A DNA stretch of 64,000 nt from Flavobacterium gillisiae (GTDB lineage: Bacteria > Bacteroidota > Bacteroidia > Flavobacteriales > Flavobacteriaceae), in NCBI RefSeq assembly GCF_900107635.1, contig NZ_FNRD01000002.1:310001-374000 (forward strand), given 5' to 3'. Of this stretch, positions 1 through 64,000 are shown one piece after another (positions within the stretch are counted from its first letter, which is position 1; each line of letters begins with the position of its first letter). The position numbers and the translations under genes were made by a program. The notes beneath the pieces are model-generated. The model ran no database searches. It saw only the letters and a program-made list of their open reading frames with translations, and was not told where the DNA came from.

Positions 1-1841
1 TCATTTAACTCCTTTAACTCGTCCAACAACTTCTGATTTTTTTCCAAATCTTGATCTGCTTTATATAAGCGTTTTTTCAATTCTTCCTTCAATTCGTCTT
101 TTGGAACCGTTTTCAACTCATCCAAATTATCCTTCATCTTCTTTGCAAATTCCTTCATCATCTCATCCTGCTTCTTCTGCTGCTGAATAAAATCTTTTAC
201 ATTTTGCTGATCGTTAAATTCAAATTGCTCCTTCTCTTTCCCTGTCTTTTGTAATTTATCAATTTCAGTTAATTGCTTGTCTTGATTTTTTAAGGACTTT
301 TGAAGGCTATTGATGTTGTCATTCTGCTGTTGCAGCAGCTCGCTTTTTTTCTCCTCATCGGTACCAATTCGATTAGAAAACACAGAAGATTTCGAACTTT
401 TAAAACCATGTAATGCATCATTATCAAAAACCTCAAAATAATACTCATAAGAAACTCCTTGTTCAACAGCTAGTCCACCCGGAAAAGAAAATAAAAACTG
501 TTCATATCCGGAAGTCTTTACCGGTATAGTTCCACGTTTACCAGCGTCTGGTTTGCTCTTAGGGTAATACACAACATGTAATCTAGACAATCCATAATCA
601 TCTGTCATTTGTCCTAAAACAAAGCTTTTATCTACCTTTAAACTGTCTGGAGCATAGTTTGCATTAATGGTAGGGAACTGATCTTTAATCACCGTAAGCT
701 GATAATTAAGTTTTTCATAGTCTTTTACCCGTTTATTAGAGGTAATGATTTGGTAATCTGAGCTTTGAATAATGTTTTTGGACAATGAAAACATATTTTC
801 GTTCTTTTGAAACGAAAAACGCATAGTTTCTTCCGTCCAAAATATATTTTCGGTAGCCAAAGAATTAATTTTCCACGTCACTTTAGTCCCTTCAGGTATT
901 ACAGCGTTCCCCGTTCCTTTAACTACTTCTGCTTTTTTATTTAAATACGACGGGTAATTCAATTGCATCTCAAAATTAGAAATCGTTGGAACAGCAACCA
1001 CTATCAACTTATACTCTTCTGAAGAAATAGCATTACCCTCCACGTGAAACATTACATCCTTCATTGGTTTAGCAATCTTGAATTGAAACTCACCTGGTTT
1101 ACTATTCTCCATAAAATAACTTTCTCCATCTATGAAAATCATAGCGTTTTCTGGAGCTACTTTTCCTTGTGTTTTAATTTTTAGCAAGAAATCTTTGTTC
1201 TGCTCACTTTGCAAACTGCTATTGAGCACAACAAATTTAAAAGGAGCAGGCGGTAAAAAGCTATCATTAAAATGAACTACACGATTTAAACTCTGAGAAA
1301 TCACAGCACTATTACCAGACAAATAAAAGAATAGAAAAAACAAAATAGGAACTATTGCAAACGGCAAATACCTTTTATTAGATTTAAAATTTATGGCATT
1401 GCCAAAAGGAACTGGCTGCAAAGAATTTGCTTTTTGATCGATAGAAGCCAAAAGTAATTCAGAAGAATGCTCCATCTTATCGGAATTCGCTAGTTGGAGA
1501 AAATTAGTCAACGTATCATTGACATCAGCAAAGTGATTTCCTATAATTTTTGAAGCCTGGTCATAATCAATCCCTTTTTGGAATTTAAACAATTTAAAAA
1601 TTGGAAATAAAATGAAACGAAATAACAGCACCACTTCTACAACAATAAAAGTCCAAAACAAAATAGACCTTCCCATTGGCTTGAGCCAAAGAAAATATTC
1701 CACGAAAAGCGTGAACAGAAAATACAATAATCCTAAACCGATGAAGAGTACAATTCCCCTGATCAATTCATTAGTATAATACTTCCTGATAAATACTTCT
1801 AACTTTTGATAAATACTATTTGAAGCTTCCATTTGTTTCAT
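1..1841 (-). CDS. DUF4175-type large membrane protein, partial (C-terminus beyond the left edge)
   Basis: An open minus-strand frame runs off the left edge, so only about the first 613 codons are present. It starts at ATG 1841 (MKQMEAS) or, in the same frame, ATG 1832. Near the N-terminus two hydrophobic segments flank a short charged stretch (about residues 20-75), and a third lies near residue 150-170. A long extracytoplasmic beta-rich part follows, then a Gln/Lys/Glu-rich coiled-coil region next to the window edge. This architecture matches the roughly 1100-residue DUF4175 proteins of Flavobacteria; the family assignment is from memory. Its cellular role is unknown. It is divergent from gltX, with 138 bases between the starts. 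Confidence 0.7.
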   Translation of the reverse strand, partial: MKQMEASNSIYQKLEVFIRKYYTNELIRGIVLFIGLGLLYFLFTLFVEYFLWLKPMGRSILFWTFIVVEVVLLFRFILFPIFKLFKFQKGIDYDQASKIIGNHFADVNDTLTNFLQLANSDKMEHSSELLLASIDQKANSLQPVPFGNAINFKSNKRYLPFAIVPILFFLFFYLSGNSAVISQSLNRVVHFNDSFLPPAPFKFVVLNSSLQSEQNKDFLLKIKTQGKVAPENAMIFIDGESYFMENSKPGEFQFKIAKPMKDVMFHVEGNAISSEEYKLIVVAVPTISNFEMQLNYPSYLNKKAEVVKGTGNAVIPEGTKVTWKINSLATENIFWTEETMRFSFQKNENMFSLSKNIIQSSDYQIITSNKRVKDYEKLNYQLTVIKDQFPTINANYAPDSLKVDKSFVLGQMTDDYGLSRLHVVYYPKSKPDAGKRGTIPVKTSGYEQFLFSFPGGLAVEQGVSYEYYFEVFDNDALHGFKSSKSSVFSNRIGTDEEKKSELLQQQNDNINSLQKSLKNQDKQLTEIDKLQKTGKEKEQFEFNDQQNVKDFIQQQKKQDEMMKEFAKKMKDNLDELKTVPKDELKEELKKRLYKADQDLEKNQKLLDELKELN

Positions 1842-1954
1842 ATAACCAATAAAAGTAATAATTTATATGAATAAAGAAATGTTAAAAAAGTATCAATGTC
1901 AAAAATGTTAAAATTATGTCGTTTTCAAATTCTGCAGTTCAACGATTGAAATCG

Positions 1955-1962
1955 TATCTTTG
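1955..1962 (+). promoter_or_regulatory. -7 promoter element of gltX (TATCTTTG)
   Basis: TATCTTTG matches the Bacteroidota -7 consensus TAnnTTTG and lies 17 bases before the gltX ATG. No clear TTG -33 element is visible at the usual spacing, so only the -7 box is claimed. Confidence 0.6.
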
Positions 1963-1979
1963 CATCAAAATTTATAAAA

Positions 1980-3485
1980 ATGTCGAAGCAAGTTCGTGTG
2001 CGTTTTGCACCTAGTCCAACAGGACCTTTACATATTGGCGGAGTACGTACTGCCCTATTCAATTATTTGTTTGCCAAGAAAAATAATGGTGTTTTCTTTC
2101 TACGAATCGAAGATACTGATCAAAATCGTTTTGTTCCAGGTGCCGAAGCGTATATCATGGAAGCATTAGAATGGTTAGGAATTTCTCCTGATGAAACGAT
2201 AGGGAAAAATGAAAAATTTGGTCCTTACCGTCAAAGCGAAAGAAAGCCTTTATATAGAGAATACGCTGATAAATTAATAAACTCTGGTTGGGCTTATTAT
2301 GCTTTTGATTCTGCTGAAGCATTAGATGCAGCAAGAAAAGAACAAGAAGCACAAGGGAATACCTTCATTTACAATCATACTAATCGAGAATTACTAGATA
2401 CTTCGCTGGTAATTTCTGCTGAAGAAACTGCTGAAAGAATCGCTAATGGTGATGCTTATGTGATCCGTTTTAAAACTCCAGTTGGTGAAACCTTGCATTT
2501 ACAAGATATTGTTCGTGGTGATGTGAAATTTGAAACCAGCTTACTGGATGATAAAGTACTGTTTAAAAGTGACGGAATGCCAACCTATCATTTAGCAAAT
2601 ATTGTGGATGATCATTTAATGGAAACTTCGCATGTTATACGTGGAGAAGAATGGCTACCGTCTATGCCGTTACACGTTTTATTATACAGAGCTTTTGGTT
2701 GGGATGCACCTGAATTTGCACACCTACCCTTGATTTTGAAACCGGTTGGAAACGGAAAACTATCTAAGCGTGACGGAGATAAATTAGGATTCCCAGTATT
2801 CCCATTAGAATGGAAAACGGAAGAAGGAATTTCATCAGGTTACAGAGAAAAAGGATTTTTCCCAGAAGCAGTTGTTAACTTCTTAGCCTTACTGGGTTGG
2901 AATGATGGAACAGACAAAGAAATATATAATTTAGACGAATTAGTAGCAGCTTTCGATTTGAACAGAGTTCACAAAGCAGGCGCTAAATTTGATCCGGAAA
3001 AAAACAAATGGTTTAACCACCAATATTTAATCAAGCAAAAAGACGAAGATTTGGCGAAAGCCTTCACTCCTATTGTCACTGAAAAAGGTATTTCTACTTC
3101 TGAAGATAAACTGATAAAAATCGTAAGTCTAATAAAAGAACGAGCTAATTTCGTTTCAGAATTTTGGGATTTGAGTGATTTCTTTTTTGTTGCTCCAACA
3201 ACCTATGATGAAAAAGCATCAAAAAACTGGAAAGCAGAAACACCAGCATTAATGCAAGAATTGATTTCTGTGCTTAAAGAAATAACTGATTTCACTTCTG
3301 TCAACATCGAAACTATCGTGAAAGATTGGATGACGACAAACGAAATAGGAATGGGTAAAGTAATGCAACCTTTCCGTTTGAGTTTGGTTGGTGCTTTAAA
3401 AGGTCCTCACCTATTTGATATCGTAGAACTCATTGGAAAAGAAGAAACAATTAGCAGAATTCAAAAAGCTATAACTACTTTATAA
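1980..3485 (+). CDS. gltX: Glutamate--tRNA ligase
   Basis: Charges tRNA-Glu with glutamate in the cytoplasm (class I aminoacyl-tRNA synthetase). The HIGH-type signature HIGG is at residues 18-21, after FAPSPTGPL, and the KMSKS-type loop KLSKRDG is near residue 260. The length of 501 residues is normal for bacterial GltX. The start is the ATG just downstream of a TATCTTTG promoter box. Because glnS is encoded at 8150-10252, this enzyme is probably the discriminating form that charges only tRNA-Glu (inference). A strong bidirectional hairpin overlaps the stop codon. It is monocistronic. Confidence 0.97.
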   Translation: MSKQVRVRFAPSPTGPLHIGGVRTALFNYLFAKKNNGVFFLRIEDTDQNRFVPGAEAYIMEALEWLGISPDETIGKNEKFGPYRQSERKPLYREYADKLINSGWAYYAFDSAEALDAARKEQEAQGNTFIYNHTNRELLDTSLVISAEETAERIANGDAYVIRFKTPVGETLHLQDIVRGDVKFETSLLDDKVLFKSDGMPTYHLANIVDDHLMETSHVIRGEEWLPSMPLHVLLYRAFGWDAPEFAHLPLILKPVGNGKLSKRDGDKLGFPVFPLEWKTEEGISSGYREKGFFPEAVVNFLALLGWNDGTDKEIYNLDELVAAFDLNRVHKAGAKFDPEKNKWFNHQYLIKQKDEDLAKAFTPIVTEKGISTSEDKLIKIVSLIKERANFVSEFWDLSDFFFVAPTTYDEKASKNWKAETPALMQELISVLKEITDFTSVNIETIVKDWMTTNEIGMGKVMQPFRLSLVGALKGPHLFDIVELIGKEETISRIQKAITTL

Positions 3486-3528
3486 AAACAGAAAAGCCTC
3501 CATAAATTCGGAGGCTTTTCTGTTTTTA
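3483..3528. terminator. Bidirectional intrinsic terminator between gltX and the convergent 3556-5025 gene
   Basis: A perfect 19-bp inverted repeat (3483-3501 with 3510-3528) with an 8-base loop has a GC-rich core (GCCTCC/GGAGGC) and A/T tracts on both outer sides, so it can stop transcription from both directions. Its left arm includes the gltX stop codon. Confidence 0.9.
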
Positions 3529-3555
3529 AATTAATCGAAAGCAATAAATAATTAT

Positions 3556-5025
3556 TTACGCTTTAAAGAAAGTTACTTTATAATATTCTTCATTATCTGA
3601 TTCTATTAACCAAGTTCCTTCATTACCTAATATCGTATTAAAATATAATTTATTTTTATTATTGATGCTTTTCAAATAATCCGCTACTTTCTTGTTCTTA
3701 TCAATAGCAATTAAACCATCCAAATCAAATAATTTTTTCTTATAATCCTTGTTTTCATAAAAAGAAAAAAGAAAAAGTCTCACATCACCACTCATTGTAT
3801 AAATTCTGTCTTTTTCGTAAGAAATCTTTCCTTTACTAACAATATTACCCGTTTTTTTATCTAAATAGCAGTAGTGAAAATACTTGTTTGTAAACGCACC
3901 ACCCGTTTGCATACATAATTCGTTATCACTAAATGAAAGCGAACTGAACACTTTTACCAAATGAATTTTTTTGTTAAAATCATCTTTATCTTCAATTCTA
4001 TTTATTGATTCCCATAACTTATTTCCGTCCTTGTCAAATTTAAAAATATAATAACCCATAGGAGAATTATCATCATTAAGTTTCTTCGGTTTATCGGCAA
4101 ACAAGCCATAAACATAAACATCTTTAGTTACGTTATCCTCTATAAAATCATTAATCCCAATATCAGTTAAAAATAACTCTGTTTCATTCTTAAAACCAGT
4201 CAATTTTTCATTTATCCGGGCGACTTTATTAGCAGAATACGCTAAATACTCCTTAGGTAAAGAAATATCAATCTTTTGTTCACCCACATTTTTTCCCTCC
4301 ATACTATAAAAAGTACGATATAAAATAGAGGATTTGTAATCTTTTGAGATGGACTTAGTAACAATCTCGAATTTGTCATTGTCAATAATATTTGCTGTAT
4401 AACCCAAATACTCTTCTACATTAATAAAACCCTTTCCTACTAACCTACTAATATCTGGTTTAACTATGGGAATAATCCTTTTCTCTTTAGAAAAAATATC
4501 TAAAGTCTCTAAATAGAACTCATCTTTCTCGAAAATGACTTTGTTCTTTCCTTTTTCATCAACAATATCCAACTCGTACTTATCATTAAAAAAAGCACGA
4601 CCAAAACTTGAATTAACGTTATATTTATTTGAAATCCAAAAATTACGATCTACATCTGAATAACTTATAAATGGTGTTTGCTTACCATTTACATAATAAT
4701 TGTATTTTTTAGCACCAGCAGCCCGCGTAAATTCATCAACTTTAAATGTGTTTTCGGTAACTGAAAAATAAGCTTGAGGAATTTCAAATTGATCAGCAAC
4801 TATTTCAATTTTTCCATTACTATCATAGCTAGTAATATTATTTATCCTTCTATTAGTAGACATGGAAACATAACTACCCTTTTCAATCACAATCTTACCG
4901 CTTTTTGGTAGATAATGATAACGCATTGGGGTTTTGTCTTTTTCGAATCTTTCCTCGACAATAGTTGTTTGAGCATTGACAAAAAGACTCGAAAGCATTA
5001 AAAAATAAAAAAATGGCTTCTTCAT
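3556..5025 (-). CDS. Secreted protein of unknown function
   Basis: A 489-residue protein with a clear Sec signal peptide at residues 1-18 (cleavage after VNA, before QTT), so it is periplasmic or surface-associated. The mature part is rich in Lys, Asp, Tyr and Phe and has repeated beta-strand/turn patterns such as YIFKFDKDGNKLWES, reminiscent of beta-propeller-like repeats. No catalytic motif was recognised. There is no C-terminal T9SS sorting domain that I can see. It lies between the gltX terminator and a hairpin at 5055-5089, so it is likely transcribed alone. I do not recognise the family. Confidence 0.75.
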   Translation of the reverse strand: MKKPFFYFLMLSSLFVNAQTTIVEERFEKDKTPMRYHYLPKSGKIVIEKGSYVSMSTNRRINNITSYDSNGKIEIVADQFEIPQAYFSVTENTFKVDEFTRAAGAKKYNYYVNGKQTPFISYSDVDRNFWISNKYNVNSSFGRAFFNDKYELDIVDEKGKNKVIFEKDEFYLETLDIFSKEKRIIPIVKPDISRLVGKGFINVEEYLGYTANIIDNDKFEIVTKSISKDYKSSILYRTFYSMEGKNVGEQKIDISLPKEYLAYSANKVARINEKLTGFKNETELFLTDIGINDFIEDNVTKDVYVYGLFADKPKKLNDDNSPMGYYIFKFDKDGNKLWESINRIEDKDDFNKKIHLVKVFSSLSFSDNELCMQTGGAFTNKYFHYCYLDKKTGNIVSKGKISYEKDRIYTMSGDVRLFLFSFYENKDYKKKLFDLDGLIAIDKNKKVADYLKSINNKNKLYFNTILGNEGTWLIESDNEEYYKVTFFKA

Positions 5026-5054
5026 AAATAGATTCAGTTTTAAAGTTAAAAATA

Positions 5055-5089
5055 AAAATCCCTCAAATGTAAATCATTAGAGGGATTTT
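5055..5089 (-). terminator. Intrinsic terminator of the 5139-5780 gene
   Basis: The inverted repeat AAAATCCCTC (5055-5064) / GAGGGATTTT (5080-5089) has a 15-base loop. Read on the minus strand it ends in a T-rich tract, downstream of the outer-membrane protein gene. Confidence 0.7.
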
Positions 5090-5138
5090 AAATTATTTTA
5101 CCATACTCTTTTAATAAAATTATTCTTATAAATTTAAC

Positions 5139-5780
5139 TTATAAATATAAAATCACATTTCCATTAAGTATTCCGGGATTACCGTTAAAATTAACCCCCA
5201 ACTGCTTCGTATTAAGATTATCAAGCATGTTATTGATTCCATATTGATAGGAAACATTAAATCTAAAATGACGCACTCCAGCCGTAATACCAACCGTTGG
5301 ATAGAAATTGAATTTAGAGATATCAACAATGTCCTTTGCTAACAAAGCGGTCCCATTAATCGTATTATTCTCCTCTTCATAATCAATTTTAAATTTCCCA
5401 TTCACTTGTACAACTGGTCCAAACTCCACACTCAAAATATTTTCGACAAGAATATAACTCAACTGTAGCGATATCTGAGCCGAAGCCAGTTTATAATTAA
5501 CATCTACATTTTGAACATTGAGTTTCCTAGTAGCCACTGAAAAATTATTTTCACTAAACTGCAGTGCGTAGACCATATCCCAATTATCATAAAAATTACC
5601 TCTTACAGATAAACCAGCATTCCACCCTAAATCCGGCTTTGTTTGAAAATTATCAGTATTCATAGTAAGCTGATTTGCTCCAAACGAGATCCCTATTCTA
5701 TTAGAATCCCGATAACCATATTGTGCAAAAACAGTACATGCAACCAAAATCAAAACTGATGTAAAATAGAGCTTTTTCAT
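5139..5780 (-). CDS. Outer-membrane beta-barrel protein (porin/PorT-like family)
   Basis: A 213-residue protein with a signal peptide (about residues 1-19, ending VFA/QYG). The rest is a series of short alternating hydrophobic/polar strands separated by polar turns, and it ends in a hydrophobic residue (VILYL), as expected for a small outer-membrane barrel. The GISFGANQLTM opening and the VGITAGVRHFRFNVSYQYG segment fit the outer membrane protein beta-barrel families common in Bacteroidota. Ligand and role are unknown. It is divergent from the SPFH gene with a 77-base shared upstream region. Confidence 0.75.
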   Translation of the reverse strand: MKKLYFTSVLILVACTVFAQYGYRDSNRIGISFGANQLTMNTDNFQTKPDLGWNAGLSVRGNFYDNWDMVYALQFSENNFSVATRKLNVQNVDVNYKLASAQISLQLSYILVENILSVEFGPVVQVNGKFKIDYEEENNTINGTALLAKDIVDISKFNFYPTVGITAGVRHFRFNVSYQYGINNMLDNLNTKQLGVNFNGNPGILNGNVILYL

Positions 5781-5857
5781 ATTCTTGAATTAAACGTTCA
5801 CAAACCTAAAGATTTTTTGTAATTTAACACTTATTTTTAATCTAAATTATACATCTT

Positions 5858-6841
5858 ATGAACATTACATTAATTATCCTACTAGTTATTGGATTATTTA
5901 TTCTACTGTCTTCTTTCTTCACCGTGAAGCAGCAAACTTCTGTTATAATCGAACGATTCGGTAAATTTCACAGCGTTAGACAATCAGGACTCCATTTGAA
6001 AATTCCACTAATTGACAGAGTTGCAGGACGTGTAAATCTTAAAATCCAACAATTAGATGTAATTATCGAAACTAAAACTAAAGACAATGTCTTTGTCAAA
6101 CTTAAAGTTTCAGTTCAATTTATGGTGGTCAAAGAAACGGTTTACGATGCCTTTTATAAATTAGAATACGCGCATGACCAAATTACTTCCTACGTATTTG
6201 ATGTAGTTCGTGCCGAAGTTCCAAAATTAAAATTAGATGATGTTTTTGAAAGAAAAGATGATATCGCCATTGCCGTAAAAAGAGAATTAAACGAAGCGAT
6301 GACCACCTACGGATATACAATTATCAACACATTAGTAACTGATATTGACCCGGATATTCAAGTAAAGAATGCCATGAATAGAATTAATGCTGCTGATAGA
6401 GAGAAAACAGTAGCTGAATTTGAAGCGGAAGCATCTAGAATTAGAATTGTTGCAAAAGCAAAGGCTGAAGCAGAAAGTAAACGTCTACAAGGACAAGGTA
6501 TTGCAGATCAAAGAAGAGAGATTGCTAGAGGATTAGTAGAAAGTGTTGATGTTCTGAATAGAGTTGGAATTAACTCTCAAGAAGCTTCTGCATTGATTGT
6601 GGTTACACAACATTACGATACTTTACAAGCTATTGGCGCTGATACTAATTCTAATTTAATTTTATTACCAAATTCACCACAAGCAGGTAGTGACATGTTA
6701 AACAATATGGTGGCAAGCTTCTCTGCTAGTAATATGGTCGGTGAATCCATGAAAAAAGGAAATAGAAAAGCAAAAACAAAAACGGAACCTATCATTCCAA
6801 TAGAAGTTCAAGACGAAGAGGATTCTGAAACAGAAGAATAA
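5858..6841 (+). CDS. SPFH/Band 7 (stomatin/QmcA-like) membrane protein
   Basis: A 327-residue protein that opens with one hydrophobic helix (about residues 3-22). A Band 7 domain follows directly (VKQQTSVIIERFGKFH, then the VFVKLKVSVQFMV and MNRINAADREKTVAEFEAEASRIR segments). Next comes an Ala/Glu/Lys/Arg-rich coiled coil (about 190-235) and a highly charged tail. This is the slipin/QmcA layout: oligomers in the inner membrane that organise membrane domains or chaperone proteases (family knowledge). No NfeD partner gene is adjacent, so the partner is unknown. A strong terminator follows. Confidence 0.88.
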   Translation: MNITLIILLVIGLFILLSSFFTVKQQTSVIIERFGKFHSVRQSGLHLKIPLIDRVAGRVNLKIQQLDVIIETKTKDNVFVKLKVSVQFMVVKETVYDAFYKLEYAHDQITSYVFDVVRAEVPKLKLDDVFERKDDIAIAVKRELNEAMTTYGYTIINTLVTDIDPDIQVKNAMNRINAADREKTVAEFEAEASRIRIVAKAKAEAESKRLQGQGIADQRREIARGLVESVDVLNRVGINSQEASALIVVTQHYDTLQAIGADTNSNLILLPNSPQAGSDMLNNMVASFSASNMVGESMKKGNRKAKTKTEPIIPIEVQDEEDSETEE

Positions 6842-6860
6842 TACTTCATATTATTATAAC

Positions 6861-6888
6861 AAAAAAGAGGCCTAACAGCCTCTTTTTT
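6861..6888. terminator. Bidirectional terminator (SPFH gene / DUF6327 gene)
   Basis: AAAAAAGAGGC (6861-6871) pairs with GCCTCTTTTTT (6878-6888) across a 6-base loop. A and T tracts on both sides suit convergent transcription. The loop contains the stop codon of the minus-strand DUF6327 gene, so the last codons of that gene lie in the hairpin. Confidence 0.85.
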
Positions 6889-7126
6889 TATCTATTATCC
6901 ATTTGATTACAAATGGTACTGCAATGTTTAATATGGTGCCATAAGAGCCATTAAAGCCTGTTTTAAAGGAACCCAACAAATTGTTAACTAAATGTTTAGG
7001 TGTAATGCTTTCCTTAGTTTTATGATAGCCCAGAATAATTTTTTGATAGCTAATTTCTTTTTCAATCTTTAAAATCTCCAGTTCTCTATCAATTTGATCA
7101 TACGATGAATATTTTTTAGTTCCCAT
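6872..7126 (-). CDS. DUF6327-like small protein
   Basis: An 84-residue protein. The N-terminal half is charged and helical (MGTKKYSSYDQIDRELEIL) and the C-terminal part has a hydrophobic stretch (GTILNIAVPFVIKWII) that may be membrane-associated. It resembles the DUF6327 proteins that accompany YtxH and holin-family genes in Flavobacteria (from memory). It is the last gene of a three-gene minus-strand operon, 8 bases behind the holin-family gene. Its final codons and stop are inside the terminator hairpin. Confidence 0.7.
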   Translation of the reverse strand: MGTKKYSSYDQIDRELEILKIEKEISYQKIILGYHKTKESITPKHLVNNLLGSFKTGFNGSYGTILNIAVPFVIKWIIDKKRGC

Positions 7127-7134
7127 AGTTTAGT

Positions 7135-7485
7135 TTAGTCGTTAAAAAATATTTCTGAAAATTTCTCTAATAGAGGTCCTTCCACTACCTTATCTCTAAC
7201 CAAAAATAATAATCCTGTCGCAAGAAGATAAATCACTCCCACTATCAGAAAACCATAAGGAAAACTATCCAAATAATTTCCAATTGCAAATGCAAGGGCT
7301 AAAGAAAGAAATAACAAAACCATACTAAAACCCAACAATATCAAAGAAAACTTTAAAATCGTTGTCGTAGATTTCATTGCCATTTTAAAAGTCCGCAATT
7401 TATAATAGGCTAGATTATTTTCTATATACGCTTGCGTCTGTTCTTGAATTTCTTCAACATTCTCTTTTATTTCTTCAAATGCCAT
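7135..7485 (-). CDS. Phage holin family (holin superfamily III-like) membrane protein
   Basis: A 116-residue protein with a charged N-terminal helix (about 1-40), two transmembrane helices (about 43-65 and 73-95) and a short polar tail. This is the shape of the Phage_holin_3_6 family, which in Bacteroidota is a chromosomal envelope/stress protein rather than a phage lysis factor (family knowledge; no phage genes lie nearby). It is the middle gene of the ytxH-holin-DUF6327 operon, with gaps of 37 and 8 bases. Confidence 0.8.
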   Translation of the reverse strand: MAFEEIKENVEEIQEQTQAYIENNLAYYKLRTFKMAMKSTTTILKFSLILLGFSMVLLFLSLALAFAIGNYLDSFPYGFLIVGVIYLLATGLLFLVRDKVVEGPLLEKFSEIFFND

Positions 7486-7522
7486 ACATTAATTATTTAT
7501 TTTCAAATTTAAAGCTTATTAA

Positions 7523-7852
7523 TTATTTTTGAAGTTTTGAGTTTTTCTCTTTTAGCTCAGCTAATTTACTTTCAAGGAAACTAATTACATCTTCTGTTTT
7601 ATGACTCATACTTGAAAGTAAATCATCATAGCTTCCTTCAAAATCAAATTTCGTACTAGTGAACTTTGTTTTTACTTCTTCAGAAAGTTCTTCATACTTT
7701 TTTTGTAAATCCTTTTGAGCATCTTTATAACTGTCTTTAATTTTTACTCTTGTTTTTGAACCTTTATCCGGAGCAAATAAAATTCCAACACCAGCTCCAA
7801 TAGCTGCACCAGTTAAAATTGCTAAAATCGTATTTCCTGTATTCTTTGACAT
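7523..7852 (-). CDS. YtxH domain-containing protein
   Basis: A 109-residue protein with a Gly/Ala-rich hydrophobic segment near the N-terminus (ILTGAAIGAGVGILFAPDKG, about residues 11-30), followed by an amphipathic, Lys/Glu-rich coiled-coil tail. This is the YtxH/gas-vesicle-GvpP-like pattern; such proteins are induced in general stress responses in other bacteria (family knowledge). It is the first gene of the three-gene operon. A near-consensus -7 box (TATCTTTA on the minus strand, 7888-7881) lies 28 bases upstream of its ATG. Confidence 0.85.
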   Translation of the reverse strand: MSKNTGNTILAILTGAAIGAGVGILFAPDKGSKTRVKIKDSYKDAQKDLQKKYEELSEEVKTKFTSTKFDFEGSYDDLLSSMSHKTEDVISFLESKLAELKEKNSKLQK

Positions 7853-8149
7853 AATTTTTTATATTTAATTAGTAATAATATAAAGATACAAATTTTATTA
7901 ACATTTACATGTTAATAAGCAATAAAAGTAATTAAAAACTTATATAAAGGATACTAATCAATGAAAACAGTATAAGTTATACTATTTAATATATAAAACT
8001 TAAAAATAGCTTAATCAAGCGATATGGAAGTCGTTTTTAATATATAAAAACAATTAAATACTAATATTTGATAGTTTTTTACAATAATAAAAAAACGCCC
8101 ATTAAAGGCGTTTTTGTATTGTTAAAATCTATTGTATAAGAAAAATAGA
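7853..8149. other. AT-rich intergenic region between ytxH and glnS
   Basis: About 300 bases without a credible gene. It holds the likely ytxH promoter box (TAAAGATA at 7881-7888, minus strand) on its left and the glnS terminator on its right. The rest is AT-rich sequence with stop codons in every frame, and I see nothing else in it. Confidence 0.7.
8091..8115 (-). terminator. Intrinsic terminator of glnS
   Basis: AAAAACGCC (8091-8099) pairs with GGCGTTTTT (8107-8115) across a 7-base loop. Read on the minus strand it follows the glnS stop and ends in a long T tract. Confidence 0.88.
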
Positions 8150-10252
8150 TTAGAGCTTTAGGTTATTTAATAAATCAGAAACTTTTTCGTTTTTCTCTGT
8201 ATTTTTCAATTCTGCAAGTTGATTTGTAAATTCATCAAAATTAGCAGCATCCGTACTTAAATTCTGAATTGCTAAAATTCTAACGGCAGCCAATTGACTT
8301 TTTAAAGACATCGTGTATAATTTTGTCAAAACCTCTTTTTCAATATCTTTAGGCTGTACTTTATCAGAGTGCAGTAAAACTAAATTGGCAAACAATAAAG
8401 AATTATTGTCATTCTTAACATTTTTAGCAACCGTCTGGTTTATCAGACTAAAATTATCGATACTTAGTATGTTTGAAACGATATTTTCCAACATCAAATC
8501 AGCATTTGAAAGGTCTTTTTCTTTAACATATTTATTGATTTCCTTTTGTGTATTCATCAATAAATTAGCTTCCTTCTTGCCTTTTTCTTCCCAAGCATCT
8601 TTGAGTCCAACTGTTTTATTAAAAACCAATTTTCCTTCGGTACTGTCTTTATCTGTATTGAAATAACCCAAACGTTGGAACTGAAATTTATCTCCAGCGG
8701 TGCTAGAAGCTAAACCTGGTTCTACAAAACCTTTCACTATTTCAAGAGAATTAGTGTTCATAAATTCCAAAAAGTTCTTCTCTTTATGACTGTCTGGCGC
8801 TTCATCAATAAACAAACGATCGTACAAACGAACTTCAGCTTCAATAGCATGTTTTATGGAAACCCAATGCAAGGTACCAGCTACTTTTCGTTGAGAAGCT
8901 TCACTCCCACTACCGCTTCGGCTATCTTCATCATAAGTAACATGAATTTCAGTAATAGTACCTTCACTGTCTTTTACAACACTTTCACCTTTAATGATAT
9001 ATGCATTTTTAAGACGAACTTCATTCCCGATACTTAAACGGAAAAACTTAGCCGGGGCTTCTTCAAGAAAATCTTCTCTTTCTATGTATAATTCACGAGA
9101 AAAAGGCAATTTTCTAAAACCTGCAGTATCATCTTCCTGGTTATTTTCAGCATCTAATGACTCTTCTTTATCTTCAGGATAATTAGTAATCACTAATTTT
9201 ACTGGGTCTAAAACTGCCATTACACGAGGCGCAGTTTTATTCAAATCTTCACGAAGACAAAATTCTAAGAGCGATACGTCAATCACATTCTCACGCTTTG
9301 CAACACCTATGATATCACAAAATTTACGGATAGAAGCAGCAGTATACCCTCTTCTTCTTAAACCAGAAATAGTAGGCATTCTTGGATCATCCCACCCATT
9401 AACAATATTTTCCTGCACCAATTGCAATAACTTTCGCTTACTCATTACAGTGTAATTAAGGTTCAAGCGAGCGAATTCATATTGATGTGGTCTTACCTTA
9501 TTTTTATCATAAATTTGGTCCAAAAACCAATCGTATAACTCGCGGTGCATCACAAATTCTAATGTACAGATTGAATGCGAAATTTGCTCCACATAATCAC
9601 TTTCGCCATGAGCGTAATCATACATAGGATAAATTTTCCAATCGTTCCCAGTTCTATGATGATGACGGTGTAAAACACGATACATCAAAGGATCACGCAT
9701 CAACATATTTGTCGATGACATATCTATTTTAGCACGTAAAACATGGCTTCCTTCTGGATAATCGCCATTTTTCATCGCTTCAAACAAAGTTAAATTTTCT
9801 TCTATTGATCGGTTTCTATAAGGACCGTCTACTCCAGGTTGAGTGGGTGTTCCTTTTTGAATCGCCATATCTTCAGAAGACTGACTATCTACATAAGCTT
9901 TATTGTTTTTAATCATTTCAACAGCCCAATCGTATAGCTGCTGAAAATAATCAGAAGAATACCGTTCTTCAGTCCAATTAAAACCCAACCACAATAAATC
10001 TTCTTTTATGGCATCAACATATTCCTGCTCTTCTTTGGCTGGATTAGTATCGTCAAAACGTAGATTAACTGGGGCATTGTACTTTAATCCCAAACCAAAA
10101 TTCAAACAAATTGATTTAGCATGACCAATATGCAAATAGCCATTTGGTTCCGGTGGAAAACGAAAACGAAGTTGCTCCTTTGGAAAACCATTTGTTAAGC
10201 TTTCTTCTATAATCTGTTCTATAAAATGAAGTGATTTTTCTTCTGTAGACAT
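8150..10252 (-). CDS. glnS: Glutamine--tRNA ligase with C-terminal extension
   Basis: Charges tRNA-Gln with glutamine. The class I signature LHIGHAKS is near residue 36-43 and the KMSKS-type sequence VMSKRKLL is near residue 268-275. The catalytic core and anticodon-binding barrels end near residue 560. The protein is 700 residues, against about 550 for E. coli GlnS, because of a helical, Lys/Asn/Leu-rich extension of about 130 residues. Bacteroidota GlnS proteins are often annotated as GlnS/YqeY-domain fusions (from memory), and this tail would be that part, perhaps helping tRNA binding. A TAACTTTG box lies 19 bases upstream of the start. Confidence 0.96.
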   Translation of the reverse strand: MSTEEKSLHFIEQIIEESLTNGFPKEQLRFRFPPEPNGYLHIGHAKSICLNFGLGLKYNAPVNLRFDDTNPAKEEQEYVDAIKEDLLWLGFNWTEERYSSDYFQQLYDWAVEMIKNNKAYVDSQSSEDMAIQKGTPTQPGVDGPYRNRSIEENLTLFEAMKNGDYPEGSHVLRAKIDMSSTNMLMRDPLMYRVLHRHHHRTGNDWKIYPMYDYAHGESDYVEQISHSICTLEFVMHRELYDWFLDQIYDKNKVRPHQYEFARLNLNYTVMSKRKLLQLVQENIVNGWDDPRMPTISGLRRRGYTAASIRKFCDIIGVAKRENVIDVSLLEFCLREDLNKTAPRVMAVLDPVKLVITNYPEDKEESLDAENNQEDDTAGFRKLPFSRELYIEREDFLEEAPAKFFRLSIGNEVRLKNAYIIKGESVVKDSEGTITEIHVTYDEDSRSGSGSEASQRKVAGTLHWVSIKHAIEAEVRLYDRLFIDEAPDSHKEKNFLEFMNTNSLEIVKGFVEPGLASSTAGDKFQFQRLGYFNTDKDSTEGKLVFNKTVGLKDAWEEKGKKEANLLMNTQKEINKYVKEKDLSNADLMLENIVSNILSIDNFSLINQTVAKNVKNDNNSLLFANLVLLHSDKVQPKDIEKEVLTKLYTMSLKSQLAAVRILAIQNLSTDAANFDEFTNQLAELKNTEKNEKVSDLLNNLKL

Positions 10253-10270
10253 AATGTTGTATTAAAAAAG

Positions 10271-10278
10271 CAAAGTTA
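10271..10278 (-). promoter_or_regulatory. -7 promoter element of glnS (TAACTTTG on the minus strand)
   Basis: CAAAGTTA on the plus strand is TAACTTTG on the minus strand, an exact TAnnTTTG match 19 bases ahead of the glnS ATG. No obvious -33 TTG is present. Confidence 0.55.
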
Positions 10279-10398
10279 TCAAAATTGTTGGTTAAATAGC
10301 GAATACGGGATTTGCTTATTTCTTTTTAAGCCAATAAATTTTAAATAATTCGTACTTTTATAAAAAAATAAACAAACTAATTAAAGACTATACTCAAA

Positions 10399-10758
10399 AT
10401 GGGAACTATTAAATTAAAAAATATACGCACCTACTCCTATCATGGTTGCCTAATCGAAGAAGGAAAAATAGGTTCTGATTACTCGATTGACCTGGAAATA
10501 AAAACTGACTTAAGAAAATCTTGCCAGTCAGATGACTTGAATGATACCGTAGATTATGTGTTACTGAATAAAATCGTGGTCGAAGAAATGGAAATCCGTT
10601 CCCATTTACTAGAACATGTGGCACAAAGAATAATTACACGCGTGTTTGGTGAAATTCCCGAAGTTTCTAGAATACTATTGGCTGTTTCTAAATTAAATCC
10701 TCCTATTGGTGGTGATGTTGAAGCAGTTACTGTTGAATTAGAAAAATACAGAAGCTAA
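10399..10758 (+). CDS. folB: Dihydroneopterin aldolase
   Basis: Converts 7,8-dihydroneopterin to 6-hydroxymethyl-dihydropterin plus glycolaldehyde in folate synthesis. At 119 residues it has normal length. FolB features seen are the opening IKLKNIRTYSYHGCLIEE (tunnelling-fold first strand, with the Tyr-His-Gly segment), the SDDLNDTVDY motif, HLLEHVAQRI with the conserved Leu-Glu, and the C-terminal KLNPPIGGDVEAV segment. It stands alone between glnS (divergent) and tRNA-Cys; no other folate gene is adjacent. Confidence 0.93.
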   Translation: MGTIKLKNIRTYSYHGCLIEEGKIGSDYSIDLEIKTDLRKSCQSDDLNDTVDYVLLNKIVVEEMEIRSHLLEHVAQRIITRVFGEIPEVSRILLAVSKLNPPIGGDVEAVTVELEKYRS

Positions 10759-10817
10759 ACCGATTGCAAATACCGCAAATGTAAACGCATTTTAAAAGCA
10801 TAAAATAATTATTTTTT

Positions 10818-10859
10818 AAAACTTTTAAACTTTAAACTTTTAAACTCTAAACTTTTTAA
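10818..10859. repeat. Short tandem-like AT-rich repeat (TTTAAACT units)
   Basis: The sequence repeats variants of AAACTTTTAAACTTTAAAC about four times just ahead of the tRNA-Cys promoter. It may be simple slippage-derived sequence or an upstream A/T element; no function can be read from it. Confidence 0.5.
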
Positions 10860-10860
10860 G

Positions 10861-10868
10861 TACTTTTG
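10861..10868 (+). promoter_or_regulatory. -7 promoter element of tRNA-Cys (TACTTTTG)
   Basis: TACTTTTG is an exact TAnnTTTG match ending 17 bases before the first base of the tRNA, which places the transcription start a few bases upstream of the mature 5' end. Confidence 0.65.
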
Positions 10869-10885
10869 CCATCCATTCAACAAAT

Positions 10886-10956
10886 GGCGTCGTGGCCGAG
10901 TGGCTAGGCTGGGCTCTGCAAAAGCTCCTACTGCGGTTCGAATCCGCACGATGCCT
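10886..10956 (+). tRNA. tRNA-Cys (anticodon GCA)
   Basis: A 71-base cloverleaf: acceptor arms GGCGTCG (10886-10892) and CGATGCC (10949-10955), a 5-bp anticodon stem around the 7-base loop CTGCAAA with GCA at 10918-10920, and a T arm with TTCGAAT. The discriminator base is U (10956), as expected for tRNA-Cys. The CCA end is not encoded. A terminator follows at once. Confidence 0.96.
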
Positions 10957-10958
10957 CT

Positions 10959-10990
10959 AAAACCTTCAAGGAAACTTGGAGGTTTTTTTT
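10959..10990 (+). terminator. Intrinsic terminator of tRNA-Cys
   Basis: AAAACCTTCAAG (10959-10970) pairs with CTTGGAGGTTTT (10975-10986), with one G-U pair and a GAAA tetraloop, followed by eight T residues. Confidence 0.88.
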
Positions 10991-11010
10991 ATGTTTAATA
11001 CTCTCAAACT

Positions 11011-11039
11011 TGTCATTTCGACGTAGGAGAAAAATCCTC
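11011..11039 (-). repeat. Dispersed short repeat, copy 1 (ATGACA end at left)
   Basis: On the minus strand this reads GAGGAT..CTCC..CG..CGAAATGACA, a divergent relative of the repeats at 44913-44939, 45390-45415 and 61285-61311. It lies in the gene-free stretch 10991-11231 after tRNA-Cys. Confidence 0.5.
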
Positions 11040-11131
11040 TAGTACTTCCACAAAGTAGGTTTATACTAATTATCAATATAAAATAATCTAATAACAAAAC
11101 ACATTATACTTCCATAAACTTCCCCGCTTAG

Positions 11132-11197
11132 TTTATCAAGCTGAAAGCGTCTCTATATACGTGAGCAGCTTTACTGAGATGCTTTCACCGTGATAAA
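11132..11197. repeat. Imperfect long inverted repeat in the tRNA-Cys/lysE intergenic region
   Basis: Arms 11132-11154 and 11175-11197 (23 bases each) are complementary at all but about five positions, with a 20-base loop. TTTATCA...TGAAAGC..TCTC is the shared core. There is no open frame and no U tract, so it looks like a folded intergenic repeat or a structured RNA rather than a terminator. Confidence 0.5.
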
Positions 11198-11231
11198 TAG
11201 TAGGAATGATTGTTGACTATAAGACATAAAA

Positions 11232-11254
11232 AAACCGCTCCAATAGAGCGGTTT
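11232..11254 (-). terminator. Intrinsic terminator of the rnr-GIN-lysE operon
   Basis: AAACCGCTC (11232-11240) and GAGCGGTTT (11246-11254) form a 9-bp stem with a 5-base loop. On the minus strand it is followed by a run of T, 22 bases after the LysE-family stop codon. Confidence 0.88.
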
Positions 11255-11276
11255 AAATATAAAAGGAGAAAATTTA

Positions 11277-11957
11277 CTATTCTTTCTCTATTTTTTGAAA
11301 TGCATTTTTTACCATTTCTTTTTCTTTTGGAAACCAACCTTGTGTTATCAAAACCATTCCAAAAACCATTAGAACAATACTGATTCCCTTTTTAATTTTA
11401 AGGATATTAGTTGGAGTCATTTTTGTTTTTAACTGTTTAGCTAAAAGTATTTTAATACAATCTACCAATAAATAAGTGATGATTACTGCAGCAAAAAAAG
11501 TCACCATTCTGGAAGTTTGCATATCTAATTTTGGACCCACCGAAATGATTATCGCTAACCAAAAACCCAATACTCCAATATTAATAATATTCAAGAAAAA
11601 TCCTTTAATAAAAAGACTAAAATAATCTTTTCTTATGATTTCGTTATCAATTTTTTTAGTGTCGATCTTCTTTTCCTTCCGCAAACTTATAAAAGAAATA
11701 ATACCATAGGCTAACATCAACATCCCTCCAAAAATAAAGAGAGCTGGTTTGTCTTTTAAAGATTGAATTAACCTGTAACTCCCTAGGTACGCAATACCAA
11801 TAAATACGATATCTCCTAAAATAACACCTAAATCAAAAACTATTGCAGCTCTAAAACCCTTTATAATACTTGTTTCAAGTAAAATAAAAAATACGGGACC
11901 AATCATAAAACTTAGGAAAATTCCCCAAGGAATTCCGGATAAAATATCGTTTACCAT
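11277..11957 (-). CDS. LysE family translocator
   Basis: A 226-residue inner-membrane protein with about six hydrophobic helices. It opens with the LysE-type pattern (GIPWGIFLSFMIGPVFFIL, Gly-Pro in helix 1) and has a charged cytoplasmic loop after helix 3 (LRKEKKIDTKKID). LysE/RhtB proteins export amino acids or other small solutes; the substrate here cannot be read. It is the last gene of an operon behind rnr and the GIN-domain gene, 19 bases downstream of the latter, and is followed by a strong terminator. Confidence 0.88.
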   Translation of the reverse strand: MVNDILSGIPWGIFLSFMIGPVFFILLETSIIKGFRAAIVFDLGVILGDIVFIGIAYLGSYRLIQSLKDKPALFIFGGMLMLAYGIISFISLRKEKKIDTKKIDNEIIRKDYFSLFIKGFFLNIINIGVLGFWLAIIISVGPKLDMQTSRMVTFFAAVIITYLLVDCIKILLAKQLKTKMTPTNILKIKKGISIVLMVFGMVLITQGWFPKEKEMVKNAFQKIEKE

Positions 11958-11976
11958 TAAAATTTATAACTATAAA

Positions 11977-12645
11977 TTATTTTTTTTCTACGATGGTTCC
12001 ACCAAACAATGTTTCTTTATTGATTTGTTTTGGACTTCCATAAATGTAAATCGAGCCTCCTGCTTTAACTTTAGCATCAACAAGACTACTAGCATGTATT
12101 TCTGCATTTCCTCCCGCAGAAACGTTTATTGAGGTTTGTGAGGTATGTAATTCTTTAGATTGTAAATTTCCACCAGACATAATAACTACATCTTGATTTA
12201 AAGCTTTACCAGATAATTCTATAATTCCACCAGTAACTGCTTTTACATTTACTTTTTCAACATCTAAATCAATATTGATTTGTGCCCCTTCTTTTGCACT
12301 TAAATCCATAATTGTTTGTTTAAACCTAGTATCGCATGAAACAAAAGAACCTTCGCTTGCGGTGATACTTTCAATGTTTCTAAAATACAATTTAATAGTA
12401 ATATCATCTCCGGATAATAATTTAGGAAATGGCATTCTTATTTTTAATTCTCCATTTTTATTAACAAACTCCACTTCACTTTCCCTATTACCGGTAATTT
12501 CTGCTTTATTTTCTGAAGATGGAATTAGTTCAACTTTAAGTTTATCAAATACTTTGATATCACTAAAATCACCTAAATTTTTTGTAACCTGACCACAACT
12601 CATTTGGGCAACAATAACAAATGCTACAATCAATAATCTTTTCAT
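11977..12645 (-). CDS. GIN-domain (DUF2807) exported protein
   Basis: A 222-residue protein with an N-terminal signal; a Cys at residue 17 (AQMSCGQ) may be a lipoprotein lipidation site. The rest is a right-handed beta-helix-like repeat of short strands: GDFSDIKVFDKLKVELIPS at the start, then periodic S/G-rich turns such as VSAGGNAEIHASSLVDAKVKAGGSIYIYGSP. This is the DUF2807 'head GIN domain' pattern, formerly called putative auto-transporter adhesin. The role is unknown. It lies 6 bases behind rnr, so the two are cotranscribed. Confidence 0.88.
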   Translation of the reverse strand: MKRLLIVAFVIVAQMSCGQVTKNLGDFSDIKVFDKLKVELIPSSENKAEITGNRESEVEFVNKNGELKIRMPFPKLLSGDDITIKLYFRNIESITASEGSFVSCDTRFKQTIMDLSAKEGAQINIDLDVEKVNVKAVTGGIIELSGKALNQDVVIMSGGNLQSKELHTSQTSINVSAGGNAEIHASSLVDAKVKAGGSIYIYGSPKQINKETLFGGTIVEKK

Positions 12646-12651
12646 TTTCTT

Positions 12652-14844
12652 TTATTTTATTAGTTCTTCAATACGTCTTAAAAAATTAAAATCAAGTTGT
12701 TTTTTAACTAGATCCGCATTTTTAACCTTAACGTAAATTTCGTCCCCTAATTGTAATAATTTATGTGAACTTGCTCCTACAAGTGCATATTGTTTCTCAT
12801 CGAAAGAATAATAATCATCTTTTATATCTCGAATTCGAACCATACCTTCACATTTATTTTCAATGATTTCGACAAAAATTCCCCATTCAGTAACTCCAGA
12901 AATAACTCCCAAAAATTCTTGATCTTTATGATCCTGCATGTATTTCACCTGCATGTATTTGATAGAGTCTCTTTCTGCTTGGGTAGCTAATCCTTCCATT
13001 GTAGAAGAATGTAAACATTTTGCTTCATAAGTATCTTCATCTACGGACTTTCCTCCGTCTAGATAAAACTGTAGCAAACGGTGTACCATAACGTCAGGAT
13101 AACGACGAATAGGCGATGTAAAATGAGAATAATAATCGAAAGCTAATCCGTAATGACCTATGTTATCAGTAGAATATTTTGCTTTACTCATCGTTCTGAT
13201 GGTTAAAGTATCTACTAAATTCTGTTCTTTGGTTCCTACAACCTCACTTAATAAACTATTCAACGATTTTGAAATATCATCTTTACTTCTTAAATCAATT
13301 TTATAACCAAATTTTGCGATAACCGTTTGTAATGCAATTAATTTATCTGCATTAGGCTCATCGTGAATTCTATAGATAAAAGTTTTCTTTTGTTTTCCAA
13401 TGAATTCTGCTACTTTTTTATTGGCCAAAAGCATAAACTCTTCAATCAAATGATTCGCATCTTTTGATACTTTAAAGTAAACGCCTTCCGGTTCTCCTTC
13501 TTCATTTAAGTTGAATTTTACTTCTACTTTATCGAAAGAAATTGCTCCGTCGTTCATTCTTTTTCTTCGGAAAATCTTAGCTAATTCATCCATTTTTAAA
13601 GTAGCAGCAACAATTTCATCCGAAACAACATAAGAACTTCCTGTAATGGAAATTTCTTCTGGTATTGTATTGTCCTTAGTTTCTATGATATATTGAGCTT
13701 CTTCATATGCAAAACGTTGATCAGAATAAATTACTGTTCTTCCAAACCATTGATCAACTACTTCACATTTATCTGTAATTTCAAAAATAGCCGAAAAAGT
13801 ATATTTTTCTTCATTTGGACGCAATGAACACGCAAAATTAGAAAGTACTTCTGGCAACATAGGGACTACCCTATCCACTAAATAAACAGAAGTAGCTCGT
13901 TGATAAGCTTCATCATCAAGAATAGTTCCTTCTTCAAGATAATAAGAAACATCAGCAATGTGAATTCCTATTTCATAATTTCCATTTTCTAATTTTTTAA
14001 ATGATAAGGCATCATCAAAATCTTTAGCATCTTTTGGATCAATCGTAAAAGTCAAAGTATCACGCATATCTCTACGATTAGCGATTTCACTTTCAGTTAT
14101 CGATGTATCTATCTTTTGTGCATAAGTCTCTACTTCTATTGGAAATTCAGACGGTAAACCGTATTCAGCTAAAATAGCGTGAATCTCGGTATCGTGTTCT
14201 CCTGGTTTTCCTAATACTTTAATCACCGCTCCAAAAGGACTATCCGCCCTTGAAGGCCAATCTTCAATATGAACTAATACCACATCTCCTTGCTCTGCCT
14301 CTCCTATTTTATCTTTTGGAATAAAAATATCCGTATACATTTTTGGATTAGCCGTCGAGACAAAAGAAAAATTCTTTTGAATATCAATAACTCCTACGAA
14401 GTCTGTTTTATGTCTTTCAATTACTTCAATGACCTCACCTTCAGGTCTTTTTCCTTTTCTTCGGTTGTAAACATATACTTTGACAATATCTTTATCTAAG
14501 GCATGGTTTAAATTATTAGTTGGAATAAATACATCCTCCTCTAATTCAGCACAAACAAAATAGGCTGTTTTTCTACCTGTCATGTCAATCTTACCTTCGT
14601 AATACTCTTTGCTTTCTGCTTTAATCAAATATTTTCCTGGCTCTGACTCTATAATTTTATTTTGGCTTGCCAATATCTTTAAATCCTTTATAATTTGGTT
14701 TCTACTTTGTGTATCGTCAAGTTCTAGCTTTGCTCCTATTTGTTTATAATTGAATGCTTTATTAGCACTTTGCGATAATATTTTTATAATTTGTTCAGAG
14801 AAATCTTTCTCTTTCTTTACCGGCTTTCTTATTCTTTTACTCAT
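12652..14844 (-). CDS. rnr: Ribonuclease R
   Basis: A 3'-to-5' exoribonuclease that degrades structured RNA and takes part in RNA quality control. At 730 residues it has normal length. Domain order: N-terminal winged helix (about 15-75), cold-shock/OB domains (about 75-220), the RNB catalytic domain with the metal-binding Asp cluster DPKDAKDFDDAL near residues 267-278, and a C-terminal S1 domain (about 640-720, GVISGVTEWGIFVEI). The HYGLAFDYYSHFTSPIRRYPD signature is present in the RNB domain. It is the first gene of the rnr-GIN-lysE operon. Confidence 0.96.
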   Translation of the reverse strand: MSKRIRKPVKKEKDFSEQIIKILSQSANKAFNYKQIGAKLELDDTQSRNQIIKDLKILASQNKIIESEPGKYLIKAESKEYYEGKIDMTGRKTAYFVCAELEEDVFIPTNNLNHALDKDIVKVYVYNRRKGKRPEGEVIEVIERHKTDFVGVIDIQKNFSFVSTANPKMYTDIFIPKDKIGEAEQGDVVLVHIEDWPSRADSPFGAVIKVLGKPGEHDTEIHAILAEYGLPSEFPIEVETYAQKIDTSITESEIANRRDMRDTLTFTIDPKDAKDFDDALSFKKLENGNYEIGIHIADVSYYLEEGTILDDEAYQRATSVYLVDRVVPMLPEVLSNFACSLRPNEEKYTFSAIFEITDKCEVVDQWFGRTVIYSDQRFAYEEAQYIIETKDNTIPEEISITGSSYVVSDEIVAATLKMDELAKIFRRKRMNDGAISFDKVEVKFNLNEEGEPEGVYFKVSKDANHLIEEFMLLANKKVAEFIGKQKKTFIYRIHDEPNADKLIALQTVIAKFGYKIDLRSKDDISKSLNSLLSEVVGTKEQNLVDTLTIRTMSKAKYSTDNIGHYGLAFDYYSHFTSPIRRYPDVMVHRLLQFYLDGGKSVDEDTYEAKCLHSSTMEGLATQAERDSIKYMQVKYMQDHKDQEFLGVISGVTEWGIFVEIIENKCEGMVRIRDIKDDYYSFDEKQYALVGASSHKLLQLGDEIYVKVKNADLVKKQLDFNFLRRIEELIK

Positions 14845-14962
14845 AAATCTTTTCTTAAAAGTCGAAAATTACGAAATAGTATGCAGTTATAAGAAAATAG
14901 CAGGCAGTTTTAAAGAAAATATAACTTTACATAATAGTTGTATCTTTATGAAAACAATAAAA

Positions 14963-15202
14963 ATGGAAGCATTTATAACCATCGCTATTTTTGATTACAT
15001 CCATGAAATAGAAATTCTAAAACATCGATTGGATCAGGAAGGTTTGCAGTATTATTTTCAGAATGAATTGATGTCATCAATTGTTCCCATGTACTCAACT
15101 GCTCTTGGAGGAATCAAACTTAAAATTCATCCTAATGACTTTGCAAGCGTAAAAGCAATTTTACAAGAAATGAAGTACGATAACAATTTAAAAATTGTTT
15201 AA
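14963..15202 (+). CDS. DUF2007 family (putative signal-transducing) protein
   Basis: A 79-residue protein starting MEAFITIAIFDYIHEI. It has the DUF2007 pattern: an N-terminal strand followed by a helix (EIEILKHRLDQEGLQYYF), a middle variable loop, and the GGIKLKIHPNDFASVKAIL segment, a small ACT-like/ferredoxin-like fold. Start choice: the in-frame ATG at 14948 overlaps a -7-like box (TATCTTTA, 14941-14948), so the internal ATG at 14963 is preferred. It is divergent from rnr and lies beside the gene-free region proposed as the origin. Confidence 0.75.
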   Translation: MEAFITIAIFDYIHEIEILKHRLDQEGLQYYFQNELMSSIVPMYSTALGGIKLKIHPNDFASVKAILQEMKYDNNLKIV

Positions 15203-15896
15203 TTTTTCTTTAAAGTTGTCAACACATATATAATACAATAAAAAAAAAAATTAATTTAAATTATTTATTAATGGGTATTATAGCTTGTTAATAGTGGCTA
15301 TAAATATCTAAGAAAAAGTATTGAAACCAAGTTGTAGAACTTTATTCGGAGTTATTAACAATACTATATTTACTTAAATATCTAGTTTTAAAGAGTTTTT
15401 ATATTTTAATTAACAATGGTTGATAAACTAAAATCATTTGAATTTGTAAATAAGTATTTTTTAAAATTTTGTTAATAAAGTACTTTTTTATATTGATAAC
15501 TATTCTAAAAATTCACCAAAGTAAATTTGGATTTCTAATGTGGGTTTTTGATTACTTATTTTTTTAATACTACAGAAAAATAGTTCTAATATTCTATCTC
15601 AAGTTATCAACAATTAATATTAACTTAAAGTTAACTGAATATCAAGCGATTGCATTTTACTATTAACAATGGATATTTTTAACAAAATAAATTCAAATTA
15701 TTTATTGATTATCAATGTTTTATGAAATAATGATAATTATTGATAACTACTAAACTTACTCGTAATCTGTGTGTTACAGTGCAGTAAAATAAGGCTGCTA
15801 GCGCCGTTGTTCTTTTTTAACAAATAAAGAATTCCATACTTTAATTATACAAAATTGTTTTGGTAAATTTGCAGTACACAACTTAATAGAAATAAA
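15203..15896. other. Gene-free AT-rich region with a DnaA-box-like cluster: candidate replication origin (oriC)
   Basis: About 690 bases with no gene and extreme A/T content. Nonamers close to DnaA boxes are TTATTAACA (15352-15360 plus, 15470-15478 minus), TTATCAACC (15418-15426 minus), TTATCAACA (15604-15612 plus), CTATTAACA (15660-15668 plus), TTATCAATA (15491-15499 and 15748-15756, minus) and TTATCAATG (15719-15727 plus), plus TTGTCAACA (15216-15224). A small GC-rich patch (about 15791-15809, GGCTGCTAGCGCC) stands out. Genes diverge from this area, with the plus strand dominating to the right. Inference only: no dnaA gene is adjacent. Confidence 0.5.
15864..15871 (+). promoter_or_regulatory. 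-7 promoter element of rpiB (TAAATTTG)
   Basis: An exact TAnnTTTG match 25 bases before the rpiB ATG. Confidence 0.55.
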
Positions 15897-16328
15897 ATGA
15901 AAATAGCAATTGGAAATGACCATGCTGGTCCAGAATATAAAAAAGCCATTGTAGATATGCTTAAAGCAAAAGGATATGAGGTAACTAATTATGGAACGGA
16001 TTCAAATGATAGTGTAGATTATCCAGATTTTGGGCACGCTGTTGCAAAAGATGTAGCTGAAGGAAAAGTTGATTTTGGAATTGTTATTTGCGGAAGCGGT
16101 AATGGAATTGCCATGAGTGCAAATAAACACCTGAAAGTACGTGCTGCTTTATGTTGGATGAAAGAGATTGCGGCTTTAGCCCGTCAGCATAATGATGCTA
16201 ATATTATTAGTATTCCAGCTCGTTACACATCTATTCCACAAGCAGTAGAAATGGTAAATACTTTTTTAAATACTGAATTTGAAGGAGGAAGACACCAAAC
16301 CAGAGTAGATAAAATTGCGTGTTGCTAA
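15897..16328 (+). CDS. rpiB: Ribose-5-phosphate isomerase B
   Basis: Interconverts ribose 5-phosphate and ribulose 5-phosphate in the pentose phosphate pathway. At 143 residues it has normal length. The opening KIAIGNDHAG phosphate-binding segment, the SVDYPDFGHAVA segment, the Cys-containing active-site loop VICGSGNGIAMSANK (about residues 62-77) and the C-terminal FEGGRHQTRVDKI segment are all RpiB-type. It is the first gene right of the AT-rich region and has its own terminator. Confidence 0.95.
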   Translation: MKIAIGNDHAGPEYKKAIVDMLKAKGYEVTNYGTDSNDSVDYPDFGHAVAKDVAEGKVDFGIVICGSGNGIAMSANKHLKVRAALCWMKEIAALARQHNDANIISIPARYTSIPQAVEMVNTFLNTEFEGGRHQTRVDKIACC

Positions 16329-16367
16329 TTTTTGAAATCGAGGTGCTTCGCACCAAATAATTATATC

Positions 16368-16402
16368 TAGCCTATTTATTTTTAAATGAATAGGCTATTT
16401 TA
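16368..16402. terminator. Terminator between rpiB and the convergent DUF1294 gene
   Basis: TAGCCTATT (16368-16376) and AATAGGCTA (16389-16397) form a 9-bp stem with a 12-base loop and a T-rich tail. It is probably used from both sides, since the DUF1294 gene ends at 16400. A smaller hairpin, GGTGC-TTC-GCACC, lies just upstream at about 16343-16355. Confidence 0.7.
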
Positions 16403-16678
16403 TTTGGATTTTAATCCAAAATAATAGTAGGCATAAAGAAGTACTATTTGGATTACTACAATAACCCAAAACTTCAATAGATAAGTTCTTTTAGAAGTTT
16501 TATGTCTAAACAGTAACATAGCAATTCCAGCGCCTACAGTACCTCCAAAAGCTACAAAGCTTAAAAGTGTTTTTTCTGGTATTCTTCTTTTTTGAGCTTT
16601 TGCTAAATATTTATCATAAGCCGTCACTAAAAATCCAAGAGTATTTATTATCAAAAAACAGTAGAATAAAATAATCAT
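16400..16678 (-). CDS. DUF1294 small membrane protein
   Basis: A 92-residue protein with three hydrophobic helices (about 2-20, 40-58 and 70-86) and a conserved basic loop (YDKYLAKAQKRRIPEKTLL), followed by FVAFGGTVGAGIAMLLFRHKT. The YDK..A....RIPE..L and GG..GA....RHKT patterns are typical of DUF1294. The function is unknown. A TATCTTTG box on the minus strand (16704-16697) lies 18 bases upstream. Confidence 0.88.
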   Translation of the reverse strand: MIILFYCFLIINTLGFLVTAYDKYLAKAQKRRIPEKTLLSFVAFGGTVGAGIAMLLFRHKTSKRTYLLKFWVIVVIQIVLLYAYYYFGLKSK

Positions 16679-16696
16679 TTAACTCAATTTAAGTTT

Positions 16697-16704
16697 CAAA
16701 GATA
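16697..16704 (-). promoter_or_regulatory. -7 promoter element of the DUF1294 gene (TATCTTTG, minus strand)
   Basis: CAAAGATA on the plus strand reads TATCTTTG on the minus strand, an exact consensus match 18 bases upstream of the ATG. Confidence 0.55.
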
Positions 16705-16732
16705 TTATTTTAGCTGTTCGAAAAAAACTAAA

Positions 16733-18856
16733 ATGACTAACATACAATTCATATCCAAAATAGTTGCTACAGCAGCAATTAATATTCAAAAAACCGTTCA
16801 ATTATTACAAGAAGATTGTACTATTCCTTTTATTTCTAGGTATCGTAAAGATACTACTGGAAATCTAGATGAAGTTCAAATTGAACAAATCGCTAAGCTT
16901 CAAAAAGAGTATGAAGACATTGTAAAACGTAAAGAGGCAATATTAAAATCAATTATGGAGCAAGGCGCTATGAACGAAACGCTGTTTGCTAAAATTGATA
17001 AAAGCTTCGATATACAAGAATTAGAGGACATTTACTTACCTTATAAAAAGAAAAAGAAGACAAAAGCTGATATTGCCCGTGAACACGGTTTAGAACCATT
17101 AGCTAAAATCATTATGGCACAAAATAATGATGATGTTGATTTTATAGCTACACAGTATTTGAACGACAATGTTGTTAATGAAGATGCCGCTCTACAAGGA
17201 GCAAGAGATATTATTGCCGAATGGATAAATGAAAATATTTATGTTCGAAAACAGTTGCGACGCCTTTATCAACGCAGTGCTACTGTTAGTACTAAGGTAG
17301 TAAAAAAGCAAAAAGAAGAAGAAAAAGCACAAAAATTTGATCAATATTTCGACTGGTCAGAACCATTAAGTAAAGCGCCGTCGCATCGATTATTAGCGAT
17401 GCTTCGCGCAGTTAACGAAGGTTTTGTAAAACTAAAAGTGGAAGTAGATGTTGATGCTGCTTATGATATAATAGATGAGTTGATTTTAAAAGGTCAAAAC
17501 AAAACTACTTCACATGTACAACTTGCTATTGAAGATAGTTTCAAAAGATTGTTGAATCCAGCTATTTCAAATGAAACTTTGCAGGAAGCTAAAGCCAAAG
17601 CAGATGCCAATTCGATTCAGGTTTTTGCCAATAATTTAGGACAGTTACTATTAGCGCCGCCATTAGGTGAAAAAAGGATTTTGGCTATTGACCCAGGATT
17701 TCGTTCCGGTTGTAAAATTGTCTGTTTGGACGAAAAAGGGGATTTATTGTATAATGAAACTATTTATCCGCATGCTCCACAAAAAGAGGAAGCCATGGCG
17801 ATGAAAAAAATTCGTTCGATGGTGAATTCGTATAAAATTGATGCTATCTCGATAGGAAACGGAACTGCATCTCGTGAAACCGAATTCTTCATCAAGAAAA
17901 TCGCTTTTGATAAACCGGTGCAAGTATTTATCGTTTCGGAGGCTGGAGCTTCGGTTTATTCAGCATCTAAAATTGCGAGAGAAGAATTCCCAAATTATGA
18001 TGTAACCGTTCGTGGTTCGGTTTCTATTGGTAGACGATTGTCAGATCCTTTGGCTGAGTTGGTAAAAATTGACCCAAAAGCCATTGGCGTAGGCCAATAC
18101 CAACATGATGTTGATCAAACTAAACTGAAAGAAGAATTAGATAACACCGTAATTCGTTGCGTGAATTCTGTTGGTATAAATATTAATACTGCCAGTAAAC
18201 ATTTGTTGAGTTATGTGAGTGGAATAGGAGAGAAGCTGGCGGAAAATATTGTAAATTACCGCTCAGAAAATGGCCCTTTTGAAAATAGAAAACAACTGAA
18301 AAAAGTACCGCGTTTGGGTGAAAAAGCGTACCAGCAAGGAGTTGCTTTTATCCGAATTTCGAATGCTAAAAATCCACTAGATAATTCGGCTGTTCATCCA
18401 GAAGCCTACGGAATTGTTGAGAAAATGGCCAAAGATTTGAAACTTTCGGTAAATGATTTGATTGCAAACAAAGAAAAAACAGCCTTAATAAAACCGGAGA
18501 ATTACATTACTCCAGAAATAGGTTTGTTAAGCTTGAAAGATATTATTAAAGAGCTTGAAAAACCAGGATTAGATCCAAGAAAATCAGCAAAAGTATTTGA
18601 ATTCGACCCGAATGTAAAGACAATTAAAGATGTAAAGTCTGGAATGATTTTGCCTGGAATTGTGAATAACATTACCAATTTTGGCTGTTTCGTAGATATT
18701 GGAGTAAAAGAAAGTGGTTTGGTTCACATTTCACAGCTTAAAGCAGGCTTTGTAAGCGATGTTAATGAAGTAGTGAAGTTACACCAACATGTAGAAGTTA
18801 AAGTAACGGAAGTTGATGAGGATAGAAAACGAATTCAGTTGACGATGATACTATAG
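16733..18856 (+). CDS. tex: Tex-like RNA-binding transcriptional accessory protein
   Basis: A 707-residue cytoplasmic nucleic-acid-binding protein of the Tex/Spt6 type, affecting transcription and RNA turnover. Domain order: helical N-terminal region (about 1-320, with ISRYRKDTTGNLDE), a YqgF/RNase H-like domain (from about 322, LAIDPGFRSGCKIV), helix-hairpin-helix repeats (about 480-550, LLSYVSGIGEKLAENIV) and a C-terminal S1 domain (about 637-705, GMILPGIVNNITNFGCFVDI). Length is slightly below the E. coli homologue. It is monocistronic with a strong terminator. Confidence 0.95.
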   Translation: MTNIQFISKIVATAAINIQKTVQLLQEDCTIPFISRYRKDTTGNLDEVQIEQIAKLQKEYEDIVKRKEAILKSIMEQGAMNETLFAKIDKSFDIQELEDIYLPYKKKKKTKADIAREHGLEPLAKIIMAQNNDDVDFIATQYLNDNVVNEDAALQGARDIIAEWINENIYVRKQLRRLYQRSATVSTKVVKKQKEEEKAQKFDQYFDWSEPLSKAPSHRLLAMLRAVNEGFVKLKVEVDVDAAYDIIDELILKGQNKTTSHVQLAIEDSFKRLLNPAISNETLQEAKAKADANSIQVFANNLGQLLLAPPLGEKRILAIDPGFRSGCKIVCLDEKGDLLYNETIYPHAPQKEEAMAMKKIRSMVNSYKIDAISIGNGTASRETEFFIKKIAFDKPVQVFIVSEAGASVYSASKIAREEFPNYDVTVRGSVSIGRRLSDPLAELVKIDPKAIGVGQYQHDVDQTKLKEELDNTVIRCVNSVGININTASKHLLSYVSGIGEKLAENIVNYRSENGPFENRKQLKKVPRLGEKAYQQGVAFIRISNAKNPLDNSAVHPEAYGIVEKMAKDLKLSVNDLIANKEKTALIKPENYITPEIGLLSLKDIIKELEKPGLDPRKSAKVFEFDPNVKTIKDVKSGMILPGIVNNITNFGCFVDIGVKESGLVHISQLKAGFVSDVNEVVKLHQHVEVKVTEVDEDRKRIQLTMIL

Positions 18857-18857
18857 A

Positions 18858-18900
18858 AAAATAAAAAAAGTCCCGATTGTATCGGGACTTTTTTTATTTT
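18858..18900. terminator. Bidirectional terminator between tex and tatA
   Basis: A perfect 20-bp inverted repeat (18858-18877 with 18881-18900) with a 3-base loop. The core is GTCCCGAT/ATCGGGAC with A/T tracts on both sides. The right arm contains the stop codon of tatA, so both convergent genes use it. Confidence 0.9.
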
Positions 18901-19076
18901 TTTTCGTTTTCAGTTTCGTCTTTTTTATCAGCTGAAGGCTCTTCTTTAGAAGCATTTTTGAATTCTTTAATTCCGCTTCCTAATCCTTTCATTAATTCTG
19001 GAATTTTCTTACCTCCAAAGAGTAATAAAACAACTGCTAATATAACAAGGATTTCTGTAACACCAAATCTTCCCAT
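18894..19076 (-). CDS. tatA: Twin-arginine translocase subunit TatA/TatE family
   Basis: A pore-forming component of the Tat system for exporting folded proteins. The 60-residue protein has one N-terminal transmembrane helix ([15 protein letters not shown]), the Phe-Gly hinge, the amphipathic helix ([18 protein letters not shown]) and an acidic/Lys-rich tail. The start is set at ATG 19076 (MGRFG): the longer frame from 19124 would begin inside the promoter box at 19122-19129. No tatC is adjacent; it must be elsewhere. Confidence 0.93.
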
Positions 19077-19121
19077 GATTGAATAATTTATGCCGAAGCA
19101 AATTTGTAATAAATCTTGGTA

Positions 19122-19129
19122 CAAAGGTA
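19122..19129 (-). promoter_or_regulatory. -7 promoter element of tatA (TACCTTTG, minus strand)
   Basis: CAAAGGTA on the plus strand is TACCTTTG on the minus strand. A TTG lies 23 bases further upstream (19155-19153), a rather long spacing. The box supports the short TatA start. Confidence 0.55.
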
Positions 19130-19263
19130 AATAGAATAACTTAATAAGAATTCAATTTAACTATTATTTAATTCAGTTAAGGTTAAAAATGTATTAAAAT
19201 TAAATCATTGCCATGAATTAAGCCGAACTAAGTGGTCAAAGCACTTTCGTTGACATTAATTAT

Positions 19264-19271
19264 TATATTTG
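19264..19271 (+). promoter_or_regulatory. -7 promoter element of the 19289 gene (TATATTTG)
   Basis: An exact TAnnTTTG match 17 bases before the ATG at 19289. Confidence 0.55.
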
Positions 19272-19288
19272 TAACATAAAGAAAAAGT

Positions 19289-19804
19289 ATGTCAGGAAAA
19301 AGATTGAAAAGGAAAAAACTTCACCGTAAATTATTCACTAAAAACCGCTTGGTTATTTTGAATGAGGATACTTTTGAAGAAATATTTTCTTTAAAATTAA
19401 ACTTAATGAATGTTTTTGTTGTAGCTACTATTGGCGCTATTTTTTTAATTTCAGTCACTACTTTTATAATTGCTTTTACTCCTTTAAGAGAATTCATTCC
19501 GGGGTACTCTTCTTCTAAATTAAAAAGAGATGCTACTGAATTAGCCTTAAAATCAGATTCACTAACCATAGCACTGAAGAAAAATGAGGCCTATATTCAA
19601 TCCATTCAAAAAGTGCTTAACGGAGAATTAGAATATGCAAAATTTAATAAAGATTCCATTCTTGCATCCAGTACGGAAGTAGTACCACAAGTAAAATTAT
19701 CGGCATCAGAGGAAGAATTGGAATTAAGAAAAGAAGTAGCAAAAGAAGATAAAAAAGCCCAACCAGCCGTTACGAAGGCTGGGAGTAAAAACACGAAAAA
19801 ATAA
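19289..19804 (+). CDS. Membrane-anchored protein resembling the N-terminus of an M23 peptidase (no catalytic domain)
   Basis: A 171-residue protein: a very basic cytoplasmic N-terminus (SGKRLKRKKLHRKLFTKNR), a transmembrane helix (about residues 41-65), the segment TPLREFIPGYSSSKLKRDAT, then a coiled-coil-like periplasmic region and a Lys/Ala-rich end. Flavobacterial M23 metallopeptidases have this same N-terminal module and then a catalytic domain of about 110 residues (from memory). Here the frame stops where that domain would begin, and no HxxxD or HxH zinc motif is present. It may be a natural truncation or a separate non-enzymatic scaffold. Its stop runs into a repeat-like sequence. Confidence 0.65.
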   Translation: MSGKRLKRKKLHRKLFTKNRLVILNEDTFEEIFSLKLNLMNVFVVATIGAIFLISVTTFIIAFTPLREFIPGYSSSKLKRDATELALKSDSLTIALKKNEAYIQSIQKVLNGELEYAKFNKDSILASSTEVVPQVKLSASEEELELRKEVAKEDKKAQPAVTKAGSKNTKK

Positions 19805-19852
19805 AACCTTTGTGCCTTTCGGTAGCTATCGGAAGCGCCTTCGTGGCAAAAC
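19804..19852. repeat. Degenerate intergenic repeat-like sequence before the GH3 gene
   Basis: CTTTGTGCC...CTTCGTGGC flank a small near-palindrome around GGTAGCTATC. It is more GC-rich than its surroundings and lies between two genes. Read in frame it gives a spurious 18-residue N-terminal extension to the following gene. Confidence 0.4.
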
Positions 19853-19863
19853 CAACGAAAACT

Positions 19864-21351
19864 ATGTCAGTAAAATCAGCCGCAGCAAAATTATTTGCCA
19901 AGAAAATATATAAGAAAACGCAAGCTTGGGCCAGCAATCCTGTTGATAGCCAAAAAAATGTTTTAAATTCATTAATTAAAGAAGCGAAAAAGACCCAGTT
20001 TGGAATCGATCATCACTTTGACCAAATAAAAACATTTGAAGATTTTGCAAAACACGTTCCAATTCGGGATTACGAGGATTTAAAACCTTATGTTGAAAAA
20101 GTGGTAAAAGGAGAAGAAAATATTCTTTGGAAAGGAAAACCGCTTTATTTTGCTAAAACATCAGGAACGACTTCCGGAGCAAAATACATTCCGCTTACTA
20201 AGGAATCCATGCCATATCATATTGAAGCGGCGCGAAACGCTATCTTACATTACATCCATGAAACGGGTAAGGCTGATTTTGTGGACGGAAAAATGATTTT
20301 TCTACAAGGAAGCCCAATTCTAGAAGAAAAACACGGAATAAAATTTGGTCGACTTTCAGGAATTGTAGCTCATTTTGTTCCTAAATATTTACAAAAAAAC
20401 CGAATGCCATCTTGGGAAACCAATTGTATTGAAGATTGGGAAAGGAAAATAGATGCCATTGTCGAAGAAACCTTCGATGAAAACATGACTGTAATTTCAG
20501 GAATTCCTTCTTGGGTACAAATGTACTTTGAGCGTTTACAACAAAAAGGAGGGAAGACCGTGGGCGAAATTTTCAAAAACTTTAATCTATTTATTTATGG
20601 CGGGGTTAATTATGAACCGTACCGAGCTAAATTCGAAAATTTAATAGGTAGGAAAGTAGATAGTATTGAGCTGTTTCCAGCTTCGGAAGGATTTTTTGCC
20701 TATCAGGATTCGCAGAAGGAAAAAGGAATGTTACTGTTGTTGAATGCAGGAATATTTTATGAATTTGTCAAAAGCGACGAATTTTTCTCTGATAAACCTA
20801 GAAGGTATACCATTGGAGAAGTGGAATTAGGTGTTAATTATGTATTGATAATTTCCACTAATGCGGGACTATGGGGCTATAACATTGGAGATACAGTACA
20901 GTTTACGTCCTTAAAACCGTATCGAATTATAGTTTCTGGTAGAATTAAACATTATATATCTGCTTTTGGGGAACACGTAATTGGCAAAGAAGTAGAGTGT
21001 GCTTTAAAGGAAGCTATGGAGGGAACAAAAGCACGTGTAAATGAGTTTACCGTTGCTCCGCAAATAAGTCCACTAAGCGGATTGCCTTATCATGAATGGT
21101 TTATTGAATTTGAAAATGAACCCGAGGATCCGGCCGTTTTCAAGGAAGCGTTAGACAATGCGATGAGAAAACAAAATATGTATTATGATGACTTGATTGT
21201 AGGTAATATTCTGCAAAAAGTAGTGATAACAAAAGTGGTCAAAAACGGTTTTCAAGACTATATGAAATCGATAGGAAAACTGGGAGGGCAAAATAAAATA
21301 CCGAGGCTTTCAAACGACAGGAAGATTGTCGAAGTGTTGAACATAAAATAA
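19864..21351 (+). CDS. GH3 auxin-responsive promoter family protein (adenylate-forming)
   Basis: A 495-residue member of the GH3 family (acyl-adenylate/thioester-forming superfamily). The ATP-binding Ser/Thr/Gly-rich motif AKTSGTTSGAKYIPLT is near residues 97-112. The middle LFIYGGVNYEPYR and ELFPASEGFFAYQD segments and the C-terminal hinge region (IKHYISAFGEHVIGKEVE) are typical. Plant GH3 enzymes conjugate amino acids to hormones; bacterial substrates are unknown. The start ATG 19864 is chosen because the longer frame from 19810 is made of repeat-like sequence. Confidence 0.88.
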   Translation: MSVKSAAAKLFAKKIYKKTQAWASNPVDSQKNVLNSLIKEAKKTQFGIDHHFDQIKTFEDFAKHVPIRDYEDLKPYVEKVVKGEENILWKGKPLYFAKTSGTTSGAKYIPLTKESMPYHIEAARNAILHYIHETGKADFVDGKMIFLQGSPILEEKHGIKFGRLSGIVAHFVPKYLQKNRMPSWETNCIEDWERKIDAIVEETFDENMTVISGIPSWVQMYFERLQQKGGKTVGEIFKNFNLFIYGGVNYEPYRAKFENLIGRKVDSIELFPASEGFFAYQDSQKEKGMLLLLNAGIFYEFVKSDEFFSDKPRRYTIGEVELGVNYVLIISTNAGLWGYNIGDTVQFTSLKPYRIIVSGRIKHYISAFGEHVIGKEVECALKEAMEGTKARVNEFTVAPQISPLSGLPYHEWFIEFENEPEDPAVFKEALDNAMRKQNMYYDDLIVGNILQKVVITKVVKNGFQDYMKSIGKLGGQNKIPRLSNDRKIVEVLNIK

Positions 21352-21386
21352 AATAATTATATTCGCAGGTTAGAAAAAATAAAATA

Positions 21387-23066
21387 ATGAAAGAGACTAA
21401 AAATATATCTAGATCAAGAGCACAAGAATCATCAGCAGCTATTGAAAAAATGTACATTACAATGCGCCATTTGTTCAACAGAGGGTTCTATAAACCAATG
21501 GGAATTTCTGGAGACACTTTGCGTGAAGCATTGTTAGCCTTACGCCCGGAAATATACGGAAACATTGCAGAAGAAAAAGTAGAGTTAAATGGACTTCTAT
21601 ATGTTATTGAACGACTTCCTGTAGGAATTGAAGAATGTAGATTTATTAACCTTACCTCTGATGAAGGGTATTCTAAATCTCATTTTCAAGCAATTGTTCC
21701 TCCTAAAAGAAGAAGAAATTGCTATCGTATTGATGAAGAACAAATGAATGTGGAAATCACAAGAGGCCGTTCAGATATTTATGATATTTTGACGCACCTG
21801 ACTTTTATATTTATAGAATCACACAAAATTAGAAACCGAGTTTTACTTGATGATGCAGGAGAGGTTTCCCGTGACTGGATGAAACTAGAAGCTGCTGTGG
21901 CTCAAAATAAAAAACTAACACTTGTAGAAAAAGAGAAAGCAATTTCTCATGCCGCTAATATTCTTGGAAGAACTTTTGAGGAAGTATTGGACATATATGA
22001 TGCTTTTGGATCTACTGCAGCACCTGATCGTTTTTTGCATGTGATTTTCTGGTTAGGGAAATTAGCAATAGAAGAGATTACTGATAATAATAAAAGAGTC
22101 ATTACTTTTAGCCCTATTTTAAGAGAACGTTTAGGACACCACATCCATGGTGAAATATGGGCAACCAACATCAAGGAAGTCTTAAAAGAAAACGGACTTT
22201 TAGACCGACCTATTCATGTCATCAGTGCCAATATGCACTCGGTTATGAATTCTATTTTTGCTACCACAGCCTTAAAAACAAATTTCAAAGACAAATCTGA
22301 CTTCTTTATTTATGAAGAATTAAGTAAATCAGGAGCAAATGAAGTTCGAAATATAGTGGAGGGAATCGCCTTGAAACAGGGGATGATTTCGCTACCAGAT
22401 ACTTCAGGAACGAACATTGATGTACAAATTTTTGATACTGCCAAGATTAATTGGGCCAACTCATCCTTTCCAAAAGCCAAATTCGGGGATAAAGAACCGG
22501 TATTAATCGTAATGGATTATGCTTTTGGTGAGCAAGCTTACGAAACTATTGATGAGTTATTAAAACCATTCAAAAAAGACACTTTACTGAATGTAGAATC
22601 GGTTTCTATTATGGGAAAAGCAGGTATTCTTGAAGGAGGAAAGGGAGATATCATGATTCCGAATGCACATATCAATGAGGGAACGGCAGATAATTATTTT
22701 TTCCATAATGAATTAACCGCTGATATGTTTGTAAACAACGGTATTGAAGTTTTTGCAGGACCAATGGTTACGGTACTTGGAACATCATTGCAAAACAAGG
22801 ATTTATTGAAATTTTTCCATGAATCAACTTGGGGAGTTATTGGATTAGAGATGGAAGGTTCTTATTATCAAAAAGCCATTCAATCGGCTTCTAAAATTAG
22901 AAAAAGTGTTCCACATGATATCAAAGTGAGATATGCTTATTACGCTTCGGATAATCCACTAGAAACAGGAAGCACATTGGCTTCAGGCGGACTAGGAACA
23001 ACGGGTGTAAAGCCTACTTATTTGATTACGATTAAAATTTTGGAACAAATTTTCAACACAAAATAA
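21387..23066 (+). CDS. DUF6909 family protein with a nucleoside-phosphorylase-like C-terminal half
   Basis: A 559-residue cytoplasmic protein common in Bacteroidota (DUF6909, from memory). The N-terminal 270 residues are mostly helical and unrecognised. The C-terminal half follows the PNP/UDP-phosphorylase superfamily layout: GDIMIPNAHINEGTADNYF (substrate-loop type), GLEMEG at residues 486-491 (compare the E-M-E ribose-binding motif) and YYASDNP with an Asp at about 522 where that family has its catalytic Asp. It may therefore be a nucleotide or nucleoside N-glycosidase, perhaps AMP-nucleosidase-like (inference). It lies 35 bases after the GH3 gene and 9 bases before the EPS chain-length gene. 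Confidence 0.75.
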   Translation: MKETKNISRSRAQESSAAIEKMYITMRHLFNRGFYKPMGISGDTLREALLALRPEIYGNIAEEKVELNGLLYVIERLPVGIEECRFINLTSDEGYSKSHFQAIVPPKRRRNCYRIDEEQMNVEITRGRSDIYDILTHLTFIFIESHKIRNRVLLDDAGEVSRDWMKLEAAVAQNKKLTLVEKEKAISHAANILGRTFEEVLDIYDAFGSTAAPDRFLHVIFWLGKLAIEEITDNNKRVITFSPILRERLGHHIHGEIWATNIKEVLKENGLLDRPIHVISANMHSVMNSIFATTALKTNFKDKSDFFIYEELSKSGANEVRNIVEGIALKQGMISLPDTSGTNIDVQIFDTAKINWANSSFPKAKFGDKEPVLIVMDYAFGEQAYETIDELLKPFKKDTLLNVESVSIMGKAGILEGGKGDIMIPNAHINEGTADNYFFHNELTADMFVNNGIEVFAGPMVTVLGTSLQNKDLLKFFHESTWGVIGLEMEGSYYQKAIQSASKIRKSVPHDIKVRYAYYASDNPLETGSTLASGGLGTTGVKPTYLITIKILEQIFNTK

Positions 23067-23075
23067 ATTTTTAGG

Positions 23076-24053
23076 ATGAGTACAAACGTACCCCAAAATA
23101 ACGATAATCAAGAGATTGATTTATTTCAAATCTCAAAAAAAATAGGAAATCTTTTTCAGGAATTGAATGCATTTATTTTTAGATGCATTCAATTTTTTGT
23201 AAAAAATGGGGTAATCATTTTAATTCTATTAATCGTTGGATTTGGGTTGGGATATTATTTAGATAAAAATCAAAAGGAATACAATCATCAAATTATTGTA
23301 GCACCAAATTTTAAATCAACGGATTATCTGTATTCTAAAATTGATTTACTGGCTTCTAAAATTTCTGAAAAAGACGTTCTTTTTTTGAAGTCTATCGGTA
23401 TTAATGATCCTTCGCAACTAACCAAAATTTCAATTGAACCTATTGTTGATGTTTATAAATTAATAAGCAATAACGAGCAAAATTTTGAACTTTTGGAATT
23501 AATGGCTCAAAACGGGGATTTAAAAACAATCGTTAAAGAAAGCACCACCAGTAAGAACTATAATTTTCATACCATAATTCTTTCAACAAATGGAGTGACG
23601 CGTCAAAGTGATTTTATCGATCCAATATTGAATTATTTAAATAGCAGTAGTTATTTTCAGGAAATACAAAAGATTTCAGTTGGTAACATTCAGCAAAAGA
23701 TCAAAGAAAAAGAAGCTACTGTTTTACAAATTGACGGAATAGTAAACGCATTTTCAAATCGGAACGGGAACGCGCAAAACAGCGATAAACTGATTTATTA
23801 CAATGAAAACTCCCAACTAAATGATATTATTAAGACAAAAGATTCGTTAGTAAATGTTTTGGGAACATTAAAGATTGATTTATTCAATGCGAGAAAAGTC
23901 ATCAATGACAATGCTGTAATTTTGAATATTAAAAACAATAAATCTATTAATGGAAAAATGAAATTAGTTCTACCAATACTGTTTACTTCCCTATTTATTA
24001 TTTTTGGATTCATCCTCTCGTTTTATAAAAGTCAATCGTTGAACGCAAAATAA
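23076..24053 (+). CDS. Wzz-like polysaccharide chain-length determinant
   Basis: A 325-residue protein with two transmembrane helices, one near the N-terminus (about 48-66, VIILILLIVGFGLGYYLDKN) and one near the C-terminus (about 298-318), separated by a periplasmic domain. This is the polysaccharide co-polymerase layout. There is no Walker motif, so it is the transmembrane part only, without a fused tyrosine kinase. It starts 9 bases after DUF6909 and heads the exopolysaccharide genes. Confidence 0.72.
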   Translation: MSTNVPQNNDNQEIDLFQISKKIGNLFQELNAFIFRCIQFFVKNGVIILILLIVGFGLGYYLDKNQKEYNHQIIVAPNFKSTDYLYSKIDLLASKISEKDVLFLKSIGINDPSQLTKISIEPIVDVYKLISNNEQNFELLELMAQNGDLKTIVKESTTSKNYNFHTIILSTNGVTRQSDFIDPILNYLNSSSYFQEIQKISVGNIQQKIKEKEATVLQIDGIVNAFSNRNGNAQNSDKLIYYNENSQLNDIIKTKDSLVNVLGTLKIDLFNARKVINDNAVILNIKNNKSINGKMKLVLPILFTSLFIIFGFILSFYKSQSLNAK

Positions 24054-24130
24054 ATATCCATATATCGAATAAGACAGCAAAGAAATTGTTTTCGAATTTA
24101 ACTGAAATTAATGGGTTATCAGATATAAAT

Positions 24131-25441
24131 ATGTTGAAAATAATTAGTCACTATCTTCAAAAAATAAGACAAAATCCCTTTATTCTACAAAGTTTAATTA
24201 CGCTGGTATTGCGGGTTATTGGCGTATTTATTTTGTTTGGATTTACTTTATTTCTCACAAAAAACTTTGATCCAAAGACGGTAGGTCAATACGATTTTGT
24301 CCGTTCATTTTTATTAGTAATAGGTAGTATCAGCCTGTTGGGGTGCGACCAGTCTATTCTGTATTTTAGAGGAAGATTGAAAATTTCGAATGCTTCAAGT
24401 GATCTACGAAGTATTTACATAAAAATGGTAGGTATCGTATTTTCAATGTCTGTCTTTTTATTTGTAATAGTTTTAAGCCTAGAGAAAGAGTTTATAAATA
24501 CTTTTTTTGCAGATGAAGGAGTCTATCTAATTCTTTTGAAAGCAACTGGAATTTTATTTTTTTACGCACTAACAACACTAAACATTGAGGTTTTCAGAGC
24601 CTTGGATCATTTGTATGTAGCTGAATTATTTAGGAATACCATAAAATACATTCCGGTTATAATTGGTGCCGTTATACTCTATTATTTTTATGATGAAACT
24701 TATTTGGTTGATGTGTTTCTCTTTGGATTTGTAATTCTTTCCCTGATAACAACAAGCTTAACGTTTTATTATTTCACTCGAAATCCCGACAAAAATGAAG
24801 ATGAGGCTATTTCATATAAAGAAATAATTACCAAATCGTACCCTATTGCTATTAGCGGGATGGCTTTATTTTTATTGATGAGTTTTGATATTATGTTTTT
24901 AAAGAAATATAGAGACGACGCTAGTGTTGCATTTTATGCTTTGGCAGTTAAATTTATGACTATTGTATCGATGGTAATTATTACTGTAAACATTACCATT
25001 TCGACAAAAATAGCCGAATATTTTTCGACTAGAAATACTAATGAACTTAATAAAATACTAAGAAATAGTTCGAGGATGATTTTTATACTGACTTTACCGG
25101 CGACCATTATTATTTGTTTGTTTTCTGAATCCGTTTTGGGTTTTTTTGGAAAAGACTATATTGCCGCTAAAGATACCTTGCTTATTCTGATGATTGGTCA
25201 AGGTATCTGTTCCGCTTTTGGAGCGGTTCCGGTTTATTTAAATATGACTGGAAGACAAAATATTTTCCAAATCATACTAATTCTCGCTGTTGGGGTTAAT
25301 TTTGTTTTAAATAGGTTCTTAATACCAGATTATGGAATGACGGGAGCGGCAATTGCTTTTGTTTTAAGTTCGCTTTTTTGGAATATTAGTGCAGCAGTAG
25401 TAATTTATAGAAAAGACAAGGTGAAGGTTTTTTTGAATTAA
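24131..25441 (+). CDS. Wzx-type polysaccharide flippase
   Basis: A 436-residue polytopic membrane protein with about 12 hydrophobic helices, of the MATE-like oligosaccharide flippase type. It opens with FILQSLITLVLRVIGVFILF and has the family-typical QYDFVRSFLLVIGSISLLG and YLNMTGRQNIFQIILIL segments. It would move lipid-linked repeat units across the inner membrane. The frame can be extended upstream to a TTG at 24086, but ATG 24131 gives a normal N-terminus. It is the second gene of the EPS block. Confidence 0.87.
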   Translation: MLKIISHYLQKIRQNPFILQSLITLVLRVIGVFILFGFTLFLTKNFDPKTVGQYDFVRSFLLVIGSISLLGCDQSILYFRGRLKISNASSDLRSIYIKMVGIVFSMSVFLFVIVLSLEKEFINTFFADEGVYLILLKATGILFFYALTTLNIEVFRALDHLYVAELFRNTIKYIPVIIGAVILYYFYDETYLVDVFLFGFVILSLITTSLTFYYFTRNPDKNEDEAISYKEIITKSYPIAISGMALFLLMSFDIMFLKKYRDDASVAFYALAVKFMTIVSMVIITVNITISTKIAEYFSTRNTNELNKILRNSSRMIFILTLPATIIICLFSESVLGFFGKDYIAAKDTLLILMIGQGICSAFGAVPVYLNMTGRQNIFQIILILAVGVNFVLNRFLIPDYGMTGAAIAFVLSSLFWNISAAVVIYRKDKVKVFLN

Positions 25442-25484
25442 TGATTAATCGGTCACCCAATATTTACACTAGAAGAAATTACTA

Positions 25485-26579
25485 ATGAGAATAGTACATA
25501 TTATAAATAGTTTGGAGTCAGGAGGAGCTGAAAAACTGGTGTTGGATACATTGCCTCTTTATAATAAAAAGAGCGTTAAGGTTGACTTGCTGGTATTAAA
25601 TGGTGTAGATTATCCATTTATGAAGGCTTTAAAGGCATCGGGATGTTGTTCTATCTTTTCATTAGGGTTTCGTTCTCGCTATAATCCAATACATATATTT
25701 AAAATCATTCCCTTTTTAAAAAACTATGATGTTGCACATGTTCATTTATTTCCAGCTCAGTATTGGGTGGTATTAGCAAAATTAGTATCGGGTTCTAAAA
25801 TAAAATTAGTTTATACGGAGCACAGTACCTCTAGTAGAAGAGTAAGGAGTCGTATTTTTAAAAGTATAGACCCGTTCTTTTATAAACAATACCAAAAAAT
25901 AGTTTGTATCACTGAAACAGTAGGTGATGTTGTTAAAAAACACACTGGATTAACAGATTCAAATATTGAGGTCATAAATAATGGCGTGCCAATCGACACG
26001 TTTAAAAATAGTATTCCTAGAGATAGATTTGATTTTTTTCCAAATGCCAATTCGAACCTTAAAATAATCATTCAGGTTTCCAGTTTTAAAGAGCCAAAGG
26101 ATCAGGCTACCTTGATACGGGCGATGTCTTATTTATCAAGTGATGTAAAACTGTTATTGGTGGGAGAAGGACTTTTGCAACAGCAATGTAAGGAACTGGC
26201 AAAAGAATTAAATGTTGATGACCGAGTATTGTTTCTTGGAATAAGGATGGATGTACCAGAATTATTTAAAATGGCCGATATAGTGGTACTTTCGTCAAAC
26301 TATGAAGGATTTTCATTGGCTTCTATTGAAGGGATGGCATCAGGGAAACCACTTATTGCTTCTAATGTAGACTGTTTAACAACAATTGTTAAAGATGCTG
26401 GTATCTTATTTAAACCAGGTGACGCTAAAGAACTTTCGAGTTATATTGATAAACTCTGTACAAATAACATATATTACCAAGATGTTGCAAACAGATGCCA
26501 GCAAAGGGCAGAGCAATACGATATTAAATTTATGGTGGATCAACACATTGAATTGTATACCGGATTATATAACCTATGA
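25485..26579 (+). CDS. Glycosyltransferase family 4
   Basis: A 364-residue GT-B glycosyltransferase. The N-terminal IINSLESGGAEKLVLDTLP glycine-rich loop, the acceptor-side AHVHLFPAQY segment, and the C-terminal nucleotide-sugar site (VVLSSNYEGFSLASIEGMASGKPLIASNV, with the E-x7-E pattern) are all GT4 features. Donor and acceptor sugars cannot be read. It overlaps the next gene by 4 bases (ATGA), which points to translational coupling. Confidence 0.92.
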   Translation: MRIVHIINSLESGGAEKLVLDTLPLYNKKSVKVDLLVLNGVDYPFMKALKASGCCSIFSLGFRSRYNPIHIFKIIPFLKNYDVAHVHLFPAQYWVVLAKLVSGSKIKLVYTEHSTSSRRVRSRIFKSIDPFFYKQYQKIVCITETVGDVVKKHTGLTDSNIEVINNGVPIDTFKNSIPRDRFDFFPNANSNLKIIIQVSSFKEPKDQATLIRAMSYLSSDVKLLLVGEGLLQQQCKELAKELNVDDRVLFLGIRMDVPELFKMADIVVLSSNYEGFSLASIEGMASGKPLIASNVDCLTTIVKDAGILFKPGDAKELSSYIDKLCTNNIYYQDVANRCQQRAEQYDIKFMVDQHIELYTGLYNL

Positions 26580-27640
26580 GGAGATTAGTAAAAAAAAATA
26601 AAGCGGCTTTTATGCTGTTGCTTATTTGCAACTTAGTTGTTGCAGTGCTGGCATTTTACGTATTACCCAAACGGTTTTTTTACGACGCTACTCTTATTGC
26701 ATTCGATAGAGGGAATGAGATTGGTTTTTTAGGAAGTTATCCCCTTACCATTTTATTTTACAAAATAACAGGTTTACGTTATTTACCTTTTCCCTTGATT
26801 GCATTAATTCAATATCCCATTCTTGCTTATGTTTTATATAAAATAGGCGTGCCTGATAATTTTGAAAAGATTAATGTTAAGAACCTTCTGGTTTATTTAG
26901 GGTTTTTTATGATGGCTATTTTTATGTCGATGCCTTCGAAGGAGTTTATTACTTATTTGTATTTAGCGCTTATTGTATTTATTTATAAGAGTGAGAGTAT
27001 CTCTTTCAAGAAATCAGTTTTTTTATCTTTATTTCTATTGGGGGTTTTGGGAGCTTTTTATCGCCCGTACTTTTTATTAATACCTATTATTGCATTTGGG
27101 ATGTATTTAGTGAGTTATATCAATTTTAAGAATAAAACGCTAACCACTATTTTTTACGGACTTTGTATCGCTGTTTTTTTGTCATTAAGTTATGGTGTAC
27201 TGAAAGGACAGTATCTTTCTGAAAGTAGTAGGGAAGTAGTTAATAGTGGGAGAGTACGGTCACAAGATGCTAACTCCATGATCGTTTCTCCGCTTAAACC
27301 AGACACTTGGTATGGCGAAACCGTGGGTATTGTCTATGGTTTTTTTACGGTCAATTTTCCTGTAAATGGCTTAAAACACCTTTTATCTCCTCAGATCATT
27401 GCGTTCGTTATTTGGCAAATTTTATTGTTTTATATTCTTCTAGTTCGCTTTTCACGTTGTTTAAAGAATAGAAAAGAACAGGAATACGAACTGTGGATAT
27501 TACTTATTTTATTTTCATATTTTATTGTTCAAGGGGTTTTTGAACCCGATTTAGGAACCGCCATTCGTCATAAAATAGGAGTGTTTCCTTTAATTTACTA
27601 TGCCTTATACTATGAACATTTCAGAAAAGAACTTCAATAA
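26576..27640 (+). CDS. Polytopic membrane protein, candidate polysaccharide polymerase (EpsG/Wzy-like)
   Basis: A 354-residue protein with about nine hydrophobic segments, short loops and an extracytoplasmic loop around residues 205-245. It resembles EpsG/Wzy polymerases in layout but has no diagnostic motif, so the function rests on its position between a GT4 gene and an O-antigen ligase-like gene. It overlaps both neighbours (4 and 29 bases), which suggests a tightly coupled operon. Confidence 0.6.
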   Translation: MRRLVKKNKAAFMLLLICNLVVAVLAFYVLPKRFFYDATLIAFDRGNEIGFLGSYPLTILFYKITGLRYLPFPLIALIQYPILAYVLYKIGVPDNFEKINVKNLLVYLGFFMMAIFMSMPSKEFITYLYLALIVFIYKSESISFKKSVFLSLFLLGVLGAFYRPYFLLIPIIAFGMYLVSYINFKNKTLTTIFYGLCIAVFLSLSYGVLKGQYLSESSREVVNSGRVRSQDANSMIVSPLKPDTWYGETVGIVYGFFTVNFPVNGLKHLLSPQIIAFVIWQILLFYILLVRFSRCLKNRKEQEYELWILLILFSYFIVQGVFEPDLGTAIRHKIGVFPLIYYALYYEHFRKELQ

Positions 27641-28916
27641 AATTTTCAATATTTTTCTGTTTCTAATTGCAAGTACCATGATTTTTAGAAAACCATGTAC
27701 TTGGATTATTATTGGATTTGTCTTGTTTAATTTATGCTTTATAAAAAAATTAAAACACACTCGATTAGCAATACTATTGGGTTTGGTTATTGCTTCACCA
27801 CTACTATTAGAAATTTTACTTTTTTGGAATAATGATTCTTTTGGAGAAGGATTGAAATCGATGGAAAAAAGTATTTCGTTGCTACTCTTTCCCGTGTTTA
27901 TTCTGGGTAATTATAAGCGGGTACAATTTATTAAATTACTGCAATTTTATAGCTATACAACTACTGTGATTGTATTGTTTTTCTTTATTCGGTTTATTGT
28001 CGTTTATCCGGACTTGATAGATAAATATTTAGGCGGTACTGATTTATGGGAAATGGGGTATAGTTTTTCTAATTCTATCGGAATTCATGCACCGGCGCTC
28101 AATATGCATCTTGCTTTTGTAGCGATTATTAGTATGTATTTTGTTGTTTATTCTTTTCGAAAAAATGAAAACGTAGCGTATAAATTACTCAGAATATTGG
28201 TTTTGGCTCTTTCTTTTTTCTTTGTGCTTTTTGTAAATACCCGAATGGCTCTTTTTAACGTAATTGCTGGTACAATCATCATTTTTTTCTACGAAGTCAT
28301 ACGATATTATAATTTTAAGAAAGTCGCTGCAATCATAACTTTTGGGGCTGTTTTGTTAGGAGGAATCCTTTTCCTGTTCATCAAAAACAATCCCTATATG
28401 AAAGAGAAATATAGCACGGTAACATTTGCTTATATGGATAAAGTGGGCAAACTAGATGAGATTGAAAACCCGGAAGCAAAAGTTTTTAATTCATTTGTTA
28501 CGCGCGTGTCCATTTGGAAATCTGCTTGGGAACTGTCCTTAGATCATCTACCTTTTGGAGTTGGTGCTTCAGATGGGAAACCGGAATTATTTAAATATTA
28601 TAAACAAACCAACCAGCATTTTCTGGCAAAATATGAATTTCCAACACACAATCAGTTTCTGGATTTTCTATTAAAATTTGGAATCCTGGGCCCAATGGTA
28701 GTTTTTTTATACATTTTTACGATCGGCTATTTAGGATATGATTTAAAAAATGCAATTATTCTCTCCTTCTTTATTCTCTTTTTGACTTCTAATCTTACGG
28801 ATGATTTTCTATTGCGCTTTGATGGAATCGCTTTCAGCGGATTTTGGTTTTCTGTCTTCGGAAGTTTTTGGTTGCAAGAGAAAGCTACTGCTTGTAAAGA
28901 GCGATTAATTGCTTAA
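27612..28916 (+). CDS. O-antigen ligase/polymerase family (Wzy_C) protein
   Basis: A 434-residue polytopic membrane protein. The Wzy_C hallmarks are visible: the FVNTRMALFNVIAGTII helix and the periplasmic-loop motif FPTHNQFLDFLLKFGILGP (a conserved His-Asn pair followed by Gly). It would ligate or polymerise lipid-linked glycan. An in-frame ATG at 27600 is an alternative start. Its 3' end overlaps the convergent GT4 gene by 32 bases, so no terminator lies between them. Confidence 0.85.
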   Translation: MNISEKNFNKIFNIFLFLIASTMIFRKPCTWIIIGFVLFNLCFIKKLKHTRLAILLGLVIASPLLLEILLFWNNDSFGEGLKSMEKSISLLLFPVFILGNYKRVQFIKLLQFYSYTTTVIVLFFFIRFIVVYPDLIDKYLGGTDLWEMGYSFSNSIGIHAPALNMHLAFVAIISMYFVVYSFRKNENVAYKLLRILVLALSFFFVLFVNTRMALFNVIAGTIIIFFYEVIRYYNFKKVAAIITFGAVLLGGILFLFIKNNPYMKEKYSTVTFAYMDKVGKLDEIENPEAKVFNSFVTRVSIWKSAWELSLDHLPFGVGASDGKPELFKYYKQTNQHFLAKYEFPTHNQFLDFLLKFGILGPMVVFLYIFTIGYLGYDLKNAIILSFFILFLTSNLTDDFLLRFDGIAFSGFWFSVFGSFWLQEKATACKERLIA

Positions 28917-29961
28917 AATTTTTCGTACTGTCAAATAAATCTTGGCATCTTTCTAAGCCTTTTTTTCCAAAACGGCGTCGCACTTCTTCGTCTTTTAGAA
29001 TTTCGATATGGTGATCTAATTCAGAGATTTCATTAAAAAGGAAACCGGTTTCATTATGTACTACTACATCTTTATTCCCAATTATATTTGTTGCCAAAAC
29101 AGGTTTCTGCATAGCCATTGCCTCGAGAACTGCAATGGGCAAGCCTTCCCATAGCGAAGTCTGAATATAGATATCAATAGTATTAAGCGCTATAAGTGCA
29201 TCTTCTCTATCTAGAAACCAGCCCGTAATTTTTATGTTTGGAGCAGTGAGTAGCGGTCGTAATTCTCCGTCTCCAATCCAAACAAAATTAAGATTAGAAT
29301 ATCTTAATGCGATTTCATTAAATAGTTCCGGATTCCTAGCTGAAGTTATTCTCCCAACGATGCCAATTGTTAGGACGTTATTGTCGTTTATAGAACTGTA
29401 TTTTTGAACCTTTTTAATATCAATTCCGTTTCTAACCAGATGCGACTTTCCTATGGTTTTAGCAATTCCATATTCTGTGTCGCCACAAGCGATGGTCGCA
29501 CCACCAAATATTCGTTGGAAACTACTTTCAATTATGCGATACAATTTTTTAGTAAAACTGGAAGTATCTGTTCGAAGAAATGCATAACCATGCGGAGTAT
29601 AAAACAGCTTTGATTTTTTAAATAATAGAAAACAGGCAACCCTGCCCAAAACTCCTGCTTTTGAAGAATGAAGGTGAATGACATCCGGTTGAATTCTTCG
29701 AAGTTCCTTAATTAATTGTAATAGTGATTTTAGATCTTGCAAAGGGGAAAATTCGCGAACCATGTTCAGCTCTACAAGCGATACTCCTTTTGAAAACTCC
29801 TCATTTATTTTTTTTGAGTCAACTTCTTTTCGGTTTGCACTAAAAATAATAGTGGTATCGATATCCTCCTTTATTTCTGAATCACCGAAGAAAAAGGATA
29901 ACTCTTTGAAATAAGTGTTAACTCCTCCTGCAAGTGCTTCAACTATATGGACAACTTTCAA
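28885..29961 (-). CDS. Glycosyltransferase family 4 (opposite strand within the EPS block)
   Basis: A 358-residue GT-B enzyme: N-terminal VVHIVEALAGGVNTYFKEL loop, DVIHLHSSKAGVLGR and FYTPHGYAFLR segments, and the C-terminal IYIQTSLWEGLPIAVLEAMA E-x7-E site. The nearest usable start is a TTG at 29961, which gives the conserved first strand; no ATG lies near it. It points against the surrounding operon and overlaps the 3' end of the ligase gene by 32 bases, so the block contains convergent transcription. Confidence 0.9.
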   Translation of the reverse strand: MKVVHIVEALAGGVNTYFKELSFFFGDSEIKEDIDTTIIFSANRKEVDSKKINEEFSKGVSLVELNMVREFSPLQDLKSLLQLIKELRRIQPDVIHLHSSKAGVLGRVACFLLFKKSKLFYTPHGYAFLRTDTSSFTKKLYRIIESSFQRIFGGATIACGDTEYGIAKTIGKSHLVRNGIDIKKVQKYSSINDNNVLTIGIVGRITSARNPELFNEIALRYSNLNFVWIGDGELRPLLTAPNIKITGWFLDREDALIALNTIDIYIQTSLWEGLPIAVLEAMAMQKPVLATNIIGNKDVVVHNETGFLFNEISELDHHIEILKDEEVRRRFGKKGLERCQDLFDSTKNFKQLIALYKQ

Positions 29962-30136
29962 ATTAGATAATTTTGTTTCTGTAAAAATATATAAAATTGA
30001 CTAGGAATAGTGTTATTCAGGAATGTAATATGGGAGATAATGTGAAATTAGTGGCGGTTTTTCTTATTTGAACGAGGTACCGCAACTACTATATTATTAA
30101 ATGTTTTTTAATACCTTGCAACTGTAAAATTTATTT

Positions 30137-31120
30137 ATGAAAAGGATACTTATCACTGGTGCAGCCGGATTTTTGGGATCACATTTATGTGACCGTTTTA
30201 TTAAAGAAGGTTATTTTGTTATTGGCATGGATAATCTCATCACAGGAGATTTAAAGAATATAGAACATCTATTCAAACTGGAAAATTTTGAATTTTATCA
30301 TCACGATATTACAAAATTCGTTCATGTTCCAGGTCAGTTGGATTATATCTTGCATTTTGCCTCACCAGCAAGTCCTATCGATTATTTAAAAATTCCAATT
30401 CAAACACTAAAAGTGGGTTCTCTTGGAACCCATAATCTTTTAGGTTTGGCACGCGTTAAAAAAGCTCGAATTCTTATTGCTTCCACATCGGAGGTTTATG
30501 GAGACCCATTAGTTCATCCACAAACGGAGGAATACTATGGTAATGTAAATACAATAGGACCTAGAGGAGTTTATGACGAAGCAAAACGTTTTCAGGAATC
30601 CATAACGATGGCCTATCATACTTTTCACGGAGTAGAGACCAGAATTGTACGTATATTTAATACTTATGGCCCAAGAATGCGACTTAATGATGGAAGAGTT
30701 ATTCCTGCTTTTATTGGTCAGGCTTTGCGTGGTGAAGACCTAACTATTTTTGGCGACGGAATGCAAACTCGTTCTTTTTGCTATGTAGATGATCAGGTAG
30801 AAGGTATTTTTAGATTATTGCATTCAGACTATGTGTATCCAGTAAATATTGGGAATCCGGATGAAATTACAATCAAAGATTTTGCAGATGAAATTATAAA
30901 ACTGACCGGAACGAATCAAAAAGTGGTTTATTTCCCTTTGCCTGTTAATGACCCGTTGCAGCGCCAACCTGACATTACTAAAGCAAGAGAATTATTGGGC
31001 TGGGAAGCTACAGTAAACCGTGCTGAAGGAATGAAAATCACCTACGATTATTTCAGATCAATGTCTAAAGAGGAACTTTCTAAAGAAGAACACAAAGACT
31101 TTTCAAGTTATATTAAATAA
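30137..31120 (+). CDS. UDP-glucuronic acid decarboxylase (UDP-xylose synthase, extended SDR)
   Basis: Converts UDP-glucuronate to UDP-xylose with bound NAD. It has the Rossmann motif GAAGFLGSH at residues 7-15, the SDR active site STSEVYGDP plus YDEAK (Tyr and Lys), and the decarboxylase-type features [21 protein letters not shown] and [14 protein letters not shown]. The 327-residue length is normal for bacterial UXS. No UDP-glucose dehydrogenase is in the window, so its substrate must come from a gene elsewhere. It heads a three-gene run with the sugar transferase and a GT2. Confidence 0.9.
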
Positions 31121-31148
31121 CAATAAATAGAGAGTGTAATAGCTAATC

Positions 31149-32516
31149 ATGACTGCAAATAATATAGGAAGATATTCAAAATACATCAGACCCATTAGTA
31201 TCCTAGTGGACTTGATGATAATTTCTATATCAGGATTTTATTTGTTTGAATATCAAATCTATAATATTAGTTATTTTATAATCTATCTTATAGTCGGTTG
31301 GATTGCTGTTGCTGTGTTTATTCATTTTTACGATGTCTATCGTTTTACAGCACCTATTGAAATTTTTTCAAAAATAATCAAGCAAGGCGTTCTGTTTCTT
31401 TTAATTGTCATTGCCTTTTTTCCGTTTTCAAAACAATATGCTTTTAGTGAAAAAACAGTCATATTGTTTATAATTTCCAGTATGGCAATGGTTTCCATTT
31501 CAAAATTCACCTTATTTTATTTTCTAAAAAAATACAGAATAGTGACGGGTAGTAATTTTCGAAATGTCGTTATTATTGGATACACTCCAGAAGCAATTCG
31601 ATTAAAAAAACTTTTTGAAGCTAGAAATGATTTTGGATATCATTTTTTCGGATTTTTTTCGAATAAGAAAGAGAACATAGAAATTAAAGGAAAGCTAGAG
31701 CAGCTAAAATCCTTTGTTATAGAAAATGAAATCGATGAAATATACTGTTCTTTGAAGGAGGTTTCTAACGCACAGTTGAAAAAAATTATCGCTTTCTCAG
31801 ACGAGAATAAAAAAACAATAAAATTTATTCCAGATTCAAAAGAGATTTTTTCAAAGAACTTACAAATTGATTATTACGATTCCTTTCCGGTTCTTTCGTT
31901 AAAGAAAACAGTATTAAATGACCCTACGATAAAAATATTTAAACGAGTATTTGATATTATTTTTTCGAGTATTGTTATCATAGGTTTATTGTCTTGGCTG
32001 ATGCCACTTTTGGCGATTTTGATAAAACTAGAATCAAAAGGGCCAGTATTTTTTAGGCAAGGAAGACCAGGAATCGACGAAAAAGAGTTTCATTGCTATA
32101 AGTTTCGATCCATGAAAATAAATGGAGCAACAGAAACGGAAGCGTCTAAGAACGACCCTCGAGTTACCAGAATAGGAAAGTTAATGAGGAAAACCAGTGT
32201 AGACGAAATGCCTCAGTTTTTTAACGTACTCCTTGGCGATATGTCTGTTGTTGGACCGCGTCCTCATTTGTGGTCGCAAAATCTGTCGTACACGGGTAAA
32301 ATTAAAAAATATCCAATTCGCCATTGTGTGAAACCCGGTATTACCGGTTTAGCGCAGGTCAGTGGATTTAGAGGAGAAATTGAAAAAGATAGAGACATGA
32401 TCAACAGAATAAAATTTGATATTTTTTATATCGAAAATTGGTCGTTGATTCTGGATTTGAAAATAATATACCAAACGATGGTAAACATATATAAAGGGGA
32501 AGAAAAAGCATATTAA
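31149..32516 (+). CDS. Undecaprenyl-phosphate sugar phosphotransferase (WbaP/WcaJ type)
   Basis: Starts a repeat unit by moving a sugar-1-phosphate onto undecaprenyl phosphate. The 455-residue protein has four N-terminal transmembrane helices (about 12-125), a cytoplasmic Rossmann-like domain (about 140-250) and the C-terminal catalytic domain after a re-entrant helix (about 275-300). The catalytic domain has YKFRSMK, DPRVTRIGKLMRKTSVDEMPQ and the GDMSVVGPRPH motif. It ends one base before the GT2 gene, so the two are coupled. Confidence 0.93.
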   Translation: MTANNIGRYSKYIRPISILVDLMIISISGFYLFEYQIYNISYFIIYLIVGWIAVAVFIHFYDVYRFTAPIEIFSKIIKQGVLFLLIVIAFFPFSKQYAFSEKTVILFIISSMAMVSISKFTLFYFLKKYRIVTGSNFRNVVIIGYTPEAIRLKKLFEARNDFGYHFFGFFSNKKENIEIKGKLEQLKSFVIENEIDEIYCSLKEVSNAQLKKIIAFSDENKKTIKFIPDSKEIFSKNLQIDYYDSFPVLSLKKTVLNDPTIKIFKRVFDIIFSSIVIIGLLSWLMPLLAILIKLESKGPVFFRQGRPGIDEKEFHCYKFRSMKINGATETEASKNDPRVTRIGKLMRKTSVDEMPQFFNVLLGDMSVVGPRPHLWSQNLSYTGKIKKYPIRHCVKPGITGLAQVSGFRGEIEKDRDMINRIKFDIFYIENWSLILDLKIIYQTMVNIYKGEEKAY

Positions 32517-32517
32517 T

Positions 32518-33300
32518 ATGGAAACACCCTTAGTATCTATAATAATTCCGTGCTTTAATTCTGAGGAATTTATCACAGAAACCATTCAGTCGGTTCAAAA
32601 CCAAACCTACAACAACTGGGAAATTATCGTGGTTGACGATTGTTCGTCAGACAAGACTGTGGCTCTCATTTTAGAAATGGCTAAAACGGATAATAGAATT
32701 CATTTTTTTCAACTCGCAGAAAATTCAGGCACTGGAGTTGCTAGAAATTTGGGAGTTTATAAAGCTATTGGTAGATACATTTCTTTTTTGGACGCAGATG
32801 ATTTATGGAAACCGGAGAAACTTAGAAAGCAAATTGATTTTCTGAAAATCAATAAAATACCATTCACTTTTTCTTTTTATGATTGTATTAATGAAGAGGG
32901 AAAACCATTAGGTAAAAGAGTGGAAGCGCCAGTAAACCTTTCGTACCGACAATTGTTTTTTTGCAATTATATTGGGAATCTGACTGGAATATACGATGTC
33001 AACTATTTTGGAAAAATTACGATTTCATCTATTCGAAAAAGACAAGATTGGATGCTTTGGCTTACTATTCTTAAAAAAATAAAGGTAGCGAAACCAGTTC
33101 CTGAAAGTTTGGCATATTACCGCGTTAGAAATGACTCTCTTTCGACTTCAAAGTTAGATTTGATTCAATATAATTTTGCTGTTTATAGAAAGTTTCACGG
33201 TTTTAGTTTTCCTATTGCGGTGGTTTGTATGAAGCTGTTTTTATTTACACAATTGTTAATAAAGCCTAGTTACATCAAGAAAATTAAACCATCGATTTAA
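32518..33300 (+). CDS. Glycosyltransferase family 2
   Basis: A 260-residue GT-A enzyme: VSIIIPCFNSEEFITETI opening, WEIIVVDDCSSDKT nucleotide-binding segment and the FLDADDLW metal-binding DxD motif (about residue 91). The C-terminal part has the usual RQDW acceptor-side motif (about 172-175). It ends the plus-strand run of the EPS block and overlaps the convergent CapK-like gene by 17 bases. Confidence 0.92.
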   Translation: METPLVSIIIPCFNSEEFITETIQSVQNQTYNNWEIIVVDDCSSDKTVALILEMAKTDNRIHFFQLAENSGTGVARNLGVYKAIGRYISFLDADDLWKPEKLRKQIDFLKINKIPFTFSFYDCINEEGKPLGKRVEAPVNLSYRQLFFCNYIGNLTGIYDVNYFGKITISSIRKRQDWMLWLTILKKIKVAKPVPESLAYYRVRNDSLSTSKLDLIQYNFAVYRKFHGFSFPIAVVCMKLFLFTQLLIKPSYIKKIKPSI

Positions 33301-34594
33301 ACTGCTTCAATTTCCCCCGTTTGTTTCTTTTTAAAGTGTCTTTTTGGATAAAGCTGAATTTTAAATTTGGTTCTAGATACAAAGTGATGGCCTCTTCTAT
33401 TTTTTTAATTTGGGGCTGACTTAAAACAATATCACTTACATACTTAATTATAAAAGTATCGATTGTGGTTTGCTTAATCGTAAATTCTTTTACGTTTCCG
33501 TCGTCCTCGATAATGCTTTTTGTGATGTAATAAAAGGTTAAACCGGGCGCTTTTTTACCGCTTGGTAAAATTGCAACATCATTGGTTCGGCCAATTAGTT
33601 GCTTCAAAATAGGTTTGTGTACCGTACTTTTTTTATCTAAGATCCCAATATCACCAATATCATAACGAATAAACGGATGGGCTTTGTTGAACAAAGAAGT
33701 AATTACAATTCGGCCTTTTTTCCCGTAGGGGAGAACAGTTCCGTTTTCATCTAGAATTTCCACAAACAAAGTTTCGGCATTGACCTGCCATTCTCCTTCG
33801 GGATTTTGAAATGCGATTATGTCTAGTTCTGATGCACCATATTCGTTTATAATTGGAATGCCTAGTTGTTTTTCTAGAAGTTTCTTATCTTCCTCAAAAA
33901 GCATTTCAGAGGTAACCATACAGGCTTTTAATGACGGGCAAACGTCTATTAAAATAATGTTTTTTTGTTGTAAAAATTTAGCAAACAAAACGATTGAACT
34001 AGTATAGCCGTTGATATAATCAAATTTTTTGGTCTTGAAATGGCGTAGGAACTTTTCTAGTACGGGATCAGATAGATCAAATATTGGTAAGCGAAACCGT
34101 TTGCCTAAAAAATCCTTAATCCGTTCTTTTTGGTACCCCATAAAATCCATTGGAATTCCATAAAAACGAGCTTGATAGGAAGTATTTAAATCAACGCCGT
34201 ACCAGCCAAAACGAAAAGCAGTAGAAGCCCAAAATAAGGCATGACTGAATTTATCTCTGGCAAATACAAAAGGATCCCCACTGGAGCCTGATGTTTTATT
34301 TACGTAGACGTTTTTAATAGAAAAACCGTTTGAAAGTCGCTCAGTTAATGGTTTCTGTAGATTTTGTTTGTTTAAAATAGGTAGTTCGGTCCAATTGTTA
34401 AACGATTTTGTACCCACTAGCTCCTGATAGAAAGGATTGTTATTTAAATGGAAGGCAACAATCTCTTTTTTTTTACTTTCAATAAAACGCTCTTTTTCGC
34501 TTATAGTAAAAGCGGTAATTTTTTGCAATTCAGCTTTAGCCTCCTGAATTGGATAGCCATTAAATTGAAGTGATAAGTCAAAAAGAGGAAGCAT
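33284..34594 (-). CDS. CapK-like phenylacetate-CoA ligase family (adenylate-forming) protein
   Basis: A 436-residue member of the adenylate-forming superfamily (CapK/PaaK). The ATP-binding motif NKTSGSSGDPFVFARD is near residues 100-115, the INEYGASELDII motif follows near the middle, and the HPFIRYDIGDIG segment precedes the hinge. Related genes are common in capsule loci, where they may activate an acyl group for polysaccharide decoration (inference). A TTG at 34615 would extend the N-terminus by 7 residues; the ATG at 34594 is preferred. It closes the EPS block on the opposite strand. Confidence 0.82.
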   Translation of the reverse strand: MLPLFDLSLQFNGYPIQEAKAELQKITAFTISEKERFIESKKKEIVAFHLNNNPFYQELVGTKSFNNWTELPILNKQNLQKPLTERLSNGFSIKNVYVNKTSGSSGDPFVFARDKFSHALFWASTAFRFGWYGVDLNTSYQARFYGIPMDFMGYQKERIKDFLGKRFRLPIFDLSDPVLEKFLRHFKTKKFDYINGYTSSIVLFAKFLQQKNIILIDVCPSLKACMVTSEMLFEEDKKLLEKQLGIPIINEYGASELDIIAFQNPEGEWQVNAETLFVEILDENGTVLPYGKKGRIVITSLFNKAHPFIRYDIGDIGILDKKSTVHKPILKQLIGRTNDVAILPSGKKAPGLTFYYITKSIIEDDGNVKEFTIKQTTIDTFIIKYVSDIVLSQPQIKKIEEAITLYLEPNLKFSFIQKDTLKRNKRGKLKQFKSMV

Positions 34595-34694
34595 TTTCAG
34601 TTTTTGTTTATTCAAAAATAATGTATAAGAATAACTAATTGGGAAGAACCAACAACTTTTTAGAAATTAATTATTTTTTACGTTCAAAAGCAAT

Positions 34695-34702
34695 TATTTT
34701 TG
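34695..34702 (+). promoter_or_regulatory. -7 promoter element of purD (TATTTTTG)
   Basis: An exact TAnnTTTG match in the purD upstream region, 44 bases before the ATG. Confidence 0.45.
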
Positions 34703-34746
34703 CAGCATCCTCCAAAAGGTGGATAAGCAACTAAACTACACAACAT

Positions 34747-36021
34747 ATGACTATTTTACTTTTAGGTTCAGGCGGAAGAGAACATGCATTTGCATGGAAA
34801 ATGATTCAAAGTCCACTTTGCGACAAACTTTTTGTTGCGCCGGGTAATGCTGGAACCGCTGCAATAGCAACGAATGTCAATGTTAGTATAACTGATTTTG
34901 ATGCTATAAAAACGTTTGTACTTGCTGAAAAGGTGGAAATGGTTGTAGTAGGTCCTGAAGATCCTTTGGTAAAAGGAATCTATGACTTTTTTCTAAACGA
35001 TGAAAAACTAAGTCATATCCCGGTTATTGGTCCATCTAAAATAGGAGCCCAACTGGAAGGGAGTAAAGAATTTGCGAAAGAATTTTTAGTTAAACACAAT
35101 ATACCCACTGCTGCTTACGACAGTTTTACTGCTGAGACAGTGGAAAAAGGATGTGATTTTCTAGCTACATTAAAACCTCCTTACGTGCTGAAAGCAGATG
35201 GATTAGCGGCAGGAAAAGGCGTTTTGATTATTCATGATTTGGCGGAAGCTAAAGAAGAATTAAGAAACATGTTAGTTCATCAAAAATTTGGTGCTGCTAG
35301 TTCAAAAGTAGTGATTGAAGAATTCCTTGACGGTATAGAATTGAGTTGTTTTGTTCTTACAGACGGAAAAAATTATAAAATACTTCCAACAGCCAAGGAT
35401 TACAAACGTATTGGTGAAGGCGACACTGGATTGAATACGGGCGGAATGGGAGCTGTTTCTCCAGTTCCTTATGTTGATGCTGTTTTAATGGAAAAAATAG
35501 AAACGCGCATCGTTAAACCTACAATTGAAGGATTTCAGAAAGATGGTATTCCGTACAAAGGTTTTGTATTCATTGGATTGATTAATGTGAATAACGAACC
35601 TATTGTTATTGAATACAATGTAAGAATGGGAGATCCGGAAACGGAAGTGGTTGTTCCAAGATTAAAAACAGATTTAGTAGAATTGTTTTTGGCTGTAGCC
35701 AATGAAAAACTGGACGAAATTACGCTAGAAATCGACGAGAGAAGTGCGACTACGGTTATGCTTGTATCTGGAGGTTATCCTGAAGATTATGAAAAAGGGA
35801 AAATTATCTCTGGGTTAGAAAAAATTACAGATTCCATTGTTTTTCACGCTGGTACAAAATTAGATAACGACACTGTTGTTACTAATGGAGGAAGGGTGTT
35901 AGCAATAACATCTTATGGGAATGACTTTCAAGAGGCCATAAAAAAATCTTATCAAAATATAGACAAGCTACATTTTGATAAGATGAATTTTAGAAAAGAT
36001 ATCGGTAACGATCTTTTATAA
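34747..36021 (+). CDS. purD: Phosphoribosylamine--glycine ligase
   Basis: The GAR synthetase step of purine synthesis: ATP-dependent ligation of phosphoribosylamine with glycine. The 424-residue length is normal. The N-terminal LLLGSGGREHAFAWK motif, VVGPEDPLVKGI, the ATP-grasp segments (VLKADGLAAGKGVLI near residues 150-164) and the metal-binding EYNVRMGDPETEVV segment are all present. It is monocistronic, with a weak hairpin downstream. Confidence 0.97.
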   Translation: MTILLLGSGGREHAFAWKMIQSPLCDKLFVAPGNAGTAAIATNVNVSITDFDAIKTFVLAEKVEMVVVGPEDPLVKGIYDFFLNDEKLSHIPVIGPSKIGAQLEGSKEFAKEFLVKHNIPTAAYDSFTAETVEKGCDFLATLKPPYVLKADGLAAGKGVLIIHDLAEAKEELRNMLVHQKFGAASSKVVIEEFLDGIELSCFVLTDGKNYKILPTAKDYKRIGEGDTGLNTGGMGAVSPVPYVDAVLMEKIETRIVKPTIEGFQKDGIPYKGFVFIGLINVNNEPIVIEYNVRMGDPETEVVVPRLKTDLVELFLAVANEKLDEITLEIDERSATTVMLVSGGYPEDYEKGKIISGLEKITDSIVFHAGTKLDNDTVVTNGGRVLAITSYGNDFQEAIKKSYQNIDKLHFDKMNFRKDIGNDLL

Positions 36022-36038
36022 ATAGTAAGTATGCTACT

Positions 36039-36066
36039 TAACCCTAAATTTTATTTGGGGTTAGGT
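36039..36066. terminator. Weak terminator hairpin between purD and DUF6341
   Basis: TAACCCTAAA pairs with a downstream TTTGGGGTTA (one G-U pair), followed by a T-rich stretch. It lies between the convergent purD and the small membrane protein gene. Confidence 0.5.
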
Positions 36067-36070
36067 CGTT

Positions 36071-36301
36071 TTATTTAAAAAAAGAGTGCGCAGTAGTATC
36101 TTGTTTTTCAGTTCCAGCCTCATCGAAAATTCTTAGTTGCTTAATCCAGTATACCATTGCAGCTGCACAAATAATCATGAAAATCCAGTTGATTGTATTG
36201 GCAACAAACCATGAGCTAAGTTCTAGTGAACGTAAAAAATCTAAGGGAGCAAATAATATATTTACAAATAGGTATTGAATTCCTTCAAAAAATGCTTTCA
36301 T
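36071..36301 (-). CDS. DUF6341-like small membrane protein
   Basis: A 76-residue protein with a hydrophobic stretch at about residues 9-24 and a clear transmembrane helix at about 36-55 (NTINWIFMIICAAAMVYWI), then a polar tail. It resembles DUF6341 proteins found beside purD and upp in Flavobacteria (from memory). The function is unknown. It is transcribed toward purD and away from the DUF6427 gene. Confidence 0.7.
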   Translation of the reverse strand: MKAFFEGIQYLFVNILFAPLDFLRSLELSSWFVANTINWIFMIICAAAMVYWIKQLRIFDEAGTEKQDTTAHSFFK

Positions 36302-36445
36302 ATCGTTTAAATTATGTTGTTGTTCTTTTTAATTTCCCAGAAGTAAAAAACGCTTTTGTTAAGAATCTTTTTCAACTTGGGGGTTTCCTTTTTAAACAAG
36401 TATTATATTTACAGTTTTAAAGTCACAAAAGTATAAAATATCCTT

Positions 36446-37375
36446 ATGATTACAAGTCTTTTTAAAAAATCTACACCATTAAATTTTTCTCTGGTTGTAA
36501 TTTTAATACTGAGTTTTTTTTCAATATATCAAATTCAGGATTTGGTCTGGACAGATTCCACTATATTGATTCTTCAAAAAGTGGGGATTTTACTTGTTTT
36601 ATTAGGCTCTATTTTCCTGACAAATTTCATTTCGACAAAGAACGGATTGAGTAAAGACAGTAGTTACACGATCTTTTTCTATTTTCTATTTTTAATTTTC
36701 TTCCCTTCGGTTTTAGACAACATTAATTTAGTTTTTGCCAATTTCTTTATCCTTTTAGCCCTGCGAAGATTACTTTCCCTTCAGTCACTAAAAGCGTCCA
36801 AAGAAAAAATATTTGATGCCTCCTTATGGATTTTTGTAGCCGCTTTATTTCATTTTTGGTGTATTCTCTATTTAGTTTTGGTGTTTATTTCGATAATTTT
36901 CCATGTTTCAAGAGACTATAGAAATTGGATATTGCCCATTATTGCCTTTTTTGCAGTAGGAACTCTTTTTGCACTTAGTTCGATACTTTTTGACATCAGC
37001 GCATTAGAATATATCAATAGCAGCGTTAAAACCAGTTTTAAAATAAATTATTTTACTAATAATTATCAAAACGGTGCTTTGTCAATCTATGCGACAGTGG
37101 CTTTGTTTTTTGTTGTTTCGATGTTTGCGACGCTATCTAGTAGATTATCAATAACGCATTCTTCTTTCAAAAAAATCATCGCTTCCTTTTTTATTGGCGT
37201 AGTGATTTTCTTGGTTTCTTCAAATAAAAGCAATGATTTACTGATATTTACAATTGCTCCTTTGGCTATAATGGCAACAAACCATATCGAAATGCCTCAG
37301 TTAAAATTGAAACAAGAAATGGTTTTGGTTGTTCTTATAGCCTGCAGCTTTTTTGCTTTTTTCTCTCAGTTATAA
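36446..37375 (+). CDS. DUF6427-like polytopic membrane protein
   Basis: A 309-residue protein with about nine hydrophobic helices. It opens with MITSLFKKSTPLNFSLVV, which resembles DUF6427 members of Flavobacteriaceae (from memory). No catalytic motif is seen. Its 3' end overlaps the convergent upp gene by 6 bases, so no terminator separates them. The function is unknown. Confidence 0.72.
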   Translation: MITSLFKKSTPLNFSLVVILILSFFSIYQIQDLVWTDSTILILQKVGILLVLLGSIFLTNFISTKNGLSKDSSYTIFFYFLFLIFFPSVLDNINLVFANFFILLALRRLLSLQSLKASKEKIFDASLWIFVAALFHFWCILYLVLVFISIIFHVSRDYRNWILPIIAFFAVGTLFALSSILFDISALEYINSSVKTSFKINYFTNNYQNGALSIYATVALFFVVSMFATLSSRLSITHSSFKKIIASFFIGVVIFLVSSNKSNDLLIFTIAPLAIMATNHIEMPQLKLKQEMVLVVLIACSFFAFFSQL

Positions 37376-38023
37376 TTTAGTTCCATAAGATAAGTCTCCT
37401 GCGTCACCTAGTCCAGGAACAATATAACTATGCTCGTTTAGTTTCTCGTCTAAAGAGGCTACCCATAAATGACAAGTGTCCGGTAAGTGTTGTTCCAGGT
37501 AAGCTATTCCCTCAGGTGCAGCAATTACAACGGCAATATGAATTTCTTTTGCTTCTCCTCTTTCCATTAAGCGGTTAAAGACTGCCACGATCGATTGTCC
37601 GGTGGCAAGCATAGGATCTACTAGTAATAAATATTTCCCATTAAAATCTGCGATAGCCTGGTATTCTACAAGAATATCAAAGTAATCATCGTTGTTTGGA
37701 TGGTGTCTTGATGCAGAAATAAAACCATTTTCAGCCGAATCGAAATAATTTAAAAAACCCGTGTGCATTGGGAATCCGGCACGTAAAATAGAACAGATTA
37801 CTAATTGATCGGAAATCTCAGTGGTCTTTTTGATGCCTAGTGGAGTTTGGATTTCGACTGCTTTATAATGCAAATCTTTACTCAATTCATACGCCATTAT
37901 TTCTCCTATTCGCTCAATATTTCTTCTAAAACGCATGCTGTCATTATGTATATTTACATTTCTGATTTGTCCCAAAAAATGATTAAGAACGCTATTGTTT
38001 TCCGATAGATTGTGAATTTGCAT
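37370..38023 (-). CDS. upp: Uracil phosphoribosyltransferase
   Basis: Salvages uracil to UMP using PRPP. The 217-residue length is normal when started at ATG 38023 (MQIHNLSENNSV); ATG 38041 and TTG 38059 are longer in-frame alternatives that add residues not seen in the family. The PRPP-binding loop VDPMLATGQSIVAVF (about residues 130-144) and the C-terminal PGLGDAGDLSYGTKL motif are typical. It converges on the DUF6427 gene. Confidence 0.95.
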   Translation of the reverse strand: MQIHNLSENNSVLNHFLGQIRNVNIHNDSMRFRRNIERIGEIMAYELSKDLHYKAVEIQTPLGIKKTTEISDQLVICSILRAGFPMHTGFLNYFDSAENGFISASRHHPNNDDYFDILVEYQAIADFNGKYLLLVDPMLATGQSIVAVFNRLMERGEAKEIHIAVVIAAPEGIAYLEQHLPDTCHLWVASLDEKLNEHSYIVPGLGDAGDLSYGTKL

Positions 38024-38129
38024 GATTTGTTTAATTAACATTTTTAGTTCCCAAATCAAATTTTAATGCTGATTTTTGGGTTCTAGATTAGATTTGTGAT
38101 TTGTAATTTTTTTATAAAAGTATAAAAAG

Positions 38130-38137
38130 TATCTTTG
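38130..38137 (+). promoter_or_regulatory. -7 promoter element of the DUF4254 gene (TATCTTTG)
   Basis: An exact TAnnTTTG match 20 bases before the ATG. It probably also drives the following GT9 gene. Confidence 0.6.
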
Positions 38138-38157
38138 TAACTATAAAATATAAAAAT

Positions 38158-38763
38158 ATGTTTTCAAAATTAGCGTACTCCGTATTCGAACAAAGCATCA
38201 AAGATTATCATCAATTTGATAATGTAGATCAGCCTATAAATAACCCTTTTCCTAAAGAGCAATTTGAACATTTATTGTATCTAAAAAACTGGATTGACAC
38301 AGTTCAATGGCATTTTGAAGATATCATTAGGGATCCAAATATTGACCCTGTTGCTGCTTTGACGTTGAAAAGAAGAATTGACGCTTCTAATCAGGAACGT
38401 ACTGATATGGTAGAATATATTGATGGTTATTTTTTACAAAAATATAGCGATGTAAAAGCAAAAGATAATGCAAAAATCAACTCAGAAAGTCCAGCTTGGG
38501 CTTTTGACAGATTGTCAATTTTAGCATTGAAAATTTATCATATGAATGAAGAAGCGACTCGTGCAGAAGCGTCTCAAGATCATAGAGATAAATGTCAGAC
38601 GAAATTAAATATCCTGTTAGAACAAAGAACTGACTTGTCTACTGCAATTGATGATTTATTAGTTGACATCTCTAGTGGAGATAAATTCATGAAGGTGTAC
38701 AAGCAAATGAAAATGTACAATGATGACGAGTTAAATCCTGTTTTGTACCAAGGAAAAAAATAG
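38158..38763 (+). CDS. DUF4254 domain-containing protein
   Basis: A 201-residue, mostly helical protein. The pattern NLLYLKNWIDTVQWHFED-like (here LYLKNWIDTVQWHFEDIIRD) and LKRRIDASNQERTDMVE is that of DUF4254, a Bacteroidota family next to LPS or glycosyltransferase genes. The function is unknown. The next gene, a GT9 protein, starts directly after the stop (TAGTTG), which suggests coupled translation and a shared role in surface polysaccharide assembly. Confidence 0.88.
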   Translation: MFSKLAYSVFEQSIKDYHQFDNVDQPINNPFPKEQFEHLLYLKNWIDTVQWHFEDIIRDPNIDPVAALTLKRRIDASNQERTDMVEYIDGYFLQKYSDVKAKDNAKINSESPAWAFDRLSILALKIYHMNEEATRAEASQDHRDKCQTKLNILLEQRTDLSTAIDDLLVDISSGDKFMKVYKQMKMYNDDELNPVLYQGKK

Positions 38764-39810
38764 TTGACAAGTACTAATTTGTCAAATAAAATAAAGCATA
38801 TAGCCGTCATGAGACTTTCCGCAATGGGAGATGTCGCCATGACGGTTCCTGTTTTAAGGGCTTTTGTAAATCAATATCCTGATGTTAAGCTAACGGTCAT
38901 ATCCCGTCCTTTTTTCAAACCTTTTTTTCAAGAAATACCAAACCTTTCTTTTTTTGATTTCGATGAAAAAGAACGGCATAAAGGAACCGTAGGCTTGTTT
39001 CGCTTATTTGAAGATGTGAAAAAATTAGATATCGATGCTTTCGCCGATTTGCATAACGTTTTACGTTCTAAAGTTGTTAGGACATTATTTGCCCTAAGCG
39101 GAAAAAAAACCGCGTATACGGACAAGGGACGTGAAGGTAAAAAAACATTAACTCGTGCCGAAAATAAAATCTTCCAGCCTTTACCCACGGTGTTTGAAAG
39201 ACATACAAAAGTGTTTGAAGAACTCGGTTTTCCGATAGATTTGTCAAACCCGATATTTCCCAAAAAAGCCAATTTAGATAAAGAAACAGTAAATCTTATT
39301 GGAACAGATAATAAAAAATTAATTGGAATCGCTCCCTTTGCACAATACGATTCTAAAGTGTATCCCTTGGATTTAATGCAAGAAGTTATCCGTCAATTGG
39401 CTGATAATCCAAATTATAAAGTTCTGCTTTTTGGAGGAGGAAAGAAAGAAGTGGAAATCTTAGCTTCTCTTTCAGACTCAAAAGACAATGTAATTAACAT
39501 GGCAGGCAAAATCAAATTTCAGCAGGAGTTACAACTTATAAGTACTCTTGATGTAATGCTTTCTATGGATTCTGGAAATGCCCATATTGCAGCAATGCTG
39601 GGAGTAAAAGTCATTACACTTTGGGGTGCTACGCATCCGTATGCTGGATTTGTTCCTTTTAATCAATCATTATCGAATTCTTTAGTTTCTGATAGGGAAA
39701 AGTACCCTATGTTGCCAACATCCGTATATGGCAATAAAAAAGTGGAAGGTTATGAAGATGCTATGCGAACGATTGAGGTTACTGCTGTAGTAAATATTTT
39801 AAGTAAGTAA
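38764..39810 (+). CDS. Glycosyltransferase family 9 (heptosyltransferase-like)
   Basis: A 348-residue GT-B enzyme of the WaaF/WaaC family that adds heptose-type sugars to the LPS core. The first strand KHIAVMRLSAMGDVAMTVPVL and the C-terminal LSMDSGNAHIAAMLGVKVITLWGATHPYAG motif are typical. The first strand lies upstream of the first ATG (38809), so translation must start at a TTG: 38764, directly after the previous stop, or 38779. Its length fits the family. A missing start ATG is not a sign of decay, since the frame is intact. Confidence 0.88.
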   Translation: MTSTNLSNKIKHIAVMRLSAMGDVAMTVPVLRAFVNQYPDVKLTVISRPFFKPFFQEIPNLSFFDFDEKERHKGTVGLFRLFEDVKKLDIDAFADLHNVLRSKVVRTLFALSGKKTAYTDKGREGKKTLTRAENKIFQPLPTVFERHTKVFEELGFPIDLSNPIFPKKANLDKETVNLIGTDNKKLIGIAPFAQYDSKVYPLDLMQEVIRQLADNPNYKVLLFGGGKKEVEILASLSDSKDNVINMAGKIKFQQELQLISTLDVMLSMDSGNAHIAAMLGVKVITLWGATHPYAGFVPFNQSLSNSLVSDREKYPMLPTSVYGNKKVEGYEDAMRTIEVTAVVNILSK

Positions 39811-39883
39811 CATCATATTTTTAGCTTCCTTTTTTTTGAAAGAATAATTTTAGCAGTTATTTAACGTTTAGGCCTAGCTATAT

Positions 39884-39900
39884 TAGTATTAATAATACTA
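39884..39900. promoter_or_regulatory. Perfect 8-1-8 palindrome upstream of the TonB-receptor-like gene
   Basis: TAGTATTA-A-TAATACTA is a perfect inverted repeat about 100 bases before the ATG at 40000. It could be an operator for a dimeric regulator, but in AT-rich DNA such a palindrome may arise by chance. Confidence 0.3.
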
Positions 39901-39999
39901 CTTTTATTTTGTGTAAGTTAGTTCTTACGCAAGAAATTAAGTCGGTATTTAAATTGCCATAATATATCTAAAGGAGCGTACTACAAACAAAAACTATTT

Positions 40000-42780
40000 A
40001 TGCAGAAAATTAAAGGGTTAATCATAATTGTGTTCTTATTTTCAATTTCAGCATTTTCTCAAAAAGCAAATCTTTCGGGTGTTATAATTGATAGTAAAGA
40101 TAAAACTCCCGTTTACAATTCAGTTGTTGCTTTATTAATCCCCAATGATTCCATTCTATATAAATTTACCCGATCAGATAGAGAGGGAATATTTAATCTC
40201 AAAAATGTAAAAGTAGGAAACTATATATTAATGACCTCTAATAATCAATATGCAGATTATGTAGATGCTATAATCGTTGATGAAACCGAAAAAAAATTAG
40301 GAACTATCGCTTTAAAAAGTAAAATAGAACTACTTAGAGAAGTAGTTATAAAGTCGGGTTCAATTCGAATTAAAGGAGATACAACGAGCTACCGGGCAAG
40401 TGATTTTAAAGTGGATGCTAATGCAAACGTAGAAGAATTACTAAAAAAATTACCAGGTATTCAAGTTGGTAAAGATGGGGTTATTAAAGCAATGGGGGAA
40501 ACAGTACAAAAAGTATTGGTAGATGGTGAAGAATTCTTTGGAGACGACCCGAGCATGGCGGTAAAAAACTTACGAGCTGATGCCGTTAAGGAAGTACAAG
40601 TTTTTGACAAGAAAAGTGATCAAGCAGAGTTTACAGGAATAGATGATGGTGACTCAAAGAAAACCATTAACCTAAGATTGAAGGATGATAAAAAGAAAGG
40701 CTTCTTTGGTAAAATTGATGGAGCAAATCAACCATTTACGGATGCTGATTCCAGATATAACACTAATTTATTGATTAGTAGTTTTAAAGGTAAAAGAAAG
40801 GTATCAGCTTTTTTACTAAATGGAAACACTGGGCAAGATGGCTTAGGCTGGGAAGATGGCGAGAAATATGGAGCACGTGATAGTAATATAAATATGAGTA
40901 TGGATGATGACGGAAACGTAAGTTATGAATGGGCTAGTGGTAATACTGATGATGAACCTTATGTTGATACACAGAATGGATTTATTAAAAATACCAATGC
41001 AGGTTTGCAGTACAGTAATAAGTGGAATGATAAACAAACATTAAATTTATCACCAAAATACAATAAGCAGATATACACAAACAACAACAGTAGAGTTTCT
41101 CAAACACAAGTAGGAGAAACGCAATTAAATGAAAATAGATCCACAACAACTAATGTAAACAGAGGTAATTTTAAGCTCAATGCTACGTATGACGTAAAAT
41201 TAGATTCAATAAACTCCTTAAAAATCACTGCCAAAACTAATTTTTATAGGACCGATAGTGATGAATTTACTAACGGAGTTACTACTGGTGAAGGTGGAAT
41301 TTTAAAAAATAAACAAGAAAAAACATTTACTACAAATTCCGATAAATCATCATTGTTTACTAGTATTTTATTTAAACATAAATTTGCCAAAGCCCGTCGT
41401 ACATTTTCTGTAAATAGCAGTTGGAATATTTTAAATACAAATTCGGATAATTTTTTAAAATCGTCTAACGAAAGTTATGTTGATGGTGAATTCTCTTCAA
41501 GAGATGATGTTGATCAAAATAAAATAGGAGATAAAACAAATCAAAAATTTGCTGTCAATTTCAGTTATACTGAGCCACTTGCAAAGAAAATCGCTTTACA
41601 ATTTGCCTATCAAATTACTTATGATAAGGGCATGAACAACTACTTCACATACGATTATTCGGATATTACAGGTAAGTATGATGTTATTGTAAATTCATTG
41701 TCCAATGAGTTTAAGCAAACAATGATTACAAATAGACCTGTTATGAAATTAAGTTATAATGCTAAAAAAATCAATTATAGCATTGGAAGTGGTTTTGGTT
41801 TTACTTCTTTTGATTTGTTAGATCAAACTTTAGATAAAGAATACAAACAAAAGTATACCAACTTTTTTCCATCGGCAAGTTTCTCTTATAAGTATAAAAA
41901 CAATGGTAATTTACGTGTAAATTATCAAGGCGCAACCACGCAGCCAACGCTAGATCAATTGCAACCTTTGAGAAACAATCAAGACTTTTTTAATCAAATT
42001 TTAGGTAATCCAGATTTAAAACAATCTTTTACAAATAGTATAAACCTATCCCAGCATAGTTACGATCTTTTGACGGAAACTCAAATCTATCAAGGCCTTT
42101 CTTTTAGGACAACAAGTAATTTAATTTCTTATAGTAGAGTTATAGATCCTGAAACTGCTAAAACTATTTCTAAGCCAATAAATACAAATGGAAATTTCTC
42201 AGGTAATTTTTATTTTGGATATGGATTTAAAGTAAAAAAAATAGATTTAAATGTTAATCTTAATCCATCATTTAGCTATAATAAAACAGTACTTAGTATT
42301 AATGACAAATTGATTAATTCCAAGAATTTAAACTCAGGGCTTTCGCTTTTTTTATATAAGTCAAAAGAAAAGAAATATGACTTTAGTTTAAGTAATACTT
42401 TTTCGTTTAATAGAAACAGTACCTCTCAAAACGATGAAATAAAGTCATTTAATACTAATAATTTGAATCTAAACATAGGCGTTTATTTCAGAGAAAAATG
42501 GAAAATTTCCACAGATTATAATTTTGTTTCTAGGCAAAAAACGATTGATTTTCAAGACAACCTTACCAATCAATTATGGAATGCAAGATTACAACGCACC
42601 TTTAAAAGTGACGAGTTTACAGCATATATTTTAGTAAAAGATATTTTGAATCAAAATATCGGCATCAATAGAGCTATTTATCAAAATACAATTAGCGAGG
42701 AGCGAAACGATAGATTAAAAAGATATGCGATGATTGGTTTTACTTGGAATTTTAAAAATAGTGGTGAATCAAAAAAATAA
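40000..42780 (+). CDS. TonB-dependent receptor-like outer-membrane beta-barrel protein
   Basis: A 926-residue outer-membrane protein: signal peptide (about 1-20, ending AFSQ), a carboxypeptidase-regulatory-like Ig domain (about 25-105, LSGVIIDSKDKTPVYNSVV), a plug-like domain (about 140-225, with ELLKKLPGIQVGKDG and VLVDGEEFFGDDP), then a long beta-barrel (outer membrane beta-barrel family PF14905) ending in Trp-Asn-Phe-rich strands. No TonB box is evident. Ligand unknown. It is cotranscribed with the GLPGLI gene 11 bases downstream, a pairing known in Flavobacteria. Confidence 0.9.
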   Translation: MQKIKGLIIIVFLFSISAFSQKANLSGVIIDSKDKTPVYNSVVALLIPNDSILYKFTRSDREGIFNLKNVKVGNYILMTSNNQYADYVDAIIVDETEKKLGTIALKSKIELLREVVIKSGSIRIKGDTTSYRASDFKVDANANVEELLKKLPGIQVGKDGVIKAMGETVQKVLVDGEEFFGDDPSMAVKNLRADAVKEVQVFDKKSDQAEFTGIDDGDSKKTINLRLKDDKKKGFFGKIDGANQPFTDADSRYNTNLLISSFKGKRKVSAFLLNGNTGQDGLGWEDGEKYGARDSNINMSMDDDGNVSYEWASGNTDDEPYVDTQNGFIKNTNAGLQYSNKWNDKQTLNLSPKYNKQIYTNNNSRVSQTQVGETQLNENRSTTTNVNRGNFKLNATYDVKLDSINSLKITAKTNFYRTDSDEFTNGVTTGEGGILKNKQEKTFTTNSDKSSLFTSILFKHKFAKARRTFSVNSSWNILNTNSDNFLKSSNESYVDGEFSSRDDVDQNKIGDKTNQKFAVNFSYTEPLAKKIALQFAYQITYDKGMNNYFTYDYSDITGKYDVIVNSLSNEFKQTMITNRPVMKLSYNAKKINYSIGSGFGFTSFDLLDQTLDKEYKQKYTNFFPSASFSYKYKNNGNLRVNYQGATTQPTLDQLQPLRNNQDFFNQILGNPDLKQSFTNSINLSQHSYDLLTETQIYQGLSFRTTSNLISYSRVIDPETAKTISKPINTNGNFSGNFYFGYGFKVKKIDLNVNLNPSFSYNKTVLSINDKLINSKNLNSGLSLFLYKSKEKKYDFSLSNTFSFNRNSTSQNDEIKSFNTNNLNLNIGVYFREKWKISTDYNFVSRQKTIDFQDNLTNQLWNARLQRTFKSDEFTAYILVKDILNQNIGINRAIYQNTISEERNDRLKRYAMIGFTWNFKNSGESKK

Positions 42781-42791
42781 ATAACAACATT

Positions 42792-43553
42792 ATGAAATCA
42801 ATACTTTTTTTTATTACTGCCCTAATTTTTACTAGCACTTCAATAGCACAGCAATATGTTGATCAAGCGGTAATTGAATATGAAGTGAATACCAATGTAA
42901 AAAAAACGATGAGCAATGATAGTTGGGATGAGATGATGAAAGAGAATCTGTCTGATCTTAAAACTTCCTACTTCACCTATACTTTTGCAGATAACAAAAG
43001 TATATTCAAATTTGATAGATGGAGTCCAAAAACAAAAGTTCCAAAACACCAAAAAGAATCAGATGAGGAGAATATCTGGTATTTTGATTTTACTGCAGGA
43101 AGAATGAATATGCAAAAACAAATCGTAGGAACTAATTTTGTTATTGCCGACAGTATTCCAAATATTCAATGGAAAATCACGAATGAAAACAGAGAAATAG
43201 CGGGTTATAATTGCCGAAAAGCAGTAGGGAAAATAATGGATGATGTATATATATTTGCTTTTTATACTGATGATATTACTATTACTGGTGGTCCTTGTTC
43301 TATAAATGGTTTGCCAGGTATGATTTTAGGACTTACAATACCAAGACTATATACGTCATATATAGCTACCAAGGTTGATGTAATGATCAGTAACACTTCA
43401 GATATAAAACCCATCACAGCCAAAAAAACCTATGATTTAATAAGTTTAAAATTGCTAATAGAAGAGAAAACAAAAGATTGGTATAGCTATGGTGATGATA
43501 AAGAAGAAAATAAGAGACAAAAGACTATTTTCTTGCTGAATGCTTTTTTATAA
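42792..43553 (+). CDS. GLPGLI family protein
   Basis: A 253-residue exported protein (signal peptide about 1-19, ending TSIAQ). The family-defining motif appears here as INGLPGMILGLTIPR (about residues 171-185). The central YNCRKAVGKI segment (Cys at about 139) and a second Cys (GGPCSING) are typical. GLPGLI proteins are found beside TonB-receptor-like barrels, and the function is unknown. A long perfect terminator follows about 110 bases downstream. Confidence 0.92.
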   Translation: MKSILFFITALIFTSTSIAQQYVDQAVIEYEVNTNVKKTMSNDSWDEMMKENLSDLKTSYFTYTFADNKSIFKFDRWSPKTKVPKHQKESDEENIWYFDFTAGRMNMQKQIVGTNFVIADSIPNIQWKITNENREIAGYNCRKAVGKIMDDVYIFAFYTDDITITGGPCSINGLPGMILGLTIPRLYTSYIATKVDVMISNTSDIKPITAKKTYDLISLKLLIEEKTKDWYSYGDDKEENKRQKTIFLLNAFL

Positions 43554-43663
43554 TTTGTAGTACGTCTACACAAAATAACGCATTCATTGCTGTTAAGATA
43601 TACACTGGTGAATCTAAAGAACAATTTTAGTAGTTAAAGAGTACTTAATCAGGATTTTGAGTA

Positions 43664-43716
43664 TTTTGAATACAAAAAAAGAGTTTACATAGTAAACTCT
43701 TTTTTTGTATTCAAAA
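43664..43716. terminator. Bidirectional terminator between the GLPGLI gene and the convergent reductase gene
   Basis: A perfect 25-bp inverted repeat (43664-43688 with 43692-43716) with a 3-base loop and A7/T7 tracts. It serves both convergent genes. Confidence 0.9.
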
Positions 43717-43741
43717 CAGCTATAGTAGCTTGTACACTTTC

Positions 43742-44791
43742 CTAAACATCATCATAATCTACATAAATCGTTTCTGATGTAGGATGTGCTTGACAACTAA
43801 GGATTAATCCGTCTGCAATTTCTTTATCAGTTAGGATGGAATTCTTCGTCATTTCAGCAGTTCCTGAAGTTACTCTACAAAGACAGCTGCTGCAAATTCC
43901 GCCTTGACAGGAGTAAGGAGCATCAATTCCTTGTTTTAGGGCAGCTTCAAGGATGGTTTGTTTTTGAGACATTTCAAAGGTGGTTTCTTCGTCGTCTACC
44001 ATAATGGTAATTTTCGAATGTCCTCCTAAATCTTTTATTACGTTTTCATGAGAAGACGAAGTAAAAAGCTCAAATTTTATAGCCGATTCTTTTACGTTTT
44101 TCTCTTTCAAAACGCCAGTAACTAATTCGATCATTTCCTCTGGTCCACATAAATAGAACTTATCAAATTCCAGTTCCTTGTGTTTGTTGTTTAGAACAAA
44201 ATTCACCGTTGATTTATCGATTCGACCAAATAATGCATTTTCTACTTTGGCTTGACTATAAATATAGTGAGGGAAAAGGCGACCTACATATTGTAATTGC
44301 AAATCGTGCAATTCGTTGTTAAAGATCGTTTCTTCGGCAGTTTTGTTACCATAAACTAGTACAAAAGAACTTTTTGGTTCGCTTTTCAATACACTTTTAA
44401 TGATGGAAATCACAGGTGTTATTCCGCTTCCGGATACAAAAGCCACGTAATTCTTTTGTTTTTCTATTTCAGGTTCTAATATAAATTTTCCCTCTGGTTT
44501 ATTTACTTCAAGTGCATCTCCCGCTTTTAATTTGGTATTGGCAAATTGAGAAAAAGCACCATTTTTTACTGCTTTTACCGCGATACGCAATTCACCACTT
44601 TCCGGGGAAGAACAGATTGAATAAGCACGGCGAATTTCTTGACCGTCCAGCGTTAAGCGGATATTGACGTATTGTCCGGCAATAAAAGTATAATTAGGTT
44701 TTAATTCCTCAGGAACGTTAAAGAGTATGGAAACCGCATCCTTGGTTTCGCGACGTACTTCTTTTATGATTAGTTTTAAAAATGAAGGCAT
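43742..44791 (-). CDS. PaaE-type ferredoxin-NADP reductase (FAD and 2Fe-2S)
   Basis: A 349-residue flavoprotein reductase. The N-terminal FAD domain has RAYSICSSP (about 55-63). An NAD(P) domain with VSGSGITPVISIIKS and YLCGPEEMIE follows. The C-terminal plant-type 2Fe-2S domain has the cluster motif CQGGICSSCLCR (Cys near 295, 300, 303) plus a fourth Cys near 333 (ILSCQAHP). It passes electrons from NAD(P)H to an oxygenase or similar partner; the partner is not adjacent, so the substrate is open. A TATATTTG box (minus, 44815-44808) lies upstream. Confidence 0.92.
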   Translation of the reverse strand: MPSFLKLIIKEVRRETKDAVSILFNVPEELKPNYTFIAGQYVNIRLTLDGQEIRRAYSICSSPESGELRIAVKAVKNGAFSQFANTKLKAGDALEVNKPEGKFILEPEIEKQKNYVAFVSGSGITPVISIIKSVLKSEPKSSFVLVYGNKTAEETIFNNELHDLQLQYVGRLFPHYIYSQAKVENALFGRIDKSTVNFVLNNKHKELEFDKFYLCGPEEMIELVTGVLKEKNVKESAIKFELFTSSSHENVIKDLGGHSKITIMVDDEETTFEMSQKQTILEAALKQGIDAPYSCQGGICSSCLCRVTSGTAEMTKNSILTDKEIADGLILSCQAHPTSETIYVDYDDV

Positions 44792-44807
44792 GGGATATAT
44801 TTTTTTA

Positions 44808-44815
44808 CAAATATA
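44808..44815 (-). promoter_or_regulatory. -7 promoter element of the reductase gene (TATATTTG, minus strand)
   Basis: CAAATATA on the plus strand is TATATTTG on the minus strand, 16 bases upstream of the ATG at 44791. A TTTG lies further upstream (44843-44840, minus) at a long 24-base spacing. Confidence 0.55.
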
Positions 44816-44893
44816 CTAAACAGAATAGGTTTCTTAAATCAAAGTGTTTGAAAAATTTACATACCTAAAAGTGTTATGTATAAGATTCTTATG

Positions 44894-44901
44894 TATATTT
44901 G
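44894..44901 (+). promoter_or_regulatory. -7 promoter element of the PadR gene (TATATTTG)
   Basis: An exact TAnnTTTG match ending 43 bases before the ATG at 44945. It lies inside the longer open frame starting at 44876, which argues that the long start is not used. The transcribed leader carries repeat copy 2. Confidence 0.6.
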
Positions 44902-44912
44902 TTTTTCAATAG

Positions 44913-44939
44913 GAGATTGCTTCGTGCCTCGAAATGACA
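44913..44939 (+). repeat. Dispersed short repeat, copy 2 (GAGATTGCTTCG...ATGACA)
   Basis: It shares GAGATTGCTTCGT.CCTCG.AATGACA with the copy at 61285-61311 (differing at two positions) and is similar to 45390-45415. It lies in the leader of the PadR gene. Confidence 0.6.
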
Positions 44940-44944
44940 AAAAA

Positions 44945-45280
44945 ATGAAAAACTCACAGTTGTATAAAGGAAGTTTAAATACCATTATCATGAAATTGCT
45001 AGAAGAAAATGGTAAGATGTACGGTTACGAAATCACCCAAAAAGTAAAAGCGATTACAGCCGGAGAACTTAATATCACCGAAGGTGCGCTCTATCCTGCC
45101 TTACACAAACTAGAGGCCGAAGGTATACTGGATGTGGAGATTGAAAAAGTGGATAACCGCATGCGAAAATATTACAAGCTGACGGAAGCAGGAACGAAGG
45201 AAACCGTGAACCGCCTCGCAGAATTGGAAGATTTTATTAGAACCATGCAATCATTAGTAAATCCTAAACTAGAATTTTAA
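44945..45280 (+). CDS. PadR family transcriptional regulator
   Basis: A 111-residue winged-helix protein. The PadR pattern is complete: LYKGSLNTIIMKLLEENGKMYGYEI, ITEGALYPALHKLEAEGILD and the wing RMRKYYKLTEAG, with a C-terminal dimer helix. PadR regulators usually repress their own operon and release it on binding a small molecule. It is followed by a HAAS-like membrane protein, DUF5687 and an ABC ATPase on the same strand, the likely regulon. The start at 44945 excludes the repeat-derived N-terminal extension from 44876. Confidence 0.92.
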   Translation: MKNSQLYKGSLNTIIMKLLEENGKMYGYEITQKVKAITAGELNITEGALYPALHKLEAEGILDVEIEKVDNRMRKYYKLTEAGTKETVNRLAELEDFIRTMQSLVNPKLEF

Positions 45281-45389
45281 TTTTATGGAAAAGAAATTAA
45301 AGGATGGAAAAAAGACAAGAAAATCACACTAATTAAAACAATTAACCCAGATTTGAATTTTCTTAATTACATGTTTGAATAGCGTTGTA

Positions 45390-45415
45390 GAGATGCTTCG
45401 ATCCTCAGCATGACA
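45390..45415 (+). repeat. Dispersed short repeat, copy 3
   Basis: GAGATGCTTCGATCCTCAGCATGACA, in the 215-base gap between padR and the HAAS-like gene. It is related to copies 2 and 4. The rest of the gap shows no gene. Confidence 0.55.
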
Positions 45416-45495
45416 ACCGGAGTAAGGAGATTGATAATTAAAAGCAAATATTTAAAAGAAGTAAAAAACAACACCAACTTTCATAGAGAAATAAC

Positions 45496-46203
45496 ATGAA
45501 ACTAACCGCCCCACAAATAGAGCATCTTTTCACTTTCACGCGCCAGCATTATGTGGAATGGTATGACTTACAATCAGAACTCGTAGATCATTTGGCGAAT
45601 GCTATCGAAACCCAATGGCAGGAAAACCCCAAGCTTAGTTTTGACGAAGCCTTGAATATTGAGTTCAAGAAGTTTGGCGTTTTTGGTTTTATGGATGTGG
45701 TAGAAAAGAGGCAAGCCGTTTTGAGAAAAAAATACAACGGCCTAGTTTGGGAGCATATTAAAGGTTTTTTTGGTATCCCAAAGATTGTTTTAACGATAAC
45801 AATGACCTTGGTTTTATTTAGTATTTTGAAAGTGAGCATTTATAGCGGATGGATTTTTATGGGGTTGTATCTTATTTTGATGGTATTTTCATTTTATAAA
45901 ATTTTCAAAAACAGGAAAAAAAAGCAGTTGAAAGCGCAGACAAAAGAAAAAATTTGGTTGTTTGAAGAAATAATTAATCAATATGGAAGTATTGCTGGAA
46001 TCATTGTTTTGCCATTTAATATCTTTAATCAATTAATAGATCAGACTGATAATTTTTTTGGGAATGTCTATTGGGTGCTGGGATTGAGTTTCTTTTCTGT
46101 AGTGTTTTTTATACTTGTTTTTATCATTTTTAAAATCATTCCGGCCAAAACAGAGGAGTATTTGCTAGCAACTTATCCAGAATATAAATTAGAAAAGCTG
46201 TAA
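45496..46203 (+). CDS. HAAS-like membrane protein (PadR-operon partner)
   Basis: A 235-residue protein. The N-terminal 75 residues (SELVDHLANAIETQWQ, FDEALNIEFKKFG) look like the HAAS/permease-prefix signalling domain, a helical domain found beside PadR regulators. Four transmembrane helices follow (about 95-110, 113-132, 160-180 and 192-218). It would sense or transmit a signal at the membrane (inference). It lies between padR and the DUF5687/ABC pair on one strand. Confidence 0.62.
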   Translation: MKLTAPQIEHLFTFTRQHYVEWYDLQSELVDHLANAIETQWQENPKLSFDEALNIEFKKFGVFGFMDVVEKRQAVLRKKYNGLVWEHIKGFFGIPKIVLTITMTLVLFSILKVSIYSGWIFMGLYLILMVFSFYKIFKNRKKKQLKAQTKEKIWLFEEIINQYGSIAGIIVLPFNIFNQLIDQTDNFFGNVYWVLGLSFFSVVFFILVFIIFKIIPAKTEEYLLATYPEYKLEKL

Positions 46204-46243
46204 CATATTCTTACTTTTGATTACTTACTGTAAAACCAAATTT

Positions 46244-47728
46244 ATGTTTAAACATTTTATAAATTTAGAATTGAAAGCCTTTTTCCGTTCAGCGAGTGTT
46301 GGAAAAAGCATTGGCTTAAAAATTTTAATGGGCTTTTTAGTAGTTTATTTTTTACTTGTTTTTTTAGTATTAGGAATTGCATTATATCCAATGTTAGAGA
46401 AAGTATTCCCAGGTCAAAAACCATTGACGATAGTCAATAGTTTTGTGATTTTCTGGTTGGCTTTCGAACTGGTGTTTCGTTTTTTTATGCAAAGTTTACC
46501 GGTGATGAATATTAAACCATTATTAGTATTGCCTATAAAAAAAGAATCGGTAATCCACTTTGTTTTGCTGAAGAGTTTAATTTCGATCTACAACATTTTT
46601 CCCTTATTGGTTATTATCCCTTTTGGGGTTTTTAATATTATCAAAGGGAATGATGGCACATTGAACATGATTGTTTGGATGTTTGGTATGTATATTTTAG
46701 CTTTAATAGTCAATTATGCTAATTTTTTAATAAAAAAGAAATTTGCCGAAAACATCAAAGCCTTTCTTCCCTTTGTAGTTTTAGGAATGGTGTTTTTTGG
46801 TCTGGATTATTTTGGGGTTTTTAAAATCACCACGCTTTCAGGCGTTGTTCTTGATACTTTAGTGTTGCAGCCAATATTAGTTTTAGTACCAATCCTGATT
46901 TTAGCGGGATTCTACTTTTTAAATTTCAAGTATCTAAAAAATAATTTTTATCTGGATAATTCGCTGCAATCGAAAGTGGAGGAGGCAAAAACGTCTGATT
47001 TGAGTTGGACGAAGCGCTTTGGAGAGATTGCACCTTTTCTGCAATTGGACTTAAAAATGATTTGGAGAAACAAAAGGCCCAAAACCACAATTTGGATTTC
47101 TTTGATTTTCTTGGCTTATGGTTTAATGATTTATACGAATCCAACTTACAAAGACACGCCAGCCTTTTCTGTATTGGTCGGAATTTTAATGACTGGGGTA
47201 TTCATGATCAATTACGGTCAATTTGTTCCCTCTTGGGACAGTAATTATTACGGAATGATGATGTCACAAAACATTCCCATGAAACAATATTTAGCTTCAA
47301 AAGCTGGATTAATGTCAGTTTCAGTTGTGATTTTGGCGATTTTAAGTACTCCTTATCTTTATTTTGGATGGAATGTATTAGCCATTAACCTGGCCTGTGC
47401 GACTTATAATTTGGGTGTCAACATACCGGTTTTATTATTTGCAGGTTCGTTTAACAAAAAAAGAATTGATTTAGAGAAAAGTCCGTTCATGAATTACCAG
47501 GGAACAGGAGCTACGCAATGGATTGTTGGATTGCCTTTGATGCTGATCCCAACCTTGATTTTTTATGGTATTTATAAATTGATAAATGCAGAGGTAGCAA
47601 TCATCGTAATTGCGACAATTGGTGTGATTGGATTGGTATTGAGAAATTATCTTTTGAATACAATCGCAGCCGGTTATACCAAAAGAAAATACGCAACCAT
47701 CAACGGTTTCAAACAACAAGAAAATTAG
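46244..47728 (+). CDS. DUF5687 family ABC-transporter permease-like protein
   Basis: A 494-residue polytopic membrane protein with about 12 hydrophobic helices. It opens with FKHFINLELKAFFRSASVGKSI, characteristic of DUF5687 proteins, which are the membrane partners of a neighbouring ABC ATPase (family knowledge). The start is set at ATG 46244; the longer frame begins with a TTG at 46217. It is 40 bases after the HAAS-like gene and 40 bases before the ATPase gene. The transported substrate is unknown. Confidence 0.85.
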   Translation: MFKHFINLELKAFFRSASVGKSIGLKILMGFLVVYFLLVFLVLGIALYPMLEKVFPGQKPLTIVNSFVIFWLAFELVFRFFMQSLPVMNIKPLLVLPIKKESVIHFVLLKSLISIYNIFPLLVIIPFGVFNIIKGNDGTLNMIVWMFGMYILALIVNYANFLIKKKFAENIKAFLPFVVLGMVFFGLDYFGVFKITTLSGVVLDTLVLQPILVLVPILILAGFYFLNFKYLKNNFYLDNSLQSKVEEAKTSDLSWTKRFGEIAPFLQLDLKMIWRNKRPKTTIWISLIFLAYGLMIYTNPTYKDTPAFSVLVGILMTGVFMINYGQFVPSWDSNYYGMMMSQNIPMKQYLASKAGLMSVSVVILAILSTPYLYFGWNVLAINLACATYNLGVNIPVLLFAGSFNKKRIDLEKSPFMNYQGTGATQWIVGLPLMLIPTLIFYGIYKLINAEVAIIVIATIGVIGLVLRNYLLNTIAAGYTKRKYATINGFKQQEN

Positions 47729-47768
47729 TAATGATAACTTTTGAGTCGTCACAATACATAAAAATATA

Positions 47769-48464
47769 ATGATACAGGTAAATCAGCTTTCAAAAAAATA
47801 TAACGGAACTACAGTTTTAAATATCGAACATCTTGAAATCCCAAAAGGACAAAGTTTGGGTCTCGTGGGAAATAACGGTGCCGGAAAAACAACCTTTTTT
47901 AGTTTACTTTTGGATTTAATCCAGCCTTCAACGGGGAGTATAATAAACAATGGCATTTTGGTAAATGCTAGTGAAGATTGGAAACCTTTTACAGCGGCAT
48001 TTATTGATGAAAGCTTCTTGATAGGCTATCTTACACCGGAAGAGTATTTTTATTTTATTGGTGATTTACGGGGTCAAAACAAGGCCGATATTGATGCTTT
48101 ACTAGAAAAATATGAAGAGTTTTTTAATGGTGAAATTCTGAAAAATAAAAAATACCTGCGTGATTTATCCAAAGGAAACCAAAAGAAAGTAGGTATAATT
48201 GCGACCTTAATAGGTAATCCAGAAGTGGTTATTCTAGATGAGCCTTTTGCTAATTTAGACCCTACAACGGTTAATAGATTGAAAAAAGTAATTAAAGAAC
48301 TTGCTGAAAATAAGGACATCACAATTTTAGTTTCAAGCCATGATTTGCAGCACACAGTAGAAGTTTGTGATCGAATAGTAGCTTTAAATAAAGGGGAAAT
48401 CGTAAAAGATATTCAGACGTCTGAGGAAACGCTACAGGAGTTAGAAATGTTTTTCGCGGTTTAA
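47769..48464 (+). CDS. ABC transporter ATP-binding protein
   Basis: A 231-residue nucleotide-binding subunit. Walker A GNNGAGKTT (about residues 35-43), the signature loop DLSKGNQKKVGI (about 134-145, a variant of LSGGQ), Walker B VVILDEPFANLDP (about 155-167) and the switch His in LVSSHDLQH are all visible. It energises the DUF5687 permease. Together with padR and the HAAS-like gene it forms a regulated export or efflux module. Confidence 0.94.
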   Translation: MIQVNQLSKKYNGTTVLNIEHLEIPKGQSLGLVGNNGAGKTTFFSLLLDLIQPSTGSIINNGILVNASEDWKPFTAAFIDESFLIGYLTPEEYFYFIGDLRGQNKADIDALLEKYEEFFNGEILKNKKYLRDLSKGNQKKVGIIATLIGNPEVVILDEPFANLDPTTVNRLKKVIKELAENKDITILVSSHDLQHTVEVCDRIVALNKGEIVKDIQTSEETLQELEMFFAV

Positions 48465-48551
48465 ACTTCCATATTTCAAAAAGAAACGTATTTTTACCAG
48501 TCATTATACTAAAAAGCTTTTTTAAAAGTTTAATGATAAAAACGTTAGCAA

Positions 48552-51185
48552 TTGAAAACCAATATATTAAAATATTCAATTCCATTAGGGTTTCTGTGTT
48601 TTTTGGTAGCCTGTTCTACCAGGAACAGCAGTTTTTTGTCTAGGAATTCTCATGCTCTAAGTACAAAATATAATATTTTGTACAATGGTGGAATTGGCTT
48701 AGACAAAGGAATGGTAGGCATAGAAGCCAATAGCAAAGACAATTTCTGGAAACGTTTGCCTATCGAAAGGATGCAAGTGACCGATGAAGTTACGTCAGAT
48801 GAAAAAACAAAAAATTCTGATTTTGAATTGGGCGAAACTAAGGCGACTAAAGCGATTCAGAAGCATTCCATGAATATCGACGGAAGAGAAAGAAACTCTC
48901 AAATTGATGAGGCTTATTTACTTTTAGGTAAAGCAAGATACTACGATCAAAGATTTGTTCCCGCATTAGACGCATTCAATTATATTCTATATAAATACCC
49001 AAATAGCAGCAGGATTTATGAGGCTAAAATTTGGCGTGGAAAAACTAATATGCGATTGGGTAACGATGCTTTGGTTGTAAAAAACATGAGCAATCTTTTG
49101 AACGAGCAAAAACTTAAAAATCAAGTTGTTGCTGATGTAAATGCTCTTTTATCTGAAGCCTACTTGAACTTAGAAGAAAAAGACTCCGCTTTAATAAAAT
49201 TAAAAATTGCCCAAAAATTCACCAAACAAAACAAAGAAAAGTCAAGATATCGATTTATACTTGGTCAACTTTACGAAGAGTTAGGCAAGAAAGATAGTGC
49301 GATTTACAGCTATGAGTCGGTTATAAATATGAATCGAAAATCGGAAAGGAAATACGTTATTCAAGCACAAGCTAGAAAAGCGCAGTTGTTTGACTATCAA
49401 AATGGGGACACTACCGCCTTTGTTAAAAACTATAAAAAGCTGATTGCCGACAGAGAAAACAGACCGTTCTTAGATGTCTTAAACTATCAAATGGGAGTTT
49501 TTTACGACAAACAGAACAATCAGAAAAAAGCGTTAGATTTTTATAATACGTCACTTAAAAAAACTACTGCCGACCAGTATTTAGTAGCTTCAAATTACAG
49601 AAATATAGGGAATATGTATTTTAGAAATGCAGCATATCCAGTTGCCGCAAAGTATTACGACAGCACCTTAGTGAACCTTGATATTAAAACAAGGGAATTC
49701 ATTCATATTCAAAAAATCAGAAAAGATTTAGATGAAGTAATTTTGTATGAGGCGATTGCTTCAAGAAACGACAGTATCTTAAATGTAGTATCGATGTCAG
49801 AAGCTGGCAGAATTTCTTATTTCGAAAATTATATAGACACCTTAAAAAAGAAGGATGAAGCCAAAAGGATTATAGAAGAGAAATTAAAAGAAAAGCAAGA
49901 AAATATAGAAAGAAATAGTAAGACAGCGTCTAATGATCCTGCTGTTTCTGCTCAAAATTTAGGACGACCAGCACGCAATTCGCCACTTAGTCCACCTTCT
50001 ATGACCGCTTCTAATACAGCGGCAAGTCTTTTCTATTTTTATAACACTACGACTGTTTCTTTTGGGAAAGTAGAATTCAAAAAAATATGGGGAAATCGAA
50101 GTTCAGCAGGCAACTGGAGGCTTTCATCAACTAATAGGACGAATGTGGTTTCAAAAGATACTTTGAATGCGGATGCAACGCAGTTGGAAGATAAATTAAA
50201 CGAGGAAGAGAACACGATAGTTGAAGAATATACTGCAGGTTTTTATTTAAAACAACTTCCAAGTACGAAAGTAGCAATTGACAGCATTGGAAAGGAACGC
50301 AATACAGCCTATTATCAACTTGGGGTAATTTATAAGGAAAAGTTCAAAGAATATGAATTAGCAGCGAACAAGCTGGAGCAACTATTGCAAAATAGTCCGG
50401 AAGAAAAATTGATTCTTCCTACGATGTATAATTTATATAAGATATACCAAATTACAAACAGCAGCATGGCGCAAGCAATGAAAGAAAGGATTAATTCCCA
50501 ATTTCCAAATTCTCGCTATGCTCAAATAATAAACAATACAAATCCAGCTGGGACAGTATTGAGGGATACTCCTGAAGGAGCGTATGACACTTTATACAAA
50601 CAATACGAAGAAGAAAAATTCACGACGGTTTTAGAGCAGTCTGATGGATTAATCAATCAGTTTTCTGGGGATGAAATCGTTTCGAAATTCGAATTTTTGA
50701 AAGCGAATGCCATTGGAAAACTTAAAGGATTAAAAGCTTACAAAAACGCATTGCAGTTTGTGGCGGATAATTACCCAAATAGTGAAGAGGGTAAAAAAGC
50801 TCAAGAAATTTTGAAGGACCAAATTCCGTTTTTAGAAAAATTAGATTTTACAACTACAGATACTAAAAACTGGAAAGTACTCTACAAAGTAGCGGTATCA
50901 GACGAAAATGGTACAAAAGCAATGGAGGAAAAGATTAAAAAATTCAGGACTGGTAGTACCTTTCAAGATTTAAATTATTCTTTGGATGCGTATAATGGAA
51001 CCGAAAATTTCATAACGATTCACGGTATAAATTCAGAAGCGTATGCTAGAAATATCAGTACAATTCTAAGAGATAATAAGGATTTTAAAATAGCAACAGC
51101 TGCTGTTATTCTTACGAATGAAAATTATAAAGTAGTCCAAATTAAAAAAAATCTTGATGTCTATTTAGGATTAAAAAAAGAATAA
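48552..51185 (+). CDS. porW: Type IX secretion/gliding motility lipoprotein PorW (SprE)
   Basis: An 877-residue TPR-rich lipoprotein of the T9SS and gliding machinery, called SprE in F. johnsoniae. It has a lipoprotein signal (LGFLCFLVACS, Cys at residue 21), the SprE-like NSSFLSRNSHALSTKYNILYNGG segment and several TPR-like helical pairs (about 120-350 and 590-770). The start codon is TTG at 48552: an ATG start would remove the signal peptide. The bactofilin gene starts 2 bases after the stop. PorW is an outer-membrane-facing lipoprotein linking T9SS components (family knowledge). Confidence 0.9.
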   Translation: MKTNILKYSIPLGFLCFLVACSTRNSSFLSRNSHALSTKYNILYNGGIGLDKGMVGIEANSKDNFWKRLPIERMQVTDEVTSDEKTKNSDFELGETKATKAIQKHSMNIDGRERNSQIDEAYLLLGKARYYDQRFVPALDAFNYILYKYPNSSRIYEAKIWRGKTNMRLGNDALVVKNMSNLLNEQKLKNQVVADVNALLSEAYLNLEEKDSALIKLKIAQKFTKQNKEKSRYRFILGQLYEELGKKDSAIYSYESVINMNRKSERKYVIQAQARKAQLFDYQNGDTTAFVKNYKKLIADRENRPFLDVLNYQMGVFYDKQNNQKKALDFYNTSLKKTTADQYLVASNYRNIGNMYFRNAAYPVAAKYYDSTLVNLDIKTREFIHIQKIRKDLDEVILYEAIASRNDSILNVVSMSEAGRISYFENYIDTLKKKDEAKRIIEEKLKEKQENIERNSKTASNDPAVSAQNLGRPARNSPLSPPSMTASNTAASLFYFYNTTTVSFGKVEFKKIWGNRSSAGNWRLSSTNRTNVVSKDTLNADATQLEDKLNEEENTIVEEYTAGFYLKQLPSTKVAIDSIGKERNTAYYQLGVIYKEKFKEYELAANKLEQLLQNSPEEKLILPTMYNLYKIYQITNSSMAQAMKERINSQFPNSRYAQIINNTNPAGTVLRDTPEGAYDTLYKQYEEEKFTTVLEQSDGLINQFSGDEIVSKFEFLKANAIGKLKGLKAYKNALQFVADNYPNSEEGKKAQEILKDQIPFLEKLDFTTTDTKNWKVLYKVAVSDENGTKAMEEKIKKFRTGSTFQDLNYSLDAYNGTENFITIHGINSEAYARNISTILRDNKDFKIATAAVILTNENYKVVQIKKNLDVYLGLKKE

Positions 51186-51187
51186 AA

Positions 51188-51595
51188 ATGTTTAATAGAA
51201 AAGCAAAGCCCTACACGGAGCTATTAGGAAAAACGAATAGAATCGTAGAAGGAACAATTATAAAGGGAGATATCGTTTCCCAGGCTGATTTTAGGCTTGA
51301 CGGAGAATTGATAGGGAACTTTCAGTCTACCGGAAAATTAGTAGTAGGCCCTGCCGGAAGTATAACGGGTGATATTAATTGTAAAAACGCAGATATAGAA
51401 GGGAAATTTGAAGGAACGATTCATGTTACTGAAATCCTAAACGTAAAATCTAAAGCAAGTATTAACGGCGAAGTAACCGTAGGTAAATTATCTGTGGAAC
51501 CTGGTGCTGATTTCAGTGCGTCCTGTATAATGAAGATTGATCAAGCAAATTTCTTATTAACTGATGGAAAAGAAACCCAACAAAAAACAAGCTAG
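51188..51595 (+). CDS. Bactofilin (polymer-forming cytoskeletal protein)
   Basis: A 135-residue protein with a short flexible N-terminus and a central right-handed beta-helix of about 6-residue-periodic repeats (GTIIKGDIVSQADFRLDGEL, IDGEL-type turns, GKFEGTIHV). Bactofilins polymerise without nucleotide and scaffold envelope proteins. Its 3' end overlaps the atpZ gene by 32 bases in another frame, and it starts 2 bases after porW, so it is tightly coupled to both. Confidence 0.93.
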   Translation: MFNRKAKPYTELLGKTNRIVEGTIIKGDIVSQADFRLDGELIGNFQSTGKLVVGPAGSITGDINCKNADIEGKFEGTIHVTEILNVKSKASINGEVTVGKLSVEPGADFSASCIMKIDQANFLLTDGKETQQKTS

Positions 51596-51791
51596 CAAAT
51601 GGATAGCGTTAATTAATATACCCATTCAAATGGGGGTTATCATCTTTTTGTTTGCCTATGGCGGAAACTGGCTGGATGAAAATTACCCCAACCCAAAAGT
51701 ATATTACAATAAAATTCTAGTCATGGTAGGTGTTGTTATTGCTTTGTACAATGTTATTAGACAAGTGAACGAAATAAATAAATCTCAATAA
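51564..51791 (+). CDS. AtpZ/AtpI family ATP-synthase-associated membrane protein
   Basis: A 75-residue protein with two transmembrane helices (about 16-33 with IPIQMGVIIFLFAYGGNWLDE, and about 49-65), typical of AtpZ/AtpI proteins that assist c-ring assembly or Mg2+/Ca2+ transport in F-type ATP synthase loci. It overlaps bactofilin by 32 bases and precedes DUF6168 and atpB. A conserved Gln in helix 1 and GxxLDE after it match the family. Confidence 0.85.
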   Translation: MEKKPNKKQASKWIALINIPIQMGVIIFLFAYGGNWLDENYPNPKVYYNKILVMVGVVIALYNVIRQVNEINKSQ

Positions 51792-51857
51792 AATTTTAAT
51801 TAATAAAAGTAAATTAAGTCTCAAGTCATTGTACTTTGACGACAAAATAAACACAGC

Positions 51858-52250
51858 ATGAATTTAAAAAATCAAAAACCTCTTCTAAGTTTAACCCTTT
51901 TGGCCGTGATGGCTTATTTGTTACATAAAATTATTTTCTACGTTTTGAAAATCGATGTCGCAGTATTCCAGTATTCAATTGAAGTGCTCTATTTATTGTT
52001 TTTCGGTATGTCTACTTTGATATTCATTGTATTACTAAAAGTGAAAGAAAAAAGCTTTGATAATGTAGGAATGTCTTTTCTTTTAGGAACAAGTATCAAA
52101 ATGGTTTTTTGTTATTTGATTTTAAAACCTATCTTGCACATTACAACATATGATAATACAATAGAGAAAGTTAATTTTTTTGGGATGTTTATTCTTTTTT
52201 TAGTAATGGAGACCGTTTTAACGATAAGAATATTAAAAGAAAAGCAATAG
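51858..52250 (+). CDS. DUF6168-like membrane protein
   Basis: A 130-residue protein with four hydrophobic helices (about 9-28, 38-62, 70-92 and 105-123). It fits the DUF6168 proteins that sit upstream of atpB in Flavobacteria (from memory) and has the shape of an AtpI-type ATP synthase accessory subunit. The function is not established. Confidence 0.75.
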   Translation: MNLKNQKPLLSLTLLAVMAYLLHKIIFYVLKIDVAVFQYSIEVLYLLFFGMSTLIFIVLLKVKEKSFDNVGMSFLLGTSIKMVFCYLILKPILHITTYDNTIEKVNFFGMFILFLVMETVLTIRILKEKQ

Positions 52251-52297
52251 ATCCGTAAATAGATGAAGGATTTAAAAAAAATATGTTTTTATATCCT

Positions 52298-52326
52298 TTT
52301 GGATATTAATAAAAAATGTACATTTG
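52298..52326 (+). promoter_or_regulatory. Promoter of the atpB operon (TTTG-N17-TACATTTG)
   Basis: -33 TTTG at 52298-52301 and -7 TACATTTG at 52319-52326 are separated by 17 bases, matching the Bacteroidota consensus fully. The predicted start lies near 52333, so the upstream in-frame ATG (52316) is not used. A small ATATCC-TTTT-GGATAT hairpin overlaps the -33. Confidence 0.75.
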
Positions 52327-52369
52327 CACCAAATTTCAGAAACGTAAAAAATTAAGATATTTAACAGTT

Positions 52370-53524
52370 ATGGTGATTTCAAACAGACCACTTAGATTTA
52401 TAATAGCGACTTTAGTAGCGTGTCTTCCTTTAATGACTTTTGCAAATCCCGAAGTGGATTCGGTAAAAGTTCATACTGAAGTTGCACACGAAACAACAGA
52501 ACAAAGCCATGAAGGAGCTCATGCTGAACCTACAGATGTAAAATCTAAAATCAAAGCATTCATTGGTCATCACGTTTTAGACTCTCATGACTTTACTTTT
52601 TTCTCTGATGAAGTAGAAGGAAAGCATTATGGTTTTTCATTACCAGTAATCCTTTGGGATAATGGTTTGCAACTTTTTTCATCTTCTGAATTCGAACATG
52701 GAGAAGCAGTTGCCGAATCTAACGGTAATTTCTATGCGATAAATCATCACGATGGAAAAATATACAAAACGGATGCTTCAGGAAAAATAATAGAAGACGA
52801 AAAAACAGGTTTCCCTGAAAATGAACGTCCCTTAGATTTCTCAATCACAAAAACAGTATTGTCTATATTCATTGCTGCGATTTTAATGGTATTGATTTTT
52901 GCTGGTTTGGCGAAGACCTATTCTAAAAATGGTGGAATTGCTTCTGGAGCTGGAAGAATATTTGAACCAGTGGTTCTTTTTATTCGTGACGAAATTGCTA
53001 TTCCTAACATTGGAGAAAAACACTACAAGAGATACATGAGTTATTTATTGACTATATTTTTCTTTGTATTGTTCTTAAATATTTTTGGATTGATGCCTTT
53101 CGGTATAAATGTTACGGGTAATTTAACAATTACATTTGCATTAGCAATCATGACATTTTTAATTACAAACCTTACGGCTAATAAAAACTATTGGGGTCAC
53201 ATTTTCTGGATGCCAGGTGTACCAAAAGTAATGCGTATCGTATTAGCACCAATTGAATTGCTAGGAGTTATAATCAAACCTTTTTCATTAATGATTCGTT
53301 TGTATGCAAACATTTTTGCAGGACACATTGTATTGATGAGTATTATTGGTTTGATGTTTATTTTCAAAAGCTGGTTGGGAAGTAGTTTATCATTTGCATT
53401 GTCGTTTGCACTTTCTATCTTAGAGATATTGGTTGCATTTTTACAAGCTTATATTTTTACATTGCTATCAGCGCTGTACTTTGGTTCAGCAGTAGAAGAG
53501 CACCACCATGAGGAGGCGCACTAA
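52370..53524 (+). CDS. atpB: ATP synthase F0 subunit a
   Basis: The proton-channel subunit of F0. At 384 residues it is much longer than E. coli AtpB (271) because of a signal-peptide-like N-terminus (about 1-25) and a His/Glu-rich soluble domain (about 25-165) with several HH and HE clusters. The C-terminal membrane part has the essential Arg in SLMIRLYANIFAGHIV (about residues 305-320) and ends EEHHHEEAH. Long AtpB N-termini are usual in Bacteroidota (family knowledge). The start at 52370 lies downstream of the promoter. Confidence 0.95.
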   Translation: MVISNRPLRFIIATLVACLPLMTFANPEVDSVKVHTEVAHETTEQSHEGAHAEPTDVKSKIKAFIGHHVLDSHDFTFFSDEVEGKHYGFSLPVILWDNGLQLFSSSEFEHGEAVAESNGNFYAINHHDGKIYKTDASGKIIEDEKTGFPENERPLDFSITKTVLSIFIAAILMVLIFAGLAKTYSKNGGIASGAGRIFEPVVLFIRDEIAIPNIGEKHYKRYMSYLLTIFFFVLFLNIFGLMPFGINVTGNLTITFALAIMTFLITNLTANKNYWGHIFWMPGVPKVMRIVLAPIELLGVIIKPFSLMIRLYANIFAGHIVLMSIIGLMFIFKSWLGSSLSFALSFALSILEILVAFLQAYIFTLLSALYFGSAVEEHHHEEAH

Positions 53525-53558
53525 TAAATTGAATGTTTAATTTTTAATTATATATATT

Positions 53559-53750
53559 ATGGAAGGTTTAAATTATGTAGGAGCTGGATTAATCGTAATC
53601 GGAGCAGGTTTAGGTATTGGTAGAATTGGTGGTTCAGCAATGGACGCTATTGCTCGTCAACCAGAAGCTTCAGGAAAAATCCAAACAGCTATGCTTATCG
53701 CAGCTGCATTAATTGAAGGTATTGGTTTCGCTGCATTATTTGCTGCTTAA
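53559..53750 (+). CDS. atpE: ATP synthase F0 subunit c
   Basis: The 63-residue hairpin subunit that forms the rotating c-ring. Helix 1 is Gly-rich (IVIGAGLGIGRIGG), the polar loop is ARQPE, and helix 2 carries the ion-binding Glu53 in AAALIEGIGFAALF. The helix 1 Gln and the flanking Ser/Thr of Na+-type subunits are not seen, so H+ is expected. A terminator-like hairpin follows it at 53766-53801. Confidence 0.96.
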   Translation: MEGLNYVGAGLIVIGAGLGIGRIGGSAMDAIARQPEASGKIQTAMLIAAALIEGIGFAALFAA

Positions 53751-53765
53751 TTAAAACTCAAAAAG

Positions 53766-53801
53766 CAATAGTTGCAACGGTTGGTTGTAACTATTGTTTT
53801 T
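53766..53801 (+). terminator. Intrinsic-terminator-like hairpin between atpE and atpF
   Basis: CAATAGTTGCAAC (53766-53778) pairs with GTTGTAACTATTG (53784-53796) with one G-U pair and a 5-base loop, then TTTTT. Inside the operon it could act as a partial terminator or 3'-end stabiliser that raises atpE mRNA over atpFHAG (inference). Confidence 0.65.
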
Positions 53802-53835
53802 ATTATTAAATTAAATATTATTATAGATACATAAC

Positions 53836-54336
53836 ATGGAAAAGTTAATACATCAGTTTGAGTTAGGTTTGTTCTTTTGGCAAGTATTAATATTTGTTGG
53901 ATTAATATTCTTATTGAAAAAATTTGCTTGGAAACCAATTCTTGATGCAGTAAATGATAGAGAAGAAGGAATTAAAAATGCTTTGCTTTCTGCTGAAAAT
54001 GCAAGAAAAGAAATGCAAAACCTTCAAGCTGACAACCAACGTATTTTACAAGAAGCAAGAATGGAACGTGATAACATGCTAAAAGATGCACGTGAAATTA
54101 AAGAAAAAATGATTGCTGATTCCAAAGAAGAAGCGCAAGCTCAAGGTCTGAAAATGATCGAACAAGCAAAAGCAGCAATCGAAAGCGAAAAAAATGCAGC
54201 TATGGCTGAATTGAAACTACAAGTTTCTACTTTGTCATTGAGTATCGCAGAAAAATTATTGAAAGACGAATTATCTAATAAAGAAGCTCAAACTAAATTA
54301 GTTGAGAAGATGTTAGGTGACGTAAAGCTAAACTAA
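53836..54336 (+). CDS. atpF: ATP synthase F0 subunit b
   Basis: A 166-residue stator subunit with one N-terminal transmembrane helix (LGLFFWQVLIFVGLIFLLKKF, about 9-29), then a long Lys/Glu/Ala-rich right-handed coiled coil (DREEGIKNALLSAENARKEM through KLQVSTLSLSIAEKLL). The length is normal. It starts 85 bases after atpE, across the hairpin, and precedes atpH by 4 bases. Confidence 0.95.
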   Translation: MEKLIHQFELGLFFWQVLIFVGLIFLLKKFAWKPILDAVNDREEGIKNALLSAENARKEMQNLQADNQRILQEARMERDNMLKDAREIKEKMIADSKEEAQAQGLKMIEQAKAAIESEKNAAMAELKLQVSTLSLSIAEKLLKDELSNKEAQTKLVEKMLGDVKLN

Positions 54337-54340
54337 TATT

Positions 54341-54874
54341 ATGGCAAGTACAAGAGCAGCAATTCGTTATGCAAAAGCAATTCTAGAGATCGCACAATCT
54401 AAAGGAGTGGCTGAAGCAGTTAGTGATGATATGAATTCTATCGCTTCAACTATAAGTGGAAATGTAGAATTGAGCACTTTTATCCAAAACCCTACTTTGA
54501 GAGTAGAAGTTAAGGAAAATGCCTTATTGGAAGTTTTTGCAAATACCAATAGCGTAACAAAAAGTTTATTTCATTTGTTGTTCGAAAACAAAAGATTTGA
54601 AATTTTGGAAGCTGTTGCAGTAGAATACAGCAAATTATTTGATATCATGAATGGTGTTGAAGTAGCTCAAGTTACTACAGCCATTGCAATGGATGCAGCA
54701 CTAGAAGCTAAAGTTTTAGCTAAAATTGCTACATTATCAGATAAAAAAATCACGATCGAAAATAACGTAGATCCTTCAATTATTGGTGGGTTTATTTTGA
54801 GAATAGGCGACAAGCAGTACAATGCTTCAATAGCCAACAGATTACAAGTATTAAAAAGAGAATTAAGTAACTAG
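54341..54874 (+). CDS. atpH: ATP synthase F1 subunit delta
   Basis: A 177-residue stator subunit linking F1 to subunit b. The N-terminal six-helix bundle (RAAIRYAKAILEIAQSKG) and the C-terminal conserved VDPSIIGGFILRIGDKQYNASIANRLQ segment are clear. It is 4 bases downstream of atpF and 38 bases upstream of atpA, so it is probably translationally coupled. Confidence 0.95.
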   Translation: MASTRAAIRYAKAILEIAQSKGVAEAVSDDMNSIASTISGNVELSTFIQNPTLRVEVKENALLEVFANTNSVTKSLFHLLFENKRFEILEAVAVEYSKLFDIMNGVEVAQVTTAIAMDAALEAKVLAKIATLSDKKITIENNVDPSIIGGFILRIGDKQYNASIANRLQVLKRELSN

Positions 54875-54912
54875 TTTTATTGCACATTTAAGTGTCTAAA
54901 TTATAAATTAAG

Positions 54913-56490
54913 ATGGCGGAAATCAAACCTGCTGAAATTTCAGCAATATTAAGAAAGCAAGTAGAAGGTTTTGAATCTGGCGCAACGCTAGAGGAAGTAG
55001 GAACCGTACTTCAAGTTGGAGATGGTATTGCTCGTATTTACGGGCTTTCGAATGTTCAATACGGTGAGTTAGTAGAATTTGACAATGGCTTAGAAGCTAT
55101 TGTATTGAATCTTGAAGAAGACAATGTTGGTGTGGTACTTTTAGGACCATCAACAGGAATCAAAGAAGGTTCTACTGCAAAAAGAACACAACGTATTGCT
55201 TCTCTTAAAGTTGGAGAGCAAATGGTAGGACGTGTAGTTAACACACTTGGTTTTCCAATTGATGGAAAAGGACCAATCGGTGGAGACTTATACGAAATGC
55301 CTTTAGAAAGAAAAGCTCCTGGAGTTATCTTCCGTCAACCAGTTACTGAACCATTACAAACAGGGATAAAAGCAGTAGATGCTATGATACCAGTTGGTCG
55401 TGGACAACGTGAGTTGGTTATTGGTGACCGTCAAACAGGAAAATCAACTGTTTGTATTGACACTATCTTAAATCAAAAAGAATTTTACGATGCAGGAAAA
55501 CCTGTATTCTGTATATATGTTGCAATTGGGCAAAAAGCTTCGACTGTAGCAGGAATCGCAAAAATGTTAGAAGAAAAAGGAGCAATGGCTTATACCATTA
55601 TTGTTGCTGCTAATGCTTCTGATCCAGCTCCGATGCAAGTTTACGCGCCAATGGCCGGAGCTGCAATTGGAGAATATTTTAGAGATTCTGGTCGTCCAGC
55701 TTTAATTGTTTATGATGATTTATCTAAACAAGCTGTTGCTTACCGTGAGGTTTCTCTTTTATTAAGAAGACCACCGGGACGTGAAGCATATCCTGGAGAT
55801 GTTTTTTACTTACACAGTCGTTTATTAGAGCGTGCTTGTAAAGTAATTGCTGATGATGGAATTGCTAAAAACATGAACGATTTACCAGATTCATTAAAAG
55901 GTATCGTTAAAGGTGGTGGTTCATTGACTGCTTTGCCTATTATCGAAACTCAAGCTGGTGACGTTTCTGCTTATATCCCAACAAACGTAATTTCGATTAC
56001 TGATGGTCAAATTTTCCTTGATGGAGATTTGTTTAACTCTGGAGTACGTCCTGCAATCAACGTAGGTATCTCGGTATCTCGTGTTGGAGGAAATGCACAA
56101 ATTAAATCAATGAAAAAAGTAGCAGGTACTTTGAAACTAGATCAAGCACAATTCCGTGAATTGGAAGCGTTTGCTAAATTTGGTTCTGACTTAGATGCAG
56201 TTACTTTAAACGTAATTGAAAAAGGAAGAAGAAACGTTGAGATCTTGAAACAAGGTTTGAATGATCCTTATACTGTTGAAGATCAAGTTGCAATTATCTA
56301 TGCTGGTTCAAAAAACCTATTGAGAAATGTTCCTGTGAATAAAGTGAAAGAATTTGAGAAAGATTTCTTAGAATTCCTTAACAACAAACACAGAGCAACT
56401 CTAGATGCTTTGAAAGCAGGGAAACTTACAGATGAGATTACTGATGTAATTCAAACTGTAGCAAAAGAAATTTCAGCAAAATATAACTAA
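54913..56490 (+). CDS. atpA: ATP synthase F1 subunit alpha
   Basis: A 525-residue F1 subunit. The N-terminal barrel ([20 protein letters not shown]) is followed by the Walker A loop GDRQTGKST (about 172-180), the [20 protein letters not shown] segment and the signature [14 protein letters not shown] (about 377-390) with the arginine finger. The C-terminal helical bundle is complete. It is the largest gene of the operon, but its catalytic partner beta (atpD) is not downstream. Confidence 0.98.
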
Positions 56491-56501
56491 AAAGTACTAA
56501 G

Positions 56502-56555
56502 TAAAGAGTATTAAGTATTAAGTATTAAGAAATTCTTGATATTTAATACTCTTTA
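56502..56555. repeat. Inverted repeat in the atpA-atpG gap
   Basis: TAAAGAGTATTAA (56502-56514) pairs with TTAATACTCTTTA (56543-56555), a perfect 13-bp stem whose loop contains three GTATTAA direct repeats. It may be an mRNA processing or stability element; it lacks a GC-rich core, so it is a poor terminator. Confidence 0.45.
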
Positions 56556-56580
56556 TTTGAATCTTACATACTTACAAAAA

Positions 56581-57441
56581 ATGGCAAATTTAAAGGAAAT
56601 CCGTAATAGAATTACTTCCGTTTCATCTACGATGCAAATTACATCAGCGATGAAAATGGTTTCTGCAGCAAAGCTAAAAAAAGCACAAGATGCAATTACA
56701 GCCATGCGCCCTTATGCCGAAAAATTAACGGAATTATTACAAAATCTTTCAGCTACACTAGAAGGTGATGCAGGTGGAGAGTTTACGACACAACGTGAAG
56801 TAAAAAAAGTATTGGTTGTTGCTATTACTTCAAATAGAGGTTTATGTGGTGCATTTAATTCAAACGTAATTAAGGCAGCAAAAAGTCGTTCTGTGTTTTA
56901 CGCAGGAAAACAAGTTGATATTTTTGCGATAGGTAAAAAAGGAAACGATGTTTTGGTTAAGACCAATACAATAGTTGACAATCAAAGTGCTGTTTACGAT
57001 GATTTAACTTTTGATAATGTAGCTGTAATCGCAGACACATTAACAGAGAAATTCCTTTCTGGAGAATATGATAAAATTGAGTTGATCTACAATCAATTTA
57101 AAAATGCCGCAACTCAAATCGTTCAAACTGAACAGTTTTTACCGTTGGCACCAATAAAATCAGATTTAACAGCTTCAGTAGGTGATTATATTTTTGAACC
57201 ATCGAAAGAAGAGATTGTTTTGACTTTGATTCCAAAATCATTGAAAACACAATTGTACAAAGGTATCAGAGATTCTTTTGCTTCAGAACATGGTGCTCGT
57301 ATGACTGCTATGCACAAAGCAACTGATAATGCAACTGAATTGAGAAATCAATTGAAATTGACTTACAATAAAGCACGTCAAGCTTCTATTACTAATGAGA
57401 TCTTAGAGATTGTTGGTGGAGCAGAAGCATTGAACGGATAA
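56581..57441 (+). CDS. atpG: ATP synthase F1 subunit gamma
   Basis: A 286-residue central rotor-stalk subunit. The N-terminal helix (MANLKEIRNRITSVSSTMQI) and the C-terminal helix (LTYNKARQASITNEILEIVGG) form the coiled coil that turns inside alpha3beta3; the middle has TSNRGLCGAFNS. The start is ATG 56581; the longer frame from 56536 adds residues made from the AT-rich gap. It is the last gene of the operon and is followed by a terminator. atpD and atpC are absent. Confidence 0.96.
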   Translation: MANLKEIRNRITSVSSTMQITSAMKMVSAAKLKKAQDAITAMRPYAEKLTELLQNLSATLEGDAGGEFTTQREVKKVLVVAITSNRGLCGAFNSNVIKAAKSRSVFYAGKQVDIFAIGKKGNDVLVKTNTIVDNQSAVYDDLTFDNVAVIADTLTEKFLSGEYDKIELIYNQFKNAATQIVQTEQFLPLAPIKSDLTASVGDYIFEPSKEEIVLTLIPKSLKTQLYKGIRDSFASEHGARMTAMHKATDNATELRNQLKLTYNKARQASITNEILEIVGGAEALNG

Positions 57442-57462
57442 TATTTGTTCCTCATAACATAC

Positions 57463-57491
57463 AAAAGCCTCGCAATTGCGAGGCTTTTTTT
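57463..57491 (+). terminator. Intrinsic terminator of the atp operon
   Basis: AAAAGCCTCGCAA (57463-57475) and TTGCGAGGCTTTT (57476-57488) form a near-continuous palindrome (effective loop 4 bases) followed by T residues, 21 bases after the atpG stop. Confidence 0.9.
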
Positions 57492-57644
57492 ATGTATATA
57501 AAGAAACTTTAGGTTTTATTAGAAGTAGTCCGTTCTGAGTTATTTGTCGTATTTCATAAATATTAATGATTAATCAGGTATATATACGTAGTCCAATTTA
57601 TAAAGGAAAACCTAGATTTGAGCTGTCATAAATTTGCGGTAAAC

Positions 57645-58088
57645 ATGGAAAATTATTTAATTACTTTGTCTGAAAACATACTGTTTCAAGCACAAAATAA
57701 ACAAGACACGACATATTTAAGAAGAGAGTTGCATTATCTTAAATTGAGAAAGCTAGAAGTGTTTTTAGATTCAGATGAATTAAAGAATAGGTTTTGGACG
57801 AATATTTATAATGCCTTTTTTTTAATTATAGCTGGGGAAGCTATGCAAATGAATGCGGCTTACAAATACAAAAGAATCAAGATTTCTGGGAATATTTTGT
57901 CCTTGGATGATATAGAATATAAGATTCTGAAACGTAATAATAATAGGTTTAGCCAAAAACTAAAAACCGTTATATTTTCATCCAGTTTTGTAAAAGGGTT
58001 AGCTGTAGCAAATGTAGGTCTTAGCACGCAGCTGATATTAAACCGATCCACACGGTGTACCAATCATAATGATAAAGCGCTTAGTTAA
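57645..58088 (+). CDS. Shortened DUF547-like protein
   Basis: A 147-residue cytoplasmic protein. The middle (DELKNRFWTNIYNAFFLI, about residues 43-60) and the later NILSLDDIEYKILKR segment match the first half of DUF547 (FW-N-YNA and LSLDDIE-IL patterns). The conserved C-terminal part of that family (HFALNCG and SCPP-type motifs) is not recognisable, and the protein ends early after LILNRSTRC. It may be a decayed or truncated relative (inference). A TAAATTTG box at 57629-57636 sits too close to the ATG (57645) to be a sure promoter. The upstream TTG at 57618 is not favoured. Confidence 0.6.
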   Translation: MENYLITLSENILFQAQNKQDTTYLRRELHYLKLRKLEVFLDSDELKNRFWTNIYNAFFLIIAGEAMQMNAAYKYKRIKISGNILSLDDIEYKILKRNNNRFSQKLKTVIFSSSFVKGLAVANVGLSTQLILNRSTRCTNHNDKALS

Positions 58089-58205
58089 AGAAAATAGTAC
58101 TACTTGTAATAATCCTTTTTTAAATATTTATGACAACTTTAATTGTTCGGATTATTCACTACTTCATTTTTTGACTATTTTTATGGTTTTATAAACCATT
58201 CCCCA

Positions 58206-58643
58206 TTGAAAACACGAGAACTCACCACCGTAGCCGAAATGCTTAACAATATTGAATTGATGCGGTTTCTGTATCCAAGCTTTACGTTTGAGAAATATGA
58301 AGCCTATCTCAAAGATATGGTTCCACATAATTACAAGCAACTAGCAGTATATGAGAATGATATTTGCGTTGCCGTAACCGGATTTTGGACTGCAACAAAA
58401 TTATGGTCGGGTAGATACATTGAGATTGATAACTTTATCGTTCACCCTGACCATCGTTCTAAAGGACTTGGTAAAATGATGACTGATTACATTGATGTAA
58501 AGGCAAAAGAAGAAGGCTGTAGTATGATAGTTCTCGATGCTTTTACAGGAAATTTCACGGCACATCGATTTTATTACAACCAAGGTTACGGGCCGAAAGG
58601 CTTTCATTTTGTAAAAATTATTAATGAAGATGGATTATCTTAA
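58206..58643 (+). CDS. GNAT family N-acetyltransferase
   Basis: A 145-residue GNAT protein. Acetyl-CoA-binding motif A is IEIDNFIVHPDHRSKGLGKMM (Q/RxxGxG/A type, about residues 78-98), followed by motif B (FTGNFTAHRFYYNQGYGPKGFHFV). The N-terminal helix (KTRELTTVAEMLNNIELM) indicates a start at TTG 58206; no suitable ATG is in frame upstream. The substrate is unknown. The gene overlaps the open frame of the following lipoprotein but ends 10 bases before its likely ATG. Confidence 0.82.
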   Translation: MKTRELTTVAEMLNNIELMRFLYPSFTFEKYEAYLKDMVPHNYKQLAVYENDICVAVTGFWTATKLWSGRYIEIDNFIVHPDHRSKGLGKMMTDYIDVKAKEEGCSMIVLDAFTGNFTAHRFYYNQGYGPKGFHFVKIINEDGLS

Positions 58644-58653
58644 ATCATTTACA

Positions 58654-59151
58654 ATGGGTTCGATTAAAAAATTAGTATTCTTAATCTTGATTGCAGGCAG
58701 TCTTTCTTTTTGTGCCTCAAAGCAGACATGTCAAATGGATTTCCCACAAGAAATAGCAGCAGTGTATTTTCAAAAAGTAAATAGCGGAGAAGGGCAAGTT
58801 GCGCCTCGTACTGATTTTTATATCGAGTTTGAGAAGCCGCTGGCCAAAGAAATTGTTTTGGATAAGGTCTATTTCCAAGATATGGTAGGAGTAGTTGAAA
58901 TAGAAAGTGACACTACTTTTGTAGCGCATTTTTATCAAGATTCAACGGATCATGATTTGGTTTTACACAGCGACCCCACAAAAGAATACGGCAATAAGGC
59001 ACCTATTATAACGGAGCCCAAATTTGATTTGCAGCGCACCGAGGCGGTATTAGAATATAGAAAACGCGAGAAAACGTTTTTTTATAAAATCTTGGCAATA
59101 AAAGAAAGACCAATGATTCTAAATCCATCAGGGATTAAACCAAAGAAATAG
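58654..59151 (+). CDS. Lipoprotein of unknown function
   Basis: A 165-residue protein starting MGSIKKLVFLILIAGSL with a lipobox (LSFCAS, Cys at about residue 20), so it is probably an anchored periplasmic or outer-membrane lipoprotein. The mature part has no recognised motif; a pattern of strands (APRTDFYIEFEKPLAKEIVL, DTTFVAHFYQDS) suggests a beta-sandwich. The start at ATG 58654 keeps a normal signal peptide; ATG 58624 and 58630 lie inside the GNAT gene. It lies between the GNAT gene and the second flippase. Confidence 0.7.
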   Translation: MGSIKKLVFLILIAGSLSFCASKQTCQMDFPQEIAAVYFQKVNSGEGQVAPRTDFYIEFEKPLAKEIVLDKVYFQDMVGVVEIESDTTFVAHFYQDSTDHDLVLHSDPTKEYGNKAPIITEPKFDLQRTEAVLEYRKREKTFFYKILAIKERPMILNPSGIKPKK

Positions 59152-59189
59152 TTATTTTTGTTCTCTAAATATTAATAAGACGTACCACT

Positions 59190-60647
59190 TTGGGATTATA
59201 TAAAAAACTTTTTAAACAAACAGCCATATACGGACTCGCGACAGTTTTACCGAGAATGTTCAGTTTTTTGTTAGTTCCGCTTTATACTGATTTGCTTCCA
59301 AAAGCAGAGTACGGAAAAGTGTCTGTTATTTTTGCCTACATGATATTTTTTAATGTTATTCTGGCTTACGGAATGGAAACAGCTTTCTTTAGGTTTTATA
59401 ACAAGGAGCCCAATAAAAAAGCAGTGGTTGAAACGTCTATGGTTTCAATTTTTTGGACTACCATTTCGTTTTTAGTAATCGCTCTATTATTTAGAAGTTC
59501 TTTGGCCGATTGGTCTGGGATAGATTCCCAATACATAACCTATACGATTTGGATTTTGGCATTGGATGCCTTGGTCATTATCCCGTTTTCAAAATTAAGA
59601 GTCGATCAGAAACCGATGGTCTATGCAGGAATAAAAATTGGTAACGTCTTGGTGAATTTGGTTCTGAGTGTTGTTTTTTTACTATATATCCCCATGTTAA
59701 TCGAAGCAAATCCCCATGGGTTTTTGCGTTCTGTTTATGTGGATAATTTTCAAATAGGCTATATATTCTTGGCTAATATTATTGCGAGTTTATTGACTTT
59801 TGTGGCGCTGTCCCCTGATTATGTTTACTTAAATTGGAAAATGGATACTGATTTGTGGAAGCGAATGATGCGCTATGGAATGCCTATCATGGTGGCAGGA
59901 ATTGCGTTTGCCATCAACGAACAATTCGATAAAATTCTTTTATCAAAATTATTGCCGGCTGATATTGCTGAATCAGAGGTAGGAGTTTATTCTGCCTGTT
60001 ATAAACTGGGATTGTTTATGGTTTTGTACAGGACCGCTTATACTTTAGGAATTGAACCTTTCTTTTTTAGTCATTCCTCTGATAAAAACGCACCTCAAAC
60101 TTATGCGATGGTGACCAAGTATTTTGTCATCTTCGGATCTTTTATATTATTGTCTGTAATCGTTTTTGCCGATCTTTTTAAACTGCTGATGATTCGCGAC
60201 AGCTCGTATTGGGAAGCGATGAAAGTAGTGCCGTTAATTATTCTGGCTAATTTCTTTTTGGGGATTTACACTAACCTTTCTGTTTGGTACAAACTAATTG
60301 ACAAGACTTACATCGGAGCTTATATTTCCATAGTAGGTGCGGTAATTACTTTAGTGCTTAACTTTTTACTTATTCCTACGATGAGTTATTACGGTTCGGC
60401 CATAGCGACAATTGCCGCTTACGGAAGCATGATGACAATTTCCTATTACCTAGGAAATAAATATTATCCTATTCCTTATGATTTGAAGAAAATAGGAGGG
60501 TATCTCTCGCTATCCATACTTTTTTCAGCCGTATCTTTTTACGGTTTCAGAGAGAATTATTATGTTGGAGTCGGTTTATTAATCGTGTTCCTTTATTTTA
60601 TTTATCACAATGAAAAAGTAATATTGCGGAAAATTATAAAAGGGTAG
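59190..60647 (+). CDS. Lipopolysaccharide/oligosaccharide flippase (Wzx-like, MATE-type)
   Basis: A 485-residue polytopic protein with about 14 hydrophobic helices. The opening LYKKLFKQTAIYGLATVLPRMFSFLLVPLY is typical of the polysaccharide biosynthesis flippase family. The start is a TTG at 59190: the first ATG, in LPRMFS, would remove the first helix. It is separate from the EPS locus at 23-34 kb and lies next to dut and a nucleotidyltransferase gene, so it may serve another glycan. It is followed by a 31-bp hairpin. Confidence 0.88.
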   Translation: MGLYKKLFKQTAIYGLATVLPRMFSFLLVPLYTDLLPKAEYGKVSVIFAYMIFFNVILAYGMETAFFRFYNKEPNKKAVVETSMVSIFWTTISFLVIALLFRSSLADWSGIDSQYITYTIWILALDALVIIPFSKLRVDQKPMVYAGIKIGNVLVNLVLSVVFLLYIPMLIEANPHGFLRSVYVDNFQIGYIFLANIIASLLTFVALSPDYVYLNWKMDTDLWKRMMRYGMPIMVAGIAFAINEQFDKILLSKLLPADIAESEVGVYSACYKLGLFMVLYRTAYTLGIEPFFFSHSSDKNAPQTYAMVTKYFVIFGSFILLSVIVFADLFKLLMIRDSSYWEAMKVVPLIILANFFLGIYTNLSVWYKLIDKTYIGAYISIVGAVITLVLNFLLIPTMSYYGSAIATIAAYGSMMTISYYLGNKYYPIPYDLKKIGGYLSLSILFSAVSFYGFRENYYVGVGLLIVFLYFIYHNEKVILRKIIKG

Positions 60648-60666
60648 AAATAATTAGGAGCTATTT

Positions 60667-60732
60667 CCTGCCATTCGCTATATCTTTTTATCCTGATAAA
60701 AATCAGGATAAAAAGATATAGCGAATGGCAGG
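60667..60732. repeat. 31-bp perfect inverted repeat with AAAA loop (large hairpin)
   Basis: Arms 60667-60697 and 60702-60732 are exact reverse complements, with a 4-base loop AAAA. The core CCTGCCATTCGCTATATC/GATATAGCGAATGGCAGG is unlike the surrounding coding sequence. A short A-rich run follows, but no U tract on the plus strand. It may end the flippase transcript or be a palindromic mobile or regulatory unit. Confidence 0.85.
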
Positions 60733-60790
60733 GCTAAAAAAAAGAACACTTTTTGCCAACTCACGATTGGTCTCATAAAAACAAATAAAA

Positions 60791-61225
60791 ATGAAAATAA
60801 ACATTATCAATAAATCACAACATGCCTTGCCTAACTATGAGACGATAGCTTCGGCAGGAATGGATTTAAGAGCAAACCTTACTGAAGCCGTAACATTGCA
60901 GCCTTTAGGGAGAACAGTGGTTAAAACGGGTCTTTTTATTGAATTACCTATAGGCTACGAAGCACAAGTACGACCAAGAAGCGGACTGGCTTTCAAGAAT
61001 GGAATAACAGTGCTGAATAGCCCTGGAACAGTTGATGCAGATTATCGTGGTGAAATTGGTGTGATTTTAGTAAATTTATCCAATGAAGCTTTTGTGATCC
61101 AAAACGGAGAACGTATTGCACAACTGATTATCGCTAAACACGAACGCGCGGACTGGATTGAGGTTGAGGAATTATCTGAAACTTCTCGCGGAGAAGGCGG
61201 ATTCGGAAGCACGGGAGTGAAGTAG
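60791..61225 (+). CDS. dut: dUTP diphosphatase
   Basis: Hydrolyses dUTP to dUMP and pyrophosphate, keeping uracil out of DNA and feeding dTMP synthesis. The 144-residue length is normal. The five dUTPase motifs are present: [38 protein letters not shown] and the C-terminal [10 protein letters not shown]. It is preceded by the 31-bp hairpin and followed by the nucleotidyltransferase gene after 91 bases containing repeat copy 4. Confidence 0.97.
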
Positions 61226-61284
61226 TTTTCAGACTCAGTATTTTGATATTGGGATTAAAATAAATAAAATTAACAATAAGGGAT

Positions 61285-61311
61285 GAGATTGCTTCGTTCC
61301 TCGCAATGACA
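61285..61311 (+). repeat. Dispersed short repeat, copy 4 (GAGATTGCTTCG...ATGACA)
   Basis: GAGATTGCTTCGTTCCTCGCAATGACA ends 6 bases before the ATG of the nucleotidyltransferase gene. It is almost identical to copy 2 (44913-44939), differing at two positions. Confidence 0.6.
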
Positions 61312-61316
61312 AAAAC

Positions 61317-62333
61317 ATGAAAATAATAGTTCCAATGGCTGGACGTGGTTCACGTCTTCGCCCACATACCTTAACCATTCCAAAACCATTAATTCCTATT
61401 GCGGGAAAACCAATTGTACACCGCTTAGTTGAAGATATTGCCAAAATTCTAGATGAGCCTATTGATGAAGTCGCTTTCATATTAGGAGACCCTGCTTTTT
61501 TTGGAGATGATCTTGTGAAAAGTTTAGAAGAATTGGCAGAAAGTTTAGGTGCTAAAGCATCTATTTATCGCCAACTGGAACCTTTAGGAACAGGTCATGC
61601 TATAATGTGTGCCAAAGATTCACTTTCTGGGCCAGCCGTAATTGCTTATGCAGATACGCTTATTAGAGCTGATTTTGATTTAGATCCTGAAGCAGACGCT
61701 GTTATTTGGGTTAAGCAAGTAGATCAGCCAGAAGCCTATGGTGTGGTAAAATTAAATGACGCGAATGAAATTGTCGAATTGGTTGAAAAACCACAAGACT
61801 TTGTTAGCGATTTAGCTGTTATTGGTATCTATTACTTTAAAGAGGTAGGGGTTTTAAAAGAAGAACTTCAAAATGTTTTAGACAACAACATTCAAAATGG
61901 TGGAGAGTACCAAATTAATGATGGTATTAAAGCAATGATGGCCAAAGGAAAAGTCTTTAAAACGGGAAATGTCGACGAGTGGATGGACTGTGGAAATAAA
62001 AATGTGACTGTAGAAACAAATTCCAGAATGCTAGGTTTTTTACAGAAGGAAGATACAACGTTAGTGGCTGTAAATGTTAGAATAGACAATTCAACAATTA
62101 TTCCACCTTGTTATATTGGAGATGATGTGTATTTAATTAATTCTACTGTAGGGCCAAATGTTTCTTTAGGAAAAGGAAGTCATGTTACAGGAAGTGTGAT
62201 TAAAAACAGTTTGATTCAGACGCATGCGCACATCAGCAATGCAAAGTTGGACAATGCGATGATTGGGAATCATGTTCGTTTTGACGGTGATTTTACTAGC
62301 ATAAGCATTGGGGATTATTCGGTATTAGAATAA
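61317..62333 (+). CDS. Sugar-phosphate nucleotidyltransferase
   Basis: A 338-residue protein that would make a nucleotide sugar (NDP-glucose type). The N-terminal Rossmann-like domain has the signature IIVPMAGRGSRLRPHTLTIPKPLIPIAGKP (about residues 3-32; Gly-rich loop with Arg and Lys). The C-terminal part (about 250-338) has hexapeptide-like beta-helix turns (IGDDVYLINSTVGPNVSLGKG). Sugar and base are not clear from motifs; RmlA- or GalU-like functions are possible. It is followed by a terminator hairpin. Confidence 0.85.
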   Translation: MKIIVPMAGRGSRLRPHTLTIPKPLIPIAGKPIVHRLVEDIAKILDEPIDEVAFILGDPAFFGDDLVKSLEELAESLGAKASIYRQLEPLGTGHAIMCAKDSLSGPAVIAYADTLIRADFDLDPEADAVIWVKQVDQPEAYGVVKLNDANEIVELVEKPQDFVSDLAVIGIYYFKEVGVLKEELQNVLDNNIQNGGEYQINDGIKAMMAKGKVFKTGNVDEWMDCGNKNVTVETNSRMLGFLQKEDTTLVAVNVRIDNSTIIPPCYIGDDVYLINSTVGPNVSLGKGSHVTGSVIKNSLIQTHAHISNAKLDNAMIGNHVRFDGDFTSISIGDYSVLE

Positions 62334-62385
62334 CGAATTTTTCCTGTTATCTAGTTTTTTAACTGGAACGCATAAAAAGCTATTT

Positions 62386-62417
62386 CGCAACAGCTTAATT
62401 TGAGCTGTTGCGTTTTT
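62386..62417 (+). terminator. Intrinsic terminator after the nucleotidyltransferase gene
   Basis: CGCAACAGCT (62386-62395) pairs with AGCTGTTGCG (62403-62412) across a 7-base loop, followed by TTTTT (62413-62417). It lies in the leader of the following gene. Confidence 0.8.
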
Positions 62418-62429
62418 AAAAAAGAGTCA

Positions 62430-63773
62430 ATGAAAAAATCGGCTTTATGGATTCTATTTCTTGTTTTGCTAAGCAATTCAACATTGCTATTGGCACAAAC
62501 GGAGCCGGAAGAGATAAGGTTAAATAATGACAAATTTCAGGATTATTTTTATGAGTCCTTGAAGCAAAAAGCAATTGAAAATTACGATAAAGCTATTTTG
62601 GCTTTGGAGCAATGTTTAAAAATTGAACCTGAGAACGCCACTGTTCATTTTGAATTAGGGAAAAATTACCTGGCCTTAAAAAATTATAAAAATGCGTACA
62701 GTTCTTTTGAGCGTGCTACACAAATCGACCCCACAAACAAATGGTTTTGGGTAGGAATGTATGACGTCGATTATGAAACTAAAGACTACGTCAACGCCAT
62801 AAAAACGATCGGCAAACTCATCCCTTTTGACGCTAAATTCAAAGAAGATCTGACCTCGCTATATATGAGTACTAGTCAATTTGATAAAGCATTGGATCTC
62901 ATCAATGAACTCAATCAATCTTCTGGAAAATCAGAACGCAGGGAGTCCTACAAAATGCAAATTTTATCCCAAGGGAAATATCAAAACGCAGAGATCACTA
63001 ATTTAATTGATCAAATACAAAAGTTCCCGAAAGAGGAATCCAACTACATTTCACTAATTTATCTGTATTCAAAAAATAATGAAACCGATAAAGTGTTGGA
63101 AACGGCACGAAAATTGGAAACAGCAATACCGACATCCGAATGGGCACAAGTGAGTTTATTCAAATATCACTTGGCAAATAATGACGGAAAAAAAGCGATT
63201 AATGCAATGAATATTGCTTTGGCTAGTGCCAAAATAGATTCTAAAATAAAACACCGAATTCTGAATGAATTCTTAATTTATGTAAATGCAAATCCGCAGT
63301 TTGCTCCTGATTTAGAAAAAGCGGTTAGTTATTTTGATGACGATCCGGAAGTGAATGTGTCTAAGGAAATAGGGAAGTTTTATCACAATAAGAAACAATG
63401 GGATAAAGCCATTGGGTATTATGAAAAGGCAAATGCTAAAAGCACGGATACTGATATTGAAACGAATTTACTTTTGCTTCAAGCGTATACGGAAACAAAG
63501 GAATTTACAAAGGCAGCAAAAAAAGCCATGGATATGGTGGATATTTTTCCTGCACAACCGCAATTTTATTATTACTCAGGTTTAGCCTACAATCAATTGA
63601 GCCAATTTAAAAAAGCAAAAGAAATGTTGGAAATGGGACTAGATTATCTGGTAGATGACAACGCATTAGAAATAAACTTCAACATACAACTTGGTGAAGC
63701 TTACAATGGTTTAGGAGATGTAAAGAAAAAAGATTTCTATTTTTCCAAAGCCAATCAATTATTAAAACAATAA
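62430..63773 (+). CDS. TPR-repeat protein, exported
   Basis: A 447-residue protein with a signal peptide (about 1-24, ending LLLAQ) and about nine tetratricopeptide-like helical pairs over most of its length (for example YDKAILALEQCLKIEPENAT and YKNAYSSFERATQIDPTNK). It is probably periplasmic and binds partner proteins. The start is ATG 62430; the longer frame begins with a TTG inside the terminator at 62400. The DUF4292 gene follows 7 bases after its stop. In Flavobacteria a peptidoglycan metallopeptidase gene often comes next (from memory). Confidence 0.88.
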   Translation: MKKSALWILFLVLLSNSTLLLAQTEPEEIRLNNDKFQDYFYESLKQKAIENYDKAILALEQCLKIEPENATVHFELGKNYLALKNYKNAYSSFERATQIDPTNKWFWVGMYDVDYETKDYVNAIKTIGKLIPFDAKFKEDLTSLYMSTSQFDKALDLINELNQSSGKSERRESYKMQILSQGKYQNAEITNLIDQIQKFPKEESNYISLIYLYSKNNETDKVLETARKLETAIPTSEWAQVSLFKYHLANNDGKKAINAMNIALASAKIDSKIKHRILNEFLIYVNANPQFAPDLEKAVSYFDDDPEVNVSKEIGKFYHNKKQWDKAIGYYEKANAKSTDTDIETNLLLLQAYTETKEFTKAAKKAMDMVDIFPAQPQFYYYSGLAYNQLSQFKKAKEMLEMGLDYLVDDNALEINFNIQLGEAYNGLGDVKKKDFYFSKANQLLKQ

Positions 63774-63780
63774 AATTCAA

Positions 63781-64000
63781 ATGAATAAATTTTTAGCATT
63801 ACTGGCAGTTGTTCTTCTCGTTTCGTGCAAGTCGAAAGCCATCGTGACCGAAGCTACTGTTCCGGTTACTTATTTAAAGTCAAGTAAAATAATTGCAAAT
63901 CACTACAACAATAAAAGTGATTTTTCTACATTATATATAAAGGCTAATGCCAAATATTCAGATGATAGACAATCACAGAATGTTACTGCCGAAATTAAAA
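63781..64000 (+). CDS. DUF4292-type lipoprotein, partial (C-terminus beyond the right edge)
   Basis: The first 73 codons are present. It starts MNKFLALLAVVLLVSCKSK, a signal peptide with a lipobox (Cys at residue 16). The following ANHYNNKSDFSTLYIKANAKY segment is similar to DUF4292 proteins of Flavobacteria. It is cotranscribed with the TPR gene (7-base gap). The rest of the protein is outside the window. Confidence 0.75.
   Translation, partial: MNKFLALLAVVLLVSCKSKAIVTEATVPVTYLKSSKIIANHYNNKSDFSTLYIKANAKYSDDRQSQNVTAEIK

Follow-up and report, generated by a model that had tools for sequence, protein, structure and literature searches.

Does replication of the chromosome of this Flavobacterium start in the gap upstream of rpiB, away from dnaA? 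The window, i.e., the whole stretch of 64,000 bases analyzed here, corresponds to C24:310001-374000 of a draft genome of 4,376,610 bases in 32 contigs. The gap comprises 694 bases between a small plus-strand open reading frame (ORF) and rpiB, whose nearest relatives are those of Flavobacterium (Table 1). A preliminary description had named it a candidate chromosomal origin, a proposal now supported by a switch in GC skew, by synteny and by conserved boxes, and we consider it very likely that the gap is the origin (oriC). The gap is indeed gene-free: no ATG-started ORF of at least 25 amino acids lies wholly within it, on which basis a coding sequence was rejected, and no Rfam match at gathering score was found there, on which basis an RNA element was rejected. 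Elsewhere in the window, positions 60660-60739 of the minus strand match the Flavo-1 RNA (RF01705) with 50.1 bits. The reported switch in gene direction is visible in the list of ORFs, the ATP synthase genes are present to the right (52316-57441), and a nearest-neighbor stability scan revealed unstable AT-rich stretches in the gap. Among the other elements, the conserved non-box block is possibly a site for another origin-binding protein, and GTAAATTTG is presumably a -7 element, a call for which we take the TANNTTTG motif as the basis.

Table 1. Features of the proposed origin region (window coordinates)
Feature	Position	Strand	Evidence
Proposed oriC, gene-free AT-rich gap, DUF2007-like ORF to rpiB	15203..15896		Box cluster, skew switch, conserved gap
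Box TTGTCAACA, left end of array	15216..15224	+	Box-like in 57/57 aligned gaps
Candidate unwinding element (60-mer with the lowest stability in the gap)	15223..15282		Nearest-neighbor stability scan; putative role
Box TTATTAACA (TTATCAACA in 41/57)	15352..15360	+	Box-like in 55/57
Weaker box TAATTAACA	15407..15415	+	Box-like in 53/57
Box TTATCAACC	15418..15426	-	Box-like in 46/57
Box TTATTTACA (TTATCTACA in 31/57)	15445..15453	-	Box-like in 54/57
Box TTATTAACA	15470..15478	-	Box-like in 57/57
Box TTATCAATA	15491..15499	-	Box-like in 46/57
Consensus box TTATCAACA	15604..15612	+	Box-like in 52/57
Conserved non-box block around AGTTAACTGAATATCAA	15628..15645		57-gap alignment; GTTAACTGA in 46/57 gaps
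Box TTATCAATA (TTATCAACA or TTATTAACA in 44/56)	15738..15746	-	Box-like in 49/56
GTAAATTTG, probable -7 element of rpiB promoter	15862..15870	+	TAAATTTG at least 95% conserved in alignment
rnr (ribonuclease R), left flank, transcription away from gap	12652..14844	-	Pfam RNB, 8.9e-110
DUF2007-like ORF, 79 aa	14963..15202	+	Pfam E 3.4e-4, 21.2 bits, below curated cutoff of 25.7
rpiB, right flank, transcription away from gap	15897..16328	+	Pfam LacAB_rpiB, 4.5e-59

At least eight TTATYAAYN nonamers had been reported between 15352 and 15756. We found exactly eight in the whole gap, on both strands (plus, 15265, 15352, 15604 and 15709; minus, 15418, 15470, 15491 and 15738), of which only seven fall within that span. 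The number expected is 1.37, none of 2,000 order-2 Markov sequences reached eight, and the gap is the densest 600-base cluster of such nonamers in 364 kb of sequence from the same genome, where the runner-up contains four. Sites 15265 and 15709 are probably chance matches, since they are not conserved in relatives (box-like in 0/57 and 7/57 aligned gaps, respectively); the conserved sites 15216, 15407 and 15445, on the other hand, fall outside the TTATYAAYN form. It could be argued from these two unconserved sites among the eight, and from the lack of genome-wide enrichment of TTATCAACA (103 occurrences versus 104 of the reversed pattern), that the nonamers are chance products of an AT-rich gap and that the origin lies elsewhere, e.g., at dnaA. 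Given the simulations and the conservation of the boxes in 57 gaps, this explanation is already disfavored and appears very improbable. As TTATCAACA is not enriched genome-wide, the signal resides in clusters and pairs rather than in the total count.

Both the arrangement of the locus and the nonamers themselves had been proposed for comparison with related genomes, and both turned out to be conserved. Among 80 fetched rpiB loci, 74 had at least 3.99 kb of upstream sequence; rnr was located upstream on the minus strand in 72 of these, and 68 carried the DUF2007-like ORF upstream of rpiB in plus orientation (tblastn). Removal from the 80 loci of 16 without DUF2007 by a strict regular expression and of 8 with gaps of 1456-2580 bases left 56, which together with the window gave 57 Flavobacterium gaps of 579-1035 bases. 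The eight long gaps (L030, L031, L036, L069, L074, L076, L089 and L096) carry an extra ORF between DUF2007 and rpiB. Two records with flavobacterial rnr-rpiB loci, L046 and L088, are metagenome-assembled genomes (MAGs) titled Rhizobium sp. and Bifidobacterium breve, probably mislabeled bins.

Nine sites were box-like in at least 46 of the 56 or 57 gaps. Conservation was 94% in the alignment columns of the ten box sites named in our script and 81% outside them. The most frequent forms, counted across the 57 gaps against order-2 Markov expectation, were TTATCAACA (95 versus 3.0), TTATTAACA (84 versus 8.2), TTATCAATA (47 versus 4.0), TTGTCAACA (44 versus 0.9), TTTTCAACA (41 versus 5.6) and TTATCTACA (31 versus 0.9), although these counts are not independent events because the genomes are related. 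TTATCCACA was absent from all 57 gaps (0.4 expected), and the gap of the window contains no TT[AT]TNCACA. The boxes, already noted to be variants rather than perfect copies of TTATCCACA, appear to represent a box peculiar to this lineage, TTATNAACA. Of 20 rpiB loci from other genera of the family, 18 have rnr upstream, one of the two exceptions being cut by a contig end. The same leading motif emerged unprompted from 39 gaps of these genera (44, minus 5 under 350 bases): TTATTAACA occurred 37 times (4.3 expected) and TTATCAACA 21 times (1.25 expected), along with 9 copies of TTATTCACA (0.95 expected) and 3 of TTATCCACA (0.5 expected).

The lowest cumulative GC skew in the window is at 14854, to the left of the gap by 349 bases. 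Skew was computed locally, since the 32-contig draft yields no whole-chromosome plot, and 14854 stayed the minimum across C24:270001-394000. In 1-kb steps, the skew was mostly about -0.2 before 15 kb and mostly about +0.1 after it, with irregularities such as the slightly positive stretch C24:240001-250000 left of the origin and the mixed stretch C24:374001-394000. The step across rpiB amounted to 0.286, more than in any of the 65 other stretches that were sampled (largest, 0.156). Three complete relatives were sampled as 20 stretches of 20 kb per chromosome, and two of them agreed with this placement, so that the skew-minimum check suggested in the preliminary description came out in favor of the locus. 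In CP045928, for which 1 of the 20 stretches read N, the sampled minimum was at 5245 kb (retained in 17 of 19 leave-one-out runs), and the local minimum, 5,250,784, fell inside the gap, the end of rpiB being at ∼5,250,233 and dnaA at 6362 kb. In AP025183, the sampled minimum was at 630 kb (leave-one-out range, 425-655 kb), with rpiB at ∼643 kb and dnaA at 1 kb; the finest local minimum, 640,573, was ∼2 kb beyond rpiB. The third relative, the MAG CP051546, had a sampled minimum at 510 kb, a local one at 467,257 and rpiB at 451 kb, but its leave-one-out values were unstable (55-850 kb), and taken alone it is not supportive.

The region thus combines a skew minimum (local, and in two of three complete relatives) with an above-chance, conserved cluster of TTATNAACA-type boxes, both of which are expected of a bacterial oriC, whereas the C at position 6 of the E. 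coli-type box (TTATNCACA) is not found. An origin at dnaA was rejected on skew and contig position, as judged from the genome of the window, AP025183 and CP045928. In the first of these, dnaA lies on another contig (C18), at a locus without a comparable skew switch, and TTATNAACA was not found in the 351 bases upstream of the gene, where only TTTTTTACA and TTGTTCACA are present. In other genera of the family, the skew step at rpiB was weaker, with a median of 0.089 (n = 19, 1 of 20 loci being too short), compared to -0.007 at 20 box-pair loci elsewhere (P = 0.0002). Most of these genera show almost no skew to the right of rpiB, which makes the position of the origin outside Flavobacterium less certain. 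Ori-Finder 2022 places oriC at mnmG in two published genomes of the Flavobacteriaceae, Mariniflexile litorale (PMC11278836) and Algorimicrobium (PMC12843772), which counts against the rnr-rpiB reading. No paper on an rnr-rpiB origin was apparent, by title or start of the abstract, among the matches listed in the CC0, CC BY and CC BY-SA literature, a body of text that does not include DoriC; by title, papers containing these nonamers concerned a mycoplasma, a phytoplasma and a cyanobacterium, again among the matches listed.

The same boxes also occur as pairs. We searched 60 whole genomes for direct pairs of the form TTATYAACA-N(0-30)-TTATYAACA and obtained 49 hits, compared to 13 for the reversed pattern, which served as a control. 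The 17 genomes of Flavobacteriaceae other than Flavobacterium whose DnaA has alanine at E. coli position 435 (A435; see below) accounted for 31 pairs, of which 17 precede hup, between fmt and a DUF179 gene, 5 precede dnaB and 9 lie elsewhere. Fifteen of the hup pairs and three of the dnaB pairs were seen in fetched DNA, and two of each were placed by coordinates; gene identities were checked by Pfam on one protein each (Bac_DNA_binding, DnaB, DUF179 and Formyl_trans). A directed promoter search left box positions 5 and 6 free and covered A435 genomes of the Flavobacteriaceae, A435 being assumed from the genus for four Flavobacterium genomes (G024, G028, G060 and G087). It detected a pair before hup in all 17 of those in which HU was found beside the DUF179 gene (it was not found there in 10 of 28 loci). 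Before dnaB, 17 of 18 had a pair and the remaining one a single box at the same place. The hup pair was absent in G056, a member of the family with serine at position 435 (S435), and of four A435 genomes from outside the family, none had the dnaB pair. In the genome of the window, the hup pair reads TTATGAACA/TTATCAACA, and dnaB is preceded by TTATCAACA at -208 and by a TTATAAACA pair. In the 364-kb sample of this genome, which includes neither hup nor dnaB, there was no TTATBAACA pair at the spacing seen at these promoters and there were five loose ones. A different arrangement was seen in G134, where TTATCAACA, TTATCAACA and TTATTAACA follow each other at exact 12-base steps inside a 167-amino-acid ORF (L302:10311-10343).

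The spacing of the hup and dnaB pairs was narrowly distributed (20 bases in 23 pairs, 21 in 10 and 19 in 1). Position 6 of their boxes was A in 67 cases and C in 1 (n = 68), while position 5 was free (T24 C25 G11 A8), and the box is therefore best written TTATNAACA. That TTATNAACA is recognized by DnaA is likely, although binding is deduced here from sequence. Pairs of these boxes, with members separated by some two helical turns, precede both genes, so that DnaA probably also regulates hup and dnaB; such control is plausible, its direction being a matter of conjecture. The presence of identical pairs at these promoters could also point to another regulator, in which case the gap would be a regulatory region of rpiB that lies near the origin by accident. 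We regard this as improbable: apart from a single letter, the motif is the DnaA box, replication genes are among its targets, its cluster is located where the skew switches, and the form with C at position 6 (C6, as opposed to A6) follows the DnaA residue.

This residue lies in domain IV. There, the DnaA of the window's genome, which can be aligned with that of E. coli (1j1v, E = 1e-17), has GDRDHATVLHA in place of GGRDHTTVLHA, with alanine at E. coli position 435. A435 was present in all 30 other genera examined and in four Flavobacterium genomes; G056, of the same family, has serine. Residues 432-435 and 438-439 are described as contacting bases (PMC5043019), and T435M as binding defective (PMC5742627). 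TTATYAACA pairs were found in 25 of 39 A435 genomes, 3 of 16 S435 genomes and none of 5 genomes with threonine (T435), and TTATNCACA pairs in 4, 6 and 3, respectively (Fisher P = 0.0003 for A6 and 0.007 for C6, values that ignore shared ancestry). Compared to the reversed control, A435 genomes had 43 A6 pairs (control, 10) and 5 C6 pairs (control, 7), whereas the 21 S435/T435 genomes had 6 A6 pairs (control, 3) and 17 C6 pairs (control, 2), 6 of the 17 coming from G273 alone. Eight TTATNCACA boxes, forming six overlapping pairs, lie within 268 bases of that S435 genome (G273:C128:15238-15505), possibly its oriC. Position 6 at dnaB promoters was A47 C2 T3 G1 with A435, A6 C7 T2 with S435 and A2 C6 with T435.

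In a tree of DnaA itself, with several long branches and few independent changes (59 of 62 rows kept, 3 being too short, and two serving as outgroups), all 39 A435 rows fell into one clade of 42 (support 96/88). Two S435 lineages, G015/G098 and G056, are nested within it. G098 has two TTATCCACA pairs ∼150 bases apart, neither kind of pair occurs in G015, and G056 has a TTATCCACA pair as well as TTATCCACA beside TTATCAACA at dnaB. Counterexamples exist in both directions: G083 and G102 are S435 with TTATYAACA pairs, G273 has one such pair beside its six C6 pairs, and four A435 genomes (G000, G160, G181 and G268), the window's own among them, carry a TTATNCACA pair.

Whether residue 435 caused the change in the box is, in our judgment, about an even question. 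With the origin still at this locus, A6 might instead have arisen by drift toward AT or through another residue, such as 431, which is K, Q, D, S or R in this family and G in E. coli. This alternative is less likely than not, though several points favor it: the gaps are AT-rich, so that composition could favor A at position 6, the confinement of A435 to one clade means that much of the association reflects shared ancestry, and G083 and G102 do not fit a role of residue 435. Drift alone is nevertheless insufficient, as position 5 is free in the very boxes in which position 6 is almost invariably A. As for residue 431, it is G in the A435 genomes that do not belong to the family, eight of which nevertheless carry TTATYAACA pairs, and G056 shares Q431 with several sisters but has S435 and C6 boxes. 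We give even odds to a rewriting of the recognition code in one Bacteroidota clade, in which T/S435 would have become A435 and TTATNCACA would have given way to TTATNAACA jointly at oriC, before hup and before dnaB, with at least two later reversals to S435 and TTATCCACA.

Initiation at the rnr-rpiB gap could then proceed as follows. DnaA, supplied from a gene on another contig, would bind about nine conserved TTATNAACA boxes and weaker variants, with A instead of the C of TTATNCACA at position 6 in step with alanine replacing threonine or serine at DnaA 435. Bound DnaA would oligomerize and open an AT-rich element, probably the candidate at the left (15223-15282), whereupon DnaB would be loaded and two forks would leave, one leftward and one rightward. 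To this explanation as a whole, i.e., oriC in the gap, DnaA acting on TTATNAACA boxes with a shift at residue 435, and probable regulation of hup and dnaB, we assign a probability of roughly 0.88. With TTATNAACA as a lineage box, origin calls as well as read-depth estimates of growth rate would become sharper for a large bacterial group within Bacteroidota. If the link between residue and box is true, an essential DNA code present in many copies can change and revert, and a small candidate DnaA regulon (hup and dnaB) can be named. The rewriting of the code, if true, would provide a natural series of initiator specificity switches and would mean that DnaA controls the supply of its own helicase as well as that of HU.

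The proposed origin resembles oriC of E. coli and B. subtilis in its box cluster on both strands, its AT-rich stretches, its GC-skew minimum and its flanking genes pointing away. It differs from them in its distance from dnaA, in its rnr and rpiB flanks, in its A6 boxes and in the lack of DnaA-trio enrichment: across the 57 gaps, runs of at least three TA[GA] numbered 0.21 (0.42 expected) and looser runs of at least four 5'-[TA]A[GA]-3', counted irrespective of their distance to boxes, 0.72 (0.94 expected). The triplet runs of the basal unwinding system, a box next to a DnaA-trio, are accordingly not above chance in these gaps. Within Bacteroidota, an oriC far from dnaA is common according to PMC4755523, and such a location is stated for Prevotella intermedia OMA14 (PMC4755523) and Mariniflexile litorale (PMC11278836). 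As in the Ori-Finder/DoriC predictions for this phylum, the proposed oriC lies at the skew switch. In Prevotella, the search was for E. coli boxes, one mismatch being allowed (PMC4755523), and the default box of Ori-Finder 2022 is TTATCCACA, others being selectable (PMC10225481); the excerpted text of the prediction papers (PMC4755523, PMC11278836 and PMC12843772) contains no mention of an A6 box, of the rnr-rpiB gap or of hup and dnaB sites. The new part is the box, in an A6 form that tracks the change in DnaA. A lineage-wide box change, with DnaA residues 435 and 438-439 suspected, is also described for Epsilonproteobacteria (core TTCAC; PMC5043019); there, position 5 is a fixed T and C6 is kept, whereas the Flavobacterium box has A at position 6 and tolerates any base at position 5.
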